DNA of 64,000 nucleotides. It comes from Thermophilibacter provencensis (GTDB taxonomy: Bacteria > Actinomycetota > Coriobacteriia > Coriobacteriales > Atopobiaceae). Shown piece after piece: positions 1-64,000 of this stretch. Under the pieces are notes generated by a model. It saw only the letters and a program-made list of their open reading frames with translations. It was not told where the DNA came from and did no database searches. Position numbers and translations under genes: made by a program. The stretch spans positions 1,474,769-1,538,768 of the forward strand of contig NZ_LT671417.1 of the NCBI RefSeq assembly GCF_900128445.1, given 5' to 3'. How positions within the stretch are numbered: the first letter of the stretch is position 1; the number at the start of each line of letters is the position of its first letter.

Positions 1-1611
1 ACCGAGTCCGACGTCTTTCCGGCCATCAAGTACACGCGCGAGAGGCACCGCAAGGGGACGCGCTACTTCGGCCCCTACACCGACGCGCGCGCCGCCCGCG
101 AGACCATCGACACCCTGCGCAAGGTGATCCCCATCTGCATGGCCACCTGCGTCGAGTGGAAGCGCGCCCGCCGCCTGCTCGAGAAGTGCCCCGAGCAGGC
201 CTCGGTCGCCAACCTCATGCTCGCCGAGCGGTGCCGCCCCTGCTTCGACTATCACGTGGGGCGCGGCCCCGGCGTCTGCGCCGGCATGATCGATACCGTG
301 GAGTATGCCCGCCACGTGCGCCAGGTGGAGAACTTCCTGAGGGGCAACCGCTCGCAGGTGGTGGGGGAGCTCACCGAGCAGATGCGCGAGGCGGCGGCTG
401 ACCTCGACTTCGAGCGCGCCGGCCGCCTCAAGGCGCGCCTCGACGGGCTCGACGCGCTCGACGACCGCCAGCAGGTGGTGTTCTCGTCCGGCGTGAACGC
501 GGACCTCATCGGCTTCTACCGCGAGGAGACCATCAGCTGCGCGTGCGTCTTCGCCGTGCGGGAGGGCCGCACCGTTCGCTCCGTCGAGTTCGTGCTCGAC
601 AAGGGCCTCGACACGGGGGAGGAGGAGCTCGTCTCCGGCTTCCTCAAGCGCTACTACGACGAGACGGCCGACGTGCCCGCCGAGGTGGACCTGCCTGCGG
701 AGCTCGAGGACGCGGAGCTCATCGAGGGGTGGCTCGCCGAGAAGCGCGGGCACTCCGTGCGCCTGAGGCGACCGCAGCGCGGCGAGAAGCGCCGCCTGCT
801 CGACATGGCCTCCGCGAACGCCCGGCACGCGCTCATGCGCTACATGGTGCGCACCGGCTACGCCGACGACCGCACGAACAAGGCGCTCCTGCAGCTCGAG
901 AGCGCGCTCGCCCTCGACGCGCCCCCGATGCGCATCGAGTGCTTCGACATCTCGACGCTTCACGGCCACTTCACCGTGGCCTCGATGGTGGTCTTCACCA
1001 ACGGCCGCCCGGACAAGTCCCAGTACCGCCGCTTCAAGATCCAGACCCCGCTCACCGAGGCCAACGACTTCGTCTCCATGTCAGAGGTCCTGGGCAGGCG
1101 CTACTCCCCGGAGCGCATGGCCGACGAGCGCTTTGGCAGCCGCCCCGACCTGCTCGTCGTGGACGGCGGCAAGCCACAGCTCACGGCCGCCATGGAGCAG
1201 CTCGCCGAGCTCGGGCTCGACATCCCGGTCTGCGGGCTCGCCAAGTCCGACGAGGAGATCTTCGTCCCCTGGGACGAGACGCCCGTCGTGCTGCCCTCCG
1301 GGTCGCCCTCGCTCTACCTCATCAAGCAGGTGCGCGACGAGTCCCACCGCTTCGCCATCACCTTCCACCGCGAGCTGCGCGACAAGGCCATGACGCGCTC
1401 GGTGATCGATGACGTCCCCGGCGTGGGCCCCAAGCGCAAGCGGGCGCTCATGCGCCGCTTCGGCTCGATCAGGAGGATGCGCGGGGCAACGGTGGAGGAG
1501 CTCGCCGCGACCCCCGGCATCCCCGCCGAGGTGGCCACTGCCGTCTGGCAGGCGCTGCGCGCCTGGGACGAGAGGGACGGGCTCGAGGGCTCCGGGGCGG
1601 GAGCGGACTAG
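1..1611 (+). CDS. uvrC: UvrABC system protein C (5' end outside window)
   Basis: This is the excision-nuclease subunit that makes both incisions around a UvrB-bound DNA lesion in nucleotide excision repair. The reading frame is open from base 1, so the start and most of the GIY-YIG domain lie upstream; about 536 residues are visible. Seen here are the tail of the GIY-YIG region (YFGPYTDA), a cysteine-containing stretch (RCRPCFDY), a UVR motif that contacts UvrB (around LDFERAGRLKARLDGLD), the RNase H-like nuclease core with acidic residues in ECFDIS and VVDGG, and a C-terminal helix-hairpin-helix region (DDVPGVGPKRKRALMRRFGS). In many Actinobacteria uvrC is followed directly by rapZ. Here an array of repeats and a carbohydrate block of about 14 kb intervene. 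Confidence 0.97.
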   Translation, partial: TESDVFPAIKYTRERHRKGTRYFGPYTDARAARETIDTLRKVIPICMATCVEWKRARRLLEKCPEQASVANLMLAERCRPCFDYHVGRGPGVCAGMIDTVEYARHVRQVENFLRGNRSQVVGELTEQMREAAADLDFERAGRLKARLDGLDALDDRQQVVFSSGVNADLIGFYREETISCACVFAVREGRTVRSVEFVLDKGLDTGEEELVSGFLKRYYDETADVPAEVDLPAELEDAELIEGWLAEKRGHSVRLRRPQRGEKRRLLDMASANARHALMRYMVRTGYADDRTNKALLQLESALALDAPPMRIECFDISTLHGHFTVASMVVFTNGRPDKSQYRRFKIQTPLTEANDFVSMSEVLGRRYSPERMADERFGSRPDLLVVDGGKPQLTAAMEQLAELGLDIPVCGLAKSDEEIFVPWDETPVVLPSGSPSLYLIKQVRDESHRFAITFHRELRDKAMTRSVIDDVPGVGPKRKRALMRRFGSIRRMRGATVEELAATPGIPAEVATAVWQALRAWDERDGLEGSGAGAD

Positions 1612-1686
1612 CCCTCCTGCCGCCCGGTCCTTCTCGCGACGCCTCCCCGCACCCGGGTGCCGCGCCACGTCGGGCATCGCCCGACA

Positions 1687-2230
1687 CGCAGTTCCGCATC
1701 TGAGCGCGTCACGGGACGCGTTGCCGCGGCGAGAAGAACTACGGCCTGCGGAGCCGTGGTCCTCGCGCCCGCGACTGACGCTCATTTCCGGAACTGAGTG
1801 CGCCATGGGGCGCAACGCCGTGGCGAGAAGTACCGCGGCCTGCGGAATCATGGCTCACGCAACCGCGACGGACGCTCAATTCCGGAACTGAGTGCGGGCG
1901 GGTACTCATTTCCGGAACTGAGCGCGGGCCCCCACCCAGTTCCGCATCTGAGTGCGCCATGGGACGCGTCGCCGCGGCGAGAGGGCCCTCGGCCCGCGGA
2001 ATCGTGACTCTTGCGCGCGCGTTCCCCACTCATTTCCGGAACTGAGCGCGGGTGGATGCTCAGTTCCGCATCTGAGTGCCACCCGGCGCCCGACGAGACG
2101 GCGAGAAGGACCTCGGCCCGCGGAATCATGGCTCACGCACCCGAGGCTGACGCTCATTTCCGGAACTGAGTGCGGGCGGGCGCTCAGAACCGGAACTGAG
2201 TGGTGTCCGATGCGTACTTCCGGAACTGAG
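1687..2230. repeat. Phased array of ten 18-bp palindrome-like repeats
   Basis: Ten copies of an 18-bp near-palindrome, consensus CTCATTTCCGGAACTGAG or the variant CTCAGTTCCGCATCTGAG, begin at 1687, 1781, 1875, 1905, 1935, 2029, 2059, 2153, 2183 and 2213. Successive starts are separated by exactly 94, 94, 30, 30, 94, 30, 94, 30 and 30 bases, so spacers are only 12 or 76 bp long. The 12-bp spacers usually begin YGCGGG. The 76-bp spacers resemble each other and carry GGCGAGAAG followed by CGGCCYGCGGAATC. Because 94 is not a multiple of three and stops are rare in all frames, the long reading frames across the array look accidental. No cas genes lie nearby and spacers are conserved, so this is not CRISPR. 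A protein-binding array or a clustered palindromic element is likely; function unknown. Confidence 0.9.
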
Positions 2231-2284
2231 TGCGTCGCGGCGAAGTCCGGCCCGGGGCGGGGTGGGGGCGGGCGATGGCGCGCA

Positions 2285-2632
2285 TATGATATGGAATCGA
2301 TACCGCTTCGCGCATGATACAAGTGGTTCTACATTGTGATGCCAGTTGGCGAGAAGAACCTTTGGCTGTCATTCATGAATCAGGTCGAAATAATTGATTC
2401 ACCAGCTATTTGTTTGAAGTTGATTGGATCTTATCGCATAGAAAACAGAAGCGAAATAGGGTCCAACCAGAATACCAATACACAATAAGCTTACGGAAGG
2501 ATTACCGTCTGGGGTACCAAAACGCACCGTCGGCCGTTTGCTTCAGGAAGATTACGCCCGCATTTCGTAGTGTTGAAAGGCAAAGGGACGGCTGCCCAAG
2601 ACGGGGCGGCCGCAGGAGGAAAGGGAGAGAAC
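2285..2632 (+). promoter_or_regulatory. AT-rich leader upstream of the transporter operon
   Basis: From about 2285 to 2580 the sequence is far richer in A+T than any neighbour, with no credible gene. It contains an inverted pair TGAATCA (about 2374) and TGATTCA (about 2395), 12 to 14 bases apart, which could be an operator. The region precedes the binding-protein gene of the putative sialic-acid operon and most likely holds its promoter and control sites. No single -10/-35 pair is clear enough to name. The different base composition could also mean that this segment was acquired separately. Confidence 0.5.
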
Positions 2633-4243
2633 ATGAAGAAGCTCATGAACAGCGCCGTGTCGCGTCGCACGTTCCTCGGCGGGGCGGCGGCGGCCGGCGC
2701 TCTCGGCCTGGCGGCCTGCAGCGGCGGCGGGGACACCACCACGACCGACGACACCCAGGGCGATGCCTCCGCCACCGGCGGCAACACCATCTCCGCGGGC
2801 TCCGCGTACGCGCCCTCCGAGTACAACCCCACGAAGACCTCCTCGGCCTTCTGCCTGGGCTCCAACTGGCACGTCCTCGAGGGCCTCTACGGCACCGACC
2901 CGCACGACTACTCCACCTTCCCCGAGCTCGCCACCGGCGACCCGGAGCAGGTCGACGAGACCCACTTCACCATCTCCGTCCGCGAGGGCGCCGCGTTCTC
3001 CAACGGCAACCCCGTGACCACCGCCGACATCGTCGAGTCCTTCGACCGCACCAAGGCCGACGCCACCTACTCCGCGTTCCTCGCCCCGATCGACGCGCTC
3101 GAGGCCACCGATGACACCACCATCACCGTGACCACGGCCATCGCCAACTTCTCGCTGCTCAAGGAGCGCCTGGCGCTCGTCCGCGTCTTCCCCGCCGGCA
3201 CCACCGACGACGAGCTCTCGAGCCAGCCCGTCGGCTCCGGCCCCTGGATGTATGACGCCATCACGGACAACACCGTCGACCTCGTCCCGAACCCCAACTA
3301 CAACGGCTCCTATCCCGCCGAGGACGCCGGCCTGCACTACGACATCCTCGTCGACGCCACCGCGCGCATGACCGCCCAGCAGCAGGGGACCACGCTCGTC
3401 ATGGAGTCCGTCACCGCCGACGCCATCGACATGATCGAGTCCGCGGGCTGCAAGGTCGACAAGGTCCAGGGCTTCGGCACCCGCTTCATCATGTTCAACA
3501 CCACGAAGGCGCCGTGGGACAACAAGGCCGCCCGTCAGGCCATCATGTACGCCCTCAACACCGACCAGATGATCGAGAACATCTTCAGCGGCCTCGCCGC
3601 GGCGGCCTCGTCCTACATCCCGGTCGACTTCCCCAACTACCAGGAGGCCGCGACGGTCTACACCTACGATCAGGAGAAGGCCAAGAGCATGCTGAGCGAC
3701 GCCGGCGTGACGCCGGGCGACCTCGTGATCCGCACGACGGACAACACGCAGGCCGAGCAGATGGGCATCCAGGCCCAGCAGGACCTCGCCGCCCTCGGCT
3801 TCAACGCCACCGTCACCACCGACACCTCGGCGGCCACCTACGCGGCCATCGACGGGGGCTCCGACAACTTCGACATCCTGATCGCCCCCGGCGACCCGTC
3901 CTGCTGGGGCGCCGACCCCGACCTGCTCCTCAACTGGTGGTACGGCGACAACGTCTGGCAGCAGACCCGCACCGGCTGGGGCTCCTCCGCTGAGTTCGCC
4001 CAGATTCGCGAGCTCATGACCGCGGCCCTCGGCCAGTCCGGCGACGAGCAGCAGGCCACCTGGAAGCAGGTCTACGACCTCATCGCCGACAACTGCGTCC
4101 TGTACCCGCTCATCCACGTCCAGACCGTGACCGCGTCCTGGGCCGACGCCGCCACCAGCCCCAGCGGCATCGCCATCGAGGGCTTCGAGGGCATCGGTAC
4201 CACGGGCATGAACTTCATCGGCTGCAAGACCGTGAGCGCGTAG
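2633..4243 (+). CDS. Family-5 ABC transporter substrate-binding lipoprotein (SatA-like)
   Basis: This is an extracellular solute-binding protein of the peptide/nickel family (SBP_bac_5), 536 residues, the usual length for the family. The start at 2633 follows GGAAAGGGAGAGA. The N-terminus combines a twin-arginine-like motif (SRRTFLGG) with a lipobox LAAC (Cys29), so the mature protein is probably a membrane-anchored lipoprotein, possibly exported by Tat. It is the first gene of a four-gene ABC system. Family-5 proteins normally bind oligopeptides, but a subset (SatA of Haemophilus ducreyi, SiaE of Corynebacterium) binds sialic acid. Here the operon is followed by NanA-, NanK- and NanE-like genes, so sialic acid or a related amino sugar is inferred as the ligand. 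A peptide ligand cannot be excluded from sequence alone. Confidence 0.88.
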   Translation: MKKLMNSAVSRRTFLGGAAAAGALGLAACSGGGDTTTTDDTQGDASATGGNTISAGSAYAPSEYNPTKTSSAFCLGSNWHVLEGLYGTDPHDYSTFPELATGDPEQVDETHFTISVREGAAFSNGNPVTTADIVESFDRTKADATYSAFLAPIDALEATDDTTITVTTAIANFSLLKERLALVRVFPAGTTDDELSSQPVGSGPWMYDAITDNTVDLVPNPNYNGSYPAEDAGLHYDILVDATARMTAQQQGTTLVMESVTADAIDMIESAGCKVDKVQGFGTRFIMFNTTKAPWDNKAARQAIMYALNTDQMIENIFSGLAAAASSYIPVDFPNYQEAATVYTYDQEKAKSMLSDAGVTPGDLVIRTTDNTQAEQMGIQAQQDLAALGFNATVTTDTSAATYAAIDGGSDNFDILIAPGDPSCWGADPDLLLNWWYGDNVWQQTRTGWGSSAEFAQIRELMTAALGQSGDEQQATWKQVYDLIADNCVLYPLIHVQTVTASWADAATSPSGIAIEGFEGIGTTGMNFIGCKTVSA

Positions 4244-4293
4244 CCTCTTCCGAAGGCCTCTCCCCACGGAAGGGTGGGGGCATAAGGACGTTC

Positions 4294-4327
4294 GAGGGGC
4301 CCGGGCGCGGATGAGCTCGGGCCCCTC
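4294..4327 (+). terminator. Stem-loop between binding-protein and permease genes
   Basis: A GC-rich stem pairs GAGGGGCCCGGGC with GCTCGGGCCCCTC around an 8-nt loop. There is no strong U tract. Such a structure after a binding-protein gene typically lets the upstream message accumulate more than the permease message, by partial termination or 3' protection. Confidence 0.6.
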
Positions 4328-4359
4328 TGCTCACCAAAGGCATAGAGAGAGGAGAGGGT

Positions 4360-5325
4360 ATGAACAACCTTCTGCGCCTCATCGGCCGGCGTCTCATCGC
4401 GCTGCCGATCATGGCCCTGGGCGTCACCCTGCTCGTGTTCTTCCTCATGTCCTTCACCGACCCCTCCATCCCGGCGCGCACCGTCCTCGGCGAGGGCGCG
4501 TCCCCGGAGGCCGTCGAGGAGTACATGGACGAGCATGGAATGAACGACCCGTGGCCCGTCCGCTACGTGGACTACATCGCCGGCCTCTGCCAGGGCGACC
4601 TCGGCACCTACGGCAGCCGCCAGACCCCGGTGGCCACGGCCATCGCCTCGGCGCTGCCCATCACGATGCAGCTCACGTTCTTCGGCCTGCTTCTCGCTGC
4701 GATCTTCTCGTTCACGCTTGGCGTCGTTTCGGCGCTCTATAGGGACAAGTGGCCGGACCAGGTGATACGAGTGATATCCATCGCAGGAATCGCGACGCCG
4801 TCCTTCTGGCTTGCGGTCCTGCTCATCCTCGCGGTCACGCTGGGCGGCCTCACGCGCGTCTTCCCGTCCTCGGGCGCGCTTCCCGACCTCTTCGCCAACC
4901 CCGCCGGCTACTTCGGCCGCATGATCATGCCCGCCATCGCGCTGGCGTTCCCGGTCATCGGCCAGATGACGCGCATCGTGCGCACCGCGATGGTCGAGGA
5001 GCTCGACAAGGACTATGTTCAGACGGCCCGCGGCAGCGGCATCCCCGAGAACGTGGTCATCGCGAAGAACGTGCTGCGCAACGCGCTCATCACCCCGATC
5101 ACCACGCTCGGCCTCAAGATTGGCTACCTCATGGGCGGCGCCGTGGTCATCGAGGTCATCTTCGCGCTCCCCGGCATGGGCACGCTCATCCAGCAGGGCA
5201 TCACCGGCGGCGAGATCATGCTCGTTCAGGGCGTCGTCGTGGTCGTGGCTCTGGCCTTCGTCATCATCAACATCGTGGTTGACATGCTCTACCTGCTGAT
5301 CAACCCGCGCATTAGGACGGTGTAG
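4360..5325 (+). CDS. ABC transporter permease, DppB/SatB-like
   Basis: This is an inner-membrane permease of the binding-protein-dependent type, 321 residues. The start at 4360 follows GAGAGAGGAGAGGGT. A first membrane segment (about residues 10-30) is followed by an extracytoplasmic stretch and then a multi-span BPD_transp_1 domain. The cytoplasmic EAA-type loop that contacts the ATPase is visible as EELDKDYVQTARGSG. It pairs with the permease half of the next gene, whose start lies only 5 bases past this stop, so the two are co-transcribed. The substrate is inferred from downstream nan-like genes. Confidence 0.93.
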   Translation: MNNLLRLIGRRLIALPIMALGVTLLVFFLMSFTDPSIPARTVLGEGASPEAVEEYMDEHGMNDPWPVRYVDYIAGLCQGDLGTYGSRQTPVATAIASALPITMQLTFFGLLLAAIFSFTLGVVSALYRDKWPDQVIRVISIAGIATPSFWLAVLLILAVTLGGLTRVFPSSGALPDLFANPAGYFGRMIMPAIALAFPVIGQMTRIVRTAMVEELDKDYVQTARGSGIPENVVIAKNVLRNALITPITTLGLKIGYLMGGAVVIEVIFALPGMGTLIQQGITGGEIMLVQGVVVVVALAFVIINIVVDMLYLLINPRIRTV

Positions 5326-5330
5326 GCCAC

Positions 5331-7352
5331 ATGACTAAGATCAGGGAAAAGCAGACCGAGAAGCTCGAGAGCGCCGCCTCCAAGGGCCTCAAGCTCGGCG
5401 GCCTCAAGAAGATGAGCATCTCGAGCAAGATCTCTCTCGTCCTCCTCATACTGGTCGCGCTCTCCGCCATCCTGGCGCCGGTCATCGCCCCGCATGACCC
5501 GCTCGAGATCGGCATGGCCTACCAGCCGCCCTCGGCGGAGCACGTCTTCGGCACGGACAACACCGGACGCGACATCCTCTCCCGCATGCTCTACGGCGGC
5601 CAGTACTCGCTCGTGATCGGCTTTGGCGCGACGCTGTTCGCGCTCGTCCTCGGCTCGATCATCGGCGCCGTCGCCGCGGTCGCGCGCAAGGCGGTCTCAG
5701 AGGTCATCATGCGCGTGCTCGACGTCATCATGTCGATCCCCGGCATCGCGCTCGCCGCCATCCTGGTGCTCATCCTGGGCAACTCCGTCCCGGCCATCAT
5801 CTTCTCCATCGGCTTCATGTACACGCCGCAGATCGCGCGCATCGTCCGCGCCAACGTGGTGTCTGAGTACGGCGAGGACTACGTCCGCGCGGTCATCGTC
5901 TCCGGAGCCCGCGCCCCGTGGATTCTCATGAGGCACGTCCTGCGCAACTGCATCGCGCCGATCATGGTCTTCACGGTCACGCTCGTCGCCGACGCCATCA
6001 TCTTCGAGGCGTCGCTCACCTTCATCGGCGCCGGCATCGCCGAGCCCACGCCCACGTGGGGCAACATCCTCTCGTCCGCGCGTGACGGCGTCCTGCTTGG
6101 CCGCTGGTGGCAGGCGCTCTTCCCGGGCATCGCGATCATGGTCACGTGCCTCGCCCTCAACATCCTCTCCGAGGGCCTGACCGATGCGATGGCCGCCGCC
6201 CCGTCCGCGCCCGTGAGCAACGAGAACGCCGAGAGCCGCCGCGAGGCCGACCTCCTCGTCGCCGACCCGGTCCGCGCCTACAAGGAGCAGGCCGACTCCC
6301 TCGCCCGCCGTCTCGGGGCGCTCCGCGAGGTCGAGCTCGCGCGCACCGACCGCCGCGTCCCCGACTACTCCGTGGAGCCGATCCTCCAGGTCAAGAACCT
6401 CTCGATCGGGTTCCCGCGCCACGGTGACGTCCACGTGGTGGACAACGTCTCCTTCGACGTGCGCCCGGGCCAGTGCATGGCTCTCGTCGGCGAGTCCGGC
6501 TGCGGCAAGTCCATCACCACCAAGACCATCATGAACCTCCTGCCCGACAGCGCCCGCATCCAGGGCCAGATCCTCTACAAGGGCAAGGACCTGCTCAAGC
6601 TCTCCAAGGAGGAGCACCGCAAGCTGCTGGGCCACGAGCTTGCGATGGTCTACCAGGACTCCCTGTCCTCGCTCAACCCGTCGATGCTCATCTCCGCCCA
6701 GATGAAGCAGCTCACGAGCCGTGGCGGCACCCGCAGCGCCGAGGAGCTCCTCGAACTCGTCGGCCTCGACCCCAAGCGCACGCTCGAGAGCTACCCGCAC
6801 GAGCTTTCCGGCGGCCAGTGCCAGCGCGTCATCATCGCCATGGCCCTCACGAGGAACCCCTCGCTCGTCATCTGCGACGAGCCCACCACGGCGCTCGACG
6901 TCACGGTCCAGAAGCAGGTCATCAAGCTGCTGAACGACCTCCAGAAGCAGCTCGGCTTCGCCATGATCTTCGTGTCCCACGACCTCGCGCTCGTGGCCGA
7001 GGTCGCCTCCGAGATCACGGTCATGTACGCCGGCCAGGTCATCGAGTCCGCCCCCACCAAGGAGCTCCTCACCAACCCGATCCACGAGTACACGCAGGGC
7101 CTGCTCGGCGCCGTCCTCTCGATCGAGGCGCACGACGGCAGCCGCCTGCACCAGGTTCCCGGCTCCGTCCCGAGTCCCGCGGACTTCCCCAAGGGCGACC
7201 GCTTCGCCCCGCGCTCGAGCCACCCCACGGTCGGCCTCGACGTCCATCCCATCCTCAAGCCCGTTCCCGGAGCCGCCCATCACCTCGTATCGGAGATCCC
7301 TGACGAGGAGCTCGCGAAGAACGGTCTCGTCTCTCGACTGGAGGTGAGGTAG
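5331..7352 (+). CDS. Fused ABC permease-ATPase (DppC + DppD; SatC-like)
   Basis: One 673-residue polypeptide joins two subunits that are usually separate. Residues about 1-290 are a DppC-type permease with N-terminal cytoplasmic leader, membrane spans and an EAA loop (SEYGEDYVRAVIVSGAR). A charged linker of about 70 residues follows. Residues about 360-670 are an ATPase with Walker A GESGCGKS (near 387), signature LSGGQCQRV, Walker B LVICDEPTTALD and the C-terminal extension typical of oligopeptide ATPases. No frameshift or stop interrupts the join. The same permease-ATPase arrangement is recalled for sialic-acid SatABCD/SiaEFGI transporters. The stop is immediately followed by the ATG of the second ATPase. 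Confidence 0.93.
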   Translation: MTKIREKQTEKLESAASKGLKLGGLKKMSISSKISLVLLILVALSAILAPVIAPHDPLEIGMAYQPPSAEHVFGTDNTGRDILSRMLYGGQYSLVIGFGATLFALVLGSIIGAVAAVARKAVSEVIMRVLDVIMSIPGIALAAILVLILGNSVPAIIFSIGFMYTPQIARIVRANVVSEYGEDYVRAVIVSGARAPWILMRHVLRNCIAPIMVFTVTLVADAIIFEASLTFIGAGIAEPTPTWGNILSSARDGVLLGRWWQALFPGIAIMVTCLALNILSEGLTDAMAAAPSAPVSNENAESRREADLLVADPVRAYKEQADSLARRLGALREVELARTDRRVPDYSVEPILQVKNLSIGFPRHGDVHVVDNVSFDVRPGQCMALVGESGCGKSITTKTIMNLLPDSARIQGQILYKGKDLLKLSKEEHRKLLGHELAMVYQDSLSSLNPSMLISAQMKQLTSRGGTRSAEELLELVGLDPKRTLESYPHELSGGQCQRVIIAMALTRNPSLVICDEPTTALDVTVQKQVIKLLNDLQKQLGFAMIFVSHDLALVAEVASEITVMYAGQVIESAPTKELLTNPIHEYTQGLLGAVLSIEAHDGSRLHQVPGSVPSPADFPKGDRFAPRSSHPTVGLDVHPILKPVPGAAHHLVSEIPDEELAKNGLVSRLEVR

Positions 7353-8177
7353 ATGGCGGACAAGACCTCTGGGCAGACCCCCATCATCTTCCTGGATAAC
7401 ATCTCGGTCACGTTCAAGTCCCGCACGGGCTCGCTCTTCCACCCCAACCTCGTGCACGCCGTGAACGGCCTCACGCTCAAGCTCATGCCGGGCGAGACAA
7501 TCGGCATCGTGGGAGAGTCCGGCTGCGGCAAGTCCACGACCGCTAACGTCATGTGCGGCCTGCAGTCGCCCACGGACGGCCGGGTCTACTTCAAGGGCGA
7601 CGACGTCACCAAGCGCACCGCCGAGCTCCGCAAGAAGATCGGCCGCGTGGTCTCCGTCGTCTTCCAGAACCCGGCCACGGCCCTGAACCCGCGCATGTCC
7701 GTCCACGACCAGCTGCTGGACCCGCTGATCGTCCACAAGGTCGGCTCCGACGACGAGCGCGAGGCGCGCATCAACGAGCTGCTCGGCATCGTCGGCCTGC
7801 CGTCCTCGGCGATGTATGCCCTCCCGGGCCAGCTCTCCGGAGGCCAGCGCCAGCGCGTCGCCATCGCCCGCGCCCTCTCCCTCCAGCCGGACGTCATCAT
7901 CGCCGACGAGCCCACGTCGGCCCTCGACGTCTCCGTCCGCGCGCAGATTCTGAACCTGCTCACGGACCTCAAGAAGGAGCTCGGCCTGGCCATGGTCTTC
8001 ATCAGCCACGACATCCAGACGGAGCGCTACATCTCCGACCGCATCGTCGTCATGAACCACGGCCAGATCATGGAGGAGGGCCCGGCACGGCAGATCTTCG
8101 AGGACCCGCACGACGCGTACACCAAGACGCTTCTCGGCGCGGCCCCGTCGCTGCTGCACCCCAACCTCGGTCAGTAG
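7353..8177 (+). CDS. ABC transporter ATPase, DppF/SatD-like
   Basis: This is the second nucleotide-binding subunit of the transporter, 274 residues. Visible are Walker A GESGCGKST, signature LSGGQRQRV, Walker B VIIADEPTSALD and the switch histidine in FISHD. It starts directly after the stop of the permease-ATPase fusion with no gap, so translational coupling is likely. It is expected to form a heterodimer with the ATPase half of the fusion. The operon's transport genes end here, followed by a strong hairpin. Confidence 0.93.
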   Translation: MADKTSGQTPIIFLDNISVTFKSRTGSLFHPNLVHAVNGLTLKLMPGETIGIVGESGCGKSTTANVMCGLQSPTDGRVYFKGDDVTKRTAELRKKIGRVVSVVFQNPATALNPRMSVHDQLLDPLIVHKVGSDDEREARINELLGIVGLPSSAMYALPGQLSGGQRQRVAIARALSLQPDVIIADEPTSALDVSVRAQILNLLTDLKKELGLAMVFISHDIQTERYISDRIVVMNHGQIMEEGPARQIFEDPHDAYTKTLLGAAPSLLHPNLGQ

Positions 8178-8188
8178 TCCCCAAGGCC

Positions 8189-8223
8189 CTGCGGCGGGCG
8201 CGCCTTCGGGCGCGCCCGCTTTG
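8189..8223 (+). terminator. Rho-independent terminator after transporter genes
   Basis: A very stable stem made of GGCGGGCGCGCC, loop TTCG, and GGCGCGCCCGC is followed by a short TTT. It separates the transporter from the catabolic genes, which therefore probably have their own promoter. Confidence 0.8.
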
Positions 8224-8327
8224 CGAATCGGCGAGTGGCGCGTTCCTCTCGTCGCTTCTGCCCTAGCATCTGAGCCCCCTGTCCCGCACGGGGCGGAGCG
8301 TCCCGCCCCACACAAGAAAGGACCAGC

Positions 8328-9254
8328 ATGGCAGACCTTAAGATCACGGGCGTCGTCCCTCCCGTCGTCGTCCCCGACACCCCCGACCACGAGCTCGACG
8401 TTCCCTCCTTCGAGCGCCTCATCGACCGCATGATCGACGCAGGCGTCGACGGCCTCTTCTTCCTCGGCTCCTCTGGCGAGGTCGTCTTCTCCACTGACGC
8501 GCGCCGCCGCCAGATCATCTCCGAGGCCGTCCGCATCGTCGACCACCGCGTGCCCGTGCTCGTGGGCATCATCGACACCGAGACCGAGCGCGTCATCGAG
8601 CACGGCAAGGTCGCCCAGGAGCTTGGCGCCGACGCCCTCGTGGCCACCGCCCCGTTCTACGCCCTCGGTGGCATGGCCGAGGTCGAGGAGCACTTCCGCA
8701 TCCTCCACGAGGAGCTCGACCTGCCCATCTTCGCCTATGACATTCCCGTGTGCGTGCACACCAAGCTCCCGTGGCCGCTGCTTGTCAAGCTCGGCAAGGA
8801 GGGCGTGCTCGCCGGCGTCAAGGACTCCTCCGGCGACGACATCTCATTCCGCTACCTCTGCCAGGAGAACGAGAAGGCCGGTCACCCGCTCTCGCTGCTC
8901 ACCGGTCACGAGATCGTGGTCGACGGCGCGTACCTCTCCGGCGCCGACGGCTCCGTCCCGGGCCTTGCCAACGTCGAGCCCGAAGGCTACGTCCGCATGT
9001 GGAAGGCCGCGCAGGCCGGCGACTGGGCCACGGTCAAGGCCGAGCAGGACCGCCTGAACGAGATCTCCCACATCTTCGACGTCACCTCCGGCGTGCAGGG
9101 CTATGCCGGCGGCGTGGGCGCCTTCAAGACCGCGCTCTGGCTCCTCGGCGTCTTTGACTCCAACACCATGCCGCGCCCGGTCAAGGCCCTCGAGGGCGAC
9201 AACGTCGAGGCCATCAGGAAGGTCCTCGTGGACACCGGGCTTCTCGAGGGCTAG
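8328..9254 (+). CDS. nanA: DapA-family aldolase, probable N-acetylneuraminate lyase
   Basis: This is a class I TIM-barrel aldolase of the DHDPS/NAL family, 308 residues. The start at 8328 follows AAGAAAGGACCAGC. Seen are the GSSGE loop at 47-51, a YDIP motif with Tyr137, and the Schiff-base lysine Lys165 in GVKDSSGD. The Tyr137/Lys165 numbering coincides with E. coli NanA. Members also include dihydrodipicolinate synthase and 2-keto-3-deoxy-sugar aldolases, and the sequence alone does not settle the substrate. The next gene is a ROK kinase and the one after is NanE, so cleavage of Neu5Ac to ManNAc plus pyruvate is the best-supported role. Confidence 0.8.
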   Translation: MADLKITGVVPPVVVPDTPDHELDVPSFERLIDRMIDAGVDGLFFLGSSGEVVFSTDARRRQIISEAVRIVDHRVPVLVGIIDTETERVIEHGKVAQELGADALVATAPFYALGGMAEVEEHFRILHEELDLPIFAYDIPVCVHTKLPWPLLVKLGKEGVLAGVKDSSGDDISFRYLCQENEKAGHPLSLLTGHEIVVDGAYLSGADGSVPGLANVEPEGYVRMWKAAQAGDWATVKAEQDRLNEISHIFDVTSGVQGYAGGVGAFKTALWLLGVFDSNTMPRPVKALEGDNVEAIRKVLVDTGLLEG

Positions 9255-9265
9255 GGGGGAGAGCC

Positions 9266-10225
9266 ATGAGCCAGACCATCATTGCCGTCGACATCGGCGG
9301 CACCAAGATCGCCTGCGGTCTCGTCACCCTCGGTGGCGACGCGCCCGCGATCTCCAAGGTCGAGAAGGTCCCCACGGATGCCATGAAGGGCGGCGAGCAC
9401 GTGCTCGCCACGGTGCTCGCCCAGGTGAAGGCCGCCATCGGGCGCGCCGACGAGCCCCCCGTGGGCGTCGGCATCTCCTCGGCGGGCGTGGTGAACCCGC
9501 GCAACGGCGACATCACCTTTGCCAACGAGCTCATGCCCGGCTGGGGCGGCACCCACCTCGGCGCCGAGGTCACCGCCGCGACCGGCCTGCCGTGCCGCGT
9601 CCTCAACGACGTCCACGCCCATGCCCTGGGCGAGGCGCGCTGGGGCGGCGGCCGCGACAAGAAGAGCTGCCTCGTCGCGGCGGTCGGCACCGGCATTGGC
9701 GGCGCCTTCGTCGAGTGGGGCAAGATCATGCTCGGCGCCCATGACGAGGCCGGCCACATCGGGCACGTCTGCTGCCCGGCGGCCGCGGGGGTGCCGTGCA
9801 GCTGCGGGGCGACGGGCCATCTCGAGCCCATCGCCGCGGGTCCGGGCATCATCGCCGAGTACGTCCGCTTGGGCGGGGACGAGGCGCTCCCTGACGGCAC
9901 GCCGATAGACGGAGCTGAGATCGACCGCCGCGCCGCCGCGGGCGACAAGGCCGCCAAGGCCGCCGAGGCCCGCGCGGGCCGCGCCCTGGGCGAGGTCCTG
10001 GGCAGCATGTGCAACATGCTCGACCCTGACGTCGTGATCCTCTCCGGCTCCGTCGCGCAGTGCGGCCCCGACTGGTCCGATGCCATGGCCGAGGCCTTCA
10101 AGGGCCAGGCCATGCCGCCCGTTGCCACCACGCCCATCGTGGGCGGCGAGCTCGGCGGCGACGCGCCGCTGGTCGGCGCCGCGGAGAACTTCGTGCAGTC
10201 CGGCTACGCCGAGATCTCCGACTAG
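9266..10225 (+). CDS. nanK: ROK-family sugar kinase, probable N-acetylmannosamine kinase
   Basis: This is a ROK (repressor/ORF/kinase) protein of 319 residues without a DNA-binding N-terminus, so it is an enzyme rather than a regulator. The ATP-binding phosphate-1 motif DIGGTK is at 9-14, and the catalytic region reads NDVHAHALGEA. A zinc-type cluster is visible as HVCC followed by CSCGATGHLE, in which the usual third GC is replaced by GH. It starts 11 bases after the aldolase gene, behind GGGGGGAGAGCC. Between NanA-like and NanE genes it is inferred to phosphorylate ManNAc to ManNAc-6-P. Glucokinase activity is the main alternative. Confidence 0.82.
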   Translation: MSQTIIAVDIGGTKIACGLVTLGGDAPAISKVEKVPTDAMKGGEHVLATVLAQVKAAIGRADEPPVGVGISSAGVVNPRNGDITFANELMPGWGGTHLGAEVTAATGLPCRVLNDVHAHALGEARWGGGRDKKSCLVAAVGTGIGGAFVEWGKIMLGAHDEAGHIGHVCCPAAAGVPCSCGATGHLEPIAAGPGIIAEYVRLGGDEALPDGTPIDGAEIDRRAAAGDKAAKAAEARAGRALGEVLGSMCNMLDPDVVILSGSVAQCGPDWSDAMAEAFKGQAMPPVATTPIVGGELGGDAPLVGAAENFVQSGYAEISD

Positions 10226-10234
10226 CCCCGCGGG

Positions 10235-10315
10235 GCGTGCAAAAGGGACAGTCACTTTTGCACGCCCCCCCTGCTAACGGTCAGTCGTGCAAAAGTGACT
10301 GTCCCTTTTGCACGC
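10235..10315. repeat. Inverted pair of 30-bp GTGCAAAAG elements
   Basis: Two perfect inverted 30-bp arms (10235-10264 and 10286-10315) are separated by 21 bp. Each arm is itself nearly palindromic, with GTGCAAAAG at one end and CTTTTGCAC at the other around GGGACAGTCA. The element fills the gap between the kinase and nanE. A sibling element occurs as a direct repeat at 36370-36430. Confidence 0.9.
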
Positions 10316-10329
10316 CCGGAGGAGGAACC

Positions 10330-11016
10330 ATGCCCATCTCACCGCTCGTCCAGTCCCTCAAGGGGAAGCTCATCGTCTCCGTCCAGGCCTATCCCGGCGA
10401 GCCGCTGCGCCACCCCGAGACCATGGCCCAGATGTCGCGCGCCTGCGAGCTCGGCGGCGCCGCCGCCATCCGCTGCCAGGGACTCTCCGACATCGCCGCC
10501 ATCAAGGGCCGCGTGGAGATCCCCGTCATCGGCCTGTGGAAGGAGGGCCACGAGGGCGTCTACATCACGCCCACGCTGCGCCACGCCATGGCGTGCGTGA
10601 ACGCCGGTGCCGACGTGGTGGCCCTCGACGCCACCGACCGCCCGCGCCCGGACGGCCGCACCTTCGAGGAGACCGTCGAGGCCATCCGCTCCCAGAGCGA
10701 CGTCCTCATCATGGCCGACTGCATGACCATCGAGGACATCCGCCGCGCCGTCGCCTGCGGCTGCGACCTCGTCTCCACGACGCTCTCGCACAACAAGGCC
10801 GCCATCGACACCACGCTCGAGGACGGCCCTGACGTGCCGCTGCTCAAGCAGGCGACCTCGGAGTTCCCCGACTACCCGATCATCTGCGAGGGCCACGTTC
10901 ACACCCCGGCCGACGCCAAGACCGCCATCGACGCGGGAGCCTGGGCCGTCGTCGTGGGCACCGGCATCACGCACCCCACCTCGCTCACCAGCTGGTTCCG
11001 CGCCGCGATCGAGTAG
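10330..11016 (+). CDS. nanE: N-acylglucosamine-6-phosphate 2-epimerase (NanE)
   Basis: This TIM-barrel epimerase converts ManNAc-6-P to GlcNAc-6-P, linking sialic-acid breakdown to amino-sugar catabolism. The start at 10330 follows a perfect GGAGGA; upstream in-frame sequence is hairpin and is not coding. The 228-residue length is typical. Family signatures are evident: SVQAYPGEPLR near the N-terminus, GGAAAIRCQG, the lysine in GLWKEG, the LDATDRPRPDG segment and the phosphate-binding GTGITHP near the C-terminus. It is the most confidently assigned enzyme of the pathway and anchors the interpretation of its neighbours. Confidence 0.95.
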   Translation: MPISPLVQSLKGKLIVSVQAYPGEPLRHPETMAQMSRACELGGAAAIRCQGLSDIAAIKGRVEIPVIGLWKEGHEGVYITPTLRHAMACVNAGADVVALDATDRPRPDGRTFEETVEAIRSQSDVLIMADCMTIEDIRRAVACGCDLVSTTLSHNKAAIDTTLEDGPDVPLLKQATSEFPDYPIICEGHVHTPADAKTAIDAGAWAVVVGTGITHPTSLTSWFRAAIE

Positions 11017-11045
11017 GGGAGAGAGCACCATCGCTCCGGGCCGAC

Positions 11046-11080
11046 GCGGGCCCCGGACTCGTCCGGGGCCCGCTTTCTTT
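11046..11080 (+). terminator. Rho-independent terminator after nanE
   Basis: Perfect 13-bp stem GCGGGCCCCGGAC/GTCCGGGGCCCGC with a TC loop, followed by TTTCTTT. It closes the nan-like operon. Confidence 0.9.
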
Positions 11081-11516
11081 GTCGGCGTTCCCGTTCTTCT
11101 CGCCATGCGGGCATCTGAGCCTGCCGCCGAGTCGGCGGCCGAGCCGTGCGGGGCCAGCATGCGCAGCCCGCGATGTTCGCAAACTCCCGATTCCGCGTTC
11201 GCGCGAGAACGCGTAGCCTGGGTTTTGCCGCCAATCTGACCCCTTTTCTGAGCTTACGCGTCGGGTAGTTCCAAGTTTGTCATGCGTAACCGCGGATGTC
11301 CGGATATCCGAGCTCGCGCGTTCTTCTCGCCCCGCGCGGTGCCTGCTGACGCCGCGGGTCATCCAAGCATGCGTGAAAATGCTCAGAAATGCGAACTTAT
11401 GACCGTTCGTGGACAATGTCATACCGCTTACCGCTAGAATGCGTAGAATTGCACACAAATGGAAGAAATTGCGTAAAAATGAAAATCACAGAGCAGGACC
11501 AGAACGGAGGAGACCC
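11081..11516 (+). promoter_or_regulatory. Long leader upstream of oxidoreductase-deoR-fruK
   Basis: No gene is supported in these 436 bases. The first part is GC-rich with two TTCTTCTCGCC copies and a small stem (GCGTTC/GAACGC near 11197-11214). From about 11370 base composition drops and short related words recur: GAAATGCG, TAGAATGCG, TAGAATTGC, GAAATTGCG. A possible promoter is TGGACA (11410-11415) with TAGAAT (11435-11440), spacer 19. The repeated words downstream could be operators for the DeoR-family protein encoded two genes later; this is inference. Confidence 0.45.
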
Positions 11517-12599
11517 ATGCCAGACACCGAGAAGAACGCGCCGCTCGACTCGGCAGCCGCCGCGTCCGCGGCCTTCGCCGCCGTCGAGAGCCGCCCGTTC
11601 CCCGACGACGTCTTCACCGCGCCCGAGCTCCGCTGGGCCGTGATCGGCTGCGGCGTCATCGCCAACCAGATGGCGACCTCGCTCGCGCTCGCCGGCCGCC
11701 ACCTGCGCGGCGTTGCCAATCGCACGCGCGAGAAGGCCGTCGCCTTTGCCGAGAAGCACCACGTGGAGCGCGTCTACGACACGGCCGAGGACCTCTACGC
11801 GGACCCGGACGTCGACGCCGTCTACGTCACCACGCCGCACAACACGCACATCCGCTACCTGCGCGGCGCGCTCGCCGCGGGCAAGCACGTGCTCTGCGAG
11901 AAGTCCATCACCCTCAACTCCGCCGAGCTCGCCGAGGCCCGCGCCCTCGCCGCGGCAAACGGCGTCGTGCTCATGGACGCCACCACGATCCTGCACATGC
12001 CACTCTACCGCGAGCTGCGCCGCCGCGCGGACGCGGGGGAGTTCGGCCGCATGAACCTCGCGCAGGTCAGCTTTGGCTCCTACAAGGAGTACGGCGACCT
12101 CACCAACCGCTTCTACAACCGGGGGCTCGCCGGCGGCGCGATGCTCGACATCGGGGTCTACGCGCTCAGCATCATGCGCCTCTTCATGGCGAGCCAGCCC
12201 GAGGAGGTGGTATCGCTCGGCAACCTCGCCTCCACGGGCGTGGACGAGGCGGGCGGCATCGTCTGCCGCAACGCCGAGGGCCAGCTCGGCGTCATCTCGC
12301 TCACGCTCCACTCTAAGCAGCCCAAGCGCGCGGTCATCTCCTTCGACCGCTGCTACGTGGAGGTGACGGAGTACCCGCGCGCGGATGCCGCGACGATCGT
12401 ATGGACCGCCGACGGCCACCGCGAGGCCGTGCGCGCCGGCGTCGAGGGCTATGCCCTCTGCTACGAGATGGCCGACCTCGAGCGCGCCGTCGCGGGCGAC
12501 GCCCGGGCCGCTGCCCTCATCGACACCGCGTCCGACGTGATGGACCTCATGACGCGCCTGCGCGCCGACTGGGGCGTCACCTATCCCGAGGAGGAGTAG
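11517..12599 (+). CDS. Gfo/Idh/MocA-family oxidoreductase
   Basis: This NAD(P)-dependent sugar oxidoreductase-like protein has 360 residues. ATG at 11517 follows ACGGAGGAG. An unusual N-terminal extension of about 35 residues precedes the Rossmann fold (WAVIGCGVIANQ). The family's EKP motif reads EKS here (HVLCEKSITLN), and GGAMLDIGVYAL lies in the C-terminal domain. The substrate is not evident. Gfo/Idh enzymes in some gut bacteria (NanOx/YjhC type) convert 2,7-anhydro-Neu5Ac to Neu5Ac, and the nan-like block upstream makes that worth testing. However, a terminator separates them and this gene runs into deoR-fruK, with only 2 bases before the next start. Confidence 0.85.
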   Translation: MPDTEKNAPLDSAAAASAAFAAVESRPFPDDVFTAPELRWAVIGCGVIANQMATSLALAGRHLRGVANRTREKAVAFAEKHHVERVYDTAEDLYADPDVDAVYVTTPHNTHIRYLRGALAAGKHVLCEKSITLNSAELAEARALAAANGVVLMDATTILHMPLYRELRRRADAGEFGRMNLAQVSFGSYKEYGDLTNRFYNRGLAGGAMLDIGVYALSIMRLFMASQPEEVVSLGNLASTGVDEAGGIVCRNAEGQLGVISLTLHSKQPKRAVISFDRCYVEVTEYPRADAATIVWTADGHREAVRAGVEGYALCYEMADLERAVAGDARAAALIDTASDVMDLMTRLRADWGVTYPEEE

Positions 12600-12601
12600 C
12601 C

Positions 12602-13351
12602 ATGCTGGCAGAGGAGCGCCACGCGCGCATCGTGGAGATGGTCCGCAGGCAGGGGACCGCCACCGTGGCGGAGCTGGCCTCGGCCCTGGACATCTCCGAG
12701 TCCACCATCCGCCGCGACCTGGACAAGCTCGACCAGGCCCATCGCCTGGTCAAGGTCCACGGCGGCGCCACCACGCTCGAGTCCGCCCACCTCACGCGCG
12801 ACCTCACGCTCGAGGAGCGCCACGGCCTGCACGCCGAGGAGAAGCGCGCCGTCTGCGCCTACGCGGCCACGCTCGTGGGGCCGGACGACCTCGTCTACCT
12901 CGACGCCGGCTCCACCGTGGAGGAGCTCATCGGGCATCTCGTCGAGCGTGACGCGCGCTACGTCACGGACTCGCTCTCCCACGCCATGAAGCTCGCCGCG
13001 CGCGGCTTCCGCGTCACGGTGCTCGGCGGCGAGCTCAAGAGCGCCACGGAGTCGCTCGTGGGGCCGGATACCATCGCCGCGCTCTCGCGCTACCACTTCA
13101 CGATCGGATTCTGGGGCGTTAACGGCATCACCCCCGAGCACGGATTCACCTCGCCGGAGAGCAACGAGGCGCTGATCAAGCAGCTCACGATGGAGCGCAC
13201 GGCGCGCCGCTACGTGCTCGCGGACGCCACGAAGTTCGACAACACGAGCCTCGTGGGGTTCGGCGCCTTCGACTCCGCCACGATCGTCACCTGCGGGGAC
13301 GTCCCCGAGAAGTACCGGAGCTTCGATAACGTTGTGGAGGTAGCCCGATGA
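12602..13351 (+). CDS. DeoR/GlpR-family transcriptional regulator (FruR-like)
   Basis: This sugar-responsive repressor has 249 residues. An N-terminal helix-turn-helix of the DeoR type is clear (RHARIVEMVRRQGTATVAEL, then SESTIRRDLDKLD), followed by a sugar-phosphate-sensing isomerase-like domain (YLDAGSTVEEL, LGGELKSATESLVGP, GFWGVNGI). The stop overlaps the fruK start by four bases (ATGA), so it is co-translated with the fructose genes. By analogy with fruRKA operons it likely responds to fructose 1-phosphate and controls this operon. Confidence 0.92.
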   Translation: MLAEERHARIVEMVRRQGTATVAELASALDISESTIRRDLDKLDQAHRLVKVHGGATTLESAHLTRDLTLEERHGLHAEEKRAVCAYAATLVGPDDLVYLDAGSTVEELIGHLVERDARYVTDSLSHAMKLAARGFRVTVLGGELKSATESLVGPDTIAALSRYHFTIGFWGVNGITPEHGFTSPESNEALIKQLTMERTARRYVLADATKFDNTSLVGFGAFDSATIVTCGDVPEKYRSFDNVVEVAR

Positions 13352-14250
13352 TCTGCACCGTCACGTTCAACCCGTCGCTCGACTACATCGTCCGCGTGGA
13401 CGACATGCGCCTGGGCGTCATCAACCGCACCACCTACGAGAAGATCCTGCCCGGCGGAAAGGGCGTGAACGTCTCCATCGTGCTCGGCAACCTCGGGCAC
13501 GCGAGCCGCGCGCTCGGCTTCGTGGCGGGCTTCACGGGCGACGAGCTCTGCCGCCTGTGTACCGAGGCGGGCGTCGAGACCGACTTCATCCGCGTGGCGG
13601 AGGGCATGACGCGCATCAACGCCAAGGTCAAGAGCAACGAGGAGACCGAGCTCAACGGCCAGGGGCCCGTCATCACCGCCCGGGACGTCGAGGCGCTCTT
13701 CTCCAAGGTCGACGCCCTCGGCGAGGGCGACACGCTCGTCATCTCGGGCTCCGTGCCCGCCGCGCTGCCGCACGACATGTACGAGCGCATCATGGAGCGT
13801 CTCCAGGGCCGCGGCGTGCGGACCGTCGTGGACGCCGAGCGCGACCTGCTCACGCGCGTGCTGCCGTACTGCCCCTTCCTCGTGAAGCCCAACAACCACG
13901 AGCTCGGGGACATCTTCGGCGTGACGCTGCGCACGCGCGACGAGGTCGTGCCGTACGCCAAGGAGCTCCAGGAGATGGGCGCCGCTAACGTGCTCGTCTC
14001 GATGGCGGGGGAGGGCGGCGTGCTCGTGGCCGAGACGGGCGAGGTCTTCCAGAGCCCGGCCGCCAAGGGCACCGTGGTCAACTCCGTGGGGGCGGGCGAC
14101 TCCTCCGTCGCCGGGTTCCTCGCGGGCCTGATGGAGACCGGCAGCTACGAGGCCGCCTTCCGCATGGCGCTCGCGACGGGGTCTGCCAGCGCGTTCTCGG
14201 ACCACCTGGCCACGAGGCCGGAGGTGGAGGCGCTGCTCGCGGCGTCGTGA
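13348..14250 (+). CDS. fruK: 1-phosphofructokinase (FruK)
   Basis: This PfkB-family kinase has 300 residues and phosphorylates fructose 1-phosphate, the product of the fructose PTS, to fructose 1,6-bisphosphate. Seen are the N-terminal VTFNPSLDYIV, the substrate loop GGKGVNVSIVLGNLG, the second signature VKPNNHELGDIFG, and the catalytic-base motif VGAGDSSVAGF. It overlaps deoR by 4 bp. The PTS gene follows after an intergenic stretch of 274 bp containing a large hairpin. Tagatose-6-phosphate kinase is the main related alternative, but the fruA neighbour favours FruK. Confidence 0.94.
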   Translation: MICTVTFNPSLDYIVRVDDMRLGVINRTTYEKILPGGKGVNVSIVLGNLGHASRALGFVAGFTGDELCRLCTEAGVETDFIRVAEGMTRINAKVKSNEETELNGQGPVITARDVEALFSKVDALGEGDTLVISGSVPAALPHDMYERIMERLQGRGVRTVVDAERDLLTRVLPYCPFLVKPNNHELGDIFGVTLRTRDEVVPYAKELQEMGAANVLVSMAGEGGVLVAETGEVFQSPAAKGTVVNSVGAGDSSVAGFLAGLMETGSYEAAFRMALATGSASAFSDHLATRPEVEALLAAS

Positions 14251-14257
14251 TCGTCCG

Positions 14258-14362
14258 CCCTCGGGCCCGGCGAGAAGGACCTCGGCGCTCGGACAGCTTC
14301 GCCGCGCGGAGGGCGCGCGGCTGCAGAACTCGCGGCGAGGCCCTTCTCGCCGGGCCCGAGGG
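14258..14362. repeat. 21-bp perfect inverted repeat between fruK and fruA
   Basis: Arms 14258-14278 (CCCTCGGGCCCGGCGAGAAG plus G) and 14342-14362 are perfectly complementary across a 63-nt loop. Each arm contains the recurrent GGCGAGAAGG/CCTTCTCGCC word. The rest of 14363-14524 holds another TTCTTCTCGCC copy and no gene. Confidence 0.85.
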
Positions 14363-14524
14363 CATCCAGCGGCACGGGCGTTCTTCTCGCCTGCCGCAGG
14401 GCTCGTGGCCAGGTGGTCCGGGAGCGCTCGTGCGGGCGCGACGCATCGCCCATCGGGCGGCGCGCAGCCGCCTTGGAACAACGGAAAAAACGATGGTGAA
14501 GGCAAGCTACGAAAGGATGGGACT

Positions 14525-16501
14525 ATGAGAATCACGGATCTGCTCAAGCCCGAGTCAATCGGGATCGGGGGTGCGCCGGCATCCAAGGACGAGGCCATCG
14601 ACGAGCTCGTCGACCTCATGGCGAAGGGCGGCAACGTCGCCGACAAGGCGGGCTATGCCGCGGCCGTGCGGGAGCGCGAGGCGCAGTTCTCCACGGGCCT
14701 CGGCGACGGCATCGCCATCCCGCACGCCAAGACGGCCGCCGTCTCCGCGCCCGGCCTCGCGGCCATGACCGTGCCCGCGGGCGTGGACTACCAGTCGCTC
14801 GACGGGGAGCCGGCGACGCTGCTCTTCCTCATCGCGGCGCCCGAGGGGGAGGCCAACACGCACCTCGAGGTGCTGAGCCGCCTCTCCACGCTGCTTCTCG
14901 ACGCCGACTTCTGCGCGGCCCTGCGCGCGGCGAGGACGCCCGCGGAGTTCCGTGCCCTCGTGGACGCCGAGGAGGACAAGCACCGCGCCGCCGAGGAGGT
15001 CAAGGCCGCCGGCGCCGCCGCGCGCGACGCCGCGGGCTACGACGTGCTCGCGATCACGGCCTGCCCCACGGGCATCGCGCACACCTACATGGCCGCCGAG
15101 GCCCTCGAGAAGAAGGCCGCCGAGCTCGGCATCAAGATCAAGGTCGAGACCCAGGGCTCGGGCGGCGCCAAGAACGTCATCACCGAGAAGGACGTCGAGG
15201 GCGCCAAGGGAGTCATCATCGCGGCCGACAAGAACATCGACCTCGCCCGCTTCGACGGCATGCCCGTCTACAGCTGCCCGGTCACCCGCGGCATCAACGA
15301 GCCCGAGGTCCTTCTCGGCATCGTCATGGACGGCAAGGCCCCCGTCTACCACCACGCCGGCGGCTCCTCCGACGCGGCCGCGGCGGGCGCGTCGGGCGAG
15401 GGCGTCGGCCACAAGGTCTACAAGGACCTCATGAACGGCGTCTCCCACATGCTGCCGTTCGTGATCGGCGGCGGCATCCTCACCGCCATCGCGTTTCTCG
15501 TGGACCAGCCGGGCCTCGGCACCGCCGCCTACGGCTCCTCGATCCCGGCCGCCGCACTCTTCAAGACCATCGGAAGCGAGGCCTTCGGGTTCATGCTGCC
15601 GATCCTCGCCGGCTACATCGCCATGTCCATCGCCGACAGGCCCGGCCTCGCCCCCGGATTCGTGGGCGGCATCTTCGCCAAGGTCGGCTACGACTTCGCC
15701 TACCTCGGCACGCTCGACGCCACGAGCCTCGTCTCCGGCGGCTTCATCGCGGCCCTCTTCGCGGGCTTCGCGGCAGGCTACATGACGCTCGGCATCGAGC
15801 GGCTCTGCGACCGGCTCCCGGCGTCGCTCGAGGGCATCAAGCCCATGCTCATCTACCCGGTCCTCGGCGTACTCGCCATCGGCGTGGTCATGCTCGCCCT
15901 GAACCCGCTCTTCGCGCTCATCAACACCGGCCTCAACGGCTTCCTGCGCGGCCTCGGCACGAACAACATCGTCCTTCTCGGCCTCGTGCTCGGCGGCATG
16001 ATGTCCGTCGACATGGGCGGCCCCTTCAACAAGGCGGCCTACGTCTTCGGCACCGCCGCGCTCGATCCGGCGAGCGGTCTCGGCACCACCGGCCAGATCA
16101 TGATGGCCTCCGTCATGGTGGGCGGCATGGTCCCGCCGCTGGCGATCGCCCTCTCCACCACGATCTTCAAGAACCGCTGGACTAAGGCCGACCGCAACGC
16201 CGGCATCGTGAACTACATCATGGGCCTCTCGTTCATCACCGAGGGCGCCATCCCCTTCGCCGCCGCCGACCCCGGCCACGTGCTGCCCTCCTGCATCATC
16301 GGCTCCGCCGTGGCGGGCGGCCTCTCGGCGCTCTTCGGCTGCGCAAGCCCCGCCCCGCACGGAGGCGCGTGGGTGACCCCGGTCATCGGCAACGGCCTCC
16401 TGTGGCTCGTCGCCGCGCTCGCGGGCGCCGTCGTGGCCTGCCTCATCCTGTCGCTCTGGAAGAAGCCGCTCCCGCCCGAGGAGTCCGGCCTCAAGAGGTA
16501 G
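14525..16501 (+). CDS. fruA: Fructose-family PTS enzyme IIABC
   Basis: This single-chain PTS permease for fructose (or a related hexose) has 658 residues. ATG at 14525 follows GAAAGGATGGGACT. Domain order is IIA (1-150, phosphorylated His67 in GIAIPHAK), IIB (about 173-275, Cys180 in TACPTGIAHTYMAAE) and the IIC membrane domain (about 300-655). It imports and phosphorylates the sugar using phosphate from HPr. FruK upstream then makes fructose 1,6-bisphosphate. The order deoR-fruK-fruA is the standard fructose operon. Specificity for fructose versus mannose-type sugars is inferred from fruK. Confidence 0.95.
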   Translation: MRITDLLKPESIGIGGAPASKDEAIDELVDLMAKGGNVADKAGYAAAVREREAQFSTGLGDGIAIPHAKTAAVSAPGLAAMTVPAGVDYQSLDGEPATLLFLIAAPEGEANTHLEVLSRLSTLLLDADFCAALRAARTPAEFRALVDAEEDKHRAAEEVKAAGAAARDAAGYDVLAITACPTGIAHTYMAAEALEKKAAELGIKIKVETQGSGGAKNVITEKDVEGAKGVIIAADKNIDLARFDGMPVYSCPVTRGINEPEVLLGIVMDGKAPVYHHAGGSSDAAAAGASGEGVGHKVYKDLMNGVSHMLPFVIGGGILTAIAFLVDQPGLGTAAYGSSIPAAALFKTIGSEAFGFMLPILAGYIAMSIADRPGLAPGFVGGIFAKVGYDFAYLGTLDATSLVSGGFIAALFAGFAAGYMTLGIERLCDRLPASLEGIKPMLIYPVLGVLAIGVVMLALNPLFALINTGLNGFLRGLGTNNIVLLGLVLGGMMSVDMGGPFNKAAYVFGTAALDPASGLGTTGQIMMASVMVGGMVPPLAIALSTTIFKNRWTKADRNAGIVNYIMGLSFITEGAIPFAAADPGHVLPSCIIGSAVAGGLSALFGCASPAPHGGAWVTPVIGNGLLWLVAALAGAVVACLILSLWKKPLPPEESGLKR

Positions 16502-16516
16502 CGCCGCCGGCTTCGC

Positions 16517-16545
16517 TGCGCCCCGGGGGACTGCCCCGGGGCGCA
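16517..16545 (+). terminator. Hairpin after fruA
   Basis: Perfect 12-bp stem TGCGCCCCGGGG/CCCCGGGGCGCA with a 5-nt loop, 16 bases after the fruA stop. It has no U tract, so intrinsic termination is plausible but weaker. Confidence 0.6.
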
Positions 16546-16552
16546 CTCCCTT

Positions 16553-16780
16553 CGAGCATGCCCCCGCGCACGGTTTCCCGCTTTCGGGCCGCGATTCCGT
16601 GCACGGGGGCATGCTCGCGCGTTCCGTGCAGAGAGGCATGTTCGGCGGCTCGTCCTTCTCGCCCTGCGACCTCTCGCGATTGCCCCGAGCATGCTATGTG
16701 GCACGGCTTCATCGAGCATGCCCCCGCGCACGGTCTCCGGCTCCCCACGCCGCGATTCCGTGCAGAGAGGCATGCTCGGC
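16553..16780. repeat. Cluster of GAGCATGCC hairpin elements
   Basis: An inverted repeat (16553-16573 with 16597-16617, one mismatch) has the outer sequence CGAGCATGCCCCCGCGCACG. Decayed half-copies lie at 16622-16646 and 16686-16707, and a further left arm at 16714-16734 pairs imperfectly with 16759-16780. Related copies occur at 45433-45497 (perfect) and near 49374. The 372-bp gap to rapZ contains nothing else except TTCTCGCC words and two tandem GGCGAGAAG words just before the rapZ ribosome-binding site. Confidence 0.85.
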
Positions 16781-16917
16781 CGCGCGCCCTTCTCGCCCCG
16801 CGCTCTTTTGGGCCGGCCCGGCGATGCCCCGTCCGGGCATGCCGTGCGGCATGCCCGACCCTGCTGCCGTATACTGGCGAGAAGAACGGCGAGAAGGACC
16901 TCGAGGAGGGGAGTGCC

Positions 16918-17844
16918 ATGGGTGCGACCGGCCAGCAGATGCGCGCGGCCGAGGGGCGCGACCGCGTGCCCGACGTCGTGGTGGTCACGGGGATGTCGGG
17001 CTCGGGGCGCACCCAGGCGCTTCATGTCTTCGAGGACATGGGCTACTTCTGCATCGACAACCTCCCGCCCCGCCTGCTCCTGCAGCTCGCGGAGCTCGTG
17101 GGCATCAACGCCGGGGTGGGGCGCCACCTCGCCGTGACCTGCGACCTGCGCAGCCAGGGCCTCTTCGACGAGTTCTCCGATTCGGTCAAGCAGCTGCGCG
17201 AGCACGAGCTCACCTGCAGCGTGGTCTTCCTCGACACCGACGACGACGTCCTCATGCGCCGCTACGACGAGAACCGGCGCCGCCACCCGCTCGCCGGGCC
17301 GGGGGAGTCCATCGCGGGCGCCATCGCGCGCGAGCGAGCGCAGCTCGGCAGCGTGCGCGACGCCGCCGACCTCGTCATCGACACGAGCCGCACGAGCACC
17401 AAGGAGCTGCGCGCCCGCCTGCGCCGGGCGTTCTCGGAGCTCACGGACCAACAGCTCATGGAGGTGTCGGTCTTCTCCTTCGGCTTCAAGCACGGCATGC
17501 CGGTCGAGGCCGACCTCATGATCGACGTCCGCTTCCTGCCGAACCCCTTCTATGACCCCGAGATGCGCCCCCTCACGGGCAAGGACCGGCTCGTCGCCGA
17601 CTTCGTGCTCGGCAACCCCACCACCGAGAGGTTCCTCGAGGCCTGGTACCGCCTGCTCGACGTGGCGATGCCCGGCTACGTCGCCGAGGGCAAGAGCCAC
17701 CTCTCCATCGCGGTGGGCTGCACGGGCGGCCAGCACCGGAGCGTCGCCATTGCCGCGGCCACGGCCTCCTACCTCGAGCGCGGGGGCTACCATGTGACGC
17801 TCTCGCACCGCGACCTCGCGCTCGCCAACGTGAGGACGAGCTAG
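16918..17844 (+). CDS. rapZ: RapZ/YvcJ-family nucleotide-binding protein
   Basis: This P-loop protein of the RapZ (YvcJ) family has 308 residues. ATG at 16918 follows GAGGAGGGGAG. Walker A GMSGSGRT is at 25-32, followed by the family signature FEDMGYFCIDNLPP. The conserved C-terminal half contains VFSFGFKHGMPVEADLMIDVRFLPNP and CTGGQHRSVAIA. In E. coli it targets small RNAs controlling glucosamine-6-phosphate synthase; in Gram-positives its role is less defined. It is followed one base later by whiA. The yvcK gene that commonly sits between them is absent. Confidence 0.95.
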   Translation: MGATGQQMRAAEGRDRVPDVVVVTGMSGSGRTQALHVFEDMGYFCIDNLPPRLLLQLAELVGINAGVGRHLAVTCDLRSQGLFDEFSDSVKQLREHELTCSVVFLDTDDDVLMRRYDENRRRHPLAGPGESIAGAIARERAQLGSVRDAADLVIDTSRTSTKELRARLRRAFSELTDQQLMEVSVFSFGFKHGMPVEADLMIDVRFLPNPFYDPEMRPLTGKDRLVADFVLGNPTTERFLEAWYRLLDVAMPGYVAEGKSHLSIAVGCTGGQHRSVAIAAATASYLERGGYHVTLSHRDLALANVRTS

Positions 17845-17845
17845 G

Positions 17846-18832
17846 ATGTCGTTCACCGCCCAGGTCAAAGACGAGCTTTCCCGCGTCGAGGGCACGCCCT
17901 CCGCCGAGCTCGCCCAGCTCTCGGCGCTCATCCGCGTGTGCGGCACGCTCTCGTTCAGGGGGGTCGGGCGCTACTCCATCCGCATCGCCACGGAGACGGG
18001 CGCCGTCGCACGGACGATCATCAAGCTCACGCACAAGCTCTTCGACCTGGAGACGCCGCTCACGGTGCGCCGCTCGGTCCTGCACAAGACGAGGAACTAC
18101 CTGATTGAGATGCCCGAGCAGGACGAGCTCGCCGAGGACCTCGTGAGGCTCGGGATCCTCGTCCCGGGGCGCGGGCTCGCGACGGGCGTGCCGGTCGCGC
18201 TGCTGCGCACGCGCGAGGCGCGGGCGGCCTTCGTGCGCGGCGCGTTCATGGCGGGCGGCTTCATCGCGGACCCGCGCGGAGACTTCCACCTGGAGATTGC
18301 CGTGACGGGGGAGGACTTCGCCCGCGGGCTCGTGTCGCTCGTCGGGTCCTTCGGGGTCTCGGCGCGCCTGAACCGCCGGCGGGGCGCCTTCGCGCTCTAT
18401 CTCAAGAGCTTTGACGACGTGATCTCGCTTCTGCGCGCCATGGGGGCGCAGCGGATGGCCCGGGTGGTCGAGCTCGCCCGCGCGCAGAAGTCCGTCAAGA
18501 ACGACGTCAACCGCCGCGTCAACGCCGAGATGGCCAACCAGGCCCGCTCGACGGGGGCGGCCGCCTCGCAGCTCGACCTCATCGACCGCGCCGAGAGGGG
18601 CGTGGGGCTCGCGGCGCTGCCGCCGGCGCTGCGCGCCTTCTGCCGCGCGCGGCGGGAGCACCCGGAGCTCTCGCTCGCCGCGCTCGGCGCCGAGCTCGAC
18701 CCTCCGGCGTCGAAGTCGGCCATGTACCACCGCGTCCTCAGGCTCCAGCAGATCGTCGAGGATGCCGAGGTGCGGCGGGGCGACGGCCCGTCAGGCCCAG
18801 TCGCGCGGGAACCATCCCACGTCGACGGATAA
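17846..18832 (+). CDS. whiA: DNA-binding protein WhiA
   Basis: WhiA is a Gram-positive regulator related to LAGLIDADG endonucleases with a C-terminal helix-turn-helix; in Streptomyces it governs sporulation division and in Bacillus it influences chromosome segregation. The 328-residue length is typical. The N-terminus [13 protein letters not shown], the LAGLIDADG-like centre ([18 protein letters not shown]) and the C-terminal region ([20 protein letters not shown], then [12 protein letters not shown]) fit the family. It begins one base after rapZ, so the two are coupled. The gap cluster follows. Confidence 0.95.
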
Positions 18833-18990
18833 AATCTGAGCGCCTGCGGCTTAAATTGGCGTGCCCCCCAGTTTTAGCGATACGCACCGTCGCGCGTGGG
18901 GTACACTATCGGTTGGCAGGGGCGTCACGCCCATGTTGGTGCTTTGGTCCGCCGAGGAGAAGCCCCGGCGGCCCCGTGAAAGGAGAAAGC

Positions 18991-20016
18991 ATGGCAGTTA
19001 AGGTTGCAATCAACGGCTTTGGTCGCATCGGCCGTCTGGCTTTCCGTCAGATGTTCGGTCACGAGGGCTCCGAGATCGTCGCCATCAACGACCTCACCTC
19101 CCCCGACATGCTCGCGTACCTTCTGAAGTACGACACCACGCAGGGCAACTACGCTCGCGACCACAAGGTCGAGGCCGGCGAGGACTCCATCACCGTTGAC
19201 GGCAAGAAGATCACCATCTACAAGGAGGCCGACGCCTCCAAGCTCCCCTGGGGCGAGCTCGGCGTCGACGTCGTCCTCGAGTGCACCGGCTTCTACACCT
19301 CCAAGGCCAAGGCCCAGGCCCACATCGACGCCGGCGCCAAGAAGGTCGTCATCTCCGCTCCCGCGGGCAACGACCTCCCCACGATCGTCTACAACGTCAA
19401 CCACGAGCAGCTGACCGCCGATGACAACATCATCTCCGCGGCCTCCTGCACCACCAACTGCCTCGCCCCGATGGCCAAGGGCCTCAACGACTTCGCGCCC
19501 ATCGTCTCCGGCATCATGACCACCATCCACGCCTACACCGGCGACCAGATGCCGCTCGACGGCCCGCAGCGCAAGGGCAACAAGCGCCGCAGCCGCGCCT
19601 GCGCGCAGAACATCGTCCCCAACTCCACGGGTGCCGCCAAGGCCATCGGCCTGGTCCTCCCGGAGCTCAACGGCAAGCTGATCGGCGCCGCCCAGCGCGT
19701 TCCCACGCCCACCGGCTCCATCACCAACCTCTACTGCGTGGTTGACAAGGTCGTCACCAAGGACGAGGTCAACGCCGCTATGAAGGCCTATGCCGAGACC
19801 ATCCCCGAGACCTTCGCCTACAACGAGGACGACATCGTCTCCTCCGACATCATCGGCGAGACCCACGGCTCGATCTTCGACGCCACCCAGACCATGGTCC
19901 AGGACCTCGGCAACGGCCAGAGCCTCGTTCAGGTCACCTCTTGGTACGACAACGAGAACTCCTACACCTCCCAGATGGTCCGCACCATCAAGTACTTCGA
20001 GAAGTTCGTCGCGTAG
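18991..20016 (+). CDS. gap: Glyceraldehyde-3-phosphate dehydrogenase
   Basis: This is the glycolytic NAD-dependent dehydrogenase, 341 residues. ATG at 18991 follows GAAAGGAGAAAGC. The Rossmann motif [14 protein letters not shown] and the catalytic cysteine Cys153 in [10 protein letters not shown] are intact, as is the C-terminal [15 protein letters not shown]. Codon choice is strongly biased, as expected for a highly expressed gene. A possible -10 TACACT (18902-18907) lies in the 158-bp gap after whiA, so gap likely has its own promoter. A GC hairpin with TTTCT follows at about 20064-20086. Confidence 0.97.
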
Positions 20017-20063
20017 CCAACGCTTCGCATCGGCTTTTCGCAGGGGGTGCGGTCGCAGCTCAC

Positions 20064-20086
20064 GGGGCCGCGGCCGCGCCCCTTTC
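20064..20086 (+). terminator. Weak terminator-like hairpin after gap
   Basis: GGGGC and GCCCC flank a GC-palindromic core (CGCGGCCGC), followed by TTTCT. It may give partial termination, keeping gap mRNA more abundant than pgk. Confidence 0.5.
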
Positions 20087-20113
20087 TCGTAGGAACCAGA
20101 CAAAGGAGTGAGC

Positions 20114-21304
20114 ATGGCCTTCACCAAGAAGACCGTCCGCGACGCCGACGTCGCGGGCAAGCGCGTCCTCATGCGCGTGGACTTCAACGTCCCCCTGAAG
20201 GACGGCGTCGTCACGGACGACACCCGCGTCCGCGCCGCGATCCCCACGATCGAGTACCTTAAAGAGCAGGGCGCCAAGATCATCCTCATGAGCCACCTCG
20301 GCCGCCCCAAGGGCGACGGCCCCGAGCCCCAGTTCTCCCTGAAGCCCGCCGCCGACAAGCTCGCCGAGCTTACCGGCTATGACGTGAAGTTCGTCGACGA
20401 CACCTACGGCGAGAAGGCCAAGGCCGCCGTGGACGCGCTCCAGGACGGCGAGATCCTCGTCCTCGAGAACGTCCGCTTCGACAAGCGCGAGAAGAAGAAC
20501 GACCCCGAGATCGCCAAGACGCTCGCCTCCTACGGCGACGTCTTCGTGCTCGACGCCTTCGGTACCGCGCACCGCGCCCAGGGCTCCGTGGTCGGCCCCG
20601 CCGCGTATCTTCCCGCCTACGCCGGCTTCCTGCTGGAGAAGGAGGTCGACACCCTGACCGGCATCTTCGCCGAGCCCGAGCGTCCCTTCGTCGCCATCGT
20701 CGGCGGTTCCAAGGTTTCCTCCAAGATCGGCGTCCTCGATCACCTGATCGACTCCGCCGACACCCTCATCATCGGCGGCGGCATGGCCTACACCTTCTTC
20801 CTGGCCAAGGGCTACACCGTGGGCACCTCCCTCAAGGAGGAGGACTGGGTCGAGCGCGCTGGCGAGATGCTCAAGAAGGCCGAGGACAAGGGCGTCAAGA
20901 TCCTGCTCCCGATCGACAACGTCGTCGCCGACCACTTTGGCGAGGACGCCGAGGGCGAGGTCGTCGACTCCGACAAGATCCCCGACGACCGTATGGGCAT
21001 GGACATCGGCCCCAAGACGCGCGAGCTCTACGCCGACGCCATCAAGGCCGCCAAGACGGTGTTCTGGAACGGCCCGATGGGCGTCTTCGAGATGGACCAG
21101 TTCGCCGCCGGCACCGAGGCCGTCGCCCGCGCCGTGGCCGACTCCGACTGCACCTCGATCATCGGCGGCGGCGACTCCGTCGCGGCCATCAACAAGTTCG
21201 GCCTGGCCGACAAGATGAGCTGGATCTCCACCGGCGGTGGCGCTTCCATGGAGCTCGTCGAGGGCAAGGCCCTTCCCGGAGTGGAGGCGCTTCTCGATGC
21301 GTAA
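20114..21304 (+). CDS. pgk: Phosphoglycerate kinase
   Basis: This glycolytic enzyme generates ATP from 1,3-bisphosphoglycerate; 396 residues. ATG at 20114 is preferred over an in-frame GTG two codons upstream because AAAGGAGTG is best spaced for it. Signatures include RVDFNVPLKDG, ILMSHLGRPKG, NVRFDKREKKN, GGSKVSSKIGVLD and the nucleotide-binding GGGDSVAAINKFG near the end. Its 3' end overlaps the tpiA start by 8 bases. Confidence 0.97.
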   Translation: MAFTKKTVRDADVAGKRVLMRVDFNVPLKDGVVTDDTRVRAAIPTIEYLKEQGAKIILMSHLGRPKGDGPEPQFSLKPAADKLAELTGYDVKFVDDTYGEKAKAAVDALQDGEILVLENVRFDKREKKNDPEIAKTLASYGDVFVLDAFGTAHRAQGSVVGPAAYLPAYAGFLLEKEVDTLTGIFAEPERPFVAIVGGSKVSSKIGVLDHLIDSADTLIIGGGMAYTFFLAKGYTVGTSLKEEDWVERAGEMLKKAEDKGVKILLPIDNVVADHFGEDAEGEVVDSDKIPDDRMGMDIGPKTRELYADAIKAAKTVFWNGPMGVFEMDQFAAGTEAVARAVADSDCTSIIGGGDSVAAINKFGLADKMSWISTGGGASMELVEGKALPGVEALLDA

Positions 21305-22064
21305 GAGGATGATCGCTGGCAACTGGAAGATGAACAAGACCTACAGCGAGGGCGTCGTCCTCGCCCAGGGCCTTGCCGACGAGCTTGCCGACGGCACCGG
21401 CGACGTCGACGTCGTCGTCTGCCCGCCCGCCGTCGACCTCAAGGGCGTCTCCGAGGTCATCGAGCAGGCGTCCGCCCCGTTTGCGCTCGGCGCCCAGAAC
21501 GTCTACTGGGAGGAGTCCGGCGCCTACACCGGCGAGACCGCTCCCAACATGCTCGAGGCCGTGGGCGCGACCTACTGCATCATCGGCCACTCCGAGCGTC
21601 GCGACTACTTTGGCGAGACGGACGAGGACGTGAACAAGAAGGCCCGTGCCCTCATGGCTCACGGCATCGTGCCCATCTCCTGCTGCGGCGAGTCCCTCGA
21701 GGTCCGCGAGGCTGGCAAGCACGTCGAGTTCGTCGTCGACCAGATCAAGAAGGACACCGAGGGCCTGGAGATCACCGACCCCTCCAAGTACGTGATCGCC
21801 TACGAGCCCATCTGGGCCATCGGCACCGGCAAGACCGCCACGGCCGATGACGCCCAGGAGGTCTGCGGCGCCATCCGCGCCACCCTCGTCGAGGTCTTCG
21901 GCGAGGAGGTCGCCTCCGGCATCCGCGTGCTCTACGGCGGCTCCGCCAAGCCCGAGAACATCGCCGGCTTCCTCGAGAAGGAGGATGTCGACGGCGCGCT
22001 CGTCGGCGGCGCCTCCCTCAAGGCCGACAGCTTCGCGGCCATGGTCAAGAGCGCGATGGCGTAG
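21297..22064 (+). CDS. tpiA: Triosephosphate isomerase
   Basis: This enzyme interconverts dihydroxyacetone phosphate and glyceraldehyde 3-phosphate; 255 residues. The start at 21297 (MRKRMIAGNWKMNK) lies within the end of pgk, 8 bases before its stop, with GGAGG upstream inside pgk. The electrophilic histidine (IIGHSERR), the catalytic glutamate (AYEPIWAIGTGK, with the flexible lid) and the phosphate loop (LYGGSAKPEN) are present. Confidence 0.97.
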   Translation: MRKRMIAGNWKMNKTYSEGVVLAQGLADELADGTGDVDVVVCPPAVDLKGVSEVIEQASAPFALGAQNVYWEESGAYTGETAPNMLEAVGATYCIIGHSERRDYFGETDEDVNKKARALMAHGIVPISCCGESLEVREAGKHVEFVVDQIKKDTEGLEITDPSKYVIAYEPIWAIGTGKTATADDAQEVCGAIRATLVEVFGEEVASGIRVLYGGSAKPENIAGFLEKEDVDGALVGGASLKADSFAAMVKSAMA

Positions 22065-22095
22065 CGCCTCGTCTCTCCTGACAGATGTGGACTCT

Positions 22096-22123
22096 GGGGT
22101 CCGGACCTCGTCCGGGCCCCTTT
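22096..22123 (+). terminator. Terminator after tpiA
   Basis: Stem GGGGTCCGGAC/GTCCGGGCCCC (one G-T wobble) followed by TTT. It overlaps the short leader of secG, so read-through or a secG promoter within the gap is needed for secG expression. Confidence 0.7.
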
Positions 22124-22169
22124 GTGTTACCATGACCAGTTGTTATGCATCTGTCCTGAAGGAGCCTCA

Positions 22170-22421
22170 GTGAACCCGCTCAACATCATCCTGACCGTCC
22201 TGCTGTTCCTCTCCGGAGCCCTCACCGTCATTCTCGTCCTCATGCACTCGGGAAAGGGCACGGGCGTCTCCGACATGATCGCCTCCTCGCTCTACAACTC
22301 CGGCACCGGCTCGGGCGTTCTCGAGAAGAACCTCAACCGCCTGACGGTCATCACCGCGACCGTCTTCATCGTGAGCATTCTCGTGATGGCGCTCACGTTC
22401 CCCACGGGAACGCTCGGCTAG
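22170..22421 (+). CDS. secG: Preprotein translocase subunit SecG
   Basis: This is the small non-essential subunit of the SecYEG channel, 83 residues. The start is GTG at 22170 after GAAGGAGCC. Two hydrophobic segments (about 4-24 and 57-77) flank a conserved polar loop (MHSGKGTGVSDMIASS). Its position after tpiA is the usual actinobacterial arrangement. Confidence 0.92.
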   Translation: MNPLNIILTVLLFLSGALTVILVLMHSGKGTGVSDMIASSLYNSGTGSGVLEKNLNRLTVITATVFIVSILVMALTFPTGTLG

Positions 22422-22450
22422 TCCTTCTCGCACGACATAGGGAGTACCTC

Positions 22451-22484
22451 TCGGCGGCGGCCTTCGGGTCGCCGCCTTTTTGCT
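22451..22484 (+). terminator. Rho-independent terminator after secG
   Basis: Strong stem GGCGGCGGCC...GGTCGCCGCC around TTCG, followed by TTTTT. It ends the glycolysis-secG run. Confidence 0.9.
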
Positions 22485-22506
22485 GGCGCACGGGCGGGGA
22501 GGGGAC

Positions 22507-22649
22507 GCACTCGTGAGTGCCCTCCGCAGGTGCGGCCGCACCTGCGTCGAATACGCGTCGAGTGCGGCCCAAAGGGCGAGAAATACCTGCGAGTGCGCCC
22601 AGCGGCACGCCCCAGAGGCCGCACTTGCGAGTGCCCTCCGCAGGCGCGG
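22507..22649. repeat. Imperfect direct repeat downstream of secG
   Basis: Two 29-bp copies (22507-22535 and 22621-22649) share the core GAGTGCCCTCCGCAGG and contain the short palindrome GCACTCGTGAGTGC or its variant. The 243 bases between the secG terminator and the tRNA promoter contain no supported gene. Confidence 0.75.
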
Positions 22650-22704
22650 ATCAAGGGGCGCCGACCTATGCCGAACCCGCTCCGAAAAAAACTCAGATTG
22701 GGGC

Positions 22705-22735
22705 TTGCATCATCTGGGCGACTCGTGCATACTAT
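22705..22735 (+). promoter_or_regulatory. Promoter of tRNA-Leu
   Basis: TTGCAT (22705-22710), 17-bp spacer, CATACT (22728-22733). A run of A residues (CGAAAAAAA) lies just upstream of the -35, resembling an UP element and matching the other tRNA promoters in this window. Confidence 0.75.
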
Positions 22736-22760
22736 CCCTTGCGCGAAAGCGCAGTGACAA

Positions 22761-22851
22761 GTCGGAGTGGCGGAATTGGCAGACGCGCTAGCTTGAGGTG
22801 CTAGTGACTGACTAAAAGGTCGTGCGGGTTCAAGTCCCGCCTCCGACACCA
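22761..22851 (+). tRNA. tRNA-Leu (anticodon GAG)
   Basis: A 91-nt class II tRNA. The acceptor GTCGGAG pairs with CTCCGAC and the CCA end is encoded. The anticodon loop TTGAGGT sits between CTAGC and GCTAG, giving anticodon GAG (reads CUC/CUU). A long variable arm and the T arm GCGGGTTCAAGTCCCGC are present. A GGGCCCC hairpin followed by GTTTTC lies just downstream (about 22862-22887). Confidence 0.96.
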
Positions 22852-22861
22852 CGAAGGTGCA

Positions 22862-22886
22862 CGGGCCCCGAAAGGGGCCCGTTTTC
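22862..22886 (+). terminator. Terminator after tRNA-Leu
   Basis: GGGCCCC, loop GAAA, GGGGCCC, followed by GTTTTC. Confidence 0.85.
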
Positions 22887-22951
22887 GTATGCGGCCTCGC
22901 GTCGCTCCCGCGTGCTACGCTAGTGCGGAGAGTCGTGACGGAGGGGGTCTC

Positions 22952-25240
22952 ATGGCCAGGGGCGAGCTCAGCACAACGCATGTCGGGGGGATCGGCGAGG
23001 GGAGCCTCGCCGGCGCCCTCTCGAAGCTCCTTCAGCTCACGTGCGAGGCCGTGCTCGTCTTCGACGGCTCCGGAAGGGTCCTTCTCGCCAACGACGAGGC
23101 CGTGGAGCTTCTCGGCGCCGGAGAGGGGCTCGTGGGCGTCGACGTTCGCACGCTCGTCGAGCGGGAGGGGAGGCAGGCCGCCGAGGGCCCCTTCGAGGTC
23201 GGCGCGCTCGGCATCCCGGCGGACGGCTCGGTGGCGCTCGCCTCGCTCAGGTCGGCGGACGGCAGGCCGCACTCCGTTCGCGTGCGCTGCGACGCCGTGC
23301 GGGCGCCGGGGGAGACCTACCTGCTCGTCGCGATGCCCGTGGACGCCGACGCCCTCGCCGACCGCGAGGGCGCCCGCGCGATGGCGGACCTCCGCCGCGC
23401 CAACCACCGTCTCTCGGGCACGCTCAACATCGTGCTCGACACGATAGACTCCGGGGACATCGCCACCCTCTTCGAGCGCACGCTCGAGGAGCTCACCGAC
23501 ACCATGGAGGCCGACGGCACGCTCGTGTACCTCTCGGAGGCGGACGGCTTTCACCTGCGCGGCATCTCGAGCGGGCTGCTCGGCGAGCGCCTCGCCCGCT
23601 TCATGCCGTTCGGCAGGAGCGTGGAGCGGCTCGCCATCCGAGAGGGGAGGGCGGTGCGCCTTCGCGTGTGCGCCCCCACCAACGCCTCGCTGCGCCAGGG
23701 CAGGCTCACGAAGCGCGAGGTGCTGAACGAGGAGACGGGCGAGGTGCTCCGGATGCGGGTCGACACCGTGCCGCCGTTCACGAGCTTCATCGTGGTGCCC
23801 GTGTGGTTCGGCGGCAGGGTCATCTCGATCATCGAGGTGGGGTGGCGTCGCCTGCACCCGCTGCTCAAGGACGACGCGCGCCTGCTCGACTCGGTTGCCC
23901 GCTATCTCTCCATCCAGCTCGCGGGAGCCTTCGCCACCCTGCGGGCGCGCCGGGCGGACCGGCTCGCCTCGCTCGCGACCGAGCTACGCGAGGAGCTGCT
24001 CACGTCGGCCTCGGAGGGGTCGGGCGAGGGCGCGCTCGGCCGTATCCGCGACGTCTTCTCAGAGGCGGGAGACGAGCTCGACGCCGCGGTGGTGCCGGTG
24101 CGCGAGAACGACCGTCAGCACGTCGTGATAGCGGACCTGCCGCTCACGGGGTCGCGCGAGCTTCCCGTCGACCTCGACGCCCTCGCCGAGCCCTATCGCG
24201 CGGGGGACGTCGCCGTGGTGCCGGTGCGCCCCGACTCCAATCTCTTCTCGCTGCTGCGCGACATGGGGGAGCCGTGCGTCGGGGCCCTCGTGGACCTCGG
24301 CGAGCTCTCGGGCGAGCGGAGGTGCCTGCTCGTGCTTCGTCCGGACGGAGCCGAGCCCCTTGACGAGACCGAGCTCGACTTCCTCGCGGGCCTCGCCGCC
24401 GACGCCCGCGACATCGCCCGGGGGGAGGAGGCGCGCGAGCAGGACAAGCGCATCTCGCAGGCGCTTCAGACCGGAATGAGAAACGAGCTCCAGTCGGTCG
24501 AGGGCCTCACCTCGCAGGCCGTCTACTCCTCCGCGACCAAGGCGGCCTCGGTCGGCGGCGACTTCTACGACCTCATCCGCCTTCCGGGGCACCGCGCCTG
24601 CGTCATCATGGGCGACGTCTCGGGCAAGGGGGTCGAGGCCGCCTCGGTCGCCGCCGCGGTCAAGACCGCGCTCGGCGCCTACGCGTGGGAGGGCCTCGCC
24701 CCCGCGCGGATGGTGCGCTCTCTGAACGAGTTCCTTCTCGGCTTCTCGCGCCTCGAGACCTTCGCCACGCTCTTCGTGGGCATCCTCGACCTCGACGAGG
24801 CGACGATCAGGTACTGCTCGGCCGGGCATCCCCCCGCCGTGCTCGTGCACGCGGGGGCCGACGAGGTCTCGATCCTCGACGTGCAGTCCGGCGTGGTGGG
24901 CGCGTTCCACGACATCAGCTACCAGGACGGCCTCGTCGAGCTCGTCCCCGGCGACGTCCTGCTGCTGTATACCGACGGCACGACGGAGGCGCGCGACCCA
25001 CGGGGTGCCTTCTTCGGCGAGGACGGGCTGCGCGAGGCCGTCATGCGCGAGTCCTCCCCCGATAAGCCCTATGACGGCTTCGTGGACCGCCTGCTTGCGG
25101 ACCTCGAGGGATTCACGGGGCAGAACCTGGAGGACGACGTGGCGATGCTCGCGCTGCGCTTCGACGGGCTCGGCGCGCGCGCCGGGTCGGCCGCGCCCCG
25201 GGAGGGCGCGTCGGCCGACCGCTCGAACTCGGGGCGTTAG
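22952..25240 (+). CDS. PAS-GAF-PP2C (SpoIIE/RsbU-type) serine phosphatase
   Basis: This is a multi-domain signalling phosphatase of 762 residues. ATG at 22952 follows GACGGAGGGGG. Residues about 25-130 form a PAS-like sensor (EAVLVFDGSGRVLLANDEA), 172-328 a GAF-like domain, then a poorly conserved stretch. About 500-740 is the SpoIIE/RsbU phosphatase with metal-ligand motifs VGGDFYD, MGDVSGKG, SAGHPP and YTDGTTEARD. It is expected to dephosphorylate a STAS-domain anti-sigma antagonist. The next gene encodes a STAS-HATPase fusion, its obvious partner. No membrane spans are apparent, so the input is probably cytoplasmic. Confidence 0.92.
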   Translation: MARGELSTTHVGGIGEGSLAGALSKLLQLTCEAVLVFDGSGRVLLANDEAVELLGAGEGLVGVDVRTLVEREGRQAAEGPFEVGALGIPADGSVALASLRSADGRPHSVRVRCDAVRAPGETYLLVAMPVDADALADREGARAMADLRRANHRLSGTLNIVLDTIDSGDIATLFERTLEELTDTMEADGTLVYLSEADGFHLRGISSGLLGERLARFMPFGRSVERLAIREGRAVRLRVCAPTNASLRQGRLTKREVLNEETGEVLRMRVDTVPPFTSFIVVPVWFGGRVISIIEVGWRRLHPLLKDDARLLDSVARYLSIQLAGAFATLRARRADRLASLATELREELLTSASEGSGEGALGRIRDVFSEAGDELDAAVVPVRENDRQHVVIADLPLTGSRELPVDLDALAEPYRAGDVAVVPVRPDSNLFSLLRDMGEPCVGALVDLGELSGERRCLLVLRPDGAEPLDETELDFLAGLAADARDIARGEEAREQDKRISQALQTGMRNELQSVEGLTSQAVYSSATKAASVGGDFYDLIRLPGHRACVIMGDVSGKGVEAASVAAAVKTALGAYAWEGLAPARMVRSLNEFLLGFSRLETFATLFVGILDLDEATIRYCSAGHPPAVLVHAGADEVSILDVQSGVVGAFHDISYQDGLVELVPGDVLLLYTDGTTEARDPRGAFFGEDGLREAVMRESSPDKPYDGFVDRLLADLEGFTGQNLEDDVAMLALRFDGLGARAGSAAPREGASADRSNSGR

Positions 25241-25243
25241 GAC

Positions 25244-25277
25244 GCTCCCATGCGGGGAATAATCCCCGCATGGGAGC
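25244..25277 (+). promoter_or_regulatory. Perfect hairpin over the STAS-HATPase start
   Basis: Arms 25244-25258 and 25263-25277 form a perfect 15-bp stem with a 4-nt loop (ATAA). The ATG at 25270 and the GGGAG that would serve a GTG at 25282 lie in the right arm. No U tract follows, so translational control is more likely than termination. Confidence 0.8.
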
Positions 25278-26043
25278 TCCTGTGGACATAGCCATCTTCA
25301 ACGTGGAGGGCGACCTTGACGTGAGGTCGGTCCCTGCAACGCGCCGCCGCCTCGACGCCCTCGTCGCGCAGGGCACGAGGCGCATCTTCATGAACATGGG
25401 CGACGTCAGCTACGTCGACTCGGCGGGGATGGGCTTCATCCTTGGCGAGCTGCGGCGCATTCGCCGGATGGGCGGCCTGCTCTCGCTCTCCAACGTCTCT
25501 CCGCAGCTCTATCGCGCGCTCAGCCTCATGCGGATCGTCGAGTTCGTGCCCGTATCCCGCGCCGGCGCGCGCCACGAGGTCGCGGCGCTCGACCCGTCGG
25601 TGCTGCCGCGGTGGCGCACGACCTTCCGCGTGGGTCCCGACGAGCTCTCCGCAGCCCGCGAGCGCCTCGGCGAGCTCCTCTCGCGCCTCCCGCTCACGGG
25701 GGACGCCCTCTTCGACATGGGGCTCGCCTGCGGCGAGGCGCTCGGCAACGCGGTCGACCACACCTGCGCCGACGGGGTGCTCGCCACGGTCGCGGCCTAC
25801 CCGGACCGCGTGTGCGTGGAGGTGAGCGACTGCGGCTGCGGGTTCGAGCTGGCGGACGGGGACGAGCCCCCCGAGGCCGCTCCCGAGGACGAGCGAGGGC
25901 GCGGCATACGGCTCATGCGGATGCTCGCCGACTCCGTGAGCATCACCCGCAAGCGGACGGGGGAGGGGACGGTCGTGCGGCTCGTCAAGCTGCTTGACTC
26001 CTCGGGTTCCTCTCCCGAGGGCGCGCCGCCCCTTGCGGGGTGA
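25270..26043 (+). CDS. Fused STAS (anti-sigma antagonist) - HATPase (anti-sigma/RsbW-like) protein
   Basis: This 257-residue protein joins two partner-switch components. Residues about 5-95 form a STAS domain with the phosphorylatable serine in VDSAGMG (Ser51 from this start). Residues about 120-245 form an RsbW/SpoIIAB-type ATPase with the N box (CGEALGNAVDH), a DCGCGFE motif and the G2 box (GRGIRLMRMLADS). The start is uncertain: ATG 25270 has no ribosome-binding site, whereas GTG 25282 has GGGAG five bases upstream; both lie in or next to a perfect hairpin. The preceding PP2C phosphatase is the likely antagonist of the kinase half. No sigma factor is adjacent, so the output target is unknown. 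Confidence 0.88.
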   Translation: MGAPVDIAIFNVEGDLDVRSVPATRRRLDALVAQGTRRIFMNMGDVSYVDSAGMGFILGELRRIRRMGGLLSLSNVSPQLYRALSLMRIVEFVPVSRAGARHEVAALDPSVLPRWRTTFRVGPDELSAARERLGELLSRLPLTGDALFDMGLACGEALGNAVDHTCADGVLATVAAYPDRVCVEVSDCGCGFELADGDEPPEAAPEDERGRGIRLMRMLADSVSITRKRTGEGTVVRLVKLLDSSGSSPEGAPPLAG

Positions 26044-26103
26044 CCCGCCTGCCGTGCCGACCATAGGGGTTCACAATTCCTCCACGGATTGAAACTTGAC
26101 CCC

Positions 26104-26132
26104 TTGCGCCAGCTGGCCCGGCCCCGTATAGT
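26104..26132 (+). promoter_or_regulatory. Promoter of first tRNA-Gly
   Basis: TTGCGC (26104-26109), 17-bp spacer, TATAGT (26127-26132). Confidence 0.75.
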
Positions 26133-26145
26133 AATCCCTGCGCTT

Positions 26146-26221
26146 GCGGGCTTAGCGCAGTTGGTAGCGCGCCACCTTGCCAAGGTGGAGGTCGCGGGTT
26201 CGAACCCCGTAGCCCGCTCCA
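26146..26221 (+). tRNA. tRNA-Gly (anticodon GCC)
   Basis: 76 nt with encoded CCA. Acceptor GCGGGCT/AGCCCGC, anticodon loop TTGCCAA in stem CCACC/GGTGG, T arm CGCGGGTTCGAACCCCG. It is identical to the copy at 26487-26562. Confidence 0.97.
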
Positions 26222-26232
26222 TGCGAGCTCAG

Positions 26233-26258
26233 AAGGCCGGTCTTGATCGGCCTTTTTC
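26233..26258 (+). terminator. Terminator-like hairpin between tRNA-Gly and tRNA-Cys
   Basis: AAGGCCGGTC pairs with GATCGGCCTT, followed by TTT. tRNA-Cys begins a few bases later and may depend on read-through. Confidence 0.7.
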
Positions 26259-26262
26259 ATAC

Positions 26263-26336
26263 GGCGAAGTGGCCAAGTGGTAAGGCACGGGCCTGCAAAG
26301 CCCTGACCCCCGGTTCGAATCCGGGCTTCGCCTCCA
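26263..26336 (+). tRNA. tRNA-Cys (anticodon GCA)
   Basis: 74 nt with encoded CCA. Acceptor GGCGAAG/CTTCGCC, anticodon loop CTGCAAA, T arm CCCGGTTCGAATCCGGG. Confidence 0.97.
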
Positions 26337-26345
26337 GGACGTGAC

Positions 26346-26371
26346 GGGCACCCTCCGGGGTGCCCTTTTCG
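26346..26371 (+). terminator. Terminator after tRNA-Cys
   Basis: GGGCACC and GGTGCCC around CTCCGG, followed by TTTTC. Confidence 0.85.
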
Positions 26372-26444
26372 TATGCAGGCCTCCCGCCTTCTCCTCGCGC
26401 GGGCGAGAAGGACGGGCGGCCGAAAAACTTTTCTGGGATAGCCC

Positions 26445-26473
26445 TTGCAATCTGCGGGGCGGAGGAATATCAT
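26445..26473 (+). promoter_or_regulatory. Promoter of second tRNA-Gly
   Basis: TTGCAA (26445-26450), 17-bp spacer, TATCAT (26468-26473), with CGAAAAAC about 20 bases before the -35. Confidence 0.75.
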
Positions 26474-26486
26474 TACTCCTCGCGTC

Positions 26487-26562
26487 GCGGGCTTAGCGCA
26501 GTTGGTAGCGCGCCACCTTGCCAAGGTGGAGGTCGCGGGTTCGAACCCCGTAGCCCGCTCCA
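26487..26562 (+). tRNA. tRNA-Gly (anticodon GCC), second copy
   Basis: Identical 76-nt duplicate of 26146-26221, with its own promoter and its own terminator hairpin (GGGCCGGTC/GACCGGCCC then TTTT, about 26573-26600). Confidence 0.97.
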
Positions 26563-26572
26563 TGGGTATGAG

Positions 26573-26600
26573 AGGGCCGGTCATGTGACCGGCCCTTTTG
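26573..26600 (+). terminator. Terminator after second tRNA-Gly
   Basis: GGGCCGGTC, loop ATGT, GACCGGCCC followed by TTTT. Confidence 0.9.
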
Positions 26601-26643
26601 CTATCCTGTTCACTCGGACGTCTAAGCCTGAGGGGACCTCTGC

Positions 26644-27624
26644 ATGCTCTTCACCATCGCGCTTCTCATCTTCCTGTTCGCCGTCGCCCAGGGCTTCGTG
26701 CGGACGGTCGTGTACTTCTGGGAGTGGCTGTCGCGCGGTCGCAAGCTGGGCGACGAGGAGGTCGAGCTCGCCGAGGAGGCGCTCGAGGAGTCCGAGGACG
26801 CGCTCGAGCGCGAGCTCGCCCGGGCGTCCCGCCAGCGCGGGCTCGGCCGCGTCTTCGCGCGGTGGCGCGCCTCCGGCGCCGCGGTCGACGAGTACCTCGA
26901 CCACCTGCAGCTCGGCTGGTACCAGGTCATCTTCATCTTCTTCGTGGGCAGTATGGCGGGCCTGCTCATCGAGGAGGCCTTCATGCTCCTCACGGCGGGC
27001 CTCACCGAGAGCCGCGTGGGGCTCGTGTGGGGGCCCTTCTCGCCGCTCTACGGGGTGGGGGCGGTCCTGCTCACCGTGCTCTGCTTCGGCATGCGTCGCC
27101 GTGGGGCGCGCGCCTGGCAGGTGTTTCTCGTCTCCGCCCTCGTGGGCGGCGTGCTCGAGCAGCTGACCGGCTGGGCCATGTCCGAGCTCTTCGATGCCGA
27201 GTCCTGGACGTACCTCCACCTGCCCGACCACATCACGCAGTGGGTGGCGTGGCGCTTCGTCGCCATGTGGGGCCTGCTCGGGCTCGTGTGGTCGCGCGCC
27301 GTCATGCCTCGCCTGCTCTACCAGATCGGCATGCCGGTCGCGCGCCGCCAGGTGGTGTTCGTCGCGCTCGTGGCTGTCTACCTCGTCGCCGACATCGCGA
27401 TGACGCTCGTGTGCTTCGAGCGCAAGACGGAGCGCGACGCGGGCGTGCCTCCCGCCAACGCCTTCGAGCGATGGGTGGACACCAACTACTCCGACGAGTT
27501 CATCTCGGCTCGCTTCCAGAACCTCAAGATTGGCGGCGAGCGCGACCTCGTGGACGAGAACGGCAACCTGGTGCTCGACGAGAACGGCAACACCATGACC
27601 GAGGCGGAGGGAGGGGCTCGATGA
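26644..27624 (+). CDS. Putative ABC-transporter type IV family membrane protein (CmpB-like)
   Basis: This integral membrane protein of 326 residues resembles the family annotated as putative ABC transporter permease (ABC_trans_CmpB), recognisable from WGPFSPLYGVGAVLL and the GGVLEQLTGWAMSELF and WTYLHLPDHITQWVAWRF segments. An N-terminal hydrophobic stretch is followed by an acidic coiled region (about 35-75), then several spans, and a polar C-terminal tail. No transported substrate is known for the family. The stop overlaps the next start by four bases (ATGA), so it is in an operon with the cysteine desulfurase and mnmA. Confidence 0.8.
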   Translation: MLFTIALLIFLFAVAQGFVRTVVYFWEWLSRGRKLGDEEVELAEEALEESEDALERELARASRQRGLGRVFARWRASGAAVDEYLDHLQLGWYQVIFIFFVGSMAGLLIEEAFMLLTAGLTESRVGLVWGPFSPLYGVGAVLLTVLCFGMRRRGARAWQVFLVSALVGGVLEQLTGWAMSELFDAESWTYLHLPDHITQWVAWRFVAMWGLLGLVWSRAVMPRLLYQIGMPVARRQVVFVALVAVYLVADIAMTLVCFERKTERDAGVPPANAFERWVDTNYSDEFISARFQNLKIGGERDLVDENGNLVLDENGNTMTEAEGGAR

Positions 27625-28856
27625 CGCAGGTCCCCGCCGAGCGCGTCCCCGCGCGGGGCGCGTATCTCGACTACGCGGCGGCGACGCCGCTCGACCCCGA
27701 GGTGCTCGAGGCCATGGGGCCCTACCTCACGGGACGCTTCTACAACCCGTCTGCTCCCTACGAGCTCGCGCGCGGGGTGCGCGACGACGTCGAGCGCGCC
27801 CGCGCCACCGTGGCGCGGCTCATCGGCGCGCGTCCCGACAACCTCGTCTTCACGGCTGGGGCGACAGAGGCGAACAATCTCGCCTTCGCGGCGGTCGAGG
27901 GGCATGTGGTCGTGGACGCCATCGAGCACGAGAGCGTGCTCGCCTGCGCCGGGACCCACGCGCGCCGCACCGTTCGCGTGGGGCGCGACGGCCTCGTGGA
28001 CCCCTCCGCCGTGGCGCGCGCGATCAGGCCGGACACCGAACTCGTCTCGATAGAGCTCGCAAACGGGGAGATCGGCTGCGTGCAGCCGGTGCGCGAGATC
28101 TCCCGCGCCGTGGCCGAAGAGCGCGCGCGGCGCCTCGAGGCAGGCGAGCGCACGCCCATCTACCTGCACACCGACGCGTCCCAGGCGGCGGGGTGCCTCT
28201 CGGTCAACGTGAGCTCGCTCGGCGTCGACCTGCTCACGCTCTCCGCCGCGAAGATCTACGGCCCCAAGCAGGTGGGCGCCCTCTGGGCCGCGGACGACGT
28301 GCGGCTGCGCCCGCTCGTCTACGGGGGCGGGCAGGAGGGCGGCGTGCGCTCCGGCACGGAGAACGTCGCGGGGGTCGTGGGCCTCGCGCGGGCGATGGAG
28401 CTCGCCTGCGAGCGCCGCGCGCGGGAGGCTCGGCGCCTCGCCGCGCTGCGCGAGCGGCTGCGCGCGGGACTGCTCGAGCGCCTGCCGTGGACGGTGGTCT
28501 CCGGCCCGCGCAACGCCAGGAGGCGCCTTCCGGGCCTCCTGCACGTCGCCTTCGCGGGGATCGAGGCGCGCCGCCTCGTGATCGCCCTCGAGCGGGAGGG
28601 CGTCTCGGTGGGCACGGGCTCGGCGTGCGCCGCGAGCCGCATGCGCGTCTCGCACGTGCTCGAGGCCATTGGGATGCCGCGGCCGCTCGCCGAGGGGAGC
28701 CTGCGCCTGACGCTGGGCCTCCCCACCACCGAGGACGAGGTTGACCGCGCCGTGCTCGCCATCGAGCGCGCGGTGCGCTCGGAGATGGCCCGCCTCGGGC
28801 TCGACGACGCTGTCCAGGCAGCCCGCGCGGCCGAGCTCGTGGCGGGGTGGCGCTGA
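27621..28856 (+). CDS. Cysteine desulfurase (NifS/IscS family)
   Basis: This PLP enzyme removes sulfur from cysteine and holds it as a persulfide; 411 residues. ATG at 27621 overlaps the previous stop and follows GGCGGAGGGAGGGG. Seen are the N-terminal YLDYAAATPLDPEV, TEANNLAF, HTDASQAAG, the PLP lysine Lys211 in SAAKIYGPK (the residue before it is Ala, where many IscS proteins have His) and the persulfide cysteine Cys336 in GTGSACAASR. The gene overlaps mnmA, so it is most likely the dedicated sulfur donor for tRNA 2-thiouridine formation rather than a general Fe-S cluster enzyme. Confidence 0.94.
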   Translation: MTQVPAERVPARGAYLDYAAATPLDPEVLEAMGPYLTGRFYNPSAPYELARGVRDDVERARATVARLIGARPDNLVFTAGATEANNLAFAAVEGHVVVDAIEHESVLACAGTHARRTVRVGRDGLVDPSAVARAIRPDTELVSIELANGEIGCVQPVREISRAVAEERARRLEAGERTPIYLHTDASQAAGCLSVNVSSLGVDLLTLSAAKIYGPKQVGALWAADDVRLRPLVYGGGQEGGVRSGTENVAGVVGLARAMELACERRAREARRLAALRERLRAGLLERLPWTVVSGPRNARRRLPGLLHVAFAGIEARRLVIALEREGVSVGTGSACAASRMRVSHVLEAIGMPRPLAEGSLRLTLGLPTTEDEVDRAVLAIERAVRSEMARLGLDDAVQAARAAELVAGWR

Positions 28857-29932
28857 TGGGGGGAGCCTGCCCGGCGCCGGCGCCCGGCGCCCGCGTCTAC
28901 TGCGGCCTCTCCGGCGGCGTTGACTCCGCCCTCGCCGCGGCGCTGCTCGTGGAGGCCGGCTACGACGTCACGGCCGTCTACATGCGCAACTGGTCGCGCG
29001 ACCTGCCTGGCTTCAGGTGCCCCTGGGCCCAGGAGCTCGCCGACGCGGAGCGCGTGGCGGTGACGCTGGGGATCGACCTCGAGGTCTGGGACTGCGAGGC
29101 GGAGTACAAGGCCACCGTGGTGGACTACCTCGTCGACGCCTACGCGCGCGGCCGCACGCCCAACCCGGACGTCATGTGCAACCAGACGATCAAGTTCGGG
29201 ACGTTCCTCGAGCGCGCCCTCTCCGAGGGTGCCGACTTCGTCGCCACGGGCCACTACGGTCGCGTGGCGCGCGGCGAGGACGGCCGCGTGAGCCTGCTGC
29301 GCGCGCTCGACGAGCACAAGGACCAGACGTACTTCCTCTGGCGCGTGGGCGCCGACGCCCTCGCGCGAGCGCTCCTGCCGGTGGGCGAGGTCCGCGACAA
29401 GGCCGAGGTGCGCCGCATGTGCGCCGAGCGCGGCCTGGGGGTGGAGAACAAGCCGGACTCCGACGGCATCTGCTTCGTGGGCCCGGTGGGCATTCGCACG
29501 TTCCTGCTCGACGCGCTGGAGCGCCGCGCCGGGGACGTGGTGGAGTGGGAGACCGGGCGCGTGCTCGGCCGCCACGACGGCGCGTTCCTCTTCACCGTGG
29601 GGCAGCGGCGCGGACTCGACCTCGGGGGCGGGCCGGCCCGCTACGTGGTGGGCACGGACGTCGAGAAGAACGTGGTGTACGTGACGGCGGACCATGACAG
29701 CCCGGCGCTCTTCTGCCGCGAGGTCGAGCTCGACGACGTCCGCTGGGTCTCCGGCGAGCCCCCCGCTCCGGGACGCTACCTCGTGCGCACGCGCCATACG
29801 GGCGAGCTTCGCGAGGCGGAGCTCGCGGGCGGCGTGTTGCGCTTTGACGAACCGGTGCGCCGCGTGGCCCCCGGCCAGTCAGCGGTGCTCTACGATGGTC
29901 TCCGCTGCCTCGGCGGCGGCATCGTCTGCTAA
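28856..29932 (+). CDS. mnmA: tRNA-specific 2-thiouridylase MnmA
   Basis: MnmA adenylates and thiolates U34 of Lys, Glu and Gln tRNAs; 358 residues. ATG at 28856 overlaps the desulfurase stop (TGATG). The PP-loop GLSGGVDSALAAALL, first catalytic cysteine Cys108 in NPDVMCNQTIKFG and the second Cys206 in DSDGICFVG are all intact. The C-terminal beta-barrel domain contains FTVGQRRGLDLGGG. The sulfur probably comes directly from the upstream cysteine desulfurase. Confidence 0.95.
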   Translation: MGGACPAPAPGARVYCGLSGGVDSALAAALLVEAGYDVTAVYMRNWSRDLPGFRCPWAQELADAERVAVTLGIDLEVWDCEAEYKATVVDYLVDAYARGRTPNPDVMCNQTIKFGTFLERALSEGADFVATGHYGRVARGEDGRVSLLRALDEHKDQTYFLWRVGADALARALLPVGEVRDKAEVRRMCAERGLGVENKPDSDGICFVGPVGIRTFLLDALERRAGDVVEWETGRVLGRHDGAFLFTVGQRRGLDLGGGPARYVVGTDVEKNVVYVTADHDSPALFCREVELDDVRWVSGEPPAPGRYLVRTRHTGELREAELAGGVLRFDEPVRRVAPGQSAVLYDGLRCLGGGIVC

Positions 29933-29934
29933 TC

Positions 29935-30003
29935 GGGGACAGTCCCCAATTTGCAGAATTATTTGATATCACGTGTTTTGGGGCGGGAGCCGTCCCCGAT
30001 TGG
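29935..30003. repeat. GGGGACAGTCCCC intergenic element
   Basis: AATCGGGGACAGTCCCCAATT begins directly at the mnmA stop, and an inverted partial copy (CCGTCCCCGATTGGC) precedes the next ribosome-binding site. An AT-rich 30-bp core separates them. It resembles the other GGGACAG-containing elements in the window in its central word. Confidence 0.6.
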
Positions 30004-30016
30004 CGGAGGGGGAGCC

Positions 30017-30496
30017 ATGTCCATAGAGAGGGCCCGTGCGCATCTCGCGCAGTTCGGCGCCGAGGGGCGCATTCGGGAGTTCGAGGAGTCGAGCGCCACG
30101 GTCGAGCTCGCGGCCGCGGCGGTGGGCACGGAGCCCGCGCGCATCGCCAAGACGCTCAGCTTCATGGTGGGGGAGACGCCCACGCTCATCCTCTTCGCGG
30201 GGGACGCACGCGTCAACAACCAGGCGTTCAAGGCCGCGTTCCACACCAAGCCCAAGATGCTCTCGCGCGACCAGGCGGCGGAGCTCGTCGGGCACGAGGT
30301 GGGCGGCGTGTGCCCCTTCGGCGTGGAGCCGGGCGTTGACGTGTTCCTCGACGAGTCGCTCAGGCGCTTCGAGTCCGTGTGGCCCGCGGCCGGCAGCTCG
30401 AACTCCGCCATCGAGCTCACGCTCGACGAGCTCGAGCGCTTCTCCGGCGCGCGCGGCTGGGTCGACGTCGCAAAGGGCTGGCGCGAGGGGGAGTAG
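30017..30496 (+). CDS. YbaK/EbsC-family aminoacyl-tRNA deacylase
   Basis: This 159-residue single-domain protein of the YbaK/ProX group hydrolyses mischarged tRNAs, for example Cys-tRNA(Pro). ATG at 30017 follows GGAGGGGGAGCC. Family features include TVELAAAAVGTEPARIAKTLSF near the start with the catalytic lysine in IAKTL, and GVCPFGVEPGVDVFLDESL. The exact mischarged tRNA is not predictable from sequence. Confidence 0.88.
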   Translation: MSIERARAHLAQFGAEGRIREFEESSATVELAAAAVGTEPARIAKTLSFMVGETPTLILFAGDARVNNQAFKAAFHTKPKMLSRDQAAELVGHEVGGVCPFGVEPGVDVFLDESLRRFESVWPAAGSSNSAIELTLDELERFSGARGWVDVAKGWREGE

Positions 30497-30624
30497 GGCG
30501 GCGCGACGGAACGCGTAGCAGTTCTCTGTTGTCCGCCGCCCGCCGGCCGGCGAGCGGTCGTCCTTCTCGCCGCCGCGCTACACTAGACTGACGAACCGTC
30601 CGCTGGCCCGTGGGGAGCTTCCGA

Positions 30625-32118
30625 GTGGCAGAAGATCAGAACAACGCCGAATCCGCGCGCGTGCCGGCCCCCGCGGCCGAGTCCAAGGCGGCCCCGGCCT
30701 CGGCGCCCAAGGGTGCGCGGGGGGCTGCCAAGCGGGTCTCCATGAAGGTCTCGGCCGTCCGCACCGTGGCGGCGGAGGACCGCGAGGCGGACAAGAAGTC
30801 GCTGGGCCAGGTTCGCAAGACCGTCGTCTTCCTGGGCTTCGTCGCCATCGCGTATGCGCTCTACCTCGTCCTCAGCGGGCAGGTCGACGAGTTCGTGACG
30901 TCTCTCGCGGGCGTGGACCTCGCCTGGATCGTGGCGGGCGTGGCCTGCTTCATGCTCTACTACGTCTTCGGCGTGCTCGCCTACGTGCTCTCCATCATCG
31001 CCGACCCGGATAACCCCGTGGGCATCCGCGACCTCATGAGCGTCGAGGCCTCCGGCGTCTTCTTCATGCGCCTCACGCCCAACAGCGCGGGCGCCCCGCC
31101 GGCCCAGATCTACCGCCTCACGCGCGCCGGCCTCTCGGTCGGCGAGGCGAGCGCCCTCAACTTCACGCGCACCGTGCTCTACGAGGCTGGCGAGGGCGTC
31201 TTTGCCGCCATAATGCTCCTCTTCTGCGGAACCTACTTCTATGAGACGTTCGGCGACGTCACCCTCATCGGCGTCTTCCTCTTCGGCTTCAAGGTGGTGC
31301 AGGTGGGCGCCATGCTCTTCCTGTGCCTGTTCCCCAGGCCGGTGGTGGCCATCGGCAACTGGGCGCTCCGCTTCGCCAACCGCCGCGGCTGGCTCAAGGA
31401 CGAGAAGTACGAGCAGTGGTACGAGATGGTCAACACCCAGGTGGTCAAGTTCTCGTCCGCCTTCAAGCGCTCCGCCAAGAATGTGCGGGAGATGCTGCTC
31501 ACGATGCTCGTGACGCTCCTTCAGCTCGGCTGCATGTACGCTCTGCCGTGGTTCGTGCTGCGCTCCTTCGGCGAGCCGGCGGACTTCCTGATCTGCCTCG
31601 CCTCGGGCTCTATGCTCGAGCTCCTCATCAATGCCGTGCCGCTCCCGGGCGGCGCGGGCGGCGCCGAGGTGGGCTTCGCCATCCTCTTCAAGGGGATGTA
31701 CGGGGTGCACACCACGGCCGGCTTCGTCATCTGGCGTGCGGTCGAGTATCTGCTCCCGGTCCTTATCGCCGCCCCGTGCATGGGCATGCGCTCCACGAGC
31801 GGCGAGTCCATCAACCGGCGCTGGACGCGTACCTGGAAGCGCTTCCGCGAGTTCGTGGGCGGCAGGCCGGGCACGGGCGGCAAGCGCGTCGCGCGCGGCG
31901 GCGTCACCGTAAGGCCGGGCGCCAAGAGGGCCGTCGTCTCCGGAGGGCCCTCGGCCGCCGCGGCGGGGTCCGACATAGAGGCGCGCATCGCCGCCGGCAA
32001 GGCGGCCGCCGCGCGTCGCCGCGCCGCCGAGAAGGGCGACGCGAAGAAGGCCGCTCCCACGAGCGCGGGCTCCGAGATCACCGTCAAGATCAAGCGCAGG
32101 CCGACGGCGAAGAAGTAG
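30625..32118 (+). CDS. YbhN/UPF0104-family membrane protein (LPG-synthase TM domain type)
   Basis: This multi-span membrane protein has 497 residues and belongs to the flippase-like UPF0104 family, related to the membrane half of lysylphosphatidylglycerol synthase. GTG at 30625 is preferred to GTG 30610 because GGGGAGC lies at proper distance. An N-terminal cytoplasmic Ala/Lys-rich region (about 1-65) precedes about eight spans. The family core FFMRLTPNSAGAPPAQIYRLTRAG and the late segment NAVPLPGGAGGAEVGFAILF are clear. The last 80 residues are a Lys/Arg/Ala-rich low-complexity tail. The aminoacyl-transferase domain of MprF is absent, so lipid or glycolipid transport is likelier than lysyl transfer. 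Confidence 0.85.
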   Translation: MAEDQNNAESARVPAPAAESKAAPASAPKGARGAAKRVSMKVSAVRTVAAEDREADKKSLGQVRKTVVFLGFVAIAYALYLVLSGQVDEFVTSLAGVDLAWIVAGVACFMLYYVFGVLAYVLSIIADPDNPVGIRDLMSVEASGVFFMRLTPNSAGAPPAQIYRLTRAGLSVGEASALNFTRTVLYEAGEGVFAAIMLLFCGTYFYETFGDVTLIGVFLFGFKVVQVGAMLFLCLFPRPVVAIGNWALRFANRRGWLKDEKYEQWYEMVNTQVVKFSSAFKRSAKNVREMLLTMLVTLLQLGCMYALPWFVLRSFGEPADFLICLASGSMLELLINAVPLPGGAGGAEVGFAILFKGMYGVHTTAGFVIWRAVEYLLPVLIAAPCMGMRSTSGESINRRWTRTWKRFREFVGGRPGTGGKRVARGGVTVRPGAKRAVVSGGPSAAAAGSDIEARIAAGKAAAARRRAAEKGDAKKAAPTSAGSEITVKIKRRPTAKK

Positions 32119-32204
32119 GCCTGTCGCATCTCGTGCGCGGACGGTCGTCCGGCCAGGGCGCGATAGGAACTTTCGGCCCGGGCGAAAAAAGTCAAAAATG
32201 GGGG

Positions 32205-32234
32205 TTGCGCTCCGACTGAGTTCCTTGCTAATAT
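32205..32234 (+). promoter_or_regulatory. Promoter of tRNA-Val
   Basis: TTGCGC (32205-32210), 18-bp spacer, TAATAT (32229-32234), with an A run (GCGAAAAAAGTCAAAAAT) immediately upstream of the GGGG preceding the -35. Confidence 0.75.
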
Positions 32235-32274
32235 ATCCCTCGCGCTGCGGTCCCCAACGCAGTGGAACACATAA

Positions 32275-32349
32275 GGGCGTTTAGCTCAGGGGGAGAGCGC
32301 TTCCCTGACACGGAAGAGGTCACAAGTTCAAATCTTGTAACGCCCACCA
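32275..32349 (+). tRNA. tRNA-Val (anticodon GAC)
   Basis: 75 nt with encoded CCA. Acceptor GGGCGTT/AACGCCC, anticodon loop CTGACAC in stem CTTCC/GGAAG. The T arm (ACAAGTTCAAATCTTGT) is unusually AT-rich for this genome. Confidence 0.96.
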
Positions 32350-32358
32350 AATTCTCGC

Positions 32359-32387
32359 AGCTCAGAGCATGTCGGCTCTGAGCTGTT
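32359..32387 (+). terminator. Terminator after tRNA-Val
   Basis: CAGCTCAGAGC and GCTCTGAGCTG around ATGTCG, followed by TTTTC. Confidence 0.88.
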
Positions 32388-32515
32388 TTCATGTCTGCCC
32401 CGAGCGCTCGCCGCGGTAGGGACTCAGGGGGCGGGGCTTGCTGGACAACAGACGCGCCGGGGGAGCGGTCGGATGCTTCTGCGGGGGGCGACAAGCAGGC
32501 GGAATGGCCGCGCGT

Positions 32516-32713
32516 TGTCGAATCGGGGGTCGTGGCAATTCCCGGTCCCGCGGCGTTGTCGCGTTGGGGGTTGTGGCAGTCGCGGCTTGGCCTCAACTGG
32601 GCGTTCTTCTCGCCCCGTTGCGGAATCTGGGGTCGTGGCAGGGCGAATTCTGCCACGACCCCAGATTCGACAGCGCCGCGGCGGCCCGGATTGCCACGAC
32701 CCCCGATTCGACA
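32516..32713. repeat. Nested hairpins of the GTCGTGGCA family
   Basis: Outer arms 32516-32539 and 32690-32713 form a 24-bp perfect inverted repeat (core TCGGGGGTCGTGGCAAT). Inside it, 32623-32641 pairs perfectly with 32650-32668 (core CTGGGGTCGTGGCAG, 8-nt loop), and a decayed copy lies near 32557-32580. The stretch 32390-32748 between tRNA-Val and the minus-strand sulfatase gene contains only these elements and one TTCTTCTCGCC word. The structure may act as a terminator for the minus-strand gene. Confidence 0.88.
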
Positions 32714-32748
32714 GCGCCGGCCGGTGACGGTACGGCCGCGCGCCGGAG

Positions 32749-34863
32749 CTACTCCAGCTTGCTCGCGAACTCCAGGTAGCTCATCTGCGCGAGGTCGTCG
32801 TAGACGCTCGGCAGGGCGTCGGTCTCGTCGAGCGGGGTCCACGCGCCGCTCGCGTCGCGCGCGCCGAGCAGGCTCAGGGCGGGCATCTCCTCCCAGGCGA
32901 CGAGCTGGGCCTTCTGGTAGTCCGTGAGGGGCGCGCCGATCTTCTCGGCGAGAAGGGACCCCAGGTAGCAGACGCTCGTCGCCTCCTCGTCAAGCCCTCC
33001 CGCGCCGGCGATGTCATAGTTTGCCCAGACAAAGTACGTCGTCTCGTGGACCCGAAGGTTGTGTGCCAGCTCGTCGGACTCGTCCGGGTACACCGCGTCG
33101 TTCACGATGGAGGAGAGCGCCGGCTGGTGGTCGCCGAAGAACAGCACGACCACGGGCCGGTCGAGCTCCTCCAGCGCGGAGAGGAGCCCCTCGAGCGCCC
33201 GCTCGGACTCGGCGATGCAGCCCAGGTACTCGGAGAGGCGCCCGTTGTCGTAGTCGCTCACGCCGTCGACGTGGTACTGCTCCACCTCGCCGATGTTGTT
33301 CTGGTCGTAGCTCGAGTGGTTCTGCATGGTGACGTCGAAGATGAGCTGCGGCCCCGCGTGCTCGTCGAGCAGGCGCAGGATGCGGTCGTAGGTCTCGGCG
33401 TCGGACACGCCGCTGTGGTACCACTCCGCGCCGGGGAAGTCGTCGATGGTGAGAAACTCGTCGAAGCCGAGGGCCTCGTAGACGCGGTCGCGATTCCAGT
33501 TGGTGGCGTAGTTGGGGTGCATCGCCGTGGTGCGGTAGCCGAGCTCCGAGAACTGCCTGGCGAGGCTCGGCGCCACCGAGAGGTCGTAGAGCGAGTACGG
33601 GTACTTGCCGTCGCCGACGTAGGCGAGCGGGATGCCCGTGAGGAACTCGAACTCGGAGTTGCAGGTTCCCCCGCCCAGGACGGAGACGGCGAGGTCCCCC
33701 GAGAGGACGCGCCCCGGAATCTGGCCCAGGTAGCCGAGCCCCTCGTAGCCCCAGCTGTCCCCGTCCAGGCACGAGAGGTCGGAGAAGGTCTCGTTCATGA
33801 TGCAGATGACGGTCGGGCGGCTCTCGTCGAACTGCGCCGCGGCGGCCGAGCGCTCGCCCCCGGAGCCCCTCGTCTCGTCGTACGCTGCGACGTAGCTCGC
33901 CTCGAGGTCCCGGGCAGCGGCGGCGGAGTAGCCCTCGGGCTCCTCGACGGGCAGGTCCTGGGCCACGGCGACAAAGGACGTGAGGAAGCCCTGCCTGCGG
34001 TAGTAGGTGAGCGTGTACCAGTACTCCATGCCCACGCCGAGGTCGTCAAAGTAGCTCGGCAGCGTGGCGCCCGCCCAGAGGGCGACGAAGGCGAGGCATG
34101 CGGCCGCGAGGTTGGCGGCGGCGGAGCGCGCGCGGGCGGCGCGCCCCTCGGCCGGGATGGGGAGCACGAGGGCACAGAGCGCGAGCGAGACGAGCAGGCA
34201 CGTGAGGCCGAGAAGGACCCTGCCGTCGACGGAGTAGACGTAGCTGCCGCTCACGGCGGCGGCGGTCCCCAGCACGAAGAGGTCGTTGGGGAGGATCGCC
34301 GACGCCTTGAAGCTCGCGACGAAGAACTGCGTGAGCCCGATGAACGCGCAGGTCCCCACGCCGAGCGCGATGCCCGAGCCCCTCCGCTGGAAGAGGAAGT
34401 ACAGGAACGTGAGCGCGCCGAGGACGAGTAGCGCCTCGATGAGGGCGAACCTCGGCTCCACGGCGAGTCCGCCCTCGGCGTAGGGGAGCTCCATGGCAAG
34501 AAACCCGAGCGCCACGCCGGCCGCTATCGCCAGGATGGCGAGAAGGGCGCGCGGCAGCCGGCGAGGGATGCCGGCCATGGCGGCGCGGACGTCGAGCGCG
34601 GCGAGGATCGGGTCTCGCAGGAGCGCGGCCGCCCCGGCGACGAGCGCCGCCGCGCAGAGGGAGAGAAGCTCCGGCGCGCCGCCCAGGTAGAGGCCGCCCC
34701 AGCACCAGACGATTGCGGCGATGAGCATGAGCGCGGGCGCGGCGAGCCAGCAGAAGGCGCTCGGGCGGGGGAGGCCGCCCTTCGCGAGGGAGCGGCGGAC
34801 GAAGAGCACCGACCCGGCCGTGAGGGCGCAGAGGGCGACGAGCGGGATGAGAGCGAGGGGCAT
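32749..34863 (-). CDS. LTA synthase-like membrane sulfatase-family protein
   Basis: This is a phosphoglycerol-transferase-type enzyme of 704 residues. The start at 34863 follows GAAAGGGTC on the minus strand. The N-terminal half has multiple hydrophobic spans, and the C-terminal half (about 345-650) is an extracellular sulfatase-fold domain. Metal and catalytic features are visible: ICIMNETFSDL, the nucleophile Thr400 in GGGTCNSEFEFLTG, the AMHPNYATNWNRD segment and FDVTMQNHSSYD. LtaS polymerises glycerophosphate from phosphatidylglycerol; this protein may do so or decorate another cell-wall glycopolymer. It is one of few minus-strand genes and stands alone. Confidence 0.88.
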   Translation of the reverse strand: MPLALIPLVALCALTAGSVLFVRRSLAKGGLPRPSAFCWLAAPALMLIAAIVWCWGGLYLGGAPELLSLCAAALVAGAAALLRDPILAALDVRAAMAGIPRRLPRALLAILAIAAGVALGFLAMELPYAEGGLAVEPRFALIEALLVLGALTFLYFLFQRRGSGIALGVGTCAFIGLTQFFVASFKASAILPNDLFVLGTAAAVSGSYVYSVDGRVLLGLTCLLVSLALCALVLPIPAEGRAARARSAAANLAAACLAFVALWAGATLPSYFDDLGVGMEYWYTLTYYRRQGFLTSFVAVAQDLPVEEPEGYSAAAARDLEASYVAAYDETRGSGGERSAAAAQFDESRPTVICIMNETFSDLSCLDGDSWGYEGLGYLGQIPGRVLSGDLAVSVLGGGTCNSEFEFLTGIPLAYVGDGKYPYSLYDLSVAPSLARQFSELGYRTTAMHPNYATNWNRDRVYEALGFDEFLTIDDFPGAEWYHSGVSDAETYDRILRLLDEHAGPQLIFDVTMQNHSSYDQNNIGEVEQYHVDGVSDYDNGRLSEYLGCIAESERALEGLLSALEELDRPVVVLFFGDHQPALSSIVNDAVYPDESDELAHNLRVHETTYFVWANYDIAGAGGLDEEATSVCYLGSLLAEKIGAPLTDYQKAQLVAWEEMPALSLLGARDASGAWTPLDETDALPSVYDDLAQMSYLEFASKLE

Positions 34864-34959
34864 CCTGACCCTTTCATGACGCGAGGCTTACGTGGCCATC
34901 ATGATACGGCATGCGGCTGTGCGTCCTGTGACGCCCCCGGGCTCTGATACCATGCACTC

Positions 34960-35337
34960 ATGGAGACGGGCAGGCTCACATACCGCGACTACGCCGCCTT
35001 CGCGCGGCAGAGCGCCGAGCAGATCGCACGCGACTGCGAGGTCCAGGTCTTTCATGCCTCGGGCCCGGGCGGGCAGGGCGTCAACACCTCCGACTCCGCC
35101 GTGCGGATGCGCCACCTGCCCACCGGGATCGTCGTGGTGTCCCGAGAGGAGCGCAGCCAGCTCCAGAACCGCCGCCGCTGCGTAGAGAAGATCATCGAGG
35201 TCTGCCGCCGGCGCTCCCGCCCGCCGCGCCCGCGCAAGAAGACGCGCGTCTCCGCGGCGCAGAAGCGCCGCCGGCTGGAGGCAAAGCGCGCCCGCGGGCA
35301 GGTGAAGCAGCTGCGCCGCCGCGTGGAGGGGGAGTAG
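34960..35337 (+). CDS. ArfB-like GGQ peptidyl-tRNA hydrolase (short release-factor homologue)
   Basis: This 125-residue protein consists only of the class I release-factor catalytic domain: GGQ at 37-39 within [19 protein letters not shown], then a basic C-terminal tail ([20 protein letters not shown]). It has no codon-recognition domain. Such proteins (ArfB/YaeJ, PrfH) release peptides from stalled ribosomes, using the basic tail to sense an empty mRNA channel. No RtcB or other RNA-repair gene is next to it, so ArfB-type rescue is favoured over PrfH. It is transcribed divergently from the LTA-synthase-like gene with a 96-bp gap. Confidence 0.85.
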
Positions 35338-35386
35338 CCGGCCGCGGCTCGCCCCTGCGTGCGCCGGGCGCCGGAGCCTCCGCCCC

Positions 35387-35713
35387 CTATCTCGCGTCGC
35401 GCACGTAGATGCCCACCATGAGCTGGTGCCAGGGGCTGCGCGTGGGGTCGGCCTTGAGGACGCGGCACTCGAGCACGTCCGCGTGGCCGTAATAGGCGAG
35501 CGTGGAGACGAGGCCGCTCTCGTCGGCGGGGACGTAGCCCAGCTTGGTGCCCCTCCAGCTGATGGCCACGGCCTCGGGGTCGTGCGGGTTGTCGCGCTCC
35601 GGCGCGAGGTCGAGCCCCATCCCGGAGGAGAGCTCGCCTATGACGCTGGCCCCGTCCCAATACTGGAACCCGGCGACGTAGAACGTTGAGACATGACGTG
35701 ACGGCTCGTACAT
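35387..35713 (-). CDS. Small stand-alone HIRAN-domain protein
   Basis: A 108-residue protein essentially made of one HIRAN domain: VSTFYVAGFQYWDG, then ERDNPHDPEAVAISWRG and LGYVPADESGLVSTL. The start at 35713 has GGGAGG upstream. Eukaryotic HIRAN domains (HLTF) bind 3' DNA ends; bacterial stand-alone versions are common but of unproved function, possibly sensing damaged or stalled DNA. It is convergent with the GGQ protein gene. Confidence 0.82.
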   Translation of the reverse strand: MYEPSRHVSTFYVAGFQYWDGASVIGELSSGMGLDLAPERDNPHDPEAVAISWRGTKLGYVPADESGLVSTLAYYGHADVLECRVLKADPTRSPWHQLMVGIYVRDAR

Positions 35714-35816
35714 GGTGGCCTCCCAGCCTCTCTTCTCCTGCCGGCGGCGTCCCCGTCGGCTGCTGGGGCCAGAGTAGGGGAGGGACCGGACAATAATGGG
35801 GCCGGGGCGGTCGCGG

Positions 35817-36281
35817 CTATCGCACGCGCCGAAGCCAGCGGCGGACGTCCGCCCCCGCCGACACGAGCAGCACGGCGGCCGCGACGGCCATGACGGCGGA
35901 GAGCGCCCAGAGGTCGAGGGCCGCGTCGAAGGGGACGAGCTGCACGGGGAGGAGCGCCTGCCCGCCGTGCTCGGGGTCCAGCCCAAGCATCGTCACCACG
36001 CAGGTGCCGACGGCGGCGAAGACCGCGAAGACCGAGCAGAACCCGAGGCCGGCGCGGCTCATGGCGTCGGCCCTCCGGGCCGCCCCGTCGCGCGACGCCT
36101 CGTCGGCGGCGCTCGAGACCCTGCGGACATCCGCCCGCATGACGAGGTAGGCCGCGCAGGCGACGAGCGCGATGACCAGGTAGATGAGGGCAAAGACGCC
36201 GACGCACGGGTTCGCTAGGCCGAGCGCGCACGACCCGCAGAGGAGGGCGAACGCCGCCCAGAACGACCTTGACTGCTCCAT
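35817..36281 (-). CDS. Hypothetical four-span membrane protein
   Basis: 154 residues with about four hydrophobic segments: near the N-terminus (10-27, 28-48), in the middle (80-100) and near the C-terminus (122-143), separated by a charged loop (MRADVRRVSSAADEASRDG). GGGAGGG lies upstream of the start at a rather long distance. I do not recognise the family. It sits alone on the minus strand after the HIRAN gene and is probably expressed with it or by itself. Confidence 0.65.
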   Translation of the reverse strand: MEQSRSFWAAFALLCGSCALGLANPCVGVFALIYLVIALVACAAYLVMRADVRRVSSAADEASRDGAARRADAMSRAGLGFCSVFAVFAAVGTCVVTMLGLDPEHGGQALLPVQLVPFDAALDLWALSAVMAVAAAVLLVSAGADVRRWLRRVR

Positions 36282-36369
36282 GGGGTCCGCACCCTCCCGT
36301 CCTTCTCGCCCGCTTCTCAGAGTATCTCACTTCCCGGGGCGTCGCCGCGCCTCGCGCCAGCGGATAAAG

Positions 36370-36430
36370 GGTGCAAAAGGGACAGGCACTTTTGCACGAT
36401 GGTGCAAAAGGGACAGGCACTTTTGCACGA
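36370..36430. repeat. Tandem direct repeat of GTGCAAAAG element
   Basis: Two identical 30-bp units (36370-36399 and 36401-36430) lie one base apart. Each is near-palindromic, GTGCAAAAG to CTTTTGCAC around GGACAGGCA. The unit matches the arms at 10235-10315 except in the centre (GGCA for GTCA). The rest of the 309-bp gap (36282-36590) holds a GTCCTTCTCG word and a possible -10 TATACT (36550-36555) for the asp23 operon. Confidence 0.9.
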
Positions 36431-36590
36431 CTCGATGGCCCCCGATCGGCGCGACGCTTTCCGGGTCGCTGCCGCCGGCACCCGGGCGACCGAGTGTCAC
36501 GCTTTCGCGCAGCGGGCTGGTCGCGGCTCGCTCCGCCGCGGCCAGAGGGTATACTGTTTGGGACGCAACCGTTCGACAAGGGGGTCCTCA

Positions 36591-36953
36591 ATGGCCGAAA
36601 GCGAGCTTCACGTCTCTGGCATCGGCATCTCCAAGGATGTCGTCTCCACCATCGTCTCCATCGCCGCCCGCCGCGTCGAGGGCGTCGCCTCCGTGGGGGG
36701 CAACGACATCGCCTCGAGCCTCATCTCCGTCTTCACCAGCAGGAGCGTGGCTCCCGAGAAGGCCGTCGAGTCGACGGTCGAGGGCGACGACCTGCACCTC
36801 ACCGTGCACCTCGCCGTGTTCTACGGCTACCCCTTCACCAAGCTCGCCGCCGACGTCCGCCAGGCGGTCGCCGACGCGGTGACCGAGCAGATTGGCGTCG
36901 GCGTCTCTGCCGTCGACGTGTGCATTGACAGCCTCGTCTTCCCCAAGGAGTAA
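36591..36953 (+). CDS. Asp23/Gls24-family envelope stress protein
   Basis: A 120-residue member of the Asp23 (alkaline shock protein) family, which in Firmicutes is membrane-associated through partner proteins and linked to envelope stress. ATG at 36591 follows GACAAGGGGGTC. Family features include ISKDVVSTIVSIAARRVEGVASV at the start and LAVFYGYPFTKLAADVRQAV later. nusB follows two bases after the stop, so the genes are co-transcribed. A similar asp23-nusB order is common in Gram-positive bacteria. Confidence 0.9.
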   Translation: MAESELHVSGIGISKDVVSTIVSIAARRVEGVASVGGNDIASSLISVFTSRSVAPEKAVESTVEGDDLHLTVHLAVFYGYPFTKLAADVRQAVADAVTEQIGVGVSAVDVCIDSLVFPKE

Positions 36954-36954
36954 C

Positions 36955-37557
36955 TTGAGCACTCACTTTGGCGGGCGCACCCTCGCCCGCAGCCAGGCCC
37001 TCCAGCTGCTGTTCCAGGCGGAGGCCAACTCCCGCGCGGTCCTCTCGGTCCTCGACGGCGACTACGCCCTCTCCGAGGGGCCGCTCGACGACTACGCCCG
37101 TCGGCTCGCCCTCGGCGCCGACGAGGCGCGCCCCGAGATTGACGCCGTCATCTCGGCCCGCTCTGCGAGCTGGTCGATCAGCCGCATGAACGGCGTGGAC
37201 AGGAACCTCCTGCGCCTCGCGATCTACGAGATGCTCTACGTCGACGATGTCGACGTGGCCATCACCATCGACGAGTGCGTCGAGCTCGCCAAGGCGTACG
37301 GGACCGACGAGTCCTCGCGCTTCGTGAACGGCCTTCTCGGCCGCGTGGCCGACGACCTCGAGGCCGGCGTGGACGTCATCGCGGCAGCCCGCGCCGAGGC
37401 GGAGCGACGCGAGGAGGAGGCCCGCGCCGAGGCGGAGCGACGCGAGGAGGAGGCCCGCGCCGCGCAGGCAGCAGCCGCCGGGGACGAGCCCGCTGACGCC
37501 GAAGCCGCCACCCCCGCGCCCTCCGACGGGGAGGACGCCCCCGCGGGAGACGCGTGA
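36955..37557 (+). CDS. nusB: Transcription antitermination factor NusB, with extended C-terminus
   Basis: NusB is part of the rRNA antitermination complex (with NusE/S10 on boxA RNA); 200 residues. The start is TTG at 36955, six bases after AAGGAG inside asp23. The NusB fold runs to about residue 140 (RTLARSQALQLLFQAEA to RFVNGLLGRVADDLEA, including GVDRNLLRLAIYEML). The last 60 residues are an unusual tail containing two tandem copies of AEAERREEEAR, encoded by a 33-bp tandem repeat, then an acidic Ala/Pro-rich end. This tail is not part of the standard family. Confidence 0.92.
   Translation: MSTHFGGRTLARSQALQLLFQAEANSRAVLSVLDGDYALSEGPLDDYARRLALGADEARPEIDAVISARSASWSISRMNGVDRNLLRLAIYEMLYVDDVDVAITIDECVELAKAYGTDESSRFVNGLLGRVADDLEAGVDVIAAARAEAERREEEARAEAERREEEARAAQAAAAGDEPADAEAATPAPSDGEDAPAGDA
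37386..37458 (+). repeat. 33-bp tandem repeat inside nusB
   Basis: Two exact in-frame copies of a unit starting CGCGCCGAGGCGGAGCGACG encode AEAERREEEAR twice, forming a charged helix or coiled coil in the NusB tail. Confidence 0.88.
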
Positions 37558-37865
37558 TGGCCCGCGTTGACGTCTCTCGCTACCAGACGTTCGGCGACAT
37601 CACCGAGCGCCTGGATGACATCGTCGCGCAGGTGCGCGACAAGGACGTCTCCCTCGAGCACTCGCTCGACCTCTTCGACGAGGCCATCGCGCTCGGCTCC
37701 AAGGCCGTGAGCCTCGTCGACGCCACCGACTTCTCCCCCGAGGAGGAGGCGCGCCTCGTCGAGGAGCATCGCTCCGCGCAGGGCGGCGCCGATGACGCCG
37801 AGGGAGAGGGGGGCGCCGCCGAGAAGGGCGGCGACCCCGAGGCAACCGCCCCCGACGAGGAGTAG
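37557..37865 (+). CDS. xseB: Exodeoxyribonuclease VII small subunit
   Basis: XseB assembles with XseA into a single-strand-specific exonuclease; 102 residues. ATG at 37557 overlaps the nusB stop (TGATG). The XseB core spans about residues 10-60 (FGDITERLDDIVAQVRDKDVSLEHSLDLFDEAIALG). The last 40 residues form an acidic Glu/Ala/Gly-rich tail not typical of the family. The large subunit gene, often adjacent, is not in this window. Confidence 0.85.
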   Translation: MARVDVSRYQTFGDITERLDDIVAQVRDKDVSLEHSLDLFDEAIALGSKAVSLVDATDFSPEEEARLVEEHRSAQGGADDAEGEGGAAEKGGDPEATAPDEE

Positions 37866-37866
37866 C

Positions 37867-38640
37867 GTGCCGCGCCGTCGCCTCGACGAGGAGCTCGTCG
37901 AGCAGGGGTTCTTCTCCACGACCGACGAGGCCCTCCGCGCCGTGATGGCGGGCGAGGTCTCCACGAGCGACCGGCGCATGACGTCGGCCGGAGAGCGCGT
38001 GCGGCCCGGCATTCCCCTGCACGTGCGCGGCAGGTCGCGCTACGTGAGCCGCGGCGGCCTCAAGCTCGAGCGCGGCCTCGAGGCCTTCGGGGTGGACCCC
38101 GCGGGCCTCGCCTGCCTGGACGTGGGATGCTCGACGGGCGGCTTCACGGACTGCCTGCTCAAGCGCGGCGCCGCATCGGTCATCGCCGTCGACGTGGGGT
38201 ACGCGCAGTTCTCGTGGGACCTCCGCCAGGACCCCCGGGTCCGCCTGCTCGAGCGAACCAACATCGTGGACGTGCCCCCCATCGTGGGCGAGGACGCGGT
38301 CGACCTGGCCGTCTGCGACGTCTCGTTCACCTCGGTCCTCGCCGTGCTGCCGGCCGTGCTCGGGCTCCTGCGCCCGGGCGGGACCTTCCTCACGCTGGTG
38401 AAGCCCCAGTTCGAGGCCCTGCGCGACGACGTGGGGGAGGGAGGCGTCGTGCGCGACCCGACCGTTCGTCGCGCGGCGCTCGAGCGGGTGCGCGCGGCGT
38501 TCGAGGCGGCGGGCCTCGCGGTGCGCGGCTCGTGCGAGAGCCCCATCACCGGCCACAAGGGCAACGTGGAGTACCTCCTCTGCGGCTCGCTCCCCTCGGG
38601 GCGCGCCGCCGGACGGGCTCCGGGGGATGCTACACTCTGA
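37867..38640 (+). CDS. tlyA: TlyA-family rRNA 2'-O-methyltransferase
   Basis: TlyA methylates 16S and 23S rRNA in actinobacteria, affecting capreomycin sensitivity; older annotations call it hemolysin A. 257 residues with GTG start at 37867 after GACGAGGAG, one base past the xseB stop. An S4 RNA-binding domain (about 1-60, RRRLDEELVEQGFF) is followed by an FtsJ-like SAM methyltransferase (RGGLKLERGLEAF, CLDVGCSTGGFTDCLL, LVKPQFEA, ESPITGHKGNVEYLL). Confidence 0.93.
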   Translation: MPRRRLDEELVEQGFFSTTDEALRAVMAGEVSTSDRRMTSAGERVRPGIPLHVRGRSRYVSRGGLKLERGLEAFGVDPAGLACLDVGCSTGGFTDCLLKRGAASVIAVDVGYAQFSWDLRQDPRVRLLERTNIVDVPPIVGEDAVDLAVCDVSFTSVLAVLPAVLGLLRPGGTFLTLVKPQFEALRDDVGEGGVVRDPTVRRAALERVRAAFEAAGLAVRGSCESPITGHKGNVEYLLCGSLPSGRAAGRAPGDATL

Positions 38641-38670
38641 GTCGTCGACCGAGAAGGAGGAGGCAGGCGC

Positions 38671-39528
38671 GTGAAGGTCCTCATCGTTCCCAACTTCTCT
38701 CGCGCGGACGCCCTCGAGGGCGCCCGCGCGCTCGAGGGGTGGCTGCTCGACCAGGGCGTGGACGTGCTCTGGGCGCACGACAAGAAGCTCTTCCCGGGAG
38801 TCGATGACTCGGCCGAGGGCTGCGACCTCGTGGTCTCCCTCGGCGGCGACGGTACCCTCCTGCGCGCCGCGCGGATCGTCGGGTACGAGGGCGTCCCCAT
38901 CGTGGGCATCTCCTACGGCCACCTCGGCTTTCTTACGGCCGCGGGCCCCGAGGACCTCGTGGCGACGGTCGAGGACGCGCTCGCGGGCGAGCTTCACGTC
39001 TCGCGCCGGGCGACGCTCGACGTCGAGTGCGAGTTCGAGCGCGCGGACGGGAGCACCTACGTGCGTCACGGATTCGCCCTGAACGACCTCGCCGTCGCGC
39101 GCGGCGGCGCCGGCAACATGATCGAGTTCGACGTCTCCGTCTCCGGGAAGCACATCGACCGGCTGCGCGGGGACGGCTTCGTGGTCTCTACCGCCACGGG
39201 CTCCACCGGCTACGCGCTCGCCTCCGGCGGGCCCATCGTGACTCCCGAGTTCACGGGCATGGTGTGCGTGCCCATCGCGCCGCACACCATCATGGCGCGC
39301 GCCTTCCTCACCTCGCCCTCGGACGTGGTCGAGATAGAGATGAGCCCCGAGAGGCCGTCCATGCGCCACTTCTTCGTCGACGGTCAGCCCATCGCGCGCG
39401 AGAAGCACAGCCGCGGCGTGCGCGCCACGGTGCGGCGCGGCCGCGGCGACGTCGTCCTGCTCGACCGCAGCGCGCAGAGCTTCTACGACTCGGTCTCGCG
39501 CGTGTTCTACGGGCAGGTGGGGAAGTGA
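38671..39528 (+). CDS. nadK: NAD kinase
   Basis: NAD kinase makes NADP from NAD and ATP or polyphosphate; 285 residues, start GTG 38671 after GAAGGAGGAGGC. The diagnostic SLGGDGTLLRAARI, YGHLGFLT, NDLAVARG and the glycine-rich SGGPIVTPEF after STATGSTGYALA are present. The tlyA-nadK-recN order is common in Gram-positive bacteria. Confidence 0.95.
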   Translation: MKVLIVPNFSRADALEGARALEGWLLDQGVDVLWAHDKKLFPGVDDSAEGCDLVVSLGGDGTLLRAARIVGYEGVPIVGISYGHLGFLTAAGPEDLVATVEDALAGELHVSRRATLDVECEFERADGSTYVRHGFALNDLAVARGGAGNMIEFDVSVSGKHIDRLRGDGFVVSTATGSTGYALASGGPIVTPEFTGMVCVPIAPHTIMARAFLTSPSDVVEIEMSPERPSMRHFFVDGQPIAREKHSRGVRATVRRGRGDVVLLDRSAQSFYDSVSRVFYGQVGK

Positions 39529-39580
39529 GGCCGCGCGGGGGCGGCCCGGCGTACGGCGAGAAGGACGGGCGGGCAGGAAG

Positions 39581-41230
39581 ATGATCGACGAGCTCCACGT
39601 TCGCAACGTCGCGCTCATCCGCGACGCCTCCATAGAGCCGGCGGCCGGGCTCACGGTCCTCACCGGCGAGACGGGCGCGGGCAAGACCGCGCTGCTCTCG
39701 TCGATCAAGCTCCTCGTGGGCGAGCGCGCCGACGCGGGCATGGTCCGCGAGGGGGCGCCCGCGCTCGAGGTCGAGGGCAGGCTCTTCCTTCCGGGCGACG
39801 ACGAGGACGGCACCGTGGTGCGACGGCGCGTTGGCGCGGACGGCCGCGGCCGCGTGGACGTGGACGGGCACATGGCGAGCGTGCGCGAGCTCGCCCGGCG
39901 CGTTGGCGCGACGGTGGACCTCTGCGGCCAGCACGAGCACCAGCGCCTGCTCTCCGTGCAGACGCACGTCGACATGCTCGACTCGTGGGCGGGCGCCCCG
40001 GCGGGCGATGCCCTCGGGGCCTATCGCGAGGCGCTCTCCGCCGCCGAGGCCGCCGCATCCGAGCTCGAGCGCGTCCGCGAGATGGGCCGCGCCACGGGCG
40101 AGCGGCTCGACGAGGCGGCCTTCGTGCTGCGTCGCATCGACGAGGTGGACCCGCGGGAGGGCGAGCTCGAGGAGCTCGAGGCGCGCCTCCCGCGCGCGGA
40201 GCACGGCGAGGCCCTCATGGAGGCCGCCTCCGGGGCCCGTGAGCTCCTCTCCGGCGATGGAGGGGCCTGCGACGCGCTCGGAGATGCCGTGCGCGCCCTC
40301 TCCGACGCCGCGCGCTTTGACCCGGCGCTCGGCTCGTGGGCCAAGGTCCTCGAGAGCTCTCTCATCGACGTCGAGGATGTGGCCTCCGAGCTGCGCGACT
40401 ACGCAGACGGGCTGGACTTCGACCCCGAGGAGCTTGAGCGGCTGCAGGGGCGGCTCGCCCGGCTCGAGGGGCTGCGGCGCGCATACGGCCCGAGCATGGC
40501 CGACGTGCTGCGCCGCCGCGACGAGGCGCGCGAGGTCGTCGAGGCGGCGAGCGACGGCGGCGAGCTCGAGCGCCGCGCCGCCGAGGAGCTCCGCCGCAGG
40601 GAGGCCGCCCTCGCCGAGGCCGCAGACGCCCTCGACGCCGTGCGTGCCGAGGCCGCCCCGCGCCTGGCGCGCGCCGTGTCCGAGCAGATGGCGTTTCTCG
40701 AGATGGGATCAGCGGAGCTCGTGGTGTCCCAGGAGCGGCTGCCGCGCGCCGAGTGGACGCGCTCCGGGGCCTCCCGCGTGGAGTTTCTCTACCGGCCGGG
40801 CGCGGGGCTCACCGCGCGGCCGCTGCGCAAGATCGCCTCGGGCGGCGAGGTCAGCCGCGTGATGCTCGCCTGCAAGGTGGTCCTCGGCGAGGCTGACGAC
40901 TGCGAGACCCTCGTCTTCGACGAGGTGGACGCCGGGGTGGGCGGCGCCACGGCCGTGGCGCTCGCGAGCGTGCTCGCCCGCCTCGCGGCCACCCACCAGG
41001 TCATCGTGGTCACGCACCTCGCGCAGGTCGCCGTGGCGGCCGAGCGGCACTACCTTGTGCGAAAGTCGGAGGGGGAGTCGGGCGTGCCCGAGACCTCGCT
41101 CGTCGAGATCTCCGGCGAGGACCGCGTGGCCGAGGTGTCCCGCATGCTCTCCGGCGACACGGGCGAGGCCAGCCGCGACCTCGCGCGGGAGATGCTGGAG
41201 CGCCGCGCCGAGAGGGGGGACGGGGCCTGA
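39581..41230 (+). CDS. recN: DNA repair protein RecN
   Basis: RecN is an SMC-like ATPase in double-strand-break repair; 549 residues. Walker A LTGETGAGKTALLSS near residue 30, a long coiled-coil centre rich in Glu/Ala/Arg (about 155-370), and the C-terminal head with IASGGEVSRVMLACK (signature) and TLVFDEVDAGVGG (Walker B). A GGCGAGAAGGAC word lies 14 bases before the start and may supply the ribosome-binding site (GAAGGA). A perfect 33-bp hairpin follows 15 bases after the stop. Confidence 0.95.
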   Translation: MIDELHVRNVALIRDASIEPAAGLTVLTGETGAGKTALLSSIKLLVGERADAGMVREGAPALEVEGRLFLPGDDEDGTVVRRRVGADGRGRVDVDGHMASVRELARRVGATVDLCGQHEHQRLLSVQTHVDMLDSWAGAPAGDALGAYREALSAAEAAASELERVREMGRATGERLDEAAFVLRRIDEVDPREGELEELEARLPRAEHGEALMEAASGARELLSGDGGACDALGDAVRALSDAARFDPALGSWAKVLESSLIDVEDVASELRDYADGLDFDPEELERLQGRLARLEGLRRAYGPSMADVLRRRDEAREVVEAASDGGELERRAAEELRRREAALAEAADALDAVRAEAAPRLARAVSEQMAFLEMGSAELVVSQERLPRAEWTRSGASRVEFLYRPGAGLTARPLRKIASGGEVSRVMLACKVVLGEADDCETLVFDEVDAGVGGATAVALASVLARLAATHQVIVVTHLAQVAVAAERHYLVRKSEGESGVPETSLVEISGEDRVAEVSRMLSGDTGEASRDLAREMLERRAERGDGA

Positions 41231-41245
41231 GACGACGACGGGGGT

Positions 41246-41314
41246 GCTGACAAAGGTGACAGGGTCAACTGTCATGAAAGGTTCATGACAGTTGACCCTG
41301 TCACCTTTGTCAGC
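41246..41314. repeat. 33-bp perfect hairpin after recN
   Basis: Arms 41246-41278 and 41282-41314 are perfectly complementary with a 3-nt loop (AGG). The outer sequence is GCTGACAAAGGTGACAGGGT and the inner end contains TGTCATGAA. No U tract follows. It may terminate or protect recN mRNA, but the perfect pairing suggests a mobile palindromic element. Confidence 0.92.
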
Positions 41315-41414
41315 CTCCGTCAGCCGCCCATGCCGGCGCTTCTCGCCCCGCGTTCTGGGCTTCTGCGCCTCGTCTTTGTGCGAGAATGACCGCAGGGCGA
41401 TGAAAGGAGCACCC

Positions 41415-42329
41415 ATGGCAGAGGGGAACGCCCGGCGCGACGCCCGCGGGGGCGGGCGCGCCGCGGAGGCGAAGCGTCACACGAGCGAGATGGCCCGGCG
41501 CTTTGCGTCGGAGATCGAGCGCGCCGTCGCCGACACGCGCGTCTACGACGGCGCCCCGAGGGCGTCGGTCGAGGGCCGGGTGCCCGTCGTCACCGTGGCG
41601 GAGGAGGACTCCGTCGCTGCCGTCCTCGCGCGCGGGCGTGGCCTGGCGTCCGCCTGCGACCTCGCCGTCCTGGACTTCGCCTCGTTCACCTACCCCGGCG
41701 GGGGCTACGACCGGGGGACCATGGCGCAGGAGGAGTCCCTCTGCGCCGAGAGCTTCCTCTACAACGTGCTCACCGAGAAGCGCGCCTGGTACGCCGAGAA
41801 CCGCCGCCGCAACATCAACTGCGACCTCTACCGCAACCGCGCCCTCGTGGTGCCGCGCGTGCGCTTCGAGCGCGACGGCTTCCACTCGTACGCAGACGTC
41901 ATCGTGGCGGCGGCCCCCAACGCGCGTCGCGCCCGCGAGGAGTACCGCGTGGGCGACGCGGCCCTTCTCTCTGCCCTGCGCGATCGCGTCCGCCTGGTGA
42001 TGGCCATCGCGGATGACCTCGGGCATGACAAGCTCGTCCTGGGCGCCTTCGGCTGCGGGGTCTTCGGCTGGGACGCCGCGACGGTGGCGGAGGCCTTCCG
42101 TGCCGAGCTCGCCGGCGGGGCGCACGTAGCCTCCGAGGTGACCTTCGCGATCCCGCGTGGCCGTGCGGACGAGAACCTCGAGGTCTTCCAGCACGCGCTG
42201 GCAACCTTCCCCGAGCCCAACCCCGAGCCGTACCGCACCCGCGCCGAGCGGGCCGCCGAGGCGGCGCGCGCCCGCGCCGCGGGGCCCGCCGAGGACGAGG
42301 GCGAGGACGACTGGAGGCAGTACCTCTAG
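41415..42329 (+). CDS. TIGR02452-family protein (microbial PARG-like macrodomain)
   Basis: This 304-residue protein belongs to the bacterial poly(ADP-ribose) glycohydrolase-type macrodomain family. ATG at 41415 follows GAAAGGAGC. The catalytic-loop signature is plain: VLDFASFTYPGGGYDRGTMAQEESLC (GGG plus QEE), preceded by an N-terminal helix with HTSEMARRF. VLGAFGCGVFGWDAATVAEAF is the second conserved segment. It presumably removes ADP-ribose from proteins or nucleic acids. No ADP-ribosyltransferase or NAD-consuming defence gene lies adjacent, so the substrate source is unknown. Confidence 0.88.
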   Translation: MAEGNARRDARGGGRAAEAKRHTSEMARRFASEIERAVADTRVYDGAPRASVEGRVPVVTVAEEDSVAAVLARGRGLASACDLAVLDFASFTYPGGGYDRGTMAQEESLCAESFLYNVLTEKRAWYAENRRRNINCDLYRNRALVVPRVRFERDGFHSYADVIVAAAPNARRAREEYRVGDAALLSALRDRVRLVMAIADDLGHDKLVLGAFGCGVFGWDAATVAEAFRAELAGGAHVASEVTFAIPRGRADENLEVFQHALATFPEPNPEPYRTRAERAAEAARARAAGPAEDEGEDDWRQYL

Positions 42330-42471
42330 CCGTACGGCGGTCTCGGGAATCCCCGCGCCCCGAAGACGGGGACGAACGACGGGAGGGCCGCCGAGGCGCC
42401 CGCGCTCGGCGAGGAGCCCTCTCGGCATGCCTCGGTGTCGGCTCCCACTCTGACGCCTCTGGCCAGCTCCC

Positions 42472-42557
42472 CCGCCATCCCGTCCCCCTCCCTCCGCCCC
42501 CAGGAGCGCAGCGCGCGTTGCGCTCCTGGGGGCGGAGGGAGGGGGACGGGATGGCGG
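42472..42557. repeat. 39-bp perfect hairpin
   Basis: Arms 42472-42510 and 42519-42557 pair perfectly across an 8-nt loop. One arm begins CCGCCATCCCGTCCCCCTCC. It lies 142 bases past the PARG-like gene and is followed by an AT-rich stretch (GTATTTAATATAG). Confidence 0.92.
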
Positions 42558-44469
<1,912 letters not shown>

Positions 44470-44489
44470 ACGAGAAGGACGGAGGAGCC

Positions 44490-45386
44490 GTGGACCTCGC
44501 GCACGCTCTCGAGGAGTACCTGGGATACCTCGCCGTCGAGCGGGGCAGCTCGGAGAACACCATCGCGTCCTACGGCCGCGACCTCGCCCGCTATGTGGCC
44601 TGGCTCGCCGAGCGCGGCGTCACCGACCCCGAGGACGTGACGCGCCAGCTCATCGAGGAGCACGTGGGGGCGCTCGTGGACGTGGGCCTCGCCCCCTCCT
44701 CGGTGGAGCGAGCCGTCTCAGCGATCAAGGGGCTCCATCGCTTCATGGTCGCCGACGAGCTCTGCTCCGCCTTCCCCACGGCTGACCTCCCTCTGCCCGC
44801 GAAGCCGGCGCGCCTGCCGGACGTGATCTCGGTGGAGGCCGCCGCTCGCCTGCTCGACCAGCCCTTCCCCCAGACGCCCTCTGGGCTGCGTGACCGCGCC
44901 ATCCTCGAGACCCTCTATGGCTGCGGCCTGCGCGCGAGCGAGCTCTGTGGGCTCGACCTGCGCTCCGTCGTCCTGGACGAGGCGCTCCTCCGGGTTCACG
45001 GCAAGGGGGGAAAGGAGCGCGTGGTGCCCGTCATGGGGACGGCCGCCGCGGCGCTCTCGGCCTATCTCGGGCAGGGGCGCGGCGAGCTCGTGGGGCGCCG
45101 CTCCACGCAGGCGGTCTTCCTCAACGTGCGCGGCGGGCGCCTCTCGAGGCAGTCGGTCCACGCGATCGTGGAGCGCTACGGGCGCGTGGCGGGCATCGAG
45201 GGGCTCCACCCCCACACCCTGCGACACAGCTACGCCACGCACCTCCTTGAGGGCGGGGCCGACCTGCGTGCCGTGCAGGAGCTGCTCGGGCATGCCAACA
45301 TCGCGACGACGCAGCTCTACACCCACGTCGACCGCTCCCACATCAGGCGCGTGTACCTCGCCGCGCACCCCCGCGCGAGGGAGTAG
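44490..45386 (+). CDS. xerD: Tyrosine recombinase XerC/XerD
   Basis: A 298-residue site-specific recombinase for resolving chromosome dimers at dif. GTG at 44490 follows GGAGGAGCC. The N-terminal SAM-like core-binding domain (LEEYLGYLAVERGSSENTIASYGRDL) precedes the catalytic domain with Arg in GCGLRASELCGL, Lys in GKGGKERVVPV, HTLRHSYATHLLEGG, and LGHANIATTQLYTHVD with His and the nucleophile Tyr. Chromosomal context next to pyrG and the absence of phage genes argue for the housekeeping enzyme rather than an integrase. Confidence 0.92.
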   Translation: MDLAHALEEYLGYLAVERGSSENTIASYGRDLARYVAWLAERGVTDPEDVTRQLIEEHVGALVDVGLAPSSVERAVSAIKGLHRFMVADELCSAFPTADLPLPAKPARLPDVISVEAAARLLDQPFPQTPSGLRDRAILETLYGCGLRASELCGLDLRSVVLDEALLRVHGKGGKERVVPVMGTAAAALSAYLGQGRGELVGRRSTQAVFLNVRGGRLSRQSVHAIVERYGRVAGIEGLHPHTLRHSYATHLLEGGADLRAVQELLGHANIATTQLYTHVDRSHIRRVYLAAHPRARE

Positions 45387-45432
45387 GGCGGCTAGGCTTG
45401 GCATGCCGGGCGCCCTCCTTCCTGCTTTTGGT

Positions 45433-45497
45433 CGAGCATGCCCCCGCGCACGGAATGTGGGCTGGAGTCCTACATTCCGTGCGCGGGGGCATGCTCG
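45433..45497. repeat. 26-bp perfect hairpin (GAGCATGCC family)
   Basis: Arms 45433-45458 and 45472-45497 are perfect (outer CGAGCATGCCCCCGCGCACG) with a 13-nt loop. It lies between convergent genes and its right arm encodes the last residues and stop of the minus-strand lipoprotein. It is likely to serve as a bidirectional terminator. Confidence 0.92.
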
Positions 45498-46132
45498 TGG
45501 TATGGGACGCCGGCCGCGGAGAGGGCGTCCGCCCAGATGTCGCGGCTGATGGTGAGCCCCTCGCCGGGCATGTCGGCGGCCGCCACCTCGATGCCAGTGT
45601 CGGCGTCCACGAAGGCGGCCCTGAATCCCCAGTCCTCCTGTCCGTCAAAGAGCTGCAGGTAGCCGCAGGCAACCATGATCGTGTAGAGGTCGGCCGCGGC
45701 GTCGTTGTCGTCCGTGAAGCAGGGGCGCGCGGTGACGGTGATGGCCCGGAGGTCGTCGGACACGTCGACGGCGTCGGCGCAGTCCCGCTCGAGGAGCGAC
45801 GCGGTCTCCTCCGCAAGCGTCTCCTCCCACTTCCGCACCTGTGCCTCGAGCTGTCCCGCCGTGAAGGTGAGGATGACGTCGTCTCCCTCTGCGACGGCGT
45901 CCAGGGCGTCCTCGCTCGCCTCGTTGGCGTACTGCTCGAGGACGTCCTCCTGCGAGAGGGCGCAGAGGCGGAGGAACGACGCGGGGAAGCGCACGGAGGC
46001 GGCTTCCTCCGCGGGCTCGGGTTCGGGCTCGGCGGGTGCGGGGTCGACCGGCTCGTGCCCCCCGTCGGCGCAGCCGCAGAGGGCGGCGAGAAGGGCGCCG
46101 GAGAGCGCGAGTGCGGAGCGTCGGCTGAGCAT
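45470..46132 (-). CDS. Putative lipoprotein, paralogue of 48659-49288
   Basis: 220 residues from the start at 46132. The N-terminus (SRRSALALSGALLAALCGC) is a lipoprotein signal with a twin arginine; the lipobox is slightly atypical. A Glu/Pro-rich linker (EPVDPAPAEPEPEPAEE) follows, then a domain of about 170 residues. Its C-terminal part (LYTIMVACGYLQLF, AAFVDADTGIEVAAADMP) matches the second lipoprotein of this locus. Function unknown. The last nine codons and the stop fall within a palindromic hairpin, so the C-terminal sequence is probably not original. Confidence 0.8.
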   Translation of the reverse strand: MLSRRSALALSGALLAALCGCADGGHEPVDPAPAEPEPEPAEEAASVRFPASFLRLCALSQEDVLEQYANEASEDALDAVAEGDDVILTFTAGQLEAQVRKWEETLAEETASLLERDCADAVDVSDDLRAITVTARPCFTDDNDAAADLYTIMVACGYLQLFDGQEDWGFRAAFVDADTGIEVAAADMPGEGLTISRDIWADALSAAGVPYHEHAPAHGM

Positions 46133-46217
46133 GGGAAAGCCTCTCATGAGGGCTTTGATAGATGAAATTATAGTAGCATGATGCTCAGCTAAGCTCGGGG
46201 ACGTGAGAGGTGGCGGT
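46133..46217. promoter_or_regulatory. Divergent promoter with overlapping -10 elements
   Basis: In an AT-rich 85-bp gap, ATTATAGT contains TATAGT on the plus strand (46169-46174) and TATAAT on the minus strand (46172-46167). The lipoprotein and the TPR gene thus appear to share a bidirectional promoter core. No convincing -35 is visible on either side. Confidence 0.55.
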
Positions 46218-48662
46218 ATGGGCCGCTCGAAAGATCGACCGATTCCAATGCTGGCGGGCGTGGTGCTGATCGCTGCCGGCGTGCTTTTCCTGGGGTACGC
46301 CTTCTTCCAGTACTCCTCCATCGCGAACGACCCATCCTATGCCGGGGTGGGCTGGCGCGACGCCTACGAGATGCGCGACACCGCACGGGGGATGCTCCTG
46401 GGCCTCTCGCTCGTCGTGCTGGGGATCTTGGTCGTGGCGCTGCGGCTGCGCGACCGCCTGCGGGCGCCGCGGGTGCCCCGGGAGGCCGAGAAGGGCGCGG
46501 CGGCCGCGTCTGCGTCGCACCCGGCTGCCGCGCCGACGAGACCCGATCCGAAGCCCGCTCCCGCCCCCGCGCCGAAGACCGCTCCCTCCCCGAAGCGCCC
46601 CGACGGCGGCGTCTCGCCGCTCGAGCAGGTGCTCCCGCGCTCGGATGACGCGCTCGCGACGCTGCGCTACTTCATCGTGGACGCCCCCGACCAGCTGCTC
46701 GGCGACCAGTGCGAGCTCGTGCGGCGCACGGGGCTGGCGGACTGGACGGGCGAGCCGCGGTGCGGCGCCCGCAGGCTCGCCCGCTGCGGCCGCTGGTGGC
46801 TCGTGCCCACGGGGGAGGGGCCGAAGCCGTCGGGCATGGACCGCATTTGGGCGATCGAGGCGGCGCTCAACCTCGGGCGGGACGCTGCCAGGCTGGCCGA
46901 GCCGCCCGCCACGCTGGACGAGCGGCTGCGCGTCCTTCTCGCCGGCGTCTCCCGCCTGGAGCCCGTCCGGCACCCGGGCAGCCGCTTTCTCGCCGACGCC
47001 ACCGAGGGCGCCGACCCCGGGGGCGAGTGGGCCGCACGCGTGGCCTTTGCCGACGCCCTGGAGAACCTGCCGGTGCCGTTCCGCATGGTCGCGGACTTCA
47101 GGCTCAACGTCTCCGATGGGCTGCTCGGGGTGAGGGCGGCCGTGCCCCGGCCGGCAGCTTTCTCGTTCATGCCGGAGGCGGAGCGAATCCAGCTCGCCCG
47201 CGCCTATGCGTACGACCTCGCGCTGCTCGTCGCGCGGACGGCGTTTGCCGCCTCGCCGGCAATCCGTCGCGTGACCGTGAACTGTCATGAGGACGAGAGC
47301 GTGGACTGCGTCCTCTCCGCGGATTTCGAGCGCTCCTCGCTCGAGCGCGCGGCCGCCGCCCCGCGTGAGGGCGGCCTGCCCAATTCCTCCGCCGAGCTGC
47401 GCTACCGTCCCGCTGCGGACGGCTGGCTCGCCCCCGTCGCTCCGCTGACGTCATTCGTCGACCGTCATCTGCGCCCTGCCGAGCGGTATCGCCCGGTGGA
47501 GCTCTCCGACGAGCCCTGCCCCGAGGCAGTCGTGCGCGCCTGCGGCGCCCATCTGCGCTCCGAGCTCGGCATTGCGGAGAGCGTGGTTCGCTGGGACGCG
47601 TGGGAGCGCCTCGCGGACGACTTCGGCGGGCTCGGAGACACGACGGAGGGTGCGGTGGAGGCCCTCTCCGAGCTGCGCGCGTCCGCCTCGGACGCCTCGA
47701 TCATCGAGGCCTGCGAGCGTACGACGCTCGCCCTGGTCTCGGGCGAGCTCGACGTGGAGGACGCCGACGGCCTCATCGAGTGCTTCGTTCACGGCTCGGC
47801 GCTCGAGCGCGCCGTGCGTCAGGCGGGGCCCCTCGTCTCTGCGGCTGGCGAGCCTGACCACGCGGAGCTCTCGAGGGTGGCGGGCCTGCTCGAGGACGCG
47901 CTGGCGCCCGTTGAGGCGCTCGACGCCTATCGCGACGACGAGCGGACGGTCCACCGCTACTTCCGCTCCGCTCCCGAGCGCGTGACCTACAACCTCGACT
48001 GCGCTGACGGTCGTGCCGTGCGCCTCGTCCCGGATGCCTATTTCCTCGCGCACCAGTACGCATCGGTCCTCGAGCGGAGGCTCGCGCTCCCCGGCAGCCT
48101 CGATCGCGCGCTCGCCCATGCCGAGCGCGCCGCGGAGCTCGCGCCGTGCACGGTCGAGGCGACGATTGCCCGCGCGGACTGCCTGGGCGACCTGGGGAGG
48201 GCCGACGAGGCGGTGCGCGCGGTGTCCGGCGCTGCGGCGCGCTGCTCGACCGTCGACGGCCTCTCCCTTTGCCTCTACCGCCTCGCCGCGCTGGTCTACG
48301 ACCTCGGCATGGTGGAGGCGTCCGTCGCCTGCTACCGCCGCTGCATCGAGCTGGGCCGCGCGCAGGCCGAGCCCGCCCGCCGCGAGCTCGCCGTGCTTGT
48401 CGAGCACGAGCACGAGGCGCTGGCCGCGAGCCGCCTCGACCCGGCGACGCTCACGGGGAAGCGCCTCACGCGCGCTCTCGAGGGGGCCGGTCTGCCTGCG
48501 GGTGGCACGGGACCGCTCTCCGATCGCCTGCGGGCGGCAGCGGCGGCGTGCACGGATGCCGGGATCTTCTCGGTGGCCCGTCCGCTGCTCCAGGCGTACC
48601 TGCAGGCGGCCGACCGGCGTGACGACGCGCTCGCCGACGTGCTTGCGTCGCTGAGCGCCTAG
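46218..48662 (+). CDS. Membrane protein with TPR-like C-terminus, unknown function
   Basis: 814 residues; ATG at 46218 follows GAGAGGTGG, and GTG 46203 is an alternative. Two membrane spans (about 10-30 and 56-74) form an N-terminal hairpin. A Pro/Ala-rich linker (about 95-135) leads to a large cytoplasmic region. The C-terminal third (about 610-760) has repeated helical pairs of TPR character (ALAHAERAAELAPCTVEATIARADCLGDLGRADEAVRAV). I do not recognise the central domain. It is flanked on both sides by paralogous lipoprotein genes on the other strand and ends by overlapping one of them at a shared CTAG. Confidence 0.75.
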   Translation: MGRSKDRPIPMLAGVVLIAAGVLFLGYAFFQYSSIANDPSYAGVGWRDAYEMRDTARGMLLGLSLVVLGILVVALRLRDRLRAPRVPREAEKGAAAASASHPAAAPTRPDPKPAPAPAPKTAPSPKRPDGGVSPLEQVLPRSDDALATLRYFIVDAPDQLLGDQCELVRRTGLADWTGEPRCGARRLARCGRWWLVPTGEGPKPSGMDRIWAIEAALNLGRDAARLAEPPATLDERLRVLLAGVSRLEPVRHPGSRFLADATEGADPGGEWAARVAFADALENLPVPFRMVADFRLNVSDGLLGVRAAVPRPAAFSFMPEAERIQLARAYAYDLALLVARTAFAASPAIRRVTVNCHEDESVDCVLSADFERSSLERAAAAPREGGLPNSSAELRYRPAADGWLAPVAPLTSFVDRHLRPAERYRPVELSDEPCPEAVVRACGAHLRSELGIAESVVRWDAWERLADDFGGLGDTTEGAVEALSELRASASDASIIEACERTTLALVSGELDVEDADGLIECFVHGSALERAVRQAGPLVSAAGEPDHAELSRVAGLLEDALAPVEALDAYRDDERTVHRYFRSAPERVTYNLDCADGRAVRLVPDAYFLAHQYASVLERRLALPGSLDRALAHAERAAELAPCTVEATIARADCLGDLGRADEAVRAVSGAAARCSTVDGLSLCLYRLAALVYDLGMVEASVACYRRCIELGRAQAEPARRELAVLVEHEHEALAASRLDPATLTGKRLTRALEGAGLPAGGTGPLSDRLRAAAAACTDAGIFSVARPLLQAYLQAADRRDDALADVLASLSA

Positions 48663-49288
48663 GCTCCCGCCGAGACGGCCTCGTCCCAGCTCTCGCGGCT
48701 GTAGGAGAGCTCCTCGACGGGCAGCGCGGCGCGCGCGACCTCCGCGCCCGTCTCGGCGTCCACGAGGGCGACCTCGACCGCCCAGTCGCCCTGCCAGTCG
48801 GACTCCGGGTCGAGAATCTGCAGGAAGCCGCAGGCGGCGACGAGCCGGTAGAGGTCGGCGTCCGCGCGCTCGGCGAAGGAGGGGCGCGCGGTGACGGTCA
48901 CGGCTTCGTGCCCCTCCGCCACCTCGACGGAGGCGACGTCGTCGCCTGCCCCCAGCGAGTCGAGGCTCTTGTCGAGCTCGTCCTCCCACATGGCGCGCAG
49001 CTGTCCGTACCAGTGGTCGGTGACGTAGAGCTCGAGCGAGCCGTCATCAAGGACGCTCGTGCCAATCCCCCCGTCGGAGTAGTCGGCGTAGCCCAGCGCC
49101 GCCTCGTCGGCCGTGTTGCCGGTGAACGCGAGGTAGGAGGCCGGGACGGTGATGCGCAGCTGCACTGGCTGCGTCTGCGCGCCGGGATCCGGGCTCTGCC
49201 TGGGCCCCGGCTTGCCCCCGGCGCAGCCGGCGAGCGAGGCGATCCCCCCTGCGGACAGGGCGAGAAGCGTGCGGCGGGTGATGGACAT
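48659..49288 (-). CDS. Putative Tat-type lipoprotein, paralogue of 45470-46132
   Basis: 209 residues from the start at 49288. The signal TRRTLLALSAGGIASLAGC has a twin arginine and a perfect lipobox (LAGC, Cys22). A short Pro/Gln-rich linker leads to a domain beginning RITVPASYLAFTG. The region EAVTVTARPSFAERADADLYRLVAACGFLQIL and VALVDAETGAEVARAALPVEEL aligns by eye with the other lipoprotein of the locus, so they arose by duplication. Its stop overlaps that of the TPR protein gene. Function unknown. Confidence 0.82.
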   Translation of the reverse strand: MSITRRTLLALSAGGIASLAGCAGGKPGPRQSPDPGAQTQPVQLRITVPASYLAFTGNTADEAALGYADYSDGGIGTSVLDDGSLELYVTDHWYGQLRAMWEDELDKSLDSLGAGDDVASVEVAEGHEAVTVTARPSFAERADADLYRLVAACGFLQILDPESDWQGDWAVEVALVDAETGAEVARAALPVEELSYSRESWDEAVSAGA

Positions 49289-49717
49289 GGGGCAGCTCCC
49301 TGGGTTTGTCCGACAGGTGGCGGATTGATGAGAATCTAAACAAAAGTATATCCCCTGGACACCCCTCATCCCTCCAGCATGCCCTCGCGCACGGTTCTAG
49401 CCGTGGGGGAGGACGTCTCTTTGCTTCGGGGCGTGATCGGAGGGATCGCGCAGAGGCGCGCGGGAGACGGCGGCCGACGGCATGGGACGGCGCCCCACCG
49501 GCGTGGGATGGTCCCACACCGCCGACGAGCTGCGCTTTTGGCATGAAGAGCATCTTGGAGGGCCTCTGAGCTGCGCCTTCACGGCACCCACACACTATGT
49601 TTCCCCCAAAGGCGAACAGGCGACGGGTCGCTTGTGGTCGAAGGGGCCTGGCCGCACCACATCTTGGGCTCTGCGGTGTCGGCACAGGCCGTTCACGAGC
49701 TGGATTCAACCAGAGGT
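49289..49717. other. Non-coding gap upstream of mraZ
   Basis: No gene is supported. It contains a decayed GAGCATGCC-family arm (about 49374-49395) and a short inverted repeat (GGGACGGCGCC region with GGGATGGTCCC, 49482-49515). It presumably includes the start of the minus-strand lipoprotein transcript. Confidence 0.6.
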
Positions 49718-49768
49718 GTGTCGCATCGTGTTTTCTAGTGTCGCAAAGTGGGGTGAATGGCGTATAGT
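49718..49768 (+). promoter_or_regulatory. mraZ promoter with four 10-bp phased operator boxes
   Basis: Four consecutive 10-bp units each begin GTG: GTGTCGCATC (49718), GTGTTTTCTA (49728), GTGTCGCAAA (49738) and GTGGGGTGAA (49748). They are followed by a -10 TATAGT (49763-49768). MraZ proteins are known to bind tandem short direct repeats with 10-bp periodicity upstream of their own gene, overlapping the promoter. This is therefore the probable autoregulatory site of the dcw cluster. Confidence 0.75.
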
Positions 49769-49818
49769 GTTCCCACGCTCCGTTCGGGGCAGGCTTCTCG
49801 TCTTGAAGGGAGGGTGAC

Positions 49819-50280
49819 ATGCTCGCCGGGTCGTATCCGATGTCCGTGGATGCCAAGGCACGCGTCACCCTGCCGGCCGTCTTCCGCAAGCAGCTCGTGG
49901 ATGGCGACAAGAAGACGATATACCTGCTTCCGATGAAGGAGTGCGTGAACGGCTTCACCCCTGCGGGCCTCGAGCAGTTCATAGACGGGCTCTTCATCGA
50001 GCGCGGCGAGAACCGCTTCGATCCCCGCAGCCGCAGGGACGTTCAGCTCAAGACCAGGCTCTGGGCGAGCGCGGTGGAGGTCGACATCGACTCCGCAGGC
50101 CGCGTCGCCCTCGGCAAGCTTGACGGTACCAAGCCCGGTACGCGCGAGCGGCTCGGTCTCACGGCTGACGTCACGGTCGTGGGCGCCGGGGACCACTTCG
50201 AGGTGTGGAACACCGAGCAGTGGAACGCGACGCAGGAGAGCTTCGAGGACGAGCTCGACGCGCTCCTCTATCACGACTAG
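49819..50280 (+). CDS. mraZ: Transcriptional regulator MraZ
   Basis: First gene of the dcw cluster, a DNA-binding protein with two SpoVT/AbrB-type halves (DAKARVTLPAVFRKQL near 10-25 and DSAGRVALGKL near 92-102) that assemble into rings. 153 residues, slightly longer than most. ATG at 49819 follows GAAGGGAGGGTGAC. It is expected to repress its own operon through the phased boxes upstream. Confidence 0.95.
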   Translation: MLAGSYPMSVDAKARVTLPAVFRKQLVDGDKKTIYLLPMKECVNGFTPAGLEQFIDGLFIERGENRFDPRSRRDVQLKTRLWASAVEVDIDSAGRVALGKLDGTKPGTRERLGLTADVTVVGAGDHFEVWNTEQWNATQESFEDELDALLYHD

Positions 50281-50299
50281 GCGAAGGGGGGTGAGGGTC

Positions 50300-51262
50300 T
50301 TGACAGGAGAATATCGGCACGTACCCGTGATGCTTGACGAGGTCCTCGCCGAGCTCGACCCGCGGCCGGGAGAGGTGGTCTGCGACTGCACCCTCGGCGG
50401 GGCCGGGCACTCGGTGGAGCTTGCGAGGCGCGTCGCCCCCGACGGCCTGTCCCTGGGAATCGACCAGGACGACATGGCCCTGACGGCGGCGTCCGAGCGC
50501 CTCTCCCGCGAGGTCCCGGAGGCGAGCGTGCGCCTTCTCAGGGGCAACTTCGGAGACCTTGACGACCTGCTCGTCGAGGCCGAGGTCCCCGGGGTGGACT
50601 GCTTCCTCTTCGACCTCGGCGTCTCGTCGCCGCAGCTCGACATCCCGGAGAGGGGCTTCTCGTACCACGAGGACGCCCCGCTCGACATGCGCATGAATTC
50701 GGGGAACCACACCCTAACCGCAGCCGAGGTCGTGAACACCTACAACGAAGCTGACCTCACCCGAATCCTTCGCGTCTACGGTGACGAGCGCTTTGCGTCG
50801 CGTATCGCCCGCCGCATCGTCGAGCGCCGCTCCAAGGCGCCCGTCGAGACGACCCTCCAGCTCGTGGAGATCGTCAAGGAGGCGATACCGGCCGCGGCGC
50901 GCAGGCACGGCGGCCACCCCGCGCGCAAGACCTTCCAGGCCCTGCGCATCGAGGTGAACCACGAGCTCGACGTCCTCGACCGCGGCCTCAGGGCGGCGGT
51001 CCGCTGGGCGAACCCGGGTGGCAGGATCTGCGTCATCTCCTACCACTCGCTCGAGGACCGCATCGTGAAGCACGTCTTCTCCGAGCTCTCCCAGGGGTGC
51101 ACCTGCCCGCCGGACCTCCCGGTGTGCGTGTGCGGTCACGTGCCGATAGTCGACGTCAGGACGAGGAGGCCCCTCGTCGCCTCGGACGAGGAGGTCGCGG
51201 CCAACCCACGGTCGCGCAGCGCCCTCATGCGCGTGGCGGTCAAGCTCGACGTCACCGACTGA
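50300..51262 (+). CDS. rsmH: 16S rRNA m4C1402 methyltransferase RsmH
   Basis: RsmH N4-methylates C1402 in the ribosomal P site; 320 residues. The start is most likely TTG at 50300 (LTGEYRHVPVMLDEVLAEL), correctly spaced from AGGGGGGTGA; GTG at 50291 is possible but too close to that site. The SAM-binding DCTLGGAGHS, FDLGVSSPQLD, the FSYHEDAPLDMRM segment and SYHSLEDRIVKHVF are intact. Confidence 0.94.
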   Translation: MTGEYRHVPVMLDEVLAELDPRPGEVVCDCTLGGAGHSVELARRVAPDGLSLGIDQDDMALTAASERLSREVPEASVRLLRGNFGDLDDLLVEAEVPGVDCFLFDLGVSSPQLDIPERGFSYHEDAPLDMRMNSGNHTLTAAEVVNTYNEADLTRILRVYGDERFASRIARRIVERRSKAPVETTLQLVEIVKEAIPAAARRHGGHPARKTFQALRIEVNHELDVLDRGLRAAVRWANPGGRICVISYHSLEDRIVKHVFSELSQGCTCPPDLPVCVCGHVPIVDVRTRRPLVASDEEVAANPRSRSALMRVAVKLDVTD

Positions 51263-51508
51263 GGGCCCCAGAGCGGCGTAGCCGGCGCGAGCCGTCTACC
51301 GAGAGACGCACCACAACCGCATCAGAACGCAGCTCAAACGCACCACCTTCGAACCATCAACGAACTATCAACTCACTATCAATGAACACTTAAGGTCGCT
51401 CAACCAACTCTCGAGGAAATAGTCTCAATCAACCCTCAAGTTCCCAGCGTACCTGCCATCTATGTAGTCATCGCGGCAAGAGCCGCTCACGTCACGAGAA
51501 GGACGACG
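51263..51508 (+). promoter_or_regulatory. G-poor, CA-rich leader between rsmH and ftsL
   Basis: From about 51300 to 51450 the plus strand is unusually rich in C and A and poor in G, with related words such as AACTATCAACTCACTATCAA and ATCAACGAACT. No hairpin or gene is visible. The composition is that of a Rho-utilisation (rut) region, suggesting a control point inside the dcw cluster. A new promoter for ftsL is the alternative. Confidence 0.45.
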
Positions 51509-52027
51509 ATGAGGTACCAGGGATCTGTGGCATACGACATGGGAGCCGAGCCCAGGAGGCGCGAGCGGGTCTCGCAGGAGCCGCGCCGCTCCTTCGAGGT
51601 CGTCCCCGGCGGCGGCCTCGACGCGCGCGCCCGCCGCGGCGTGAGCCCCCAGTTCGTCGCCCGCGTCCGCGCCGCCCTCGCCGTCGCCGCGCTCGTGATC
51701 GCGCTCGGCCTCGTCCGCGTGGTGCTCTCGTCCGCGACGGTCTCGCTCCTCGAGCAGAACACCGCCCTCGCGGAGGAGATCGAGACGGCGCAGGCGCTCT
51801 CGACCGACCTCAGGATCGAGCGCTCCGTCCTCTCGAGCAACGCGCGCATCAGCCGCATCGCGACCCAGAACTACGGCATGGTGCTCCCCTCGGAGCGCCT
51901 CACGGTCGACCTCGACGCCACGGCCTCCTCCCAGGGCGACGCCACCGACGAGGGCGGGCAGGCCGCCTCTGATGGGGAAGCTGCGCAGCCGGCCGATGCC
52001 ACGGGCGGGAACGCCGCCGTGGATTAG
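51509..52027 (+). CDS. ftsL: Cell-division protein FtsL-like
   Basis: A 172-residue bitopic protein: a basic N-terminal cytoplasmic region, one span (about 54-74, ALAVAALVIALGLVRVVL), a short leucine-rich coiled coil (LLEQNTALAEEIETAQAL) and an acidic low-complexity tail. The position between rsmH and ftsI, the size and topology identify it as FtsL, which with DivIC/FtsB activates septal peptidoglycan synthesis. GAGAAGGA upstream is both the probable ribosome-binding site and a copy of the recurrent word. Confidence 0.85.
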   Translation: MRYQGSVAYDMGAEPRRRERVSQEPRRSFEVVPGGGLDARARRGVSPQFVARVRAALAVAALVIALGLVRVVLSSATVSLLEQNTALAEEIETAQALSTDLRIERSVLSSNARISRIATQNYGMVLPSERLTVDLDATASSQGDATDEGGQAASDGEAAQPADATGGNAAVD

Positions 52028-52038
52028 ACTGTCTTGAC

Positions 52039-53823
52039 GTGAGAGACAGGGATCGACAGAGCCGCCGCAGGCGGAGGAACCACCCGGAGGCCTCGTATGA
52101 CGAGGCCTCTCGTGCGCGATATCGCGTGAGGGCGTCGCGCCCGGGCGGCTCGGGCTCGGGCGGAGGCTCGCACGGCTTCGTCGTCGTGCGGCGCACGCTC
52201 ATGGTCCTGTTCGCCGCGGTGGCGGCGCGCCTCGCCTTCCTCCAGGTGTTCGGCGCGGGAGAGTATGCCGCGCGCGCCGAGAGCCAGCGCACCAACCGCA
52301 TCACGCTCCACGCGCGCCGCGGGACCATCTACGACCGCAACGGCAACGTCCTCGCCATGAGCGAGGAGTGCAGCACCGTCTACGCCAACCCCGAGGAGGT
52401 GTCCGACCCCTCGGGGGTGGCGGCCGCGCTCGTCAGTCACCTCGGCGGCGAGAAGCAGGACTACATGAAGCTGCTCACCCAGGACACCACCTTCGTCTAT
52501 CTGCAGCGCCAGGTCGACCAGGAGACCGCCGACGCCCTCAAGGCCGAGCTCTCCGAGAAGGACCTCGCGGGCGTCTACTACCTCGCCGACACCAAGCGCG
52601 TCTACCCCTACGGCAACGTGGGCGCGCAGGTGCTCGGCTACGTGGGCGTGGACGGCAAGGGCCTCTCGGGCATCGAGCAGCAGTACGACGACATCCTCAC
52701 GGGCACCGACGGGGAGATGCTCGTCGAGACCGGCCTCTACGGCACCCCCATCGCGGGCGGCGCCTCCCAGGTGACCGAGGCCGAGGACGGGACCGACCTC
52801 GTGCTCGCGATCGACATCGACCTCCAGCAGGCGTGCGAGGAGATCATCGCGAAGGGGGTCTCGGACTACTCCGCCGAGTCGGGGTCGGTCATGGTGTGCG
52901 ACCCGCGCACGGGCGAGGTGCTCGCCGCCTGCTCGACGCCGCTTCCCGACTTCTCCGACCTCACCGACTCCTCCTCGCTCAACCTCAAGCTCGTCTCGAG
53001 CTCCTTCGAGCCCGGCTCGGTCTTCAAGGTCATTACGACCGCCATCGGCATCGACGACGGGCTCTTCTCGACGGACACCGTCTACTCGGTCCCGCCCTCC
53101 TACACCGTGGGCTCCGACACGGTGCGCGATGACGACCTGCGCGACTACGAGATGGAGATGGACGTGCGCGAGATGATGCGCCGCTCGTCCAACACCGCGA
53201 TGGCCCTTCTCGCCGAGGAGGTCATCGGCGCCAAGGCCTTCTCCGAGGGGGTCGACCGCTGGGGGATCGGCCACAAGACGGGGATCGACTTTCCCGGCGA
53301 GGCCGAGGGCATCGTGAAGACGCTCGAGGAGTACGACGGCTCCACGCTCGGCTCCATGGCCTTCGGGCAGGGCGTGGCCGTCCCGCTCGTGCAGATCGTG
53401 CGGGCGTACGGCGCCGTCGCCAACGGGGGCGTTCCGTGCACCCCGCACTTCCTCGTGGAGCGGGGGGACGAGGAGGTGGAGTGGCCCGAGGGCGAGGCAG
53501 TATGCTCCGCCGAGACCGCCGCCGCCGAGACGGACCTGCTCCTTACGGTGGTGCGGGAGGGCACCGCCGAGAACGCGCAGATCGAGGGGTATGACATCGC
53601 GGCCAAGACGGGCACCGGCGAGCAGGCGGGGGAGTCGGGCGGCTACGAGGAGGGCAAGTTCGTGGCGTCCCTGTGCGGCTTCGTCAACGCGGCGGACCCC
53701 GAGGCGCTCGTCTACGTGGGCCTGAACGGCCTGCCCTACCTCGCGGCAGAGACCTCCGCCCACGTCTTTCGCGACGTGATGGAGCAGACCGTCCAGATCA
53801 TGGGAATCGTTCCGGTCTCGTAG
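52039..53823 (+). CDS. ftsI: Penicillin-binding protein FtsI (class B transpeptidase)
   Basis: Septal peptidoglycan transpeptidase, 594 residues, starting GTG 52039 without an obvious ribosome-binding site. A basic Gly-rich N-terminus and single span (about 52-70) precede the dimerisation domain (RGTIYDRNGNVLA). The transpeptidase domain has Ser327 in GSVFK, the SSN motif in MRRSSNTAM and the KTG motif in AAKTGTGEQ. FtsL lies 11 bases upstream. MurF follows rather than the usual murE. Confidence 0.95.
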   Translation: MRDRDRQSRRRRRNHPEASYDEASRARYRVRASRPGGSGSGGGSHGFVVVRRTLMVLFAAVAARLAFLQVFGAGEYAARAESQRTNRITLHARRGTIYDRNGNVLAMSEECSTVYANPEEVSDPSGVAAALVSHLGGEKQDYMKLLTQDTTFVYLQRQVDQETADALKAELSEKDLAGVYYLADTKRVYPYGNVGAQVLGYVGVDGKGLSGIEQQYDDILTGTDGEMLVETGLYGTPIAGGASQVTEAEDGTDLVLAIDIDLQQACEEIIAKGVSDYSAESGSVMVCDPRTGEVLAACSTPLPDFSDLTDSSSLNLKLVSSSFEPGSVFKVITTAIGIDDGLFSTDTVYSVPPSYTVGSDTVRDDDLRDYEMEMDVREMMRRSSNTAMALLAEEVIGAKAFSEGVDRWGIGHKTGIDFPGEAEGIVKTLEEYDGSTLGSMAFGQGVAVPLVQIVRAYGAVANGGVPCTPHFLVERGDEEVEWPEGEAVCSAETAAAETDLLLTVVREGTAENAQIEGYDIAAKTGTGEQAGESGGYEEGKFVASLCGFVNAADPEALVYVGLNGLPYLAAETSAHVFRDVMEQTVQIMGIVPVS

Positions 53824-53832
53824 AATGGGTGA

Positions 53833-53849
53833 CGGGGGAGAGGCCCCCG
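53833..53849 (+). other. Short hairpin between ftsI and murF
   Basis: CGGGGG, loop AGAGG, CCCCCG in the 48-bp gap. It has no U tract and may modulate mRNA stability at the place where murE would usually be. Confidence 0.5.
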
Positions 53850-53871
53850 AACGTACGCAAGGGAGTGCACG

Positions 53872-55311
53872 ATGCTACGCATGACCGTCTCCGACATCGC
53901 CCGGGCGACCGGCGCCGCCGTCCTTCTCGAGGGCGCGCGCGACGTCGCGGGCGAGGTCGTCGTCGACTCGCGCGAGGCGAGGGAGGGGGGCCTCTTCGTC
54001 GCCTTCTCCGGAGAGCGCGCCGACGGCAACGCCTACCTCGCCTCAGCCGCCCGCGCGGGCTCCGCCGCGGTCGTGGCGACCGCCGAGCCCCCGGCCGAGG
54101 CGCTCGAGGCGGCCCGCGCTGCGGGCTGTGCCGTCCTGCGCGCCGAGGGGGACGACGGCGAGGAGTTCCTCCTGCGCCTGGCCGGCGCCTGGCGCGACCT
54201 CCACCCCGGTTGGCTTGTTCTGGCCGTCACGGGCTCGGTGGGGAAGACCACCACGAAGGAGATGGTCGCCGCCGGCGCCGCCGCGCAGCGCCGCACCCAC
54301 GCCACGCGCGGCAACCTCAACAGCCTCATCGGCCTGCCGCTCACCGTCCTGGCCGCGCCGGAGGACGCCGAGGTCGTGGTCCTGGAGCTCGGCATGAACC
54401 ACCCGCATGAGATCGACCGGCTCGCGGCCGCGTGCCGCCCCGCGCTCGCCGCGATCACCAACGTGGGGACGAGCCACATCGGCATCCTCGGTAGCCGCGA
54501 GAACATCGCCCGCGCCAAGGCCGAGGTCGTCTCCGGCATGCGCGCCCACGACGGCGTCGGCCCCGCGCTCGCCCTTGCGAGCTCGGGCGACTTCACGCCC
54601 TTCATCGCCGACGGCTTCGCCCGTCCCGCGGGAGTCGACGTCGTGACCGTGGGGTCGGGCGAGAAGGACCTCGTGCGCGCCTCGCTCGTCTCGACTGACG
54701 AGTCGGGTCGCGCCCGCTTCACCGTGACGTGCGCCGACGGCTGGTCCCGGACGGTCGCGCTGTCCCTGCCGGGCGCCAAGCTCGTCGACGACTTCCTGCT
54801 CGCGCTCGCGCTCCTGTGGCGCGCCGGCCTCGACCGCGACGTCGCGGTGGAGGCCATCTGTCGCATGGAGCCCACGAGCATGCGCCTCGACGTCGTCCGC
54901 GCCCCCTCGGGCGCGCGCGTGATCGACGACTCCTACAACGCTGCGCCCGCCTCGATGGCCTCCTCGCTCGACGTGCTCGCCAGCATGGCGTGCGAGGGCC
55001 GGCGCATCGCCGTGCTCGGCGAGATGGGCGAGCTCGGTGACGAGGCGGCGCGCCTCCACGGCTACGTGGGCGCCTACGCCGCCGCCAGGGGGGTCGACGT
55101 GCTCGTGCTCGTCGGGGGCGAGCTCGCCGACGAGATGGCCGAGGCCGCCCGCACGATGGGCCTCTCCGAGGACGCCGTGGAGCGCCTCGCCACGGTCGAG
55201 GACGCCGTCCGCGTCATCGGCCCCGTCCTTGCCGAGGGCGACCTCGTGCTCGTGAAGGCGAGCCGCGCCGCCGGCCTCGACAACTTCGTGAAAGGGGTGC
55301 TTGCCTCGTGA
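53872..55311 (+). CDS. murF: UDP-MurNAc-tripeptide-D-Ala-D-Ala ligase
   Basis: MurF adds D-Ala-D-Ala to the cytoplasmic peptidoglycan precursor; 479 residues. ATG at 53872 follows GCAAGGGAGTGC. Seen are the N-terminal substrate domain (VVDSREAREGGLFVAF), P-loop TGSVGKTTTKEM, TRGNLNSLIGLPLT, LELGMNHPHEI, NVGTSHIG and VIDDSYNAAPASM. The start of mraY overlaps the stop by four bases. Confidence 0.95.
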   Translation: MLRMTVSDIARATGAAVLLEGARDVAGEVVVDSREAREGGLFVAFSGERADGNAYLASAARAGSAAVVATAEPPAEALEAARAAGCAVLRAEGDDGEEFLLRLAGAWRDLHPGWLVLAVTGSVGKTTTKEMVAAGAAAQRRTHATRGNLNSLIGLPLTVLAAPEDAEVVVLELGMNHPHEIDRLAAACRPALAAITNVGTSHIGILGSRENIARAKAEVVSGMRAHDGVGPALALASSGDFTPFIADGFARPAGVDVVTVGSGEKDLVRASLVSTDESGRARFTVTCADGWSRTVALSLPGAKLVDDFLLALALLWRAGLDRDVAVEAICRMEPTSMRLDVVRAPSGARVIDDSYNAAPASMASSLDVLASMACEGRRIAVLGEMGELGDEAARLHGYVGAYAAARGVDVLVLVGGELADEMAEAARTMGLSEDAVERLATVEDAVRVIGPVLAEGDLVLVKASRAAGLDNFVKGVLAS

Positions 55312-56339
55312 TCGGGAATCCCTCATATCCCACCTACCAGGTCTTTCTCGCCATCGGCATCGCGGCGCTCGTGACCTGCGCGCTCATGCCGCTCTTCATC
55401 CGCCTCATGCGCCACGAGGGGGTCGGCCAGCAGATCCGCGCCGACGGCCCGCAGCGCCACCTCGTGAAGCAGGGCACCCCCACGATGGGTGGCATCATCA
55501 TCCTCGTGGGCGTGCTCGCCGCCTGCGGGCTCGTCGCGCAGTGGACCCCGGCGCTCGTGCTCGCCGTCGTGGTGACGCTGGTCACGGGCTCGCTCGGCCT
55601 GCTTGACGACATCGAGTCGGTCGCCCACGGCCGCTCGCTCGGGCTCACGCCGTCCCAGAAGATGGTCGGCCTCGTCCTCATCTCGGTGGCGTTCTGCCTC
55701 GTGGCGGTCAACGTCTGCGGCGTCGCCCCCGAGATCCGCTTCCCGGGCGGGCTCTCGCTCGACCTCGGCGTGCTCTCCACCACCTTCCCCGTGGGCGGCG
55801 CCGAGGTGACGGTGCCCTGGCTGTACCTCGTCTTCGTCTTCCTGCTCATGGCGGGCCTCTCCAACGCCGTCAACCTCACGGACGGCCTCGACGGGCTCGC
55901 CGGCGGCTGCACGATGGTGGTCATGCTCTTCATGGCGATGGTCGCGTACCGCTACAACGAGCTCGACCTCGCTATCTTCGCCGGCTCCATCGCGGGCGCC
56001 TGCGTGGGCTTCCTCTGGCACAACTGCTACCCCGCCTCGATCTTCATGGGGGACACGGGCTCGCTCGCCCTCGGCGCCGCGCTCGCGTCGCTCGCGGTCC
56101 TCACCAAGACGGAGGTCACCTCGCTCATTATGGGCGGCCTGTTCGTCTGCGAGGCGCTCTCCGTCATGATCCAGGTCACGAGCTTCAAGCTCACCGGCCG
56201 TCGGGTCTTCCTGATGACGCCGATCCACCACCACTTCGAGCAGATGGGGTGGGCTGAGAACAAGGTCGTCATCCGCTTCTGGATCGTCTCCGCGGCCTTC
56301 GCCGCGCTCGGCTTCGCCCTGTACTTCCAGCTCGGCTAG
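55308..56339 (+). CDS. mraY: Phospho-MurNAc-pentapeptide transferase MraY
   Basis: Integral membrane enzyme that makes lipid I from UDP-MurNAc-pentapeptide and undecaprenyl phosphate; 343 residues, about ten spans. Start GTG 55308 overlaps murF (GTGA). Motifs: KQGTPTMGGIIIL, GLLDDIESV with the catalytic aspartates, NLTDGLDGLAGG, FMGDTGSLALG and the MTPIHHHFEQMGW loop. Confidence 0.96.
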   Translation: MIGNPSYPTYQVFLAIGIAALVTCALMPLFIRLMRHEGVGQQIRADGPQRHLVKQGTPTMGGIIILVGVLAACGLVAQWTPALVLAVVVTLVTGSLGLLDDIESVAHGRSLGLTPSQKMVGLVLISVAFCLVAVNVCGVAPEIRFPGGLSLDLGVLSTTFPVGGAEVTVPWLYLVFVFLLMAGLSNAVNLTDGLDGLAGGCTMVVMLFMAMVAYRYNELDLAIFAGSIAGACVGFLWHNCYPASIFMGDTGSLALGAALASLAVLTKTEVTSLIMGGLFVCEALSVMIQVTSFKLTGRRVFLMTPIHHHFEQMGWAENKVVIRFWIVSAAFAALGFALYFQLG

Positions 56340-56342
56340 GGG

Positions 56343-57788
56343 ATGAGTGAGCTCATGGGTCCCACCACTCAGTCACATCTCGGCGACGTCGCCGTGCTCG
56401 GCCTCGGCCGCACCGGCGAGGCGGCCGCCCGCTACCTCGCCTCGCTCGTCCCGGGCCGCGTGCGCTCGGTGACGCTGTTCGGCGGTGCCGCGTCCGAGGA
56501 GGGCGAGCGCACCCGCGCGCTCGAGGCCGAGGGCGTGCGATGCGTCCTCGGGACCGAGGAGGTCTCCGGTCGCTACGACCTCGTCGTGGCGTCCCCGGGC
56601 ATCCCCGTCGACTCCGCCTTCTTCCGCTCCGCGGCCGCGTGCGCGGCCGAGGTCGTGGGCGAGCCCGAGCTCGCCTGGCGCGAGAGCCCCGAGCGGTGGG
56701 TCGCCATCACGGGCACCAACGGCAAGACGACCACGACCTCGCTCGCGACGCACCTGCTTGGCGAGGCCGGCCTGCCTGCGGAGGCGGTGGGAAACATCGG
56801 CACCCCGCCGACCGAGGCGGTGCCCGCGCGTCCGGAGGGCGGGTGGTTCGTCGCCGAGCTCTCGAGCTTCCAGCTCGCCACGACGCGCCTCCTGCACCCG
56901 CGCGTCGCCGTGCTGCTCAACGTCACGCCCGACCACCTCGAGTGGCACCACACGATGGAGGCCTACGCCGCAGCGAAGGAGCGCGCCTTCGCCAACCTCG
57001 GCGCGGGCGACCTCGCGGTGGTCTCCGTCGACGACGGGCCCTGTCGGGCCGTCGCGTCGCGCTGCGAGGCGCGCGGCCTGCGCGTCTGCCGGCTCTCCGT
57101 GCACGGGGAGCCCGCCGGCCCCTGCGCCGCCTTCCTGCGCGGCGGCGAGCTCGTGGTGCGCCTCGACGGCGTCGAGCGCGCGCTCTGCCGGGCGGCGGAC
57201 CTCAGGATCGTCGGCCTGCACAACGCCGAGAACGCTCTGGCCGCCTCGGCCGTCGCGCTCGAGCTCGGCGTCTTAGCCGAGGACGTGGCCCGCGGCCTCA
57301 GGTCCTTCTCGCCGATCGAGCACCGGCTCGAGCCCGCGGGCACCGTGGCCGGCGTGAGCTACGTCAACGACTCCAAGGCCACCAACACCGACGCCGTCGA
57401 GAAGGCGCTCACGGGGTTCGCCCCCGGCTCGGTGGTGCTGCTGCTCGGCGGCCATGACAAGATGACCGACCTCGCCTCGCTCGCCGCCGCGGTGCGCGCG
57501 CGGTGCCGCGCGGCCGTCTGCTACGGCGAGGCGGGCCCCAGGATCGCCGCCGCCCTCGAGGCCGCCGGGGCCGGCGAGAAGGACGCCGAGAAGGACGGGG
57601 CGCCCCTGGAGGTCGTCCGCGCCCCGCACCTGCGCGAGGCCTTCGCCGAGGCCGCCCGGCTCGCCCGCCCGGGCGATGTCGTGCTGCTCTCGCCCGCGTG
57701 CTCGTCGTTCGACGAGTTCTCCAACATGGCCGAGCGCGGCCGCCTGTTCAAGGCGCTCGTCGCCGAGCTCGCCGAGAGGGGGGCCTAG
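56343..57788 (+). CDS. murD: UDP-MurNAc-L-Ala-D-Glu ligase
   Basis: MurD adds D-glutamate; 481 residues, start ATG 56343 three bases after the mraY stop. The N-terminal Rossmann-like domain (VAVLGLGRTGEAAARYLA), P-loop TGTNGKTTTTSLATHLL, LNVTPDHLEWH, HRLEPAGTVAGVSYVNDSKATNTDAVEKAL and LSPACSSFDEFSNMAERG are present. The C-terminal domain contains GEKDAEKDG, encoded by two tandem copies of the recurrent word. Confidence 0.95.
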   Translation: MSELMGPTTQSHLGDVAVLGLGRTGEAAARYLASLVPGRVRSVTLFGGAASEEGERTRALEAEGVRCVLGTEEVSGRYDLVVASPGIPVDSAFFRSAAACAAEVVGEPELAWRESPERWVAITGTNGKTTTTSLATHLLGEAGLPAEAVGNIGTPPTEAVPARPEGGWFVAELSSFQLATTRLLHPRVAVLLNVTPDHLEWHHTMEAYAAAKERAFANLGAGDLAVVSVDDGPCRAVASRCEARGLRVCRLSVHGEPAGPCAAFLRGGELVVRLDGVERALCRAADLRIVGLHNAENALAASAVALELGVLAEDVARGLRSFSPIEHRLEPAGTVAGVSYVNDSKATNTDAVEKALTGFAPGSVVLLLGGHDKMTDLASLAAAVRARCRAAVCYGEAGPRIAAALEAAGAGEKDAEKDGAPLEVVRAPHLREAFAEAARLARPGDVVLLSPACSSFDEFSNMAERGRLFKALVAELAERGA

Positions 57789-57789
57789 C

Positions 57790-59268
57790 GTGGCCGGCAC
57801 GGCGCGGGCCGCATCGGCGCCGCGCGGCACGACGGCCCGCCGGACGTCGGGGCGGGACGGCTTTTTCGGAGTCCCCGAGCGCTTCATGCGCCCCCGGGTG
57901 GTCTTCATCGCCGTCACGGCCGTGATCGTGGCCTTCGGCCTGCTCATGGTCTACTCCGCCTCCTCGGTCACGGCGCTCGCCGACTTCGGGGACGCGGCCT
58001 ACTACCTCAAGCGCCAGCTGCTCTTCGCGGCGGTGGGGGTGGCCGTCGCGGTGTTTCTCGCCTGGAGCGACTACCACCTCTGGAGCGACCGGCTCATCAA
58101 CCTCATCTGGGTCGTGACGGTGGGGCTGCTCCTGCTCGTCTTCATCACGGCGGGAGACGCCTACGGCGCCACGCGCTGGATCGCCGTCGGGGGCTTCCAG
58201 CTTCAGCCCTCGGAGTTCGCCAAGATCACGATCGTCCTCGTCGCGGCGAGCCTCGCGCAGCGCTACTTCGAGGAGGGCACGATCGACTGGTGGACCTTCG
58301 TGAAGCTCATGGCCATCGGCGTGGGCGTGCCGGTCGTGCTCATCGTCCTGCAGCCCGACAAGGGCTCCACGATGGTGCTCGGCATCACCATCGTCACGAT
58401 GGGCTACCTCGCGGGCGTCCCCAAGCGGATCCTCGCCGCCTTTCTCGTCCTGGGCGTCCTGGGCTTTCTGGGGCTCTCGCTGAAAGACGACTACTCGCGA
58501 CAGCGCCTGCTCACGATGCTCAACCCCGAGTCCGACCCCTACGGGGCCGGCTACCAGCTCCTCCAGGGCTTCTATGCCTTCGGGTCGGGCGGCCTGTTCG
58601 GCGTGGGGATAGGCTTCTCCAAGCAGAAGTACTCCTACCTCCCCATGGCGCACAACGACTTCATCTTCGCCGTCATCGGCGAGGAGTGCGGGCTCGTCGG
58701 CACGCTCGGCCTGCTCGCGGGCTTCGCGCTCTTCGCGTGGGCGGGGTTCAGGATCGCGCTGCATGCGCCCGACCTCGCCGGCAGGCTCATCGCGGCGGGC
58801 TGCACCACGCTCGTCGTGATCCAGATGCTGCTCAACGTCGCGGGCGTCATCGGCATCTTCCCGCTCTCGGGAAAGCCCATCCCCTTCGTCTCGTACGGCG
58901 GCTCGTCGGTCATCGCGAGCCTCATGCTCGCGGGCATGGTCGTCTCGGTCTCCGTGCACTCGCGCCTGCCCGAGACCGCCCACGACGGGGCGCGCCGCTC
59001 GCTCAGGGTGACGGAGGGCGACGCCGCCGACGCGGGCCTCTCGCTCGTGGGGGAGCCGCTCCCGCGCTCGGCCCGGGGCGTCGACGCCGGGCGCGCGCCG
59101 CGGCTCACGGTCATGGACGGGGGCGCGCGGGGCCGCGCCGCCGGGCGCGGGCGTGGTCGCCCGGCGGGCAGGGTGACGACCGACGCGCGCGGCAGGAGAA
59201 GGGTCGACCTCGGTCCCGACGCGGCGGAGCGCCTTCGCGGCCGCCGCGGACCGAGGGGGAGACGATAG
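57790..59268 (+). CDS. ftsW: Septal peptidoglycan polymerase FtsW, with long Arg/Gly tail
   Basis: SEDS-family glycosyltransferase partner of FtsI; 492 residues, start GTG 57790 one base after the murD stop. The conserved core includes LMVYSASS, QLQPSEFAK, GATRWI, LQPDKGSTMVL, GLFGVGIGFSKQK, AHNDFIFAVIGEECG and PFVSYGGSS. After the last span (about residue 390) comes a cytoplasmic tail of about 100 residues rich in Arg and Gly (GRAAGRGRGRPAGR), unusual for FtsW, ending at the stop just before murG. Confidence 0.95.
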   Translation: MAGTARAASAPRGTTARRTSGRDGFFGVPERFMRPRVVFIAVTAVIVAFGLLMVYSASSVTALADFGDAAYYLKRQLLFAAVGVAVAVFLAWSDYHLWSDRLINLIWVVTVGLLLLVFITAGDAYGATRWIAVGGFQLQPSEFAKITIVLVAASLAQRYFEEGTIDWWTFVKLMAIGVGVPVVLIVLQPDKGSTMVLGITIVTMGYLAGVPKRILAAFLVLGVLGFLGLSLKDDYSRQRLLTMLNPESDPYGAGYQLLQGFYAFGSGGLFGVGIGFSKQKYSYLPMAHNDFIFAVIGEECGLVGTLGLLAGFALFAWAGFRIALHAPDLAGRLIAAGCTTLVVIQMLLNVAGVIGIFPLSGKPIPFVSYGGSSVIASLMLAGMVVSVSVHSRLPETAHDGARRSLRVTEGDAADAGLSLVGEPLPRSARGVDAGRAPRLTVMDGGARGRAAGRGRGRPAGRVTTDARGRRRVDLGPDAAERLRGRRGPRGRR

Positions 59269-59276
59269 GAGGAGAC

Positions 59277-60404
59277 ATGTCCGAACGCGCCCTCGAGGTC
59301 GCCATCGCCGCAGGCGGGACGGCCGGGCACATCAACCCGGCGCTCGCGCTCGCCGAGGAGCTGCGCGACCGCGGACACCACGTGAGGTTCTTCGGGCAGC
59401 AGGCCAAGCTCGAGGGGCGGCTCGTGCCCGAGGCGGGCTTCGAGCTCGTGCCGGTGGTGGTGAGCGGGTTCGACCGCTCCCGCCCCTGGACGCTCGCGAG
59501 CTCGCTCTACCGCATGAGGCGCGCCCAGTCGCAGATCGCGCGGCGCTTCTCGGAGGGGGGAGCGCCCGACGTGGCGGTGGGGTTCGGCGCCTACGTGGAG
59601 ATGGCCCTGCTCAACTGCTGCCACCGCATGGGCGTCCCCTACGTGCTGCACGAGCAGAACTCCGTGCCCGGGCTCGCCAACAAGGCGCTCGCCCCGCACG
59701 CGGCGAGCGTGTGCATCTCGGTGCCCGCCGCGCGCGCGGCCTTCGAGCGCGAGGGGAGGCGCGCGCCCGCGGTGGTGCTCACCGGCAACCCCGTGCGCAG
59801 GAGCGTGGTCTTTGCGAGCCGCGAGGAGGGGCGCGCCGCCTTTGGGGTGGGGCCCGGCGAGACGATGCTGCTCGTCTTCGGCGGCTCGCTCGGGGCGGCG
59901 CACATCAACGAGGGCGTCTGCCGCCTCAAGCGGGAGCTCCTCTCGCGCGACGGGCTCGTCGTCGTGCACTCCACGGGGGCCGACGGCTTCGACGAGACGG
60001 TCTCGGCCCTCGCGCTCACGCCCGAGGAGCAGCTGCGCTGGCGCGTGATGCCCTACATCTCCAACATGGGGCAGGCGCTCGCGGCGGCCGACCTCGTGCT
60101 CTCCCGCGCCGGGGCCTCCTCGATAGCCGAGATAGCGGCGCTCGCCGTGCCGAGCCTGCTCGTGCCCTACCCGCACGCCACGGCCGACCACCAGACCACC
60201 AACGCCCGCTTCCTCACGGACGCCGGCGCCGCCGTCCTTCTCGCCGACGCGCGCATCGACGAGCCCGTCTTCGCCGAGGAGCTCCTCGGCCTCGTTGACG
60301 ACCCCGCCCGCCGCGACGCCATGAGGGCCGCCGCCCGCGGCCTCGGGCAGGCCCGCGCCGCCGCCGCGCTTGCCGACCAGGTGGAGGCCGCCGCCCGCGC
60401 ATGA
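59277..60404 (+). CDS. murG: MurG, lipid II-forming GlcNAc transferase
   Basis: Transfers GlcNAc onto lipid I at the inner membrane; 375 residues. ATG at 59277 follows a perfect AGGAGGAGA. Motifs: AAGGTAGHINPALALAEEL, HEQNSVPGLANK, VFGGSLGAAHIN, VLSRAGASSIAEIAAL and PYPHATADHQTTNA. Only 8 bases separate it from ftsW. Confidence 0.96.
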   Translation: MSERALEVAIAAGGTAGHINPALALAEELRDRGHHVRFFGQQAKLEGRLVPEAGFELVPVVVSGFDRSRPWTLASSLYRMRRAQSQIARRFSEGGAPDVAVGFGAYVEMALLNCCHRMGVPYVLHEQNSVPGLANKALAPHAASVCISVPAARAAFEREGRRAPAVVLTGNPVRRSVVFASREEGRAAFGVGPGETMLLVFGGSLGAAHINEGVCRLKRELLSRDGLVVVHSTGADGFDETVSALALTPEEQLRWRVMPYISNMGQALAAADLVLSRAGASSIAEIAALAVPSLLVPYPHATADHQTTNARFLTDAGAAVLLADARIDEPVFAEELLGLVDDPARRDAMRAAARGLGQARAAAALADQVEAAARA

Positions 60405-60745
60405 TGCCGCCCGCGCCCCGCGCGACGGGCCCGCGGAGCCGCCGCGCGGGGCCGTCGCGACAGTCCGGCCCCAGGAGGCGTCGCCAAACCCCCGCAGATC
60501 CGCCGCGCGGGGGCTTGGCGACAGCCCGCCCCCTGCCGCGAGGCGTCGCGAATCCCCGTGGCCTCGCCCGTCCGTCCCGGCGAGGCGAGAAGGACGGGCG
60601 ATGAGGGCCGGCGAGAAGGACGGGCGCCGCCGCGCCCCGCAGACGGAGTGAAGAGTGGCGTACGCCGGTCGTTGAGGGCCGCCCATCGGCTACAGTAGAG
60701 GGCTGTAGAGGACACGACCTTTCCATGAGCACGGAGGGTTTTCTG
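60405..60745. other. GC-rich hairpin region between murG and murC
   Basis: No gene is supported. A 16-bp stem with one mismatch (60480-60495 with 60507-60522, GTCGCCAA/TTGGCGAC outside) is accompanied by related direct words GCCGCCGCGCGGGG/TCCGCCGCGCGGGG and three CGTCGCG words. Two GGCGAGAAGGACGGGCG copies lie at 60585 and 60611. This is the largest interruption in the dcw cluster, and murC may have its own promoter here. Confidence 0.65.
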
Positions 60746-62158
60746 ATGGCAGAGATCGAGAACGTCACGAGCGCCCACTTCATCGGGATCGGGGGCGCCG
60801 GAATGAGCGGCATCGCGCTCGTGCTGCACGAGCGCGGCTGCCGCGTCACCGGCAGCGACCTCAAGAGCTCCCACTACGTGCGCGAGCTCGACGCCGCCGG
60901 CATCGACGTGCGCGTCGGGCACGCGGCGGCGACCATCGACGAGGTCGCGCCGCAGGTCGTGGTCACCTCGACGGCCATCCCCGACACCAACCCCGAGGTC
61001 ATGCGCGCCCACGAGCTGGGCATCCCCATCTGGCCGCGCGCCAAGATGCTCTCCTGGCTCTCCGGCACCCAGCGCACCGTCGCCGTCGCCGGCACGCATG
61101 GCAAGACGACCACCTCCTCGATGGTCGCCACGATGCTCGACAAGATGGGGCTCGACCCGTCGTTTCTCATCGGGGGCGTCGTGGAGGGCTATGACACCAA
61201 CGGCCGCAACGGCGCGGGCGAGCACTTCGTGTGCGAGGCGGACGAGTCCGACGGCTCCTTCCTCTACCTCAACCCCAGCGTCGTGGTGGTCACCAACATC
61301 GAGGCGGACCACCTCGACCACTACGGCACCCTCGAGAACCTCGAGCAGACCTTCTGCACCTTCATGGGCCTCGTGGGGGAGGAGGGGACGGTCGTGGTGA
61401 ACGGCGACGTCGCGCACGTCGTCGAGCTCGCCCGCTCGACCGGCCGCCGCGTGGTGACCTACGGCTTCGACCCATCGTGCGACTTCGTGTGCGTGCCCGG
61501 CGAGGCGCGCCACCGCCTGGAGAGCACCTTCTCGGTTCGGCTGCCCTCCGGCGACGAGGTCGCGGTGACCATCAGCGCGAACCCCGGCAGGCACAACATG
61601 GCCAACGCCACCGCCGCGATCGCCGTGGCCTCGGTCCTCTCGCTCGACGAGCGCGAGGCGGCCGCCGCGCTCTCCCAGTTCAAGGGCGCGCGCCGTCGCT
61701 TCACGCACGTGGGCGACGTCGCCGGCGTGACCGTCGTGGACGACTACGGCCACCATCCCACCGAGGTGGCGGCCACCCTCTCCGCCGCCGCGGACCTGCC
61801 GTTCGAGCGCATCGTCTGCGTCTTCCAGCCGCACCGCTACTCGCGCACCCAGAACCTCGCCGAGGAGTTCGGCTCCGCCTTCGACCACGCCGACGTCCTG
61901 CGCGTCATGGACGTCTTCTCCGCCGGGGAGATGCCCATCCCCGGCGTCTCCGGCAAGACGATCGTCTCCTCGGTGCAGCGCAACGGCCACGTCGGCGACG
62001 TGGCGTACGTGCCCAACCGCCGCCAGCTCGTGGAGGACCTCTGCGAGCTCGTCCGCCCCGGCGACCTGCTCGTCACCCAGGGCGCGGGCGACGTCACCAC
62101 GCTCGGCCCCGCCTTCATCGAGGCCATGCGCGAGCGAGAGGGCGGTCGCGCCTCGTGA
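60746..62158 (+). CDS. murC: UDP-MurNAc-L-alanine ligase
   Basis: MurC adds the first amino acid to UDP-MurNAc; 470 residues. ATG 60746 is chosen over ATG 60725 because GGAGGG lies seven bases before it. Motifs: FIGIGGAGMSGIALVL, P-loop AGTHGKTTTSSMVATML, EADESDGSFL, NIEADHLDHYG, DDYGHHPTEVAATL and FQPHRYSRT. The stop overlaps the murB start (GTGA). Confidence 0.96.
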   Translation: MAEIENVTSAHFIGIGGAGMSGIALVLHERGCRVTGSDLKSSHYVRELDAAGIDVRVGHAAATIDEVAPQVVVTSTAIPDTNPEVMRAHELGIPIWPRAKMLSWLSGTQRTVAVAGTHGKTTTSSMVATMLDKMGLDPSFLIGGVVEGYDTNGRNGAGEHFVCEADESDGSFLYLNPSVVVVTNIEADHLDHYGTLENLEQTFCTFMGLVGEEGTVVVNGDVAHVVELARSTGRRVVTYGFDPSCDFVCVPGEARHRLESTFSVRLPSGDEVAVTISANPGRHNMANATAAIAVASVLSLDEREAAAALSQFKGARRRFTHVGDVAGVTVVDDYGHHPTEVAATLSAAADLPFERIVCVFQPHRYSRTQNLAEEFGSAFDHADVLRVMDVFSAGEMPIPGVSGKTIVSSVQRNGHVGDVAYVPNRRQLVEDLCELVRPGDLLVTQGAGDVTTLGPAFIEAMREREGGRAS

Positions 62159-63069
62159 GCGTCTTCAACGCGTACATGACCCTCTCGGGCGCGATCGACG
62201 CCGACGTCCTGCGCGACGAGCGCCTCTCGCGCCACACCACCTATCGCATCGGCGGGCCGGCGGCGCTGTTCGTCGCCGCGCACAGCTACGCCGCCCTCGC
62301 GCGGACGGTGGCGGTCCTCGCCGCCGAGCACGTCGACTGGGTCATCATCGGGAAGGGCTCCAACCTGCTCGTGTCCGACCGGGGCTACGACGGCTGCGTC
62401 ATCACGCTCGACGACGAGTTCTCCCGCATCGCCATCGGTGACGACGGCTCCGTCACCGTGGGTGCCGGAGCGGCGCTCTCCAAGGTGGTCAACGAGGCCC
62501 TCAAGGCGGGCCTCTCCGGCCTCGAGTTCTGCGTGGGCATCCCCGGCACCGCGGGCGGCGCCATCTCCATGGACGCCGGGACGCGCCACGAGTGGATCGG
62601 GCGGCGCGTCCGCGACCTCGTGGTCCTGCGCCCGGGGGAGGGCCTGCACCGCTACCAGGGGTCCGACGTCGAGTGGGGCTACCGCTCGACCTCGATCCCC
62701 ACCTCCGAGATCATCCTCGAGGCGACGCTCGCGCTCGAGCCCGGCTCGCGCGCCGAGATCACCGCCGACATGGAGGAGCGCCTGCGCCGCCGTCGCGAGG
62801 CCCAGCCGCTCGGCGCCCCGAGCTGCGGCTCGGTCTTCCGAAACCCGCCCGAGCGCTCGGCGGGCATCCTCGTTGAGTCGTGCGGCCTCAAGGGGGCCTC
62901 CTGCGGTGGCGCGCAGATCTCGCCCGAGCACGCCAACTTCATCGTGAACCGCGGGGGCGCCACGGCGGCCGACGTCATCGCGCTCATCGGCCGCGCGCAC
63001 GACGAGGTGCTCGCCCGCTATGGGGTGGACCTCGCGTGCGAGGTCAAGCTCCTCGGCTTCGGGGCATAA
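62155..63069 (+). CDS. murB: UDP-N-acetylenolpyruvoylglucosamine reductase
   Basis: FAD-dependent enzyme completing UDP-MurNAc; 304 residues. GTG start 62155 overlaps murC by four bases. TTYRIGGPAALFV, IIGKGSNLLVSDRG (FAD), GIPGTAGGAISMDAG, the proton-donor serine in SCGSVFRNP and GASCGGAQISPEHANFIVN are present. Lacking extra loops, it resembles type II MurB. Its last codons and stop are inside a 49-bp perfect inverted repeat. Confidence 0.95.
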   Translation: MSVFNAYMTLSGAIDADVLRDERLSRHTTYRIGGPAALFVAAHSYAALARTVAVLAAEHVDWVIIGKGSNLLVSDRGYDGCVITLDDEFSRIAIGDDGSVTVGAGAALSKVVNEALKAGLSGLEFCVGIPGTAGGAISMDAGTRHEWIGRRVRDLVVLRPGEGLHRYQGSDVEWGYRSTSIPTSEIILEATLALEPGSRAEITADMEERLRRRREAQPLGAPSCGSVFRNPPERSAGILVESCGLKGASCGGAQISPEHANFIVNRGGATAADVIALIGRAHDEVLARYGVDLACEVKLLGFGA

Positions 63070-63196
63070 GGGCGAAGATGGCAAGGAACCCCGGCATGCG
63101 GCCGACGCCGCGTCAGAAGTCCCCCCTCTCGTCGTCCTCCCCCCGCGCGGCCGCATGCCGGGGTTCCTTGCCATCTTCGCCCTTATGCCCCGAAGC
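63056..63196. repeat. 49-bp perfect inverted repeat at the murB 3' end
   Basis: Arms 63056-63104 and 63148-63196 are complementary at every position across a 43-nt loop. The left arm starts GCTTCGGGGCATAAGGGCGA and includes the last four murB codons and its stop. The gap to ftsQ (63070-63294) contains only this element and a C-rich stretch. It is the longest palindrome in the window. Confidence 0.95.
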
Positions 63197-63294
63197 GGGC
63201 CAGAGTTTATTAGGAGACCCCCCCCAAGGCGTCCCGGAGGGAGGCGTCCCCCGCGGGCTCCCCCCGCCCCGCCTTCCTCGACCGCGCCGTCGCC

Positions 63295-64000
63295 ATGACG
63301 CGCCAGGCAGGCTCGGGCTCGCCAAGCGCGGCGTCCGGGCGCGAGCGGCGCCAGCGCCACCAGCGCGGGCAGGCCCTGCGCGTCGTTCTCATGGTCGCGG
63401 GCGGCCTCGTCGCGCTCGCCCTCGTGGGCCTCGTCGCGCTCTTCATCCTCAGGGACTCCCCGGTCTTCCTCATCGAGTCGGTCGAGGCCGAGCCGACCGA
63501 GCACGTCACCCAGACCGACATCCAGAACCTCGTCAGCGTCCCCGTGGGCTCGACCCTGCTCAACGTCGACACCGACGCCGTGGAGGCCGCCCTCAAGAAG
63601 GACCCCTGGGTCGCCGACGTGACCTTCGAGCGGGTCTTCCCCCACACCCTGCGGATCGAGATCGTCGAGCAGCAGGTCGAGGCGCTCGTGGTCATGAACA
63701 CCGGCTCGATCGCCTGGTACCTCGGCGACGCTGACATCTGGATCCAGCCCACCAAGATCGAGGCCTCCGAGGGCCAGTCCGTGAACGACGCGGCGCTCGC
63801 GCAGGCGCTCGCCGACGGCTGCCTGCTCATCACCGACGTCCCGGCGACGGTCTCCCCGGTCGCGGGCTCCGTCGCCACCGACGAGGTCCTCGACGCGGTC
63901 GCGGCCTTCAGGCGGGGCTTCTCGGAGGAGTTCCTCTCCCAGGTGGTGAGCTTCTCGGCCGCCTCGACGGACAGCATCACCTGCACCCTCAGGAACGGCG
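63295..64000 (+). CDS. ftsQ: Cell-division protein FtsQ/DivIB (3' end outside window)
   Basis: Bitopic division protein, 235 residues visible. A basic N-terminus (about 1-28) precedes one span (about 30-50, VVLMVAGGLVALALVGLVAL), then a POTRA domain (VFLIESVEAEPTEHVTQTDI, NLVSVPVGSTLLNVDTDAVEAALKKDPWVADVTFERVFPHTLRIEIVE) and the start of the FtsQ domain (IAWYLGDADIWI). ATG 63295 has no good ribosome-binding site; the frame is closed upstream by TAG at 63211 with no other usual start codon. ftsZ is expected beyond the window. Confidence 0.9.
   Translation, partial: MTRQAGSGSPSAASGRERRQRHQRGQALRVVLMVAGGLVALALVGLVALFILRDSPVFLIESVEAEPTEHVTQTDIQNLVSVPVGSTLLNVDTDAVEAALKKDPWVADVTFERVFPHTLRIEIVEQQVEALVVMNTGSIAWYLGDADIWIQPTKIEASEGQSVNDAALAQALADGCLLITDVPATVSPVAGSVATDEVLDAVAAFRRGFSEEFLSQVVSFSAASTDSITCTLRNG

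Follow-up and report, generated by a model that had tools for sequence, protein, structure and literature searches.

The palindrome array beside uvrC in Thermophilibacter provencensis: a probable solo copy of the repeats that bracket a putative nuclease-like gene

Why should ten regularly spaced palindromes stand between uvrC and a transporter gene of Thermophilibacter provencensis, and what are they for? The array lies at 1684..2233 of the window, the 64,000-nucleotide stretch of DNA analyzed here. It follows the 3' part of uvrC, which the window start cuts (1..1611, plus strand; Pfam UvrC domains for 124-1611; the full-length gene is at L147:9452-11380), and its downstream neighbor encodes an ABC-type solute-binding protein (2633..4243, plus strand; SBP_bac_5, E 1.1e-56). 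By mismatch search and model matches it is an array of ten degenerate dyads. The original prediction, made from this stretch alone, described ten 18-bp palindromes spaced by 30 or 94 bases, and these spacings and their order were reproduced exactly: the cores start at 1687, 1781, 1875, 1905, 1935, 2029, 2059, 2153, 2183, and 2213, with start-to-start spacings of 94, 94, 30, 30, 94, 30, 94, 30, and 30. The palindrome is real but wider than 18 bp, the repeat unit being a dyad of about 24 bp centered on CG, with the consensus GTACKCANNTNCGNANNTGMGTAC; a core pattern was used to collect the dyads, and part of the conservation of that core therefore comes from the selection itself. A search for CTCAGTTCCGGAACTGAG at up to 3 mismatches gave ten matches in the 64-kb window, all in the array, against 0.01 expected, and the earlier remark that no further copy was noticed in the window stands.

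The suggested alternation of two palindrome variants survives in part. Each of the three GCATCTGAG copies (1687, 1935, 2059) precedes a 94-bp step, and the palindrome after a 94-bp step is CCGGAACTGAG in four of four cases, but the fourth such step is preceded by a CCGGAACTGAG copy (1781), so the rule linking variant and spacer is not reciprocal. The four 76-bp spacers (1705..1780, 1799..1874, 1953..2028, and 2077..2152) are mutually similar, as claimed, with pairwise identities of 50-58 of 76 bases; the remaining spacers are 12 bp. The word GGCGAGAAG, said to mark the long spacers, is present in three of them (at 1728, 1822, and 2100), is replaced by GGCGAGAGG in the one at 1953..2028, and is not specific to the array, with 36 copies in the window against 1.7 expected. 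A CRISPR array, dismissed at the outset, is ruled out by the varying repeats and by spacers that are not unique but either alike or of 12 bp. A coding repeat was also rejected: 30 bp would make ten codons, but steps of 94, 41, and 83 bp would break the frame. Rfam over 1500-2700 gave five matches up to E=1, every one under its gathering score, and plasmids searched with the array gave no match.

Other short words are abundant in the same DNA. GCGAGAAGRAC occurs 25 times in the window against 0.14 expected, at sites that include 1627, 1729, 2101, 2349, 16877, 39556, and 60611, and 15 of the 25 are intergenic by our own gene calls. The genome holds 623 copies against 23 of the reversed word, both strands about equally, and each of 31 genus genomes has 77-946, while most other genera of the family are near the control level. 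DNA uptake sequences have similar statistics. In two trmH-ftsH intergenic regions (L231, L232), GAGAAGRAC and its complement form inverted pairs inside terminator-like stems, an arrangement also found for the uptake sequences of Neisseria. Downstream of uvrC in four relatives (L009, L014, L020, L021) lie A/T-rich repeats, TGCGCAAAnTTG...TTTGCGTAAAAATGA, followed by a gene that we take to be DeoR-like.

The search for the palindrome across the genome and its relatives, suggested in the original prediction, places the uvrC array as one of eight. In the 2.63-Mb genome (G000; 3 contigs), a 3-mismatch search and a sequence model of two neighboring units identified eight intergenic arrays of the GTACKCANNTNCGNANNTGMGTAC dyad, all on contig C3. 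The mismatch search found 37 places, one of which (C3:1697344) is a stray outside every array, and all 101 model matches listed at E<=1 fall within the eight arrays; of 1154 first-look candidates for the model, 150 were scored. Besides the window array between the UvrC and SBP genes (C3:1476441-1477008), one array separates the L24 and L5 ribosomal protein genes (C3:697242-697526) and two lie in the interval between a SpoU methylase and FtsH (trmH-ftsH; C3:1693290-1693518 and C3:1694850-1695251). Four more are at C3:1673934-1674220, C3:1799569-1800071, C3:1943738-1944282, and C3:2326359-2326834; dap genes, rpsO, maf, and aroK, named from a reading of the open reading frames, are near other arrays. 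A single unique operator is ruled out by these eight loci, and the idea of a single nucleoid, partition, or iteron site, raised in the original prediction, finds no support for the same reason, one of the arrays standing between the L24 and L5 genes. Nor are the palindromes scattered at random over hundreds of intergenic sites, which had been named as an outcome that would tell against an organized array.

At uvrC, only two of the 80 loci scanned in relatives (L007 and L008) contain the palindrome, even with as many as 4 mismatches allowed; the contig of the former breaks off inside the array, its final letters, CTGTCTCTTATACACATCT, resembling a library adaptor. Among the 21 of these 80 downstream sequences that were inspected, nine array-free loci (L011, L016, L017, L018, L019, L023, L025, L027, and L030) have, about 300 bp away, a next gene whose beginning resembles that of the window's gene. 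Two close relatives, G097 and G112, both carry arrays at matching loci, namely uvrC, L24-L5, trmH-ftsH, and the stretches L142 and L145, with a sixth (L146) in G097. The flanks of these loci are about 88-98% identical to those of G000. Array content across 11 locus comparisons was unaligned in six, partly aligned in three, and fully aligned in two (trmH-ftsH of G097 at 97% and uvrC of G112 at 99%), and two G097 arrays (L124, L126) have no counterpart array within the stretches compared. Model matches at E<=0.01 occur in 12 of 140 family genomes, ten of these in the genus, and are few (1-4) in G091, G092, G100, and G104. A genome of another genus (G066) has 72-bp tandem units (L139 1-630 and L140 180-540) with inverted half-sites of two types, AGTTCCG...TGCGTAC and ACCTCCG...TGCGTGC; these are a divergent relative of the GTACKCANNTNCGNANNTGMGTAC dyad in a different layout.

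The earlier remark that 30 and 94 bp are close to whole helical turns holds over 181 spacings in four genomes. The sample comprised 210 dyads from eight stretches of G000, eight of G097, five of G112, and five of G105, counting steps of 20-135 bp between dyads with no more than one core mismatch. The observed steps, of 29-31, 40-43, 52-53, 60-61, 65, 71-72, 82-84, 93-94, 103, 105, and 123-127 bp, fall near whole turns, the 65-bp step, which spans a degenerate unit, being the clearest misfit. At 10.5 bp the resultant over all 181 steps is R=0.914; for the 71 steps of at least 35 bp it is 0.843, with a best period of 10.55, and the maximum over 5000 jittered sets was 0.357. Steps are not independent, arrays being partly common to several species, but when each of the 23 distinct step values is taken just once, R is still 0.728, and 0 of 20000 random sets came up to it. 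Phasing is kept in two close relatives; its loss there had been named as evidence against an organized array. Such phasing would be selected by proteins in contact with each other on one face of B-DNA. It is firmly established for these type-1 arrays only, with an exact geometry for the type-2 element described below; an unweighted spacing test on the flanks of all homolog loci of the gene introduced below did no better than its control (R 0.314 vs. 0.342).

We also asked whether the two arms of the dyad pair as in a hairpin, at the free positions outside the pattern-selected core. In 69 dyads, mirrored variable positions pair no more than independence predicts, except positions 2/23 (65% vs. 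52% expected, p 0.04), and pairing at positions 9/16 is rarer than expected (29% vs. 47%). A second set, of 103 distinct G097 and G112 dyads, gave no significant pairing excess at any mirrored variable pair, with positions 2/23 at 52% vs. 47% (p 0.17). An RNA hairpin role is disfavored, since co-variation at mirrored variable positions was not replicated.

Two of the eight arrays bracket a gene, P0001, which encodes a protein of 364 amino acids (C3:1693539-1694630, minus strand) between trmH and ftsH, about 217 kb from the uvrC array and outside the window. P0001 has no NCBIfam match, no PADLOC match, and no credible Pfam match. Homologs are nevertheless widespread, occurring in 116 of 140 family genomes (E<=1e-10) and, when a profile is used, in 148 of a sample of 246 genomes from the class; within the own genome there are 15 matches, spread over about 13 loci. 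No match to P0001 came from viral contigs, phages, or plasmids, and PHROGs gave none for four array-bracketed members and weak matches to two unknown families for one distant member.

An alignment of 28 of 30 homologs, two near-duplicates having been left out, has a conserved core, (R)KPD...(D/E)YxGxxH...D..R..E, within which the lysine position of PD-(D/E)XK varies. Of ten distant homologs, nine match REase_MTES_1575 and five match DUF559 over this core at E<=0.5, the best REase_MTES_1575 match scoring 24.2 bits (E 3.6e-5) against a curated cut-off of 38.2. Five of the 28 aligned members match REase_MTES_1575, with a best E of 0.016, and one distant homolog weakly matches AbiEi_1 (E 0.036). 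A structure of a distant member (L066) modeled from one sequence had a pLDDT of 36.5, and the search of solved structures returned three matches at E 0.17-2.2, none relevant. For neither P0001 nor any of the 28 aligned members did the matches listed at E<=1 include Y1_Tnp. The C-terminal stretch with KPD...(D/E)YxGxxH...D..R weakly matches the PD-(D/E)XK-like DUF559 and REase_MTES_1575 models, but every nuclease-family match of the P0001 family is under the curated Pfam cut-offs, and we tentatively read the C-terminal stretch as a PD-(D/E)XK-like domain of a putative nuclease. We know of no bracketing arrays for DUF559 or REase_MTES_1575 proteins.

Bracketing by repeats extends to other members of the family. 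We compared the flanks of 30 homolog loci at 36-100% identity, of which 29 were usable (one short flank was left out). At many of them the same words lie on both sides and on both strands, but the palindromes differ from the GTACKCANNTNCGNANNTGMGTAC type and include GGACCCAAATCCGGATTTGGGTCC, GAACCCAAACC, CCTAAGCGC, GTCCTGAAAA, GACTTGGCAG, and AGTTGTGGCA. The two flanks have a mean of 26.1 10-mers in common per locus, and 21 of the 29 loci lie above 12, the 99th percentile for 748 pairs of mismatched flanks; several of the 29 are one locus in related genomes and not independent, and part of the shared words is the abundant GCGAGAAG motif, carried by the null pairs too. Control loci share a mean of 3.5 10-mers both at uvrC (23 loci, maximum 10) and at trmH (26 loci of at least 3800 bases, maximum 11; with all 30, including 4 incomplete loci, mean 25.3 and maximum 493). 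Arrays do not characterize the protein family as a whole: eight of the 29 loci are not above the flank null, only four of the roughly 13 homolog loci of the own genome (P0001, L179, L183, and L188) have clear bracketing repeats, and so do five of 20 more distant homologs, among which the association fades. At three loci (L155, L157, and L172) the flanks share almost nothing, L157 having dyads on one side.

Two paralogs of the own genome (L183 and L188) are bracketed by still other repeats: TACCCGGAG, at steps of 20-21 bp, and GTGCGGCC/AGTGCGGC. TTGACAT has no common occurrence upstream of 30 cassettes on the gene strand. Among 283 loci, AACTTGACATAAG lies, on the other strand, beside the cassettes of P0001 (G000, G097) and of a paralog at C3:947541 only; at L148 2710-2722 and L179 2674-2686 it is about 118 bp from the starts of two paralogs whose palindromes differ.

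Gene clade and dyad type agree. G100 and G104 hold 59 and 43 copies of ACCCAAATCCGGATTTGGGT, the dyad beside their homologs, against 0-10 in each of the 29 remaining genomes of the genus (none in 21, 1-10 in 8), with 0 for the reversed-sequence control. For the GTACKCANNTNCGNANNTGMGTAC type, model matches occur in 10 of 31 genus genomes and a homolog at least 52% identical in 10 of 31, nine being common to both sets and G090 and G085 the odd ones.

The site occupied by the gene differs as well. Thirty genus genomes have trmH, and two of their contigs stop too early for the trmH-ftsH interval to be read; in the 28 readable genomes the cassette is present in three and absent from 25, where trmH and ftsH are 43-425 bp apart between protein matches. 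In the 2.3-kb interval with the cassette, P0001 is the only gene, and no transposase was seen inside. Across ten genomes, members of the close subclade of P0001 are found at four different loci, and at one shared locus other homologs stand in opposite orientation. Comparison of these intervals indicates that the trmH-ftsH cassette is an insertion. Of the hypotheses first offered for the palindromes, a cluster of mobile palindromes is now favored, the dyads bracketing a gene cassette that is absent from the same interval in 25 relatives. Two gene-free intervals, L228 (425 bp) and L243 (392 bp), hold repeats of other types, CCAGCCCCAAA and GTTTTGGGCAACA.

The paralog at C3:947541 provides a second case with a different layout, being flanked by two five-site elements in mirror orientation. 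A solo copy of this type-2 element is in the window downstream of tRNA-Val (32512..32717), with 26-bp sites at 32512+, 32553+, 32615+, 32651-, and 32692- and the word GGCGAGAAGAAC at 32603..32614 on the minus strand. The search for this type began from 12 loci with TGCCACAACCCC (17 places vs. 2 in the control), and the geometry, + 41 + 62 + 36 - 41 - or its mirror, is identical in 11 of the 12; the remaining locus has no element, and one element lacks one recognizable site. In a gapless alignment of the 11 copies, mean pairwise identity falls from 0.74 within the sites to 0.50 in the stretches that separate them and 0.34 beyond the 206 bp. No target-site duplication was recognized around the 11 elements.

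We think it probable that the array beside uvrC is a solo version of the site array cognate to the nuclease-like P0001, within a gene-and-repeat system similar to REP/RAYT. P0001 would be a sequence-specific, putatively nuclease-like protein whose own gene sits between two cognate arrays, and the plan of the clade would be one of single-copy genes, each bracketed by its own palindrome type, with solo arrays of that type in other intergenic regions. Such a system would be built on a PD-(D/E)XK-like protein in place of an HUH transposase. Protein dimers may bind the dyads on one face of the DNA and assemble cooperatively, with arrays that must keep rotational phase. If the nuclease fold is active, its activity may spread or maintain the arrays, for instance through cleavage and copying from one array to another by recombination. 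Gene and arrays together may form a unit comparable to RAYT and REPs, either selfish or domesticated.

The strongest alternative is a role in the service of the host, architectural or regulatory: the arrays would be operators or nucleoid-organizing sites that the cell keeps at fixed loci, and the protein a domesticated regulator that binds DNA and also controls its own gene. The same phasing across many steps would fit this role, as would array loci that are the same in three species despite content turnover in 6 of 11 comparisons, and an exact type-2 geometry with spacer identity near 0.5. We consider it unlikely all the same: the genes neighboring the arrays are unrelated, relatives with the same uvrC and trmH-ftsH neighbors have no arrays, and dyad type tracks the bracketed gene, not the neighbors. 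The known partition sites made of palindromes, parS and sopC, are likewise arrays, but here there are eight loci with different neighbors and more than one dyad type in one genome.

Mobility might instead come from elsewhere, the arrays being the ends of an element moved by another transposase and the nuclease-like gene its cargo or one subunit. Transposon ends with multiple sites are known from the TnsB sites of Tn7 and from the ends of Mu, and each cassette end here has several site-like repeats, in mirror orientation, with cassette-free sites and several locations to match. Viewed as a possible IS element or MITE, the type-2 copies have inverted element ends and no recognized target-site duplication. 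Transposon ends are an improbable explanation given a single gene and no transposase in the 2.3-kb interval, no duplication recognized around 11 type-2 copies, the pairing of each dyad type with one homolog clade, and own-genome solo arrays that outnumber cassettes for both mapped types. We give just as little weight to a defense or toxin-like unit, its nuclease acting against foreign or rival DNA and its arrays keeping that nuclease in check, sequestering it, or marking self. The nuclease-like signal, the AbiEi_1 match of one distant homolog, and the many diversified paralogs would suit such a unit, but PADLOC gave no match, phages, plasmids, and viral contigs have no homolog, and simple autoregulation needs no solo arrays far from the gene. 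That the palindromes act in transcripts as terminators or stabilizers, as some REPs do, is hardly credible: they are palindromic and intergenic, but the one pairing excess (2/23) appeared in the first set only, 1500-2700 has no Rfam match above gathering, and hairpins are not expected to show helical phasing.

The preferred reading, of a nuclease-like gene with its own site arrays, is best placed beside REP/RAYT. According to PMC2817692, RAYT genes are always flanked by two inverted REPs, evolve faster than their neighbors, and correlate with cognate REP abundance; PMC3116915 describes RAYTs as single-copy and REPINs as non-autonomous mobile DNA. Measured against these accounts, the P0001 system is alike in several respects: palindromic repeats stand on both sides of P0001-type genes, and each repeat type has a single gene; inverted cognate copies lie beside the gene, as at the 21 loci above the null and in the mirror elements at C3:947541; cognate repeats are dispersed intergenically and abundant where the gene occurs; and P0001 is more diverged (76% amino acid identity with the gene of G112) than its flanking open reading frames (88.5% and 99.6%, G000-G112). 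It is unlike REP/RAYT in that the P0001 family has a different protein signal with no HUH/Y1 transposase match, in that GTACKCANNTNCGNANNTGMGTAC dyads do not co-vary as hairpins, and in its phased double-strand arrays of many dyads. We rate the system as new because REP/RAYT, the one known kind it resembles, fails on the defining protein and on hairpin pairing. The odds seem about even that it represents an undescribed prokaryotic class of diversified nuclease-fold paralogs, several of them paired with a private multi-site DNA address of fixed helical geometry, which surrounds the gene and has copies at many intergenic places; the system would be selfish or domesticated and would repeatedly evolve new DNA specificities. 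A stricter reader could class it as a variant of gene-associated palindromic repeats. Our literature search, which covered open-access texts and so few subscription journals, found no paper on such a gene-plus-repeat system, and the main text of PMC3733652, on palindromic repeat super-families, names no Olsenella, Atopobium, Coriobact-, Actinobact-, or Eggerthella.

If the reading is correct, the P0001-type system would be a second, independent solution to the role of REP/RAYT, with a different protein and a different DNA logic of phased double-strand arrays. The class would be a natural source of matched protein-site pairs, and the many such pairs within one genus could reveal how a nuclease-like fold changes its DNA specificity. 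The arrays also allow a test of whether binding that depends on geometry can preserve a repeat family even as its sequence turns over. For Olsenella-like gut bacteria, the system would explain part of the intergenic repeat layer of their genomes.
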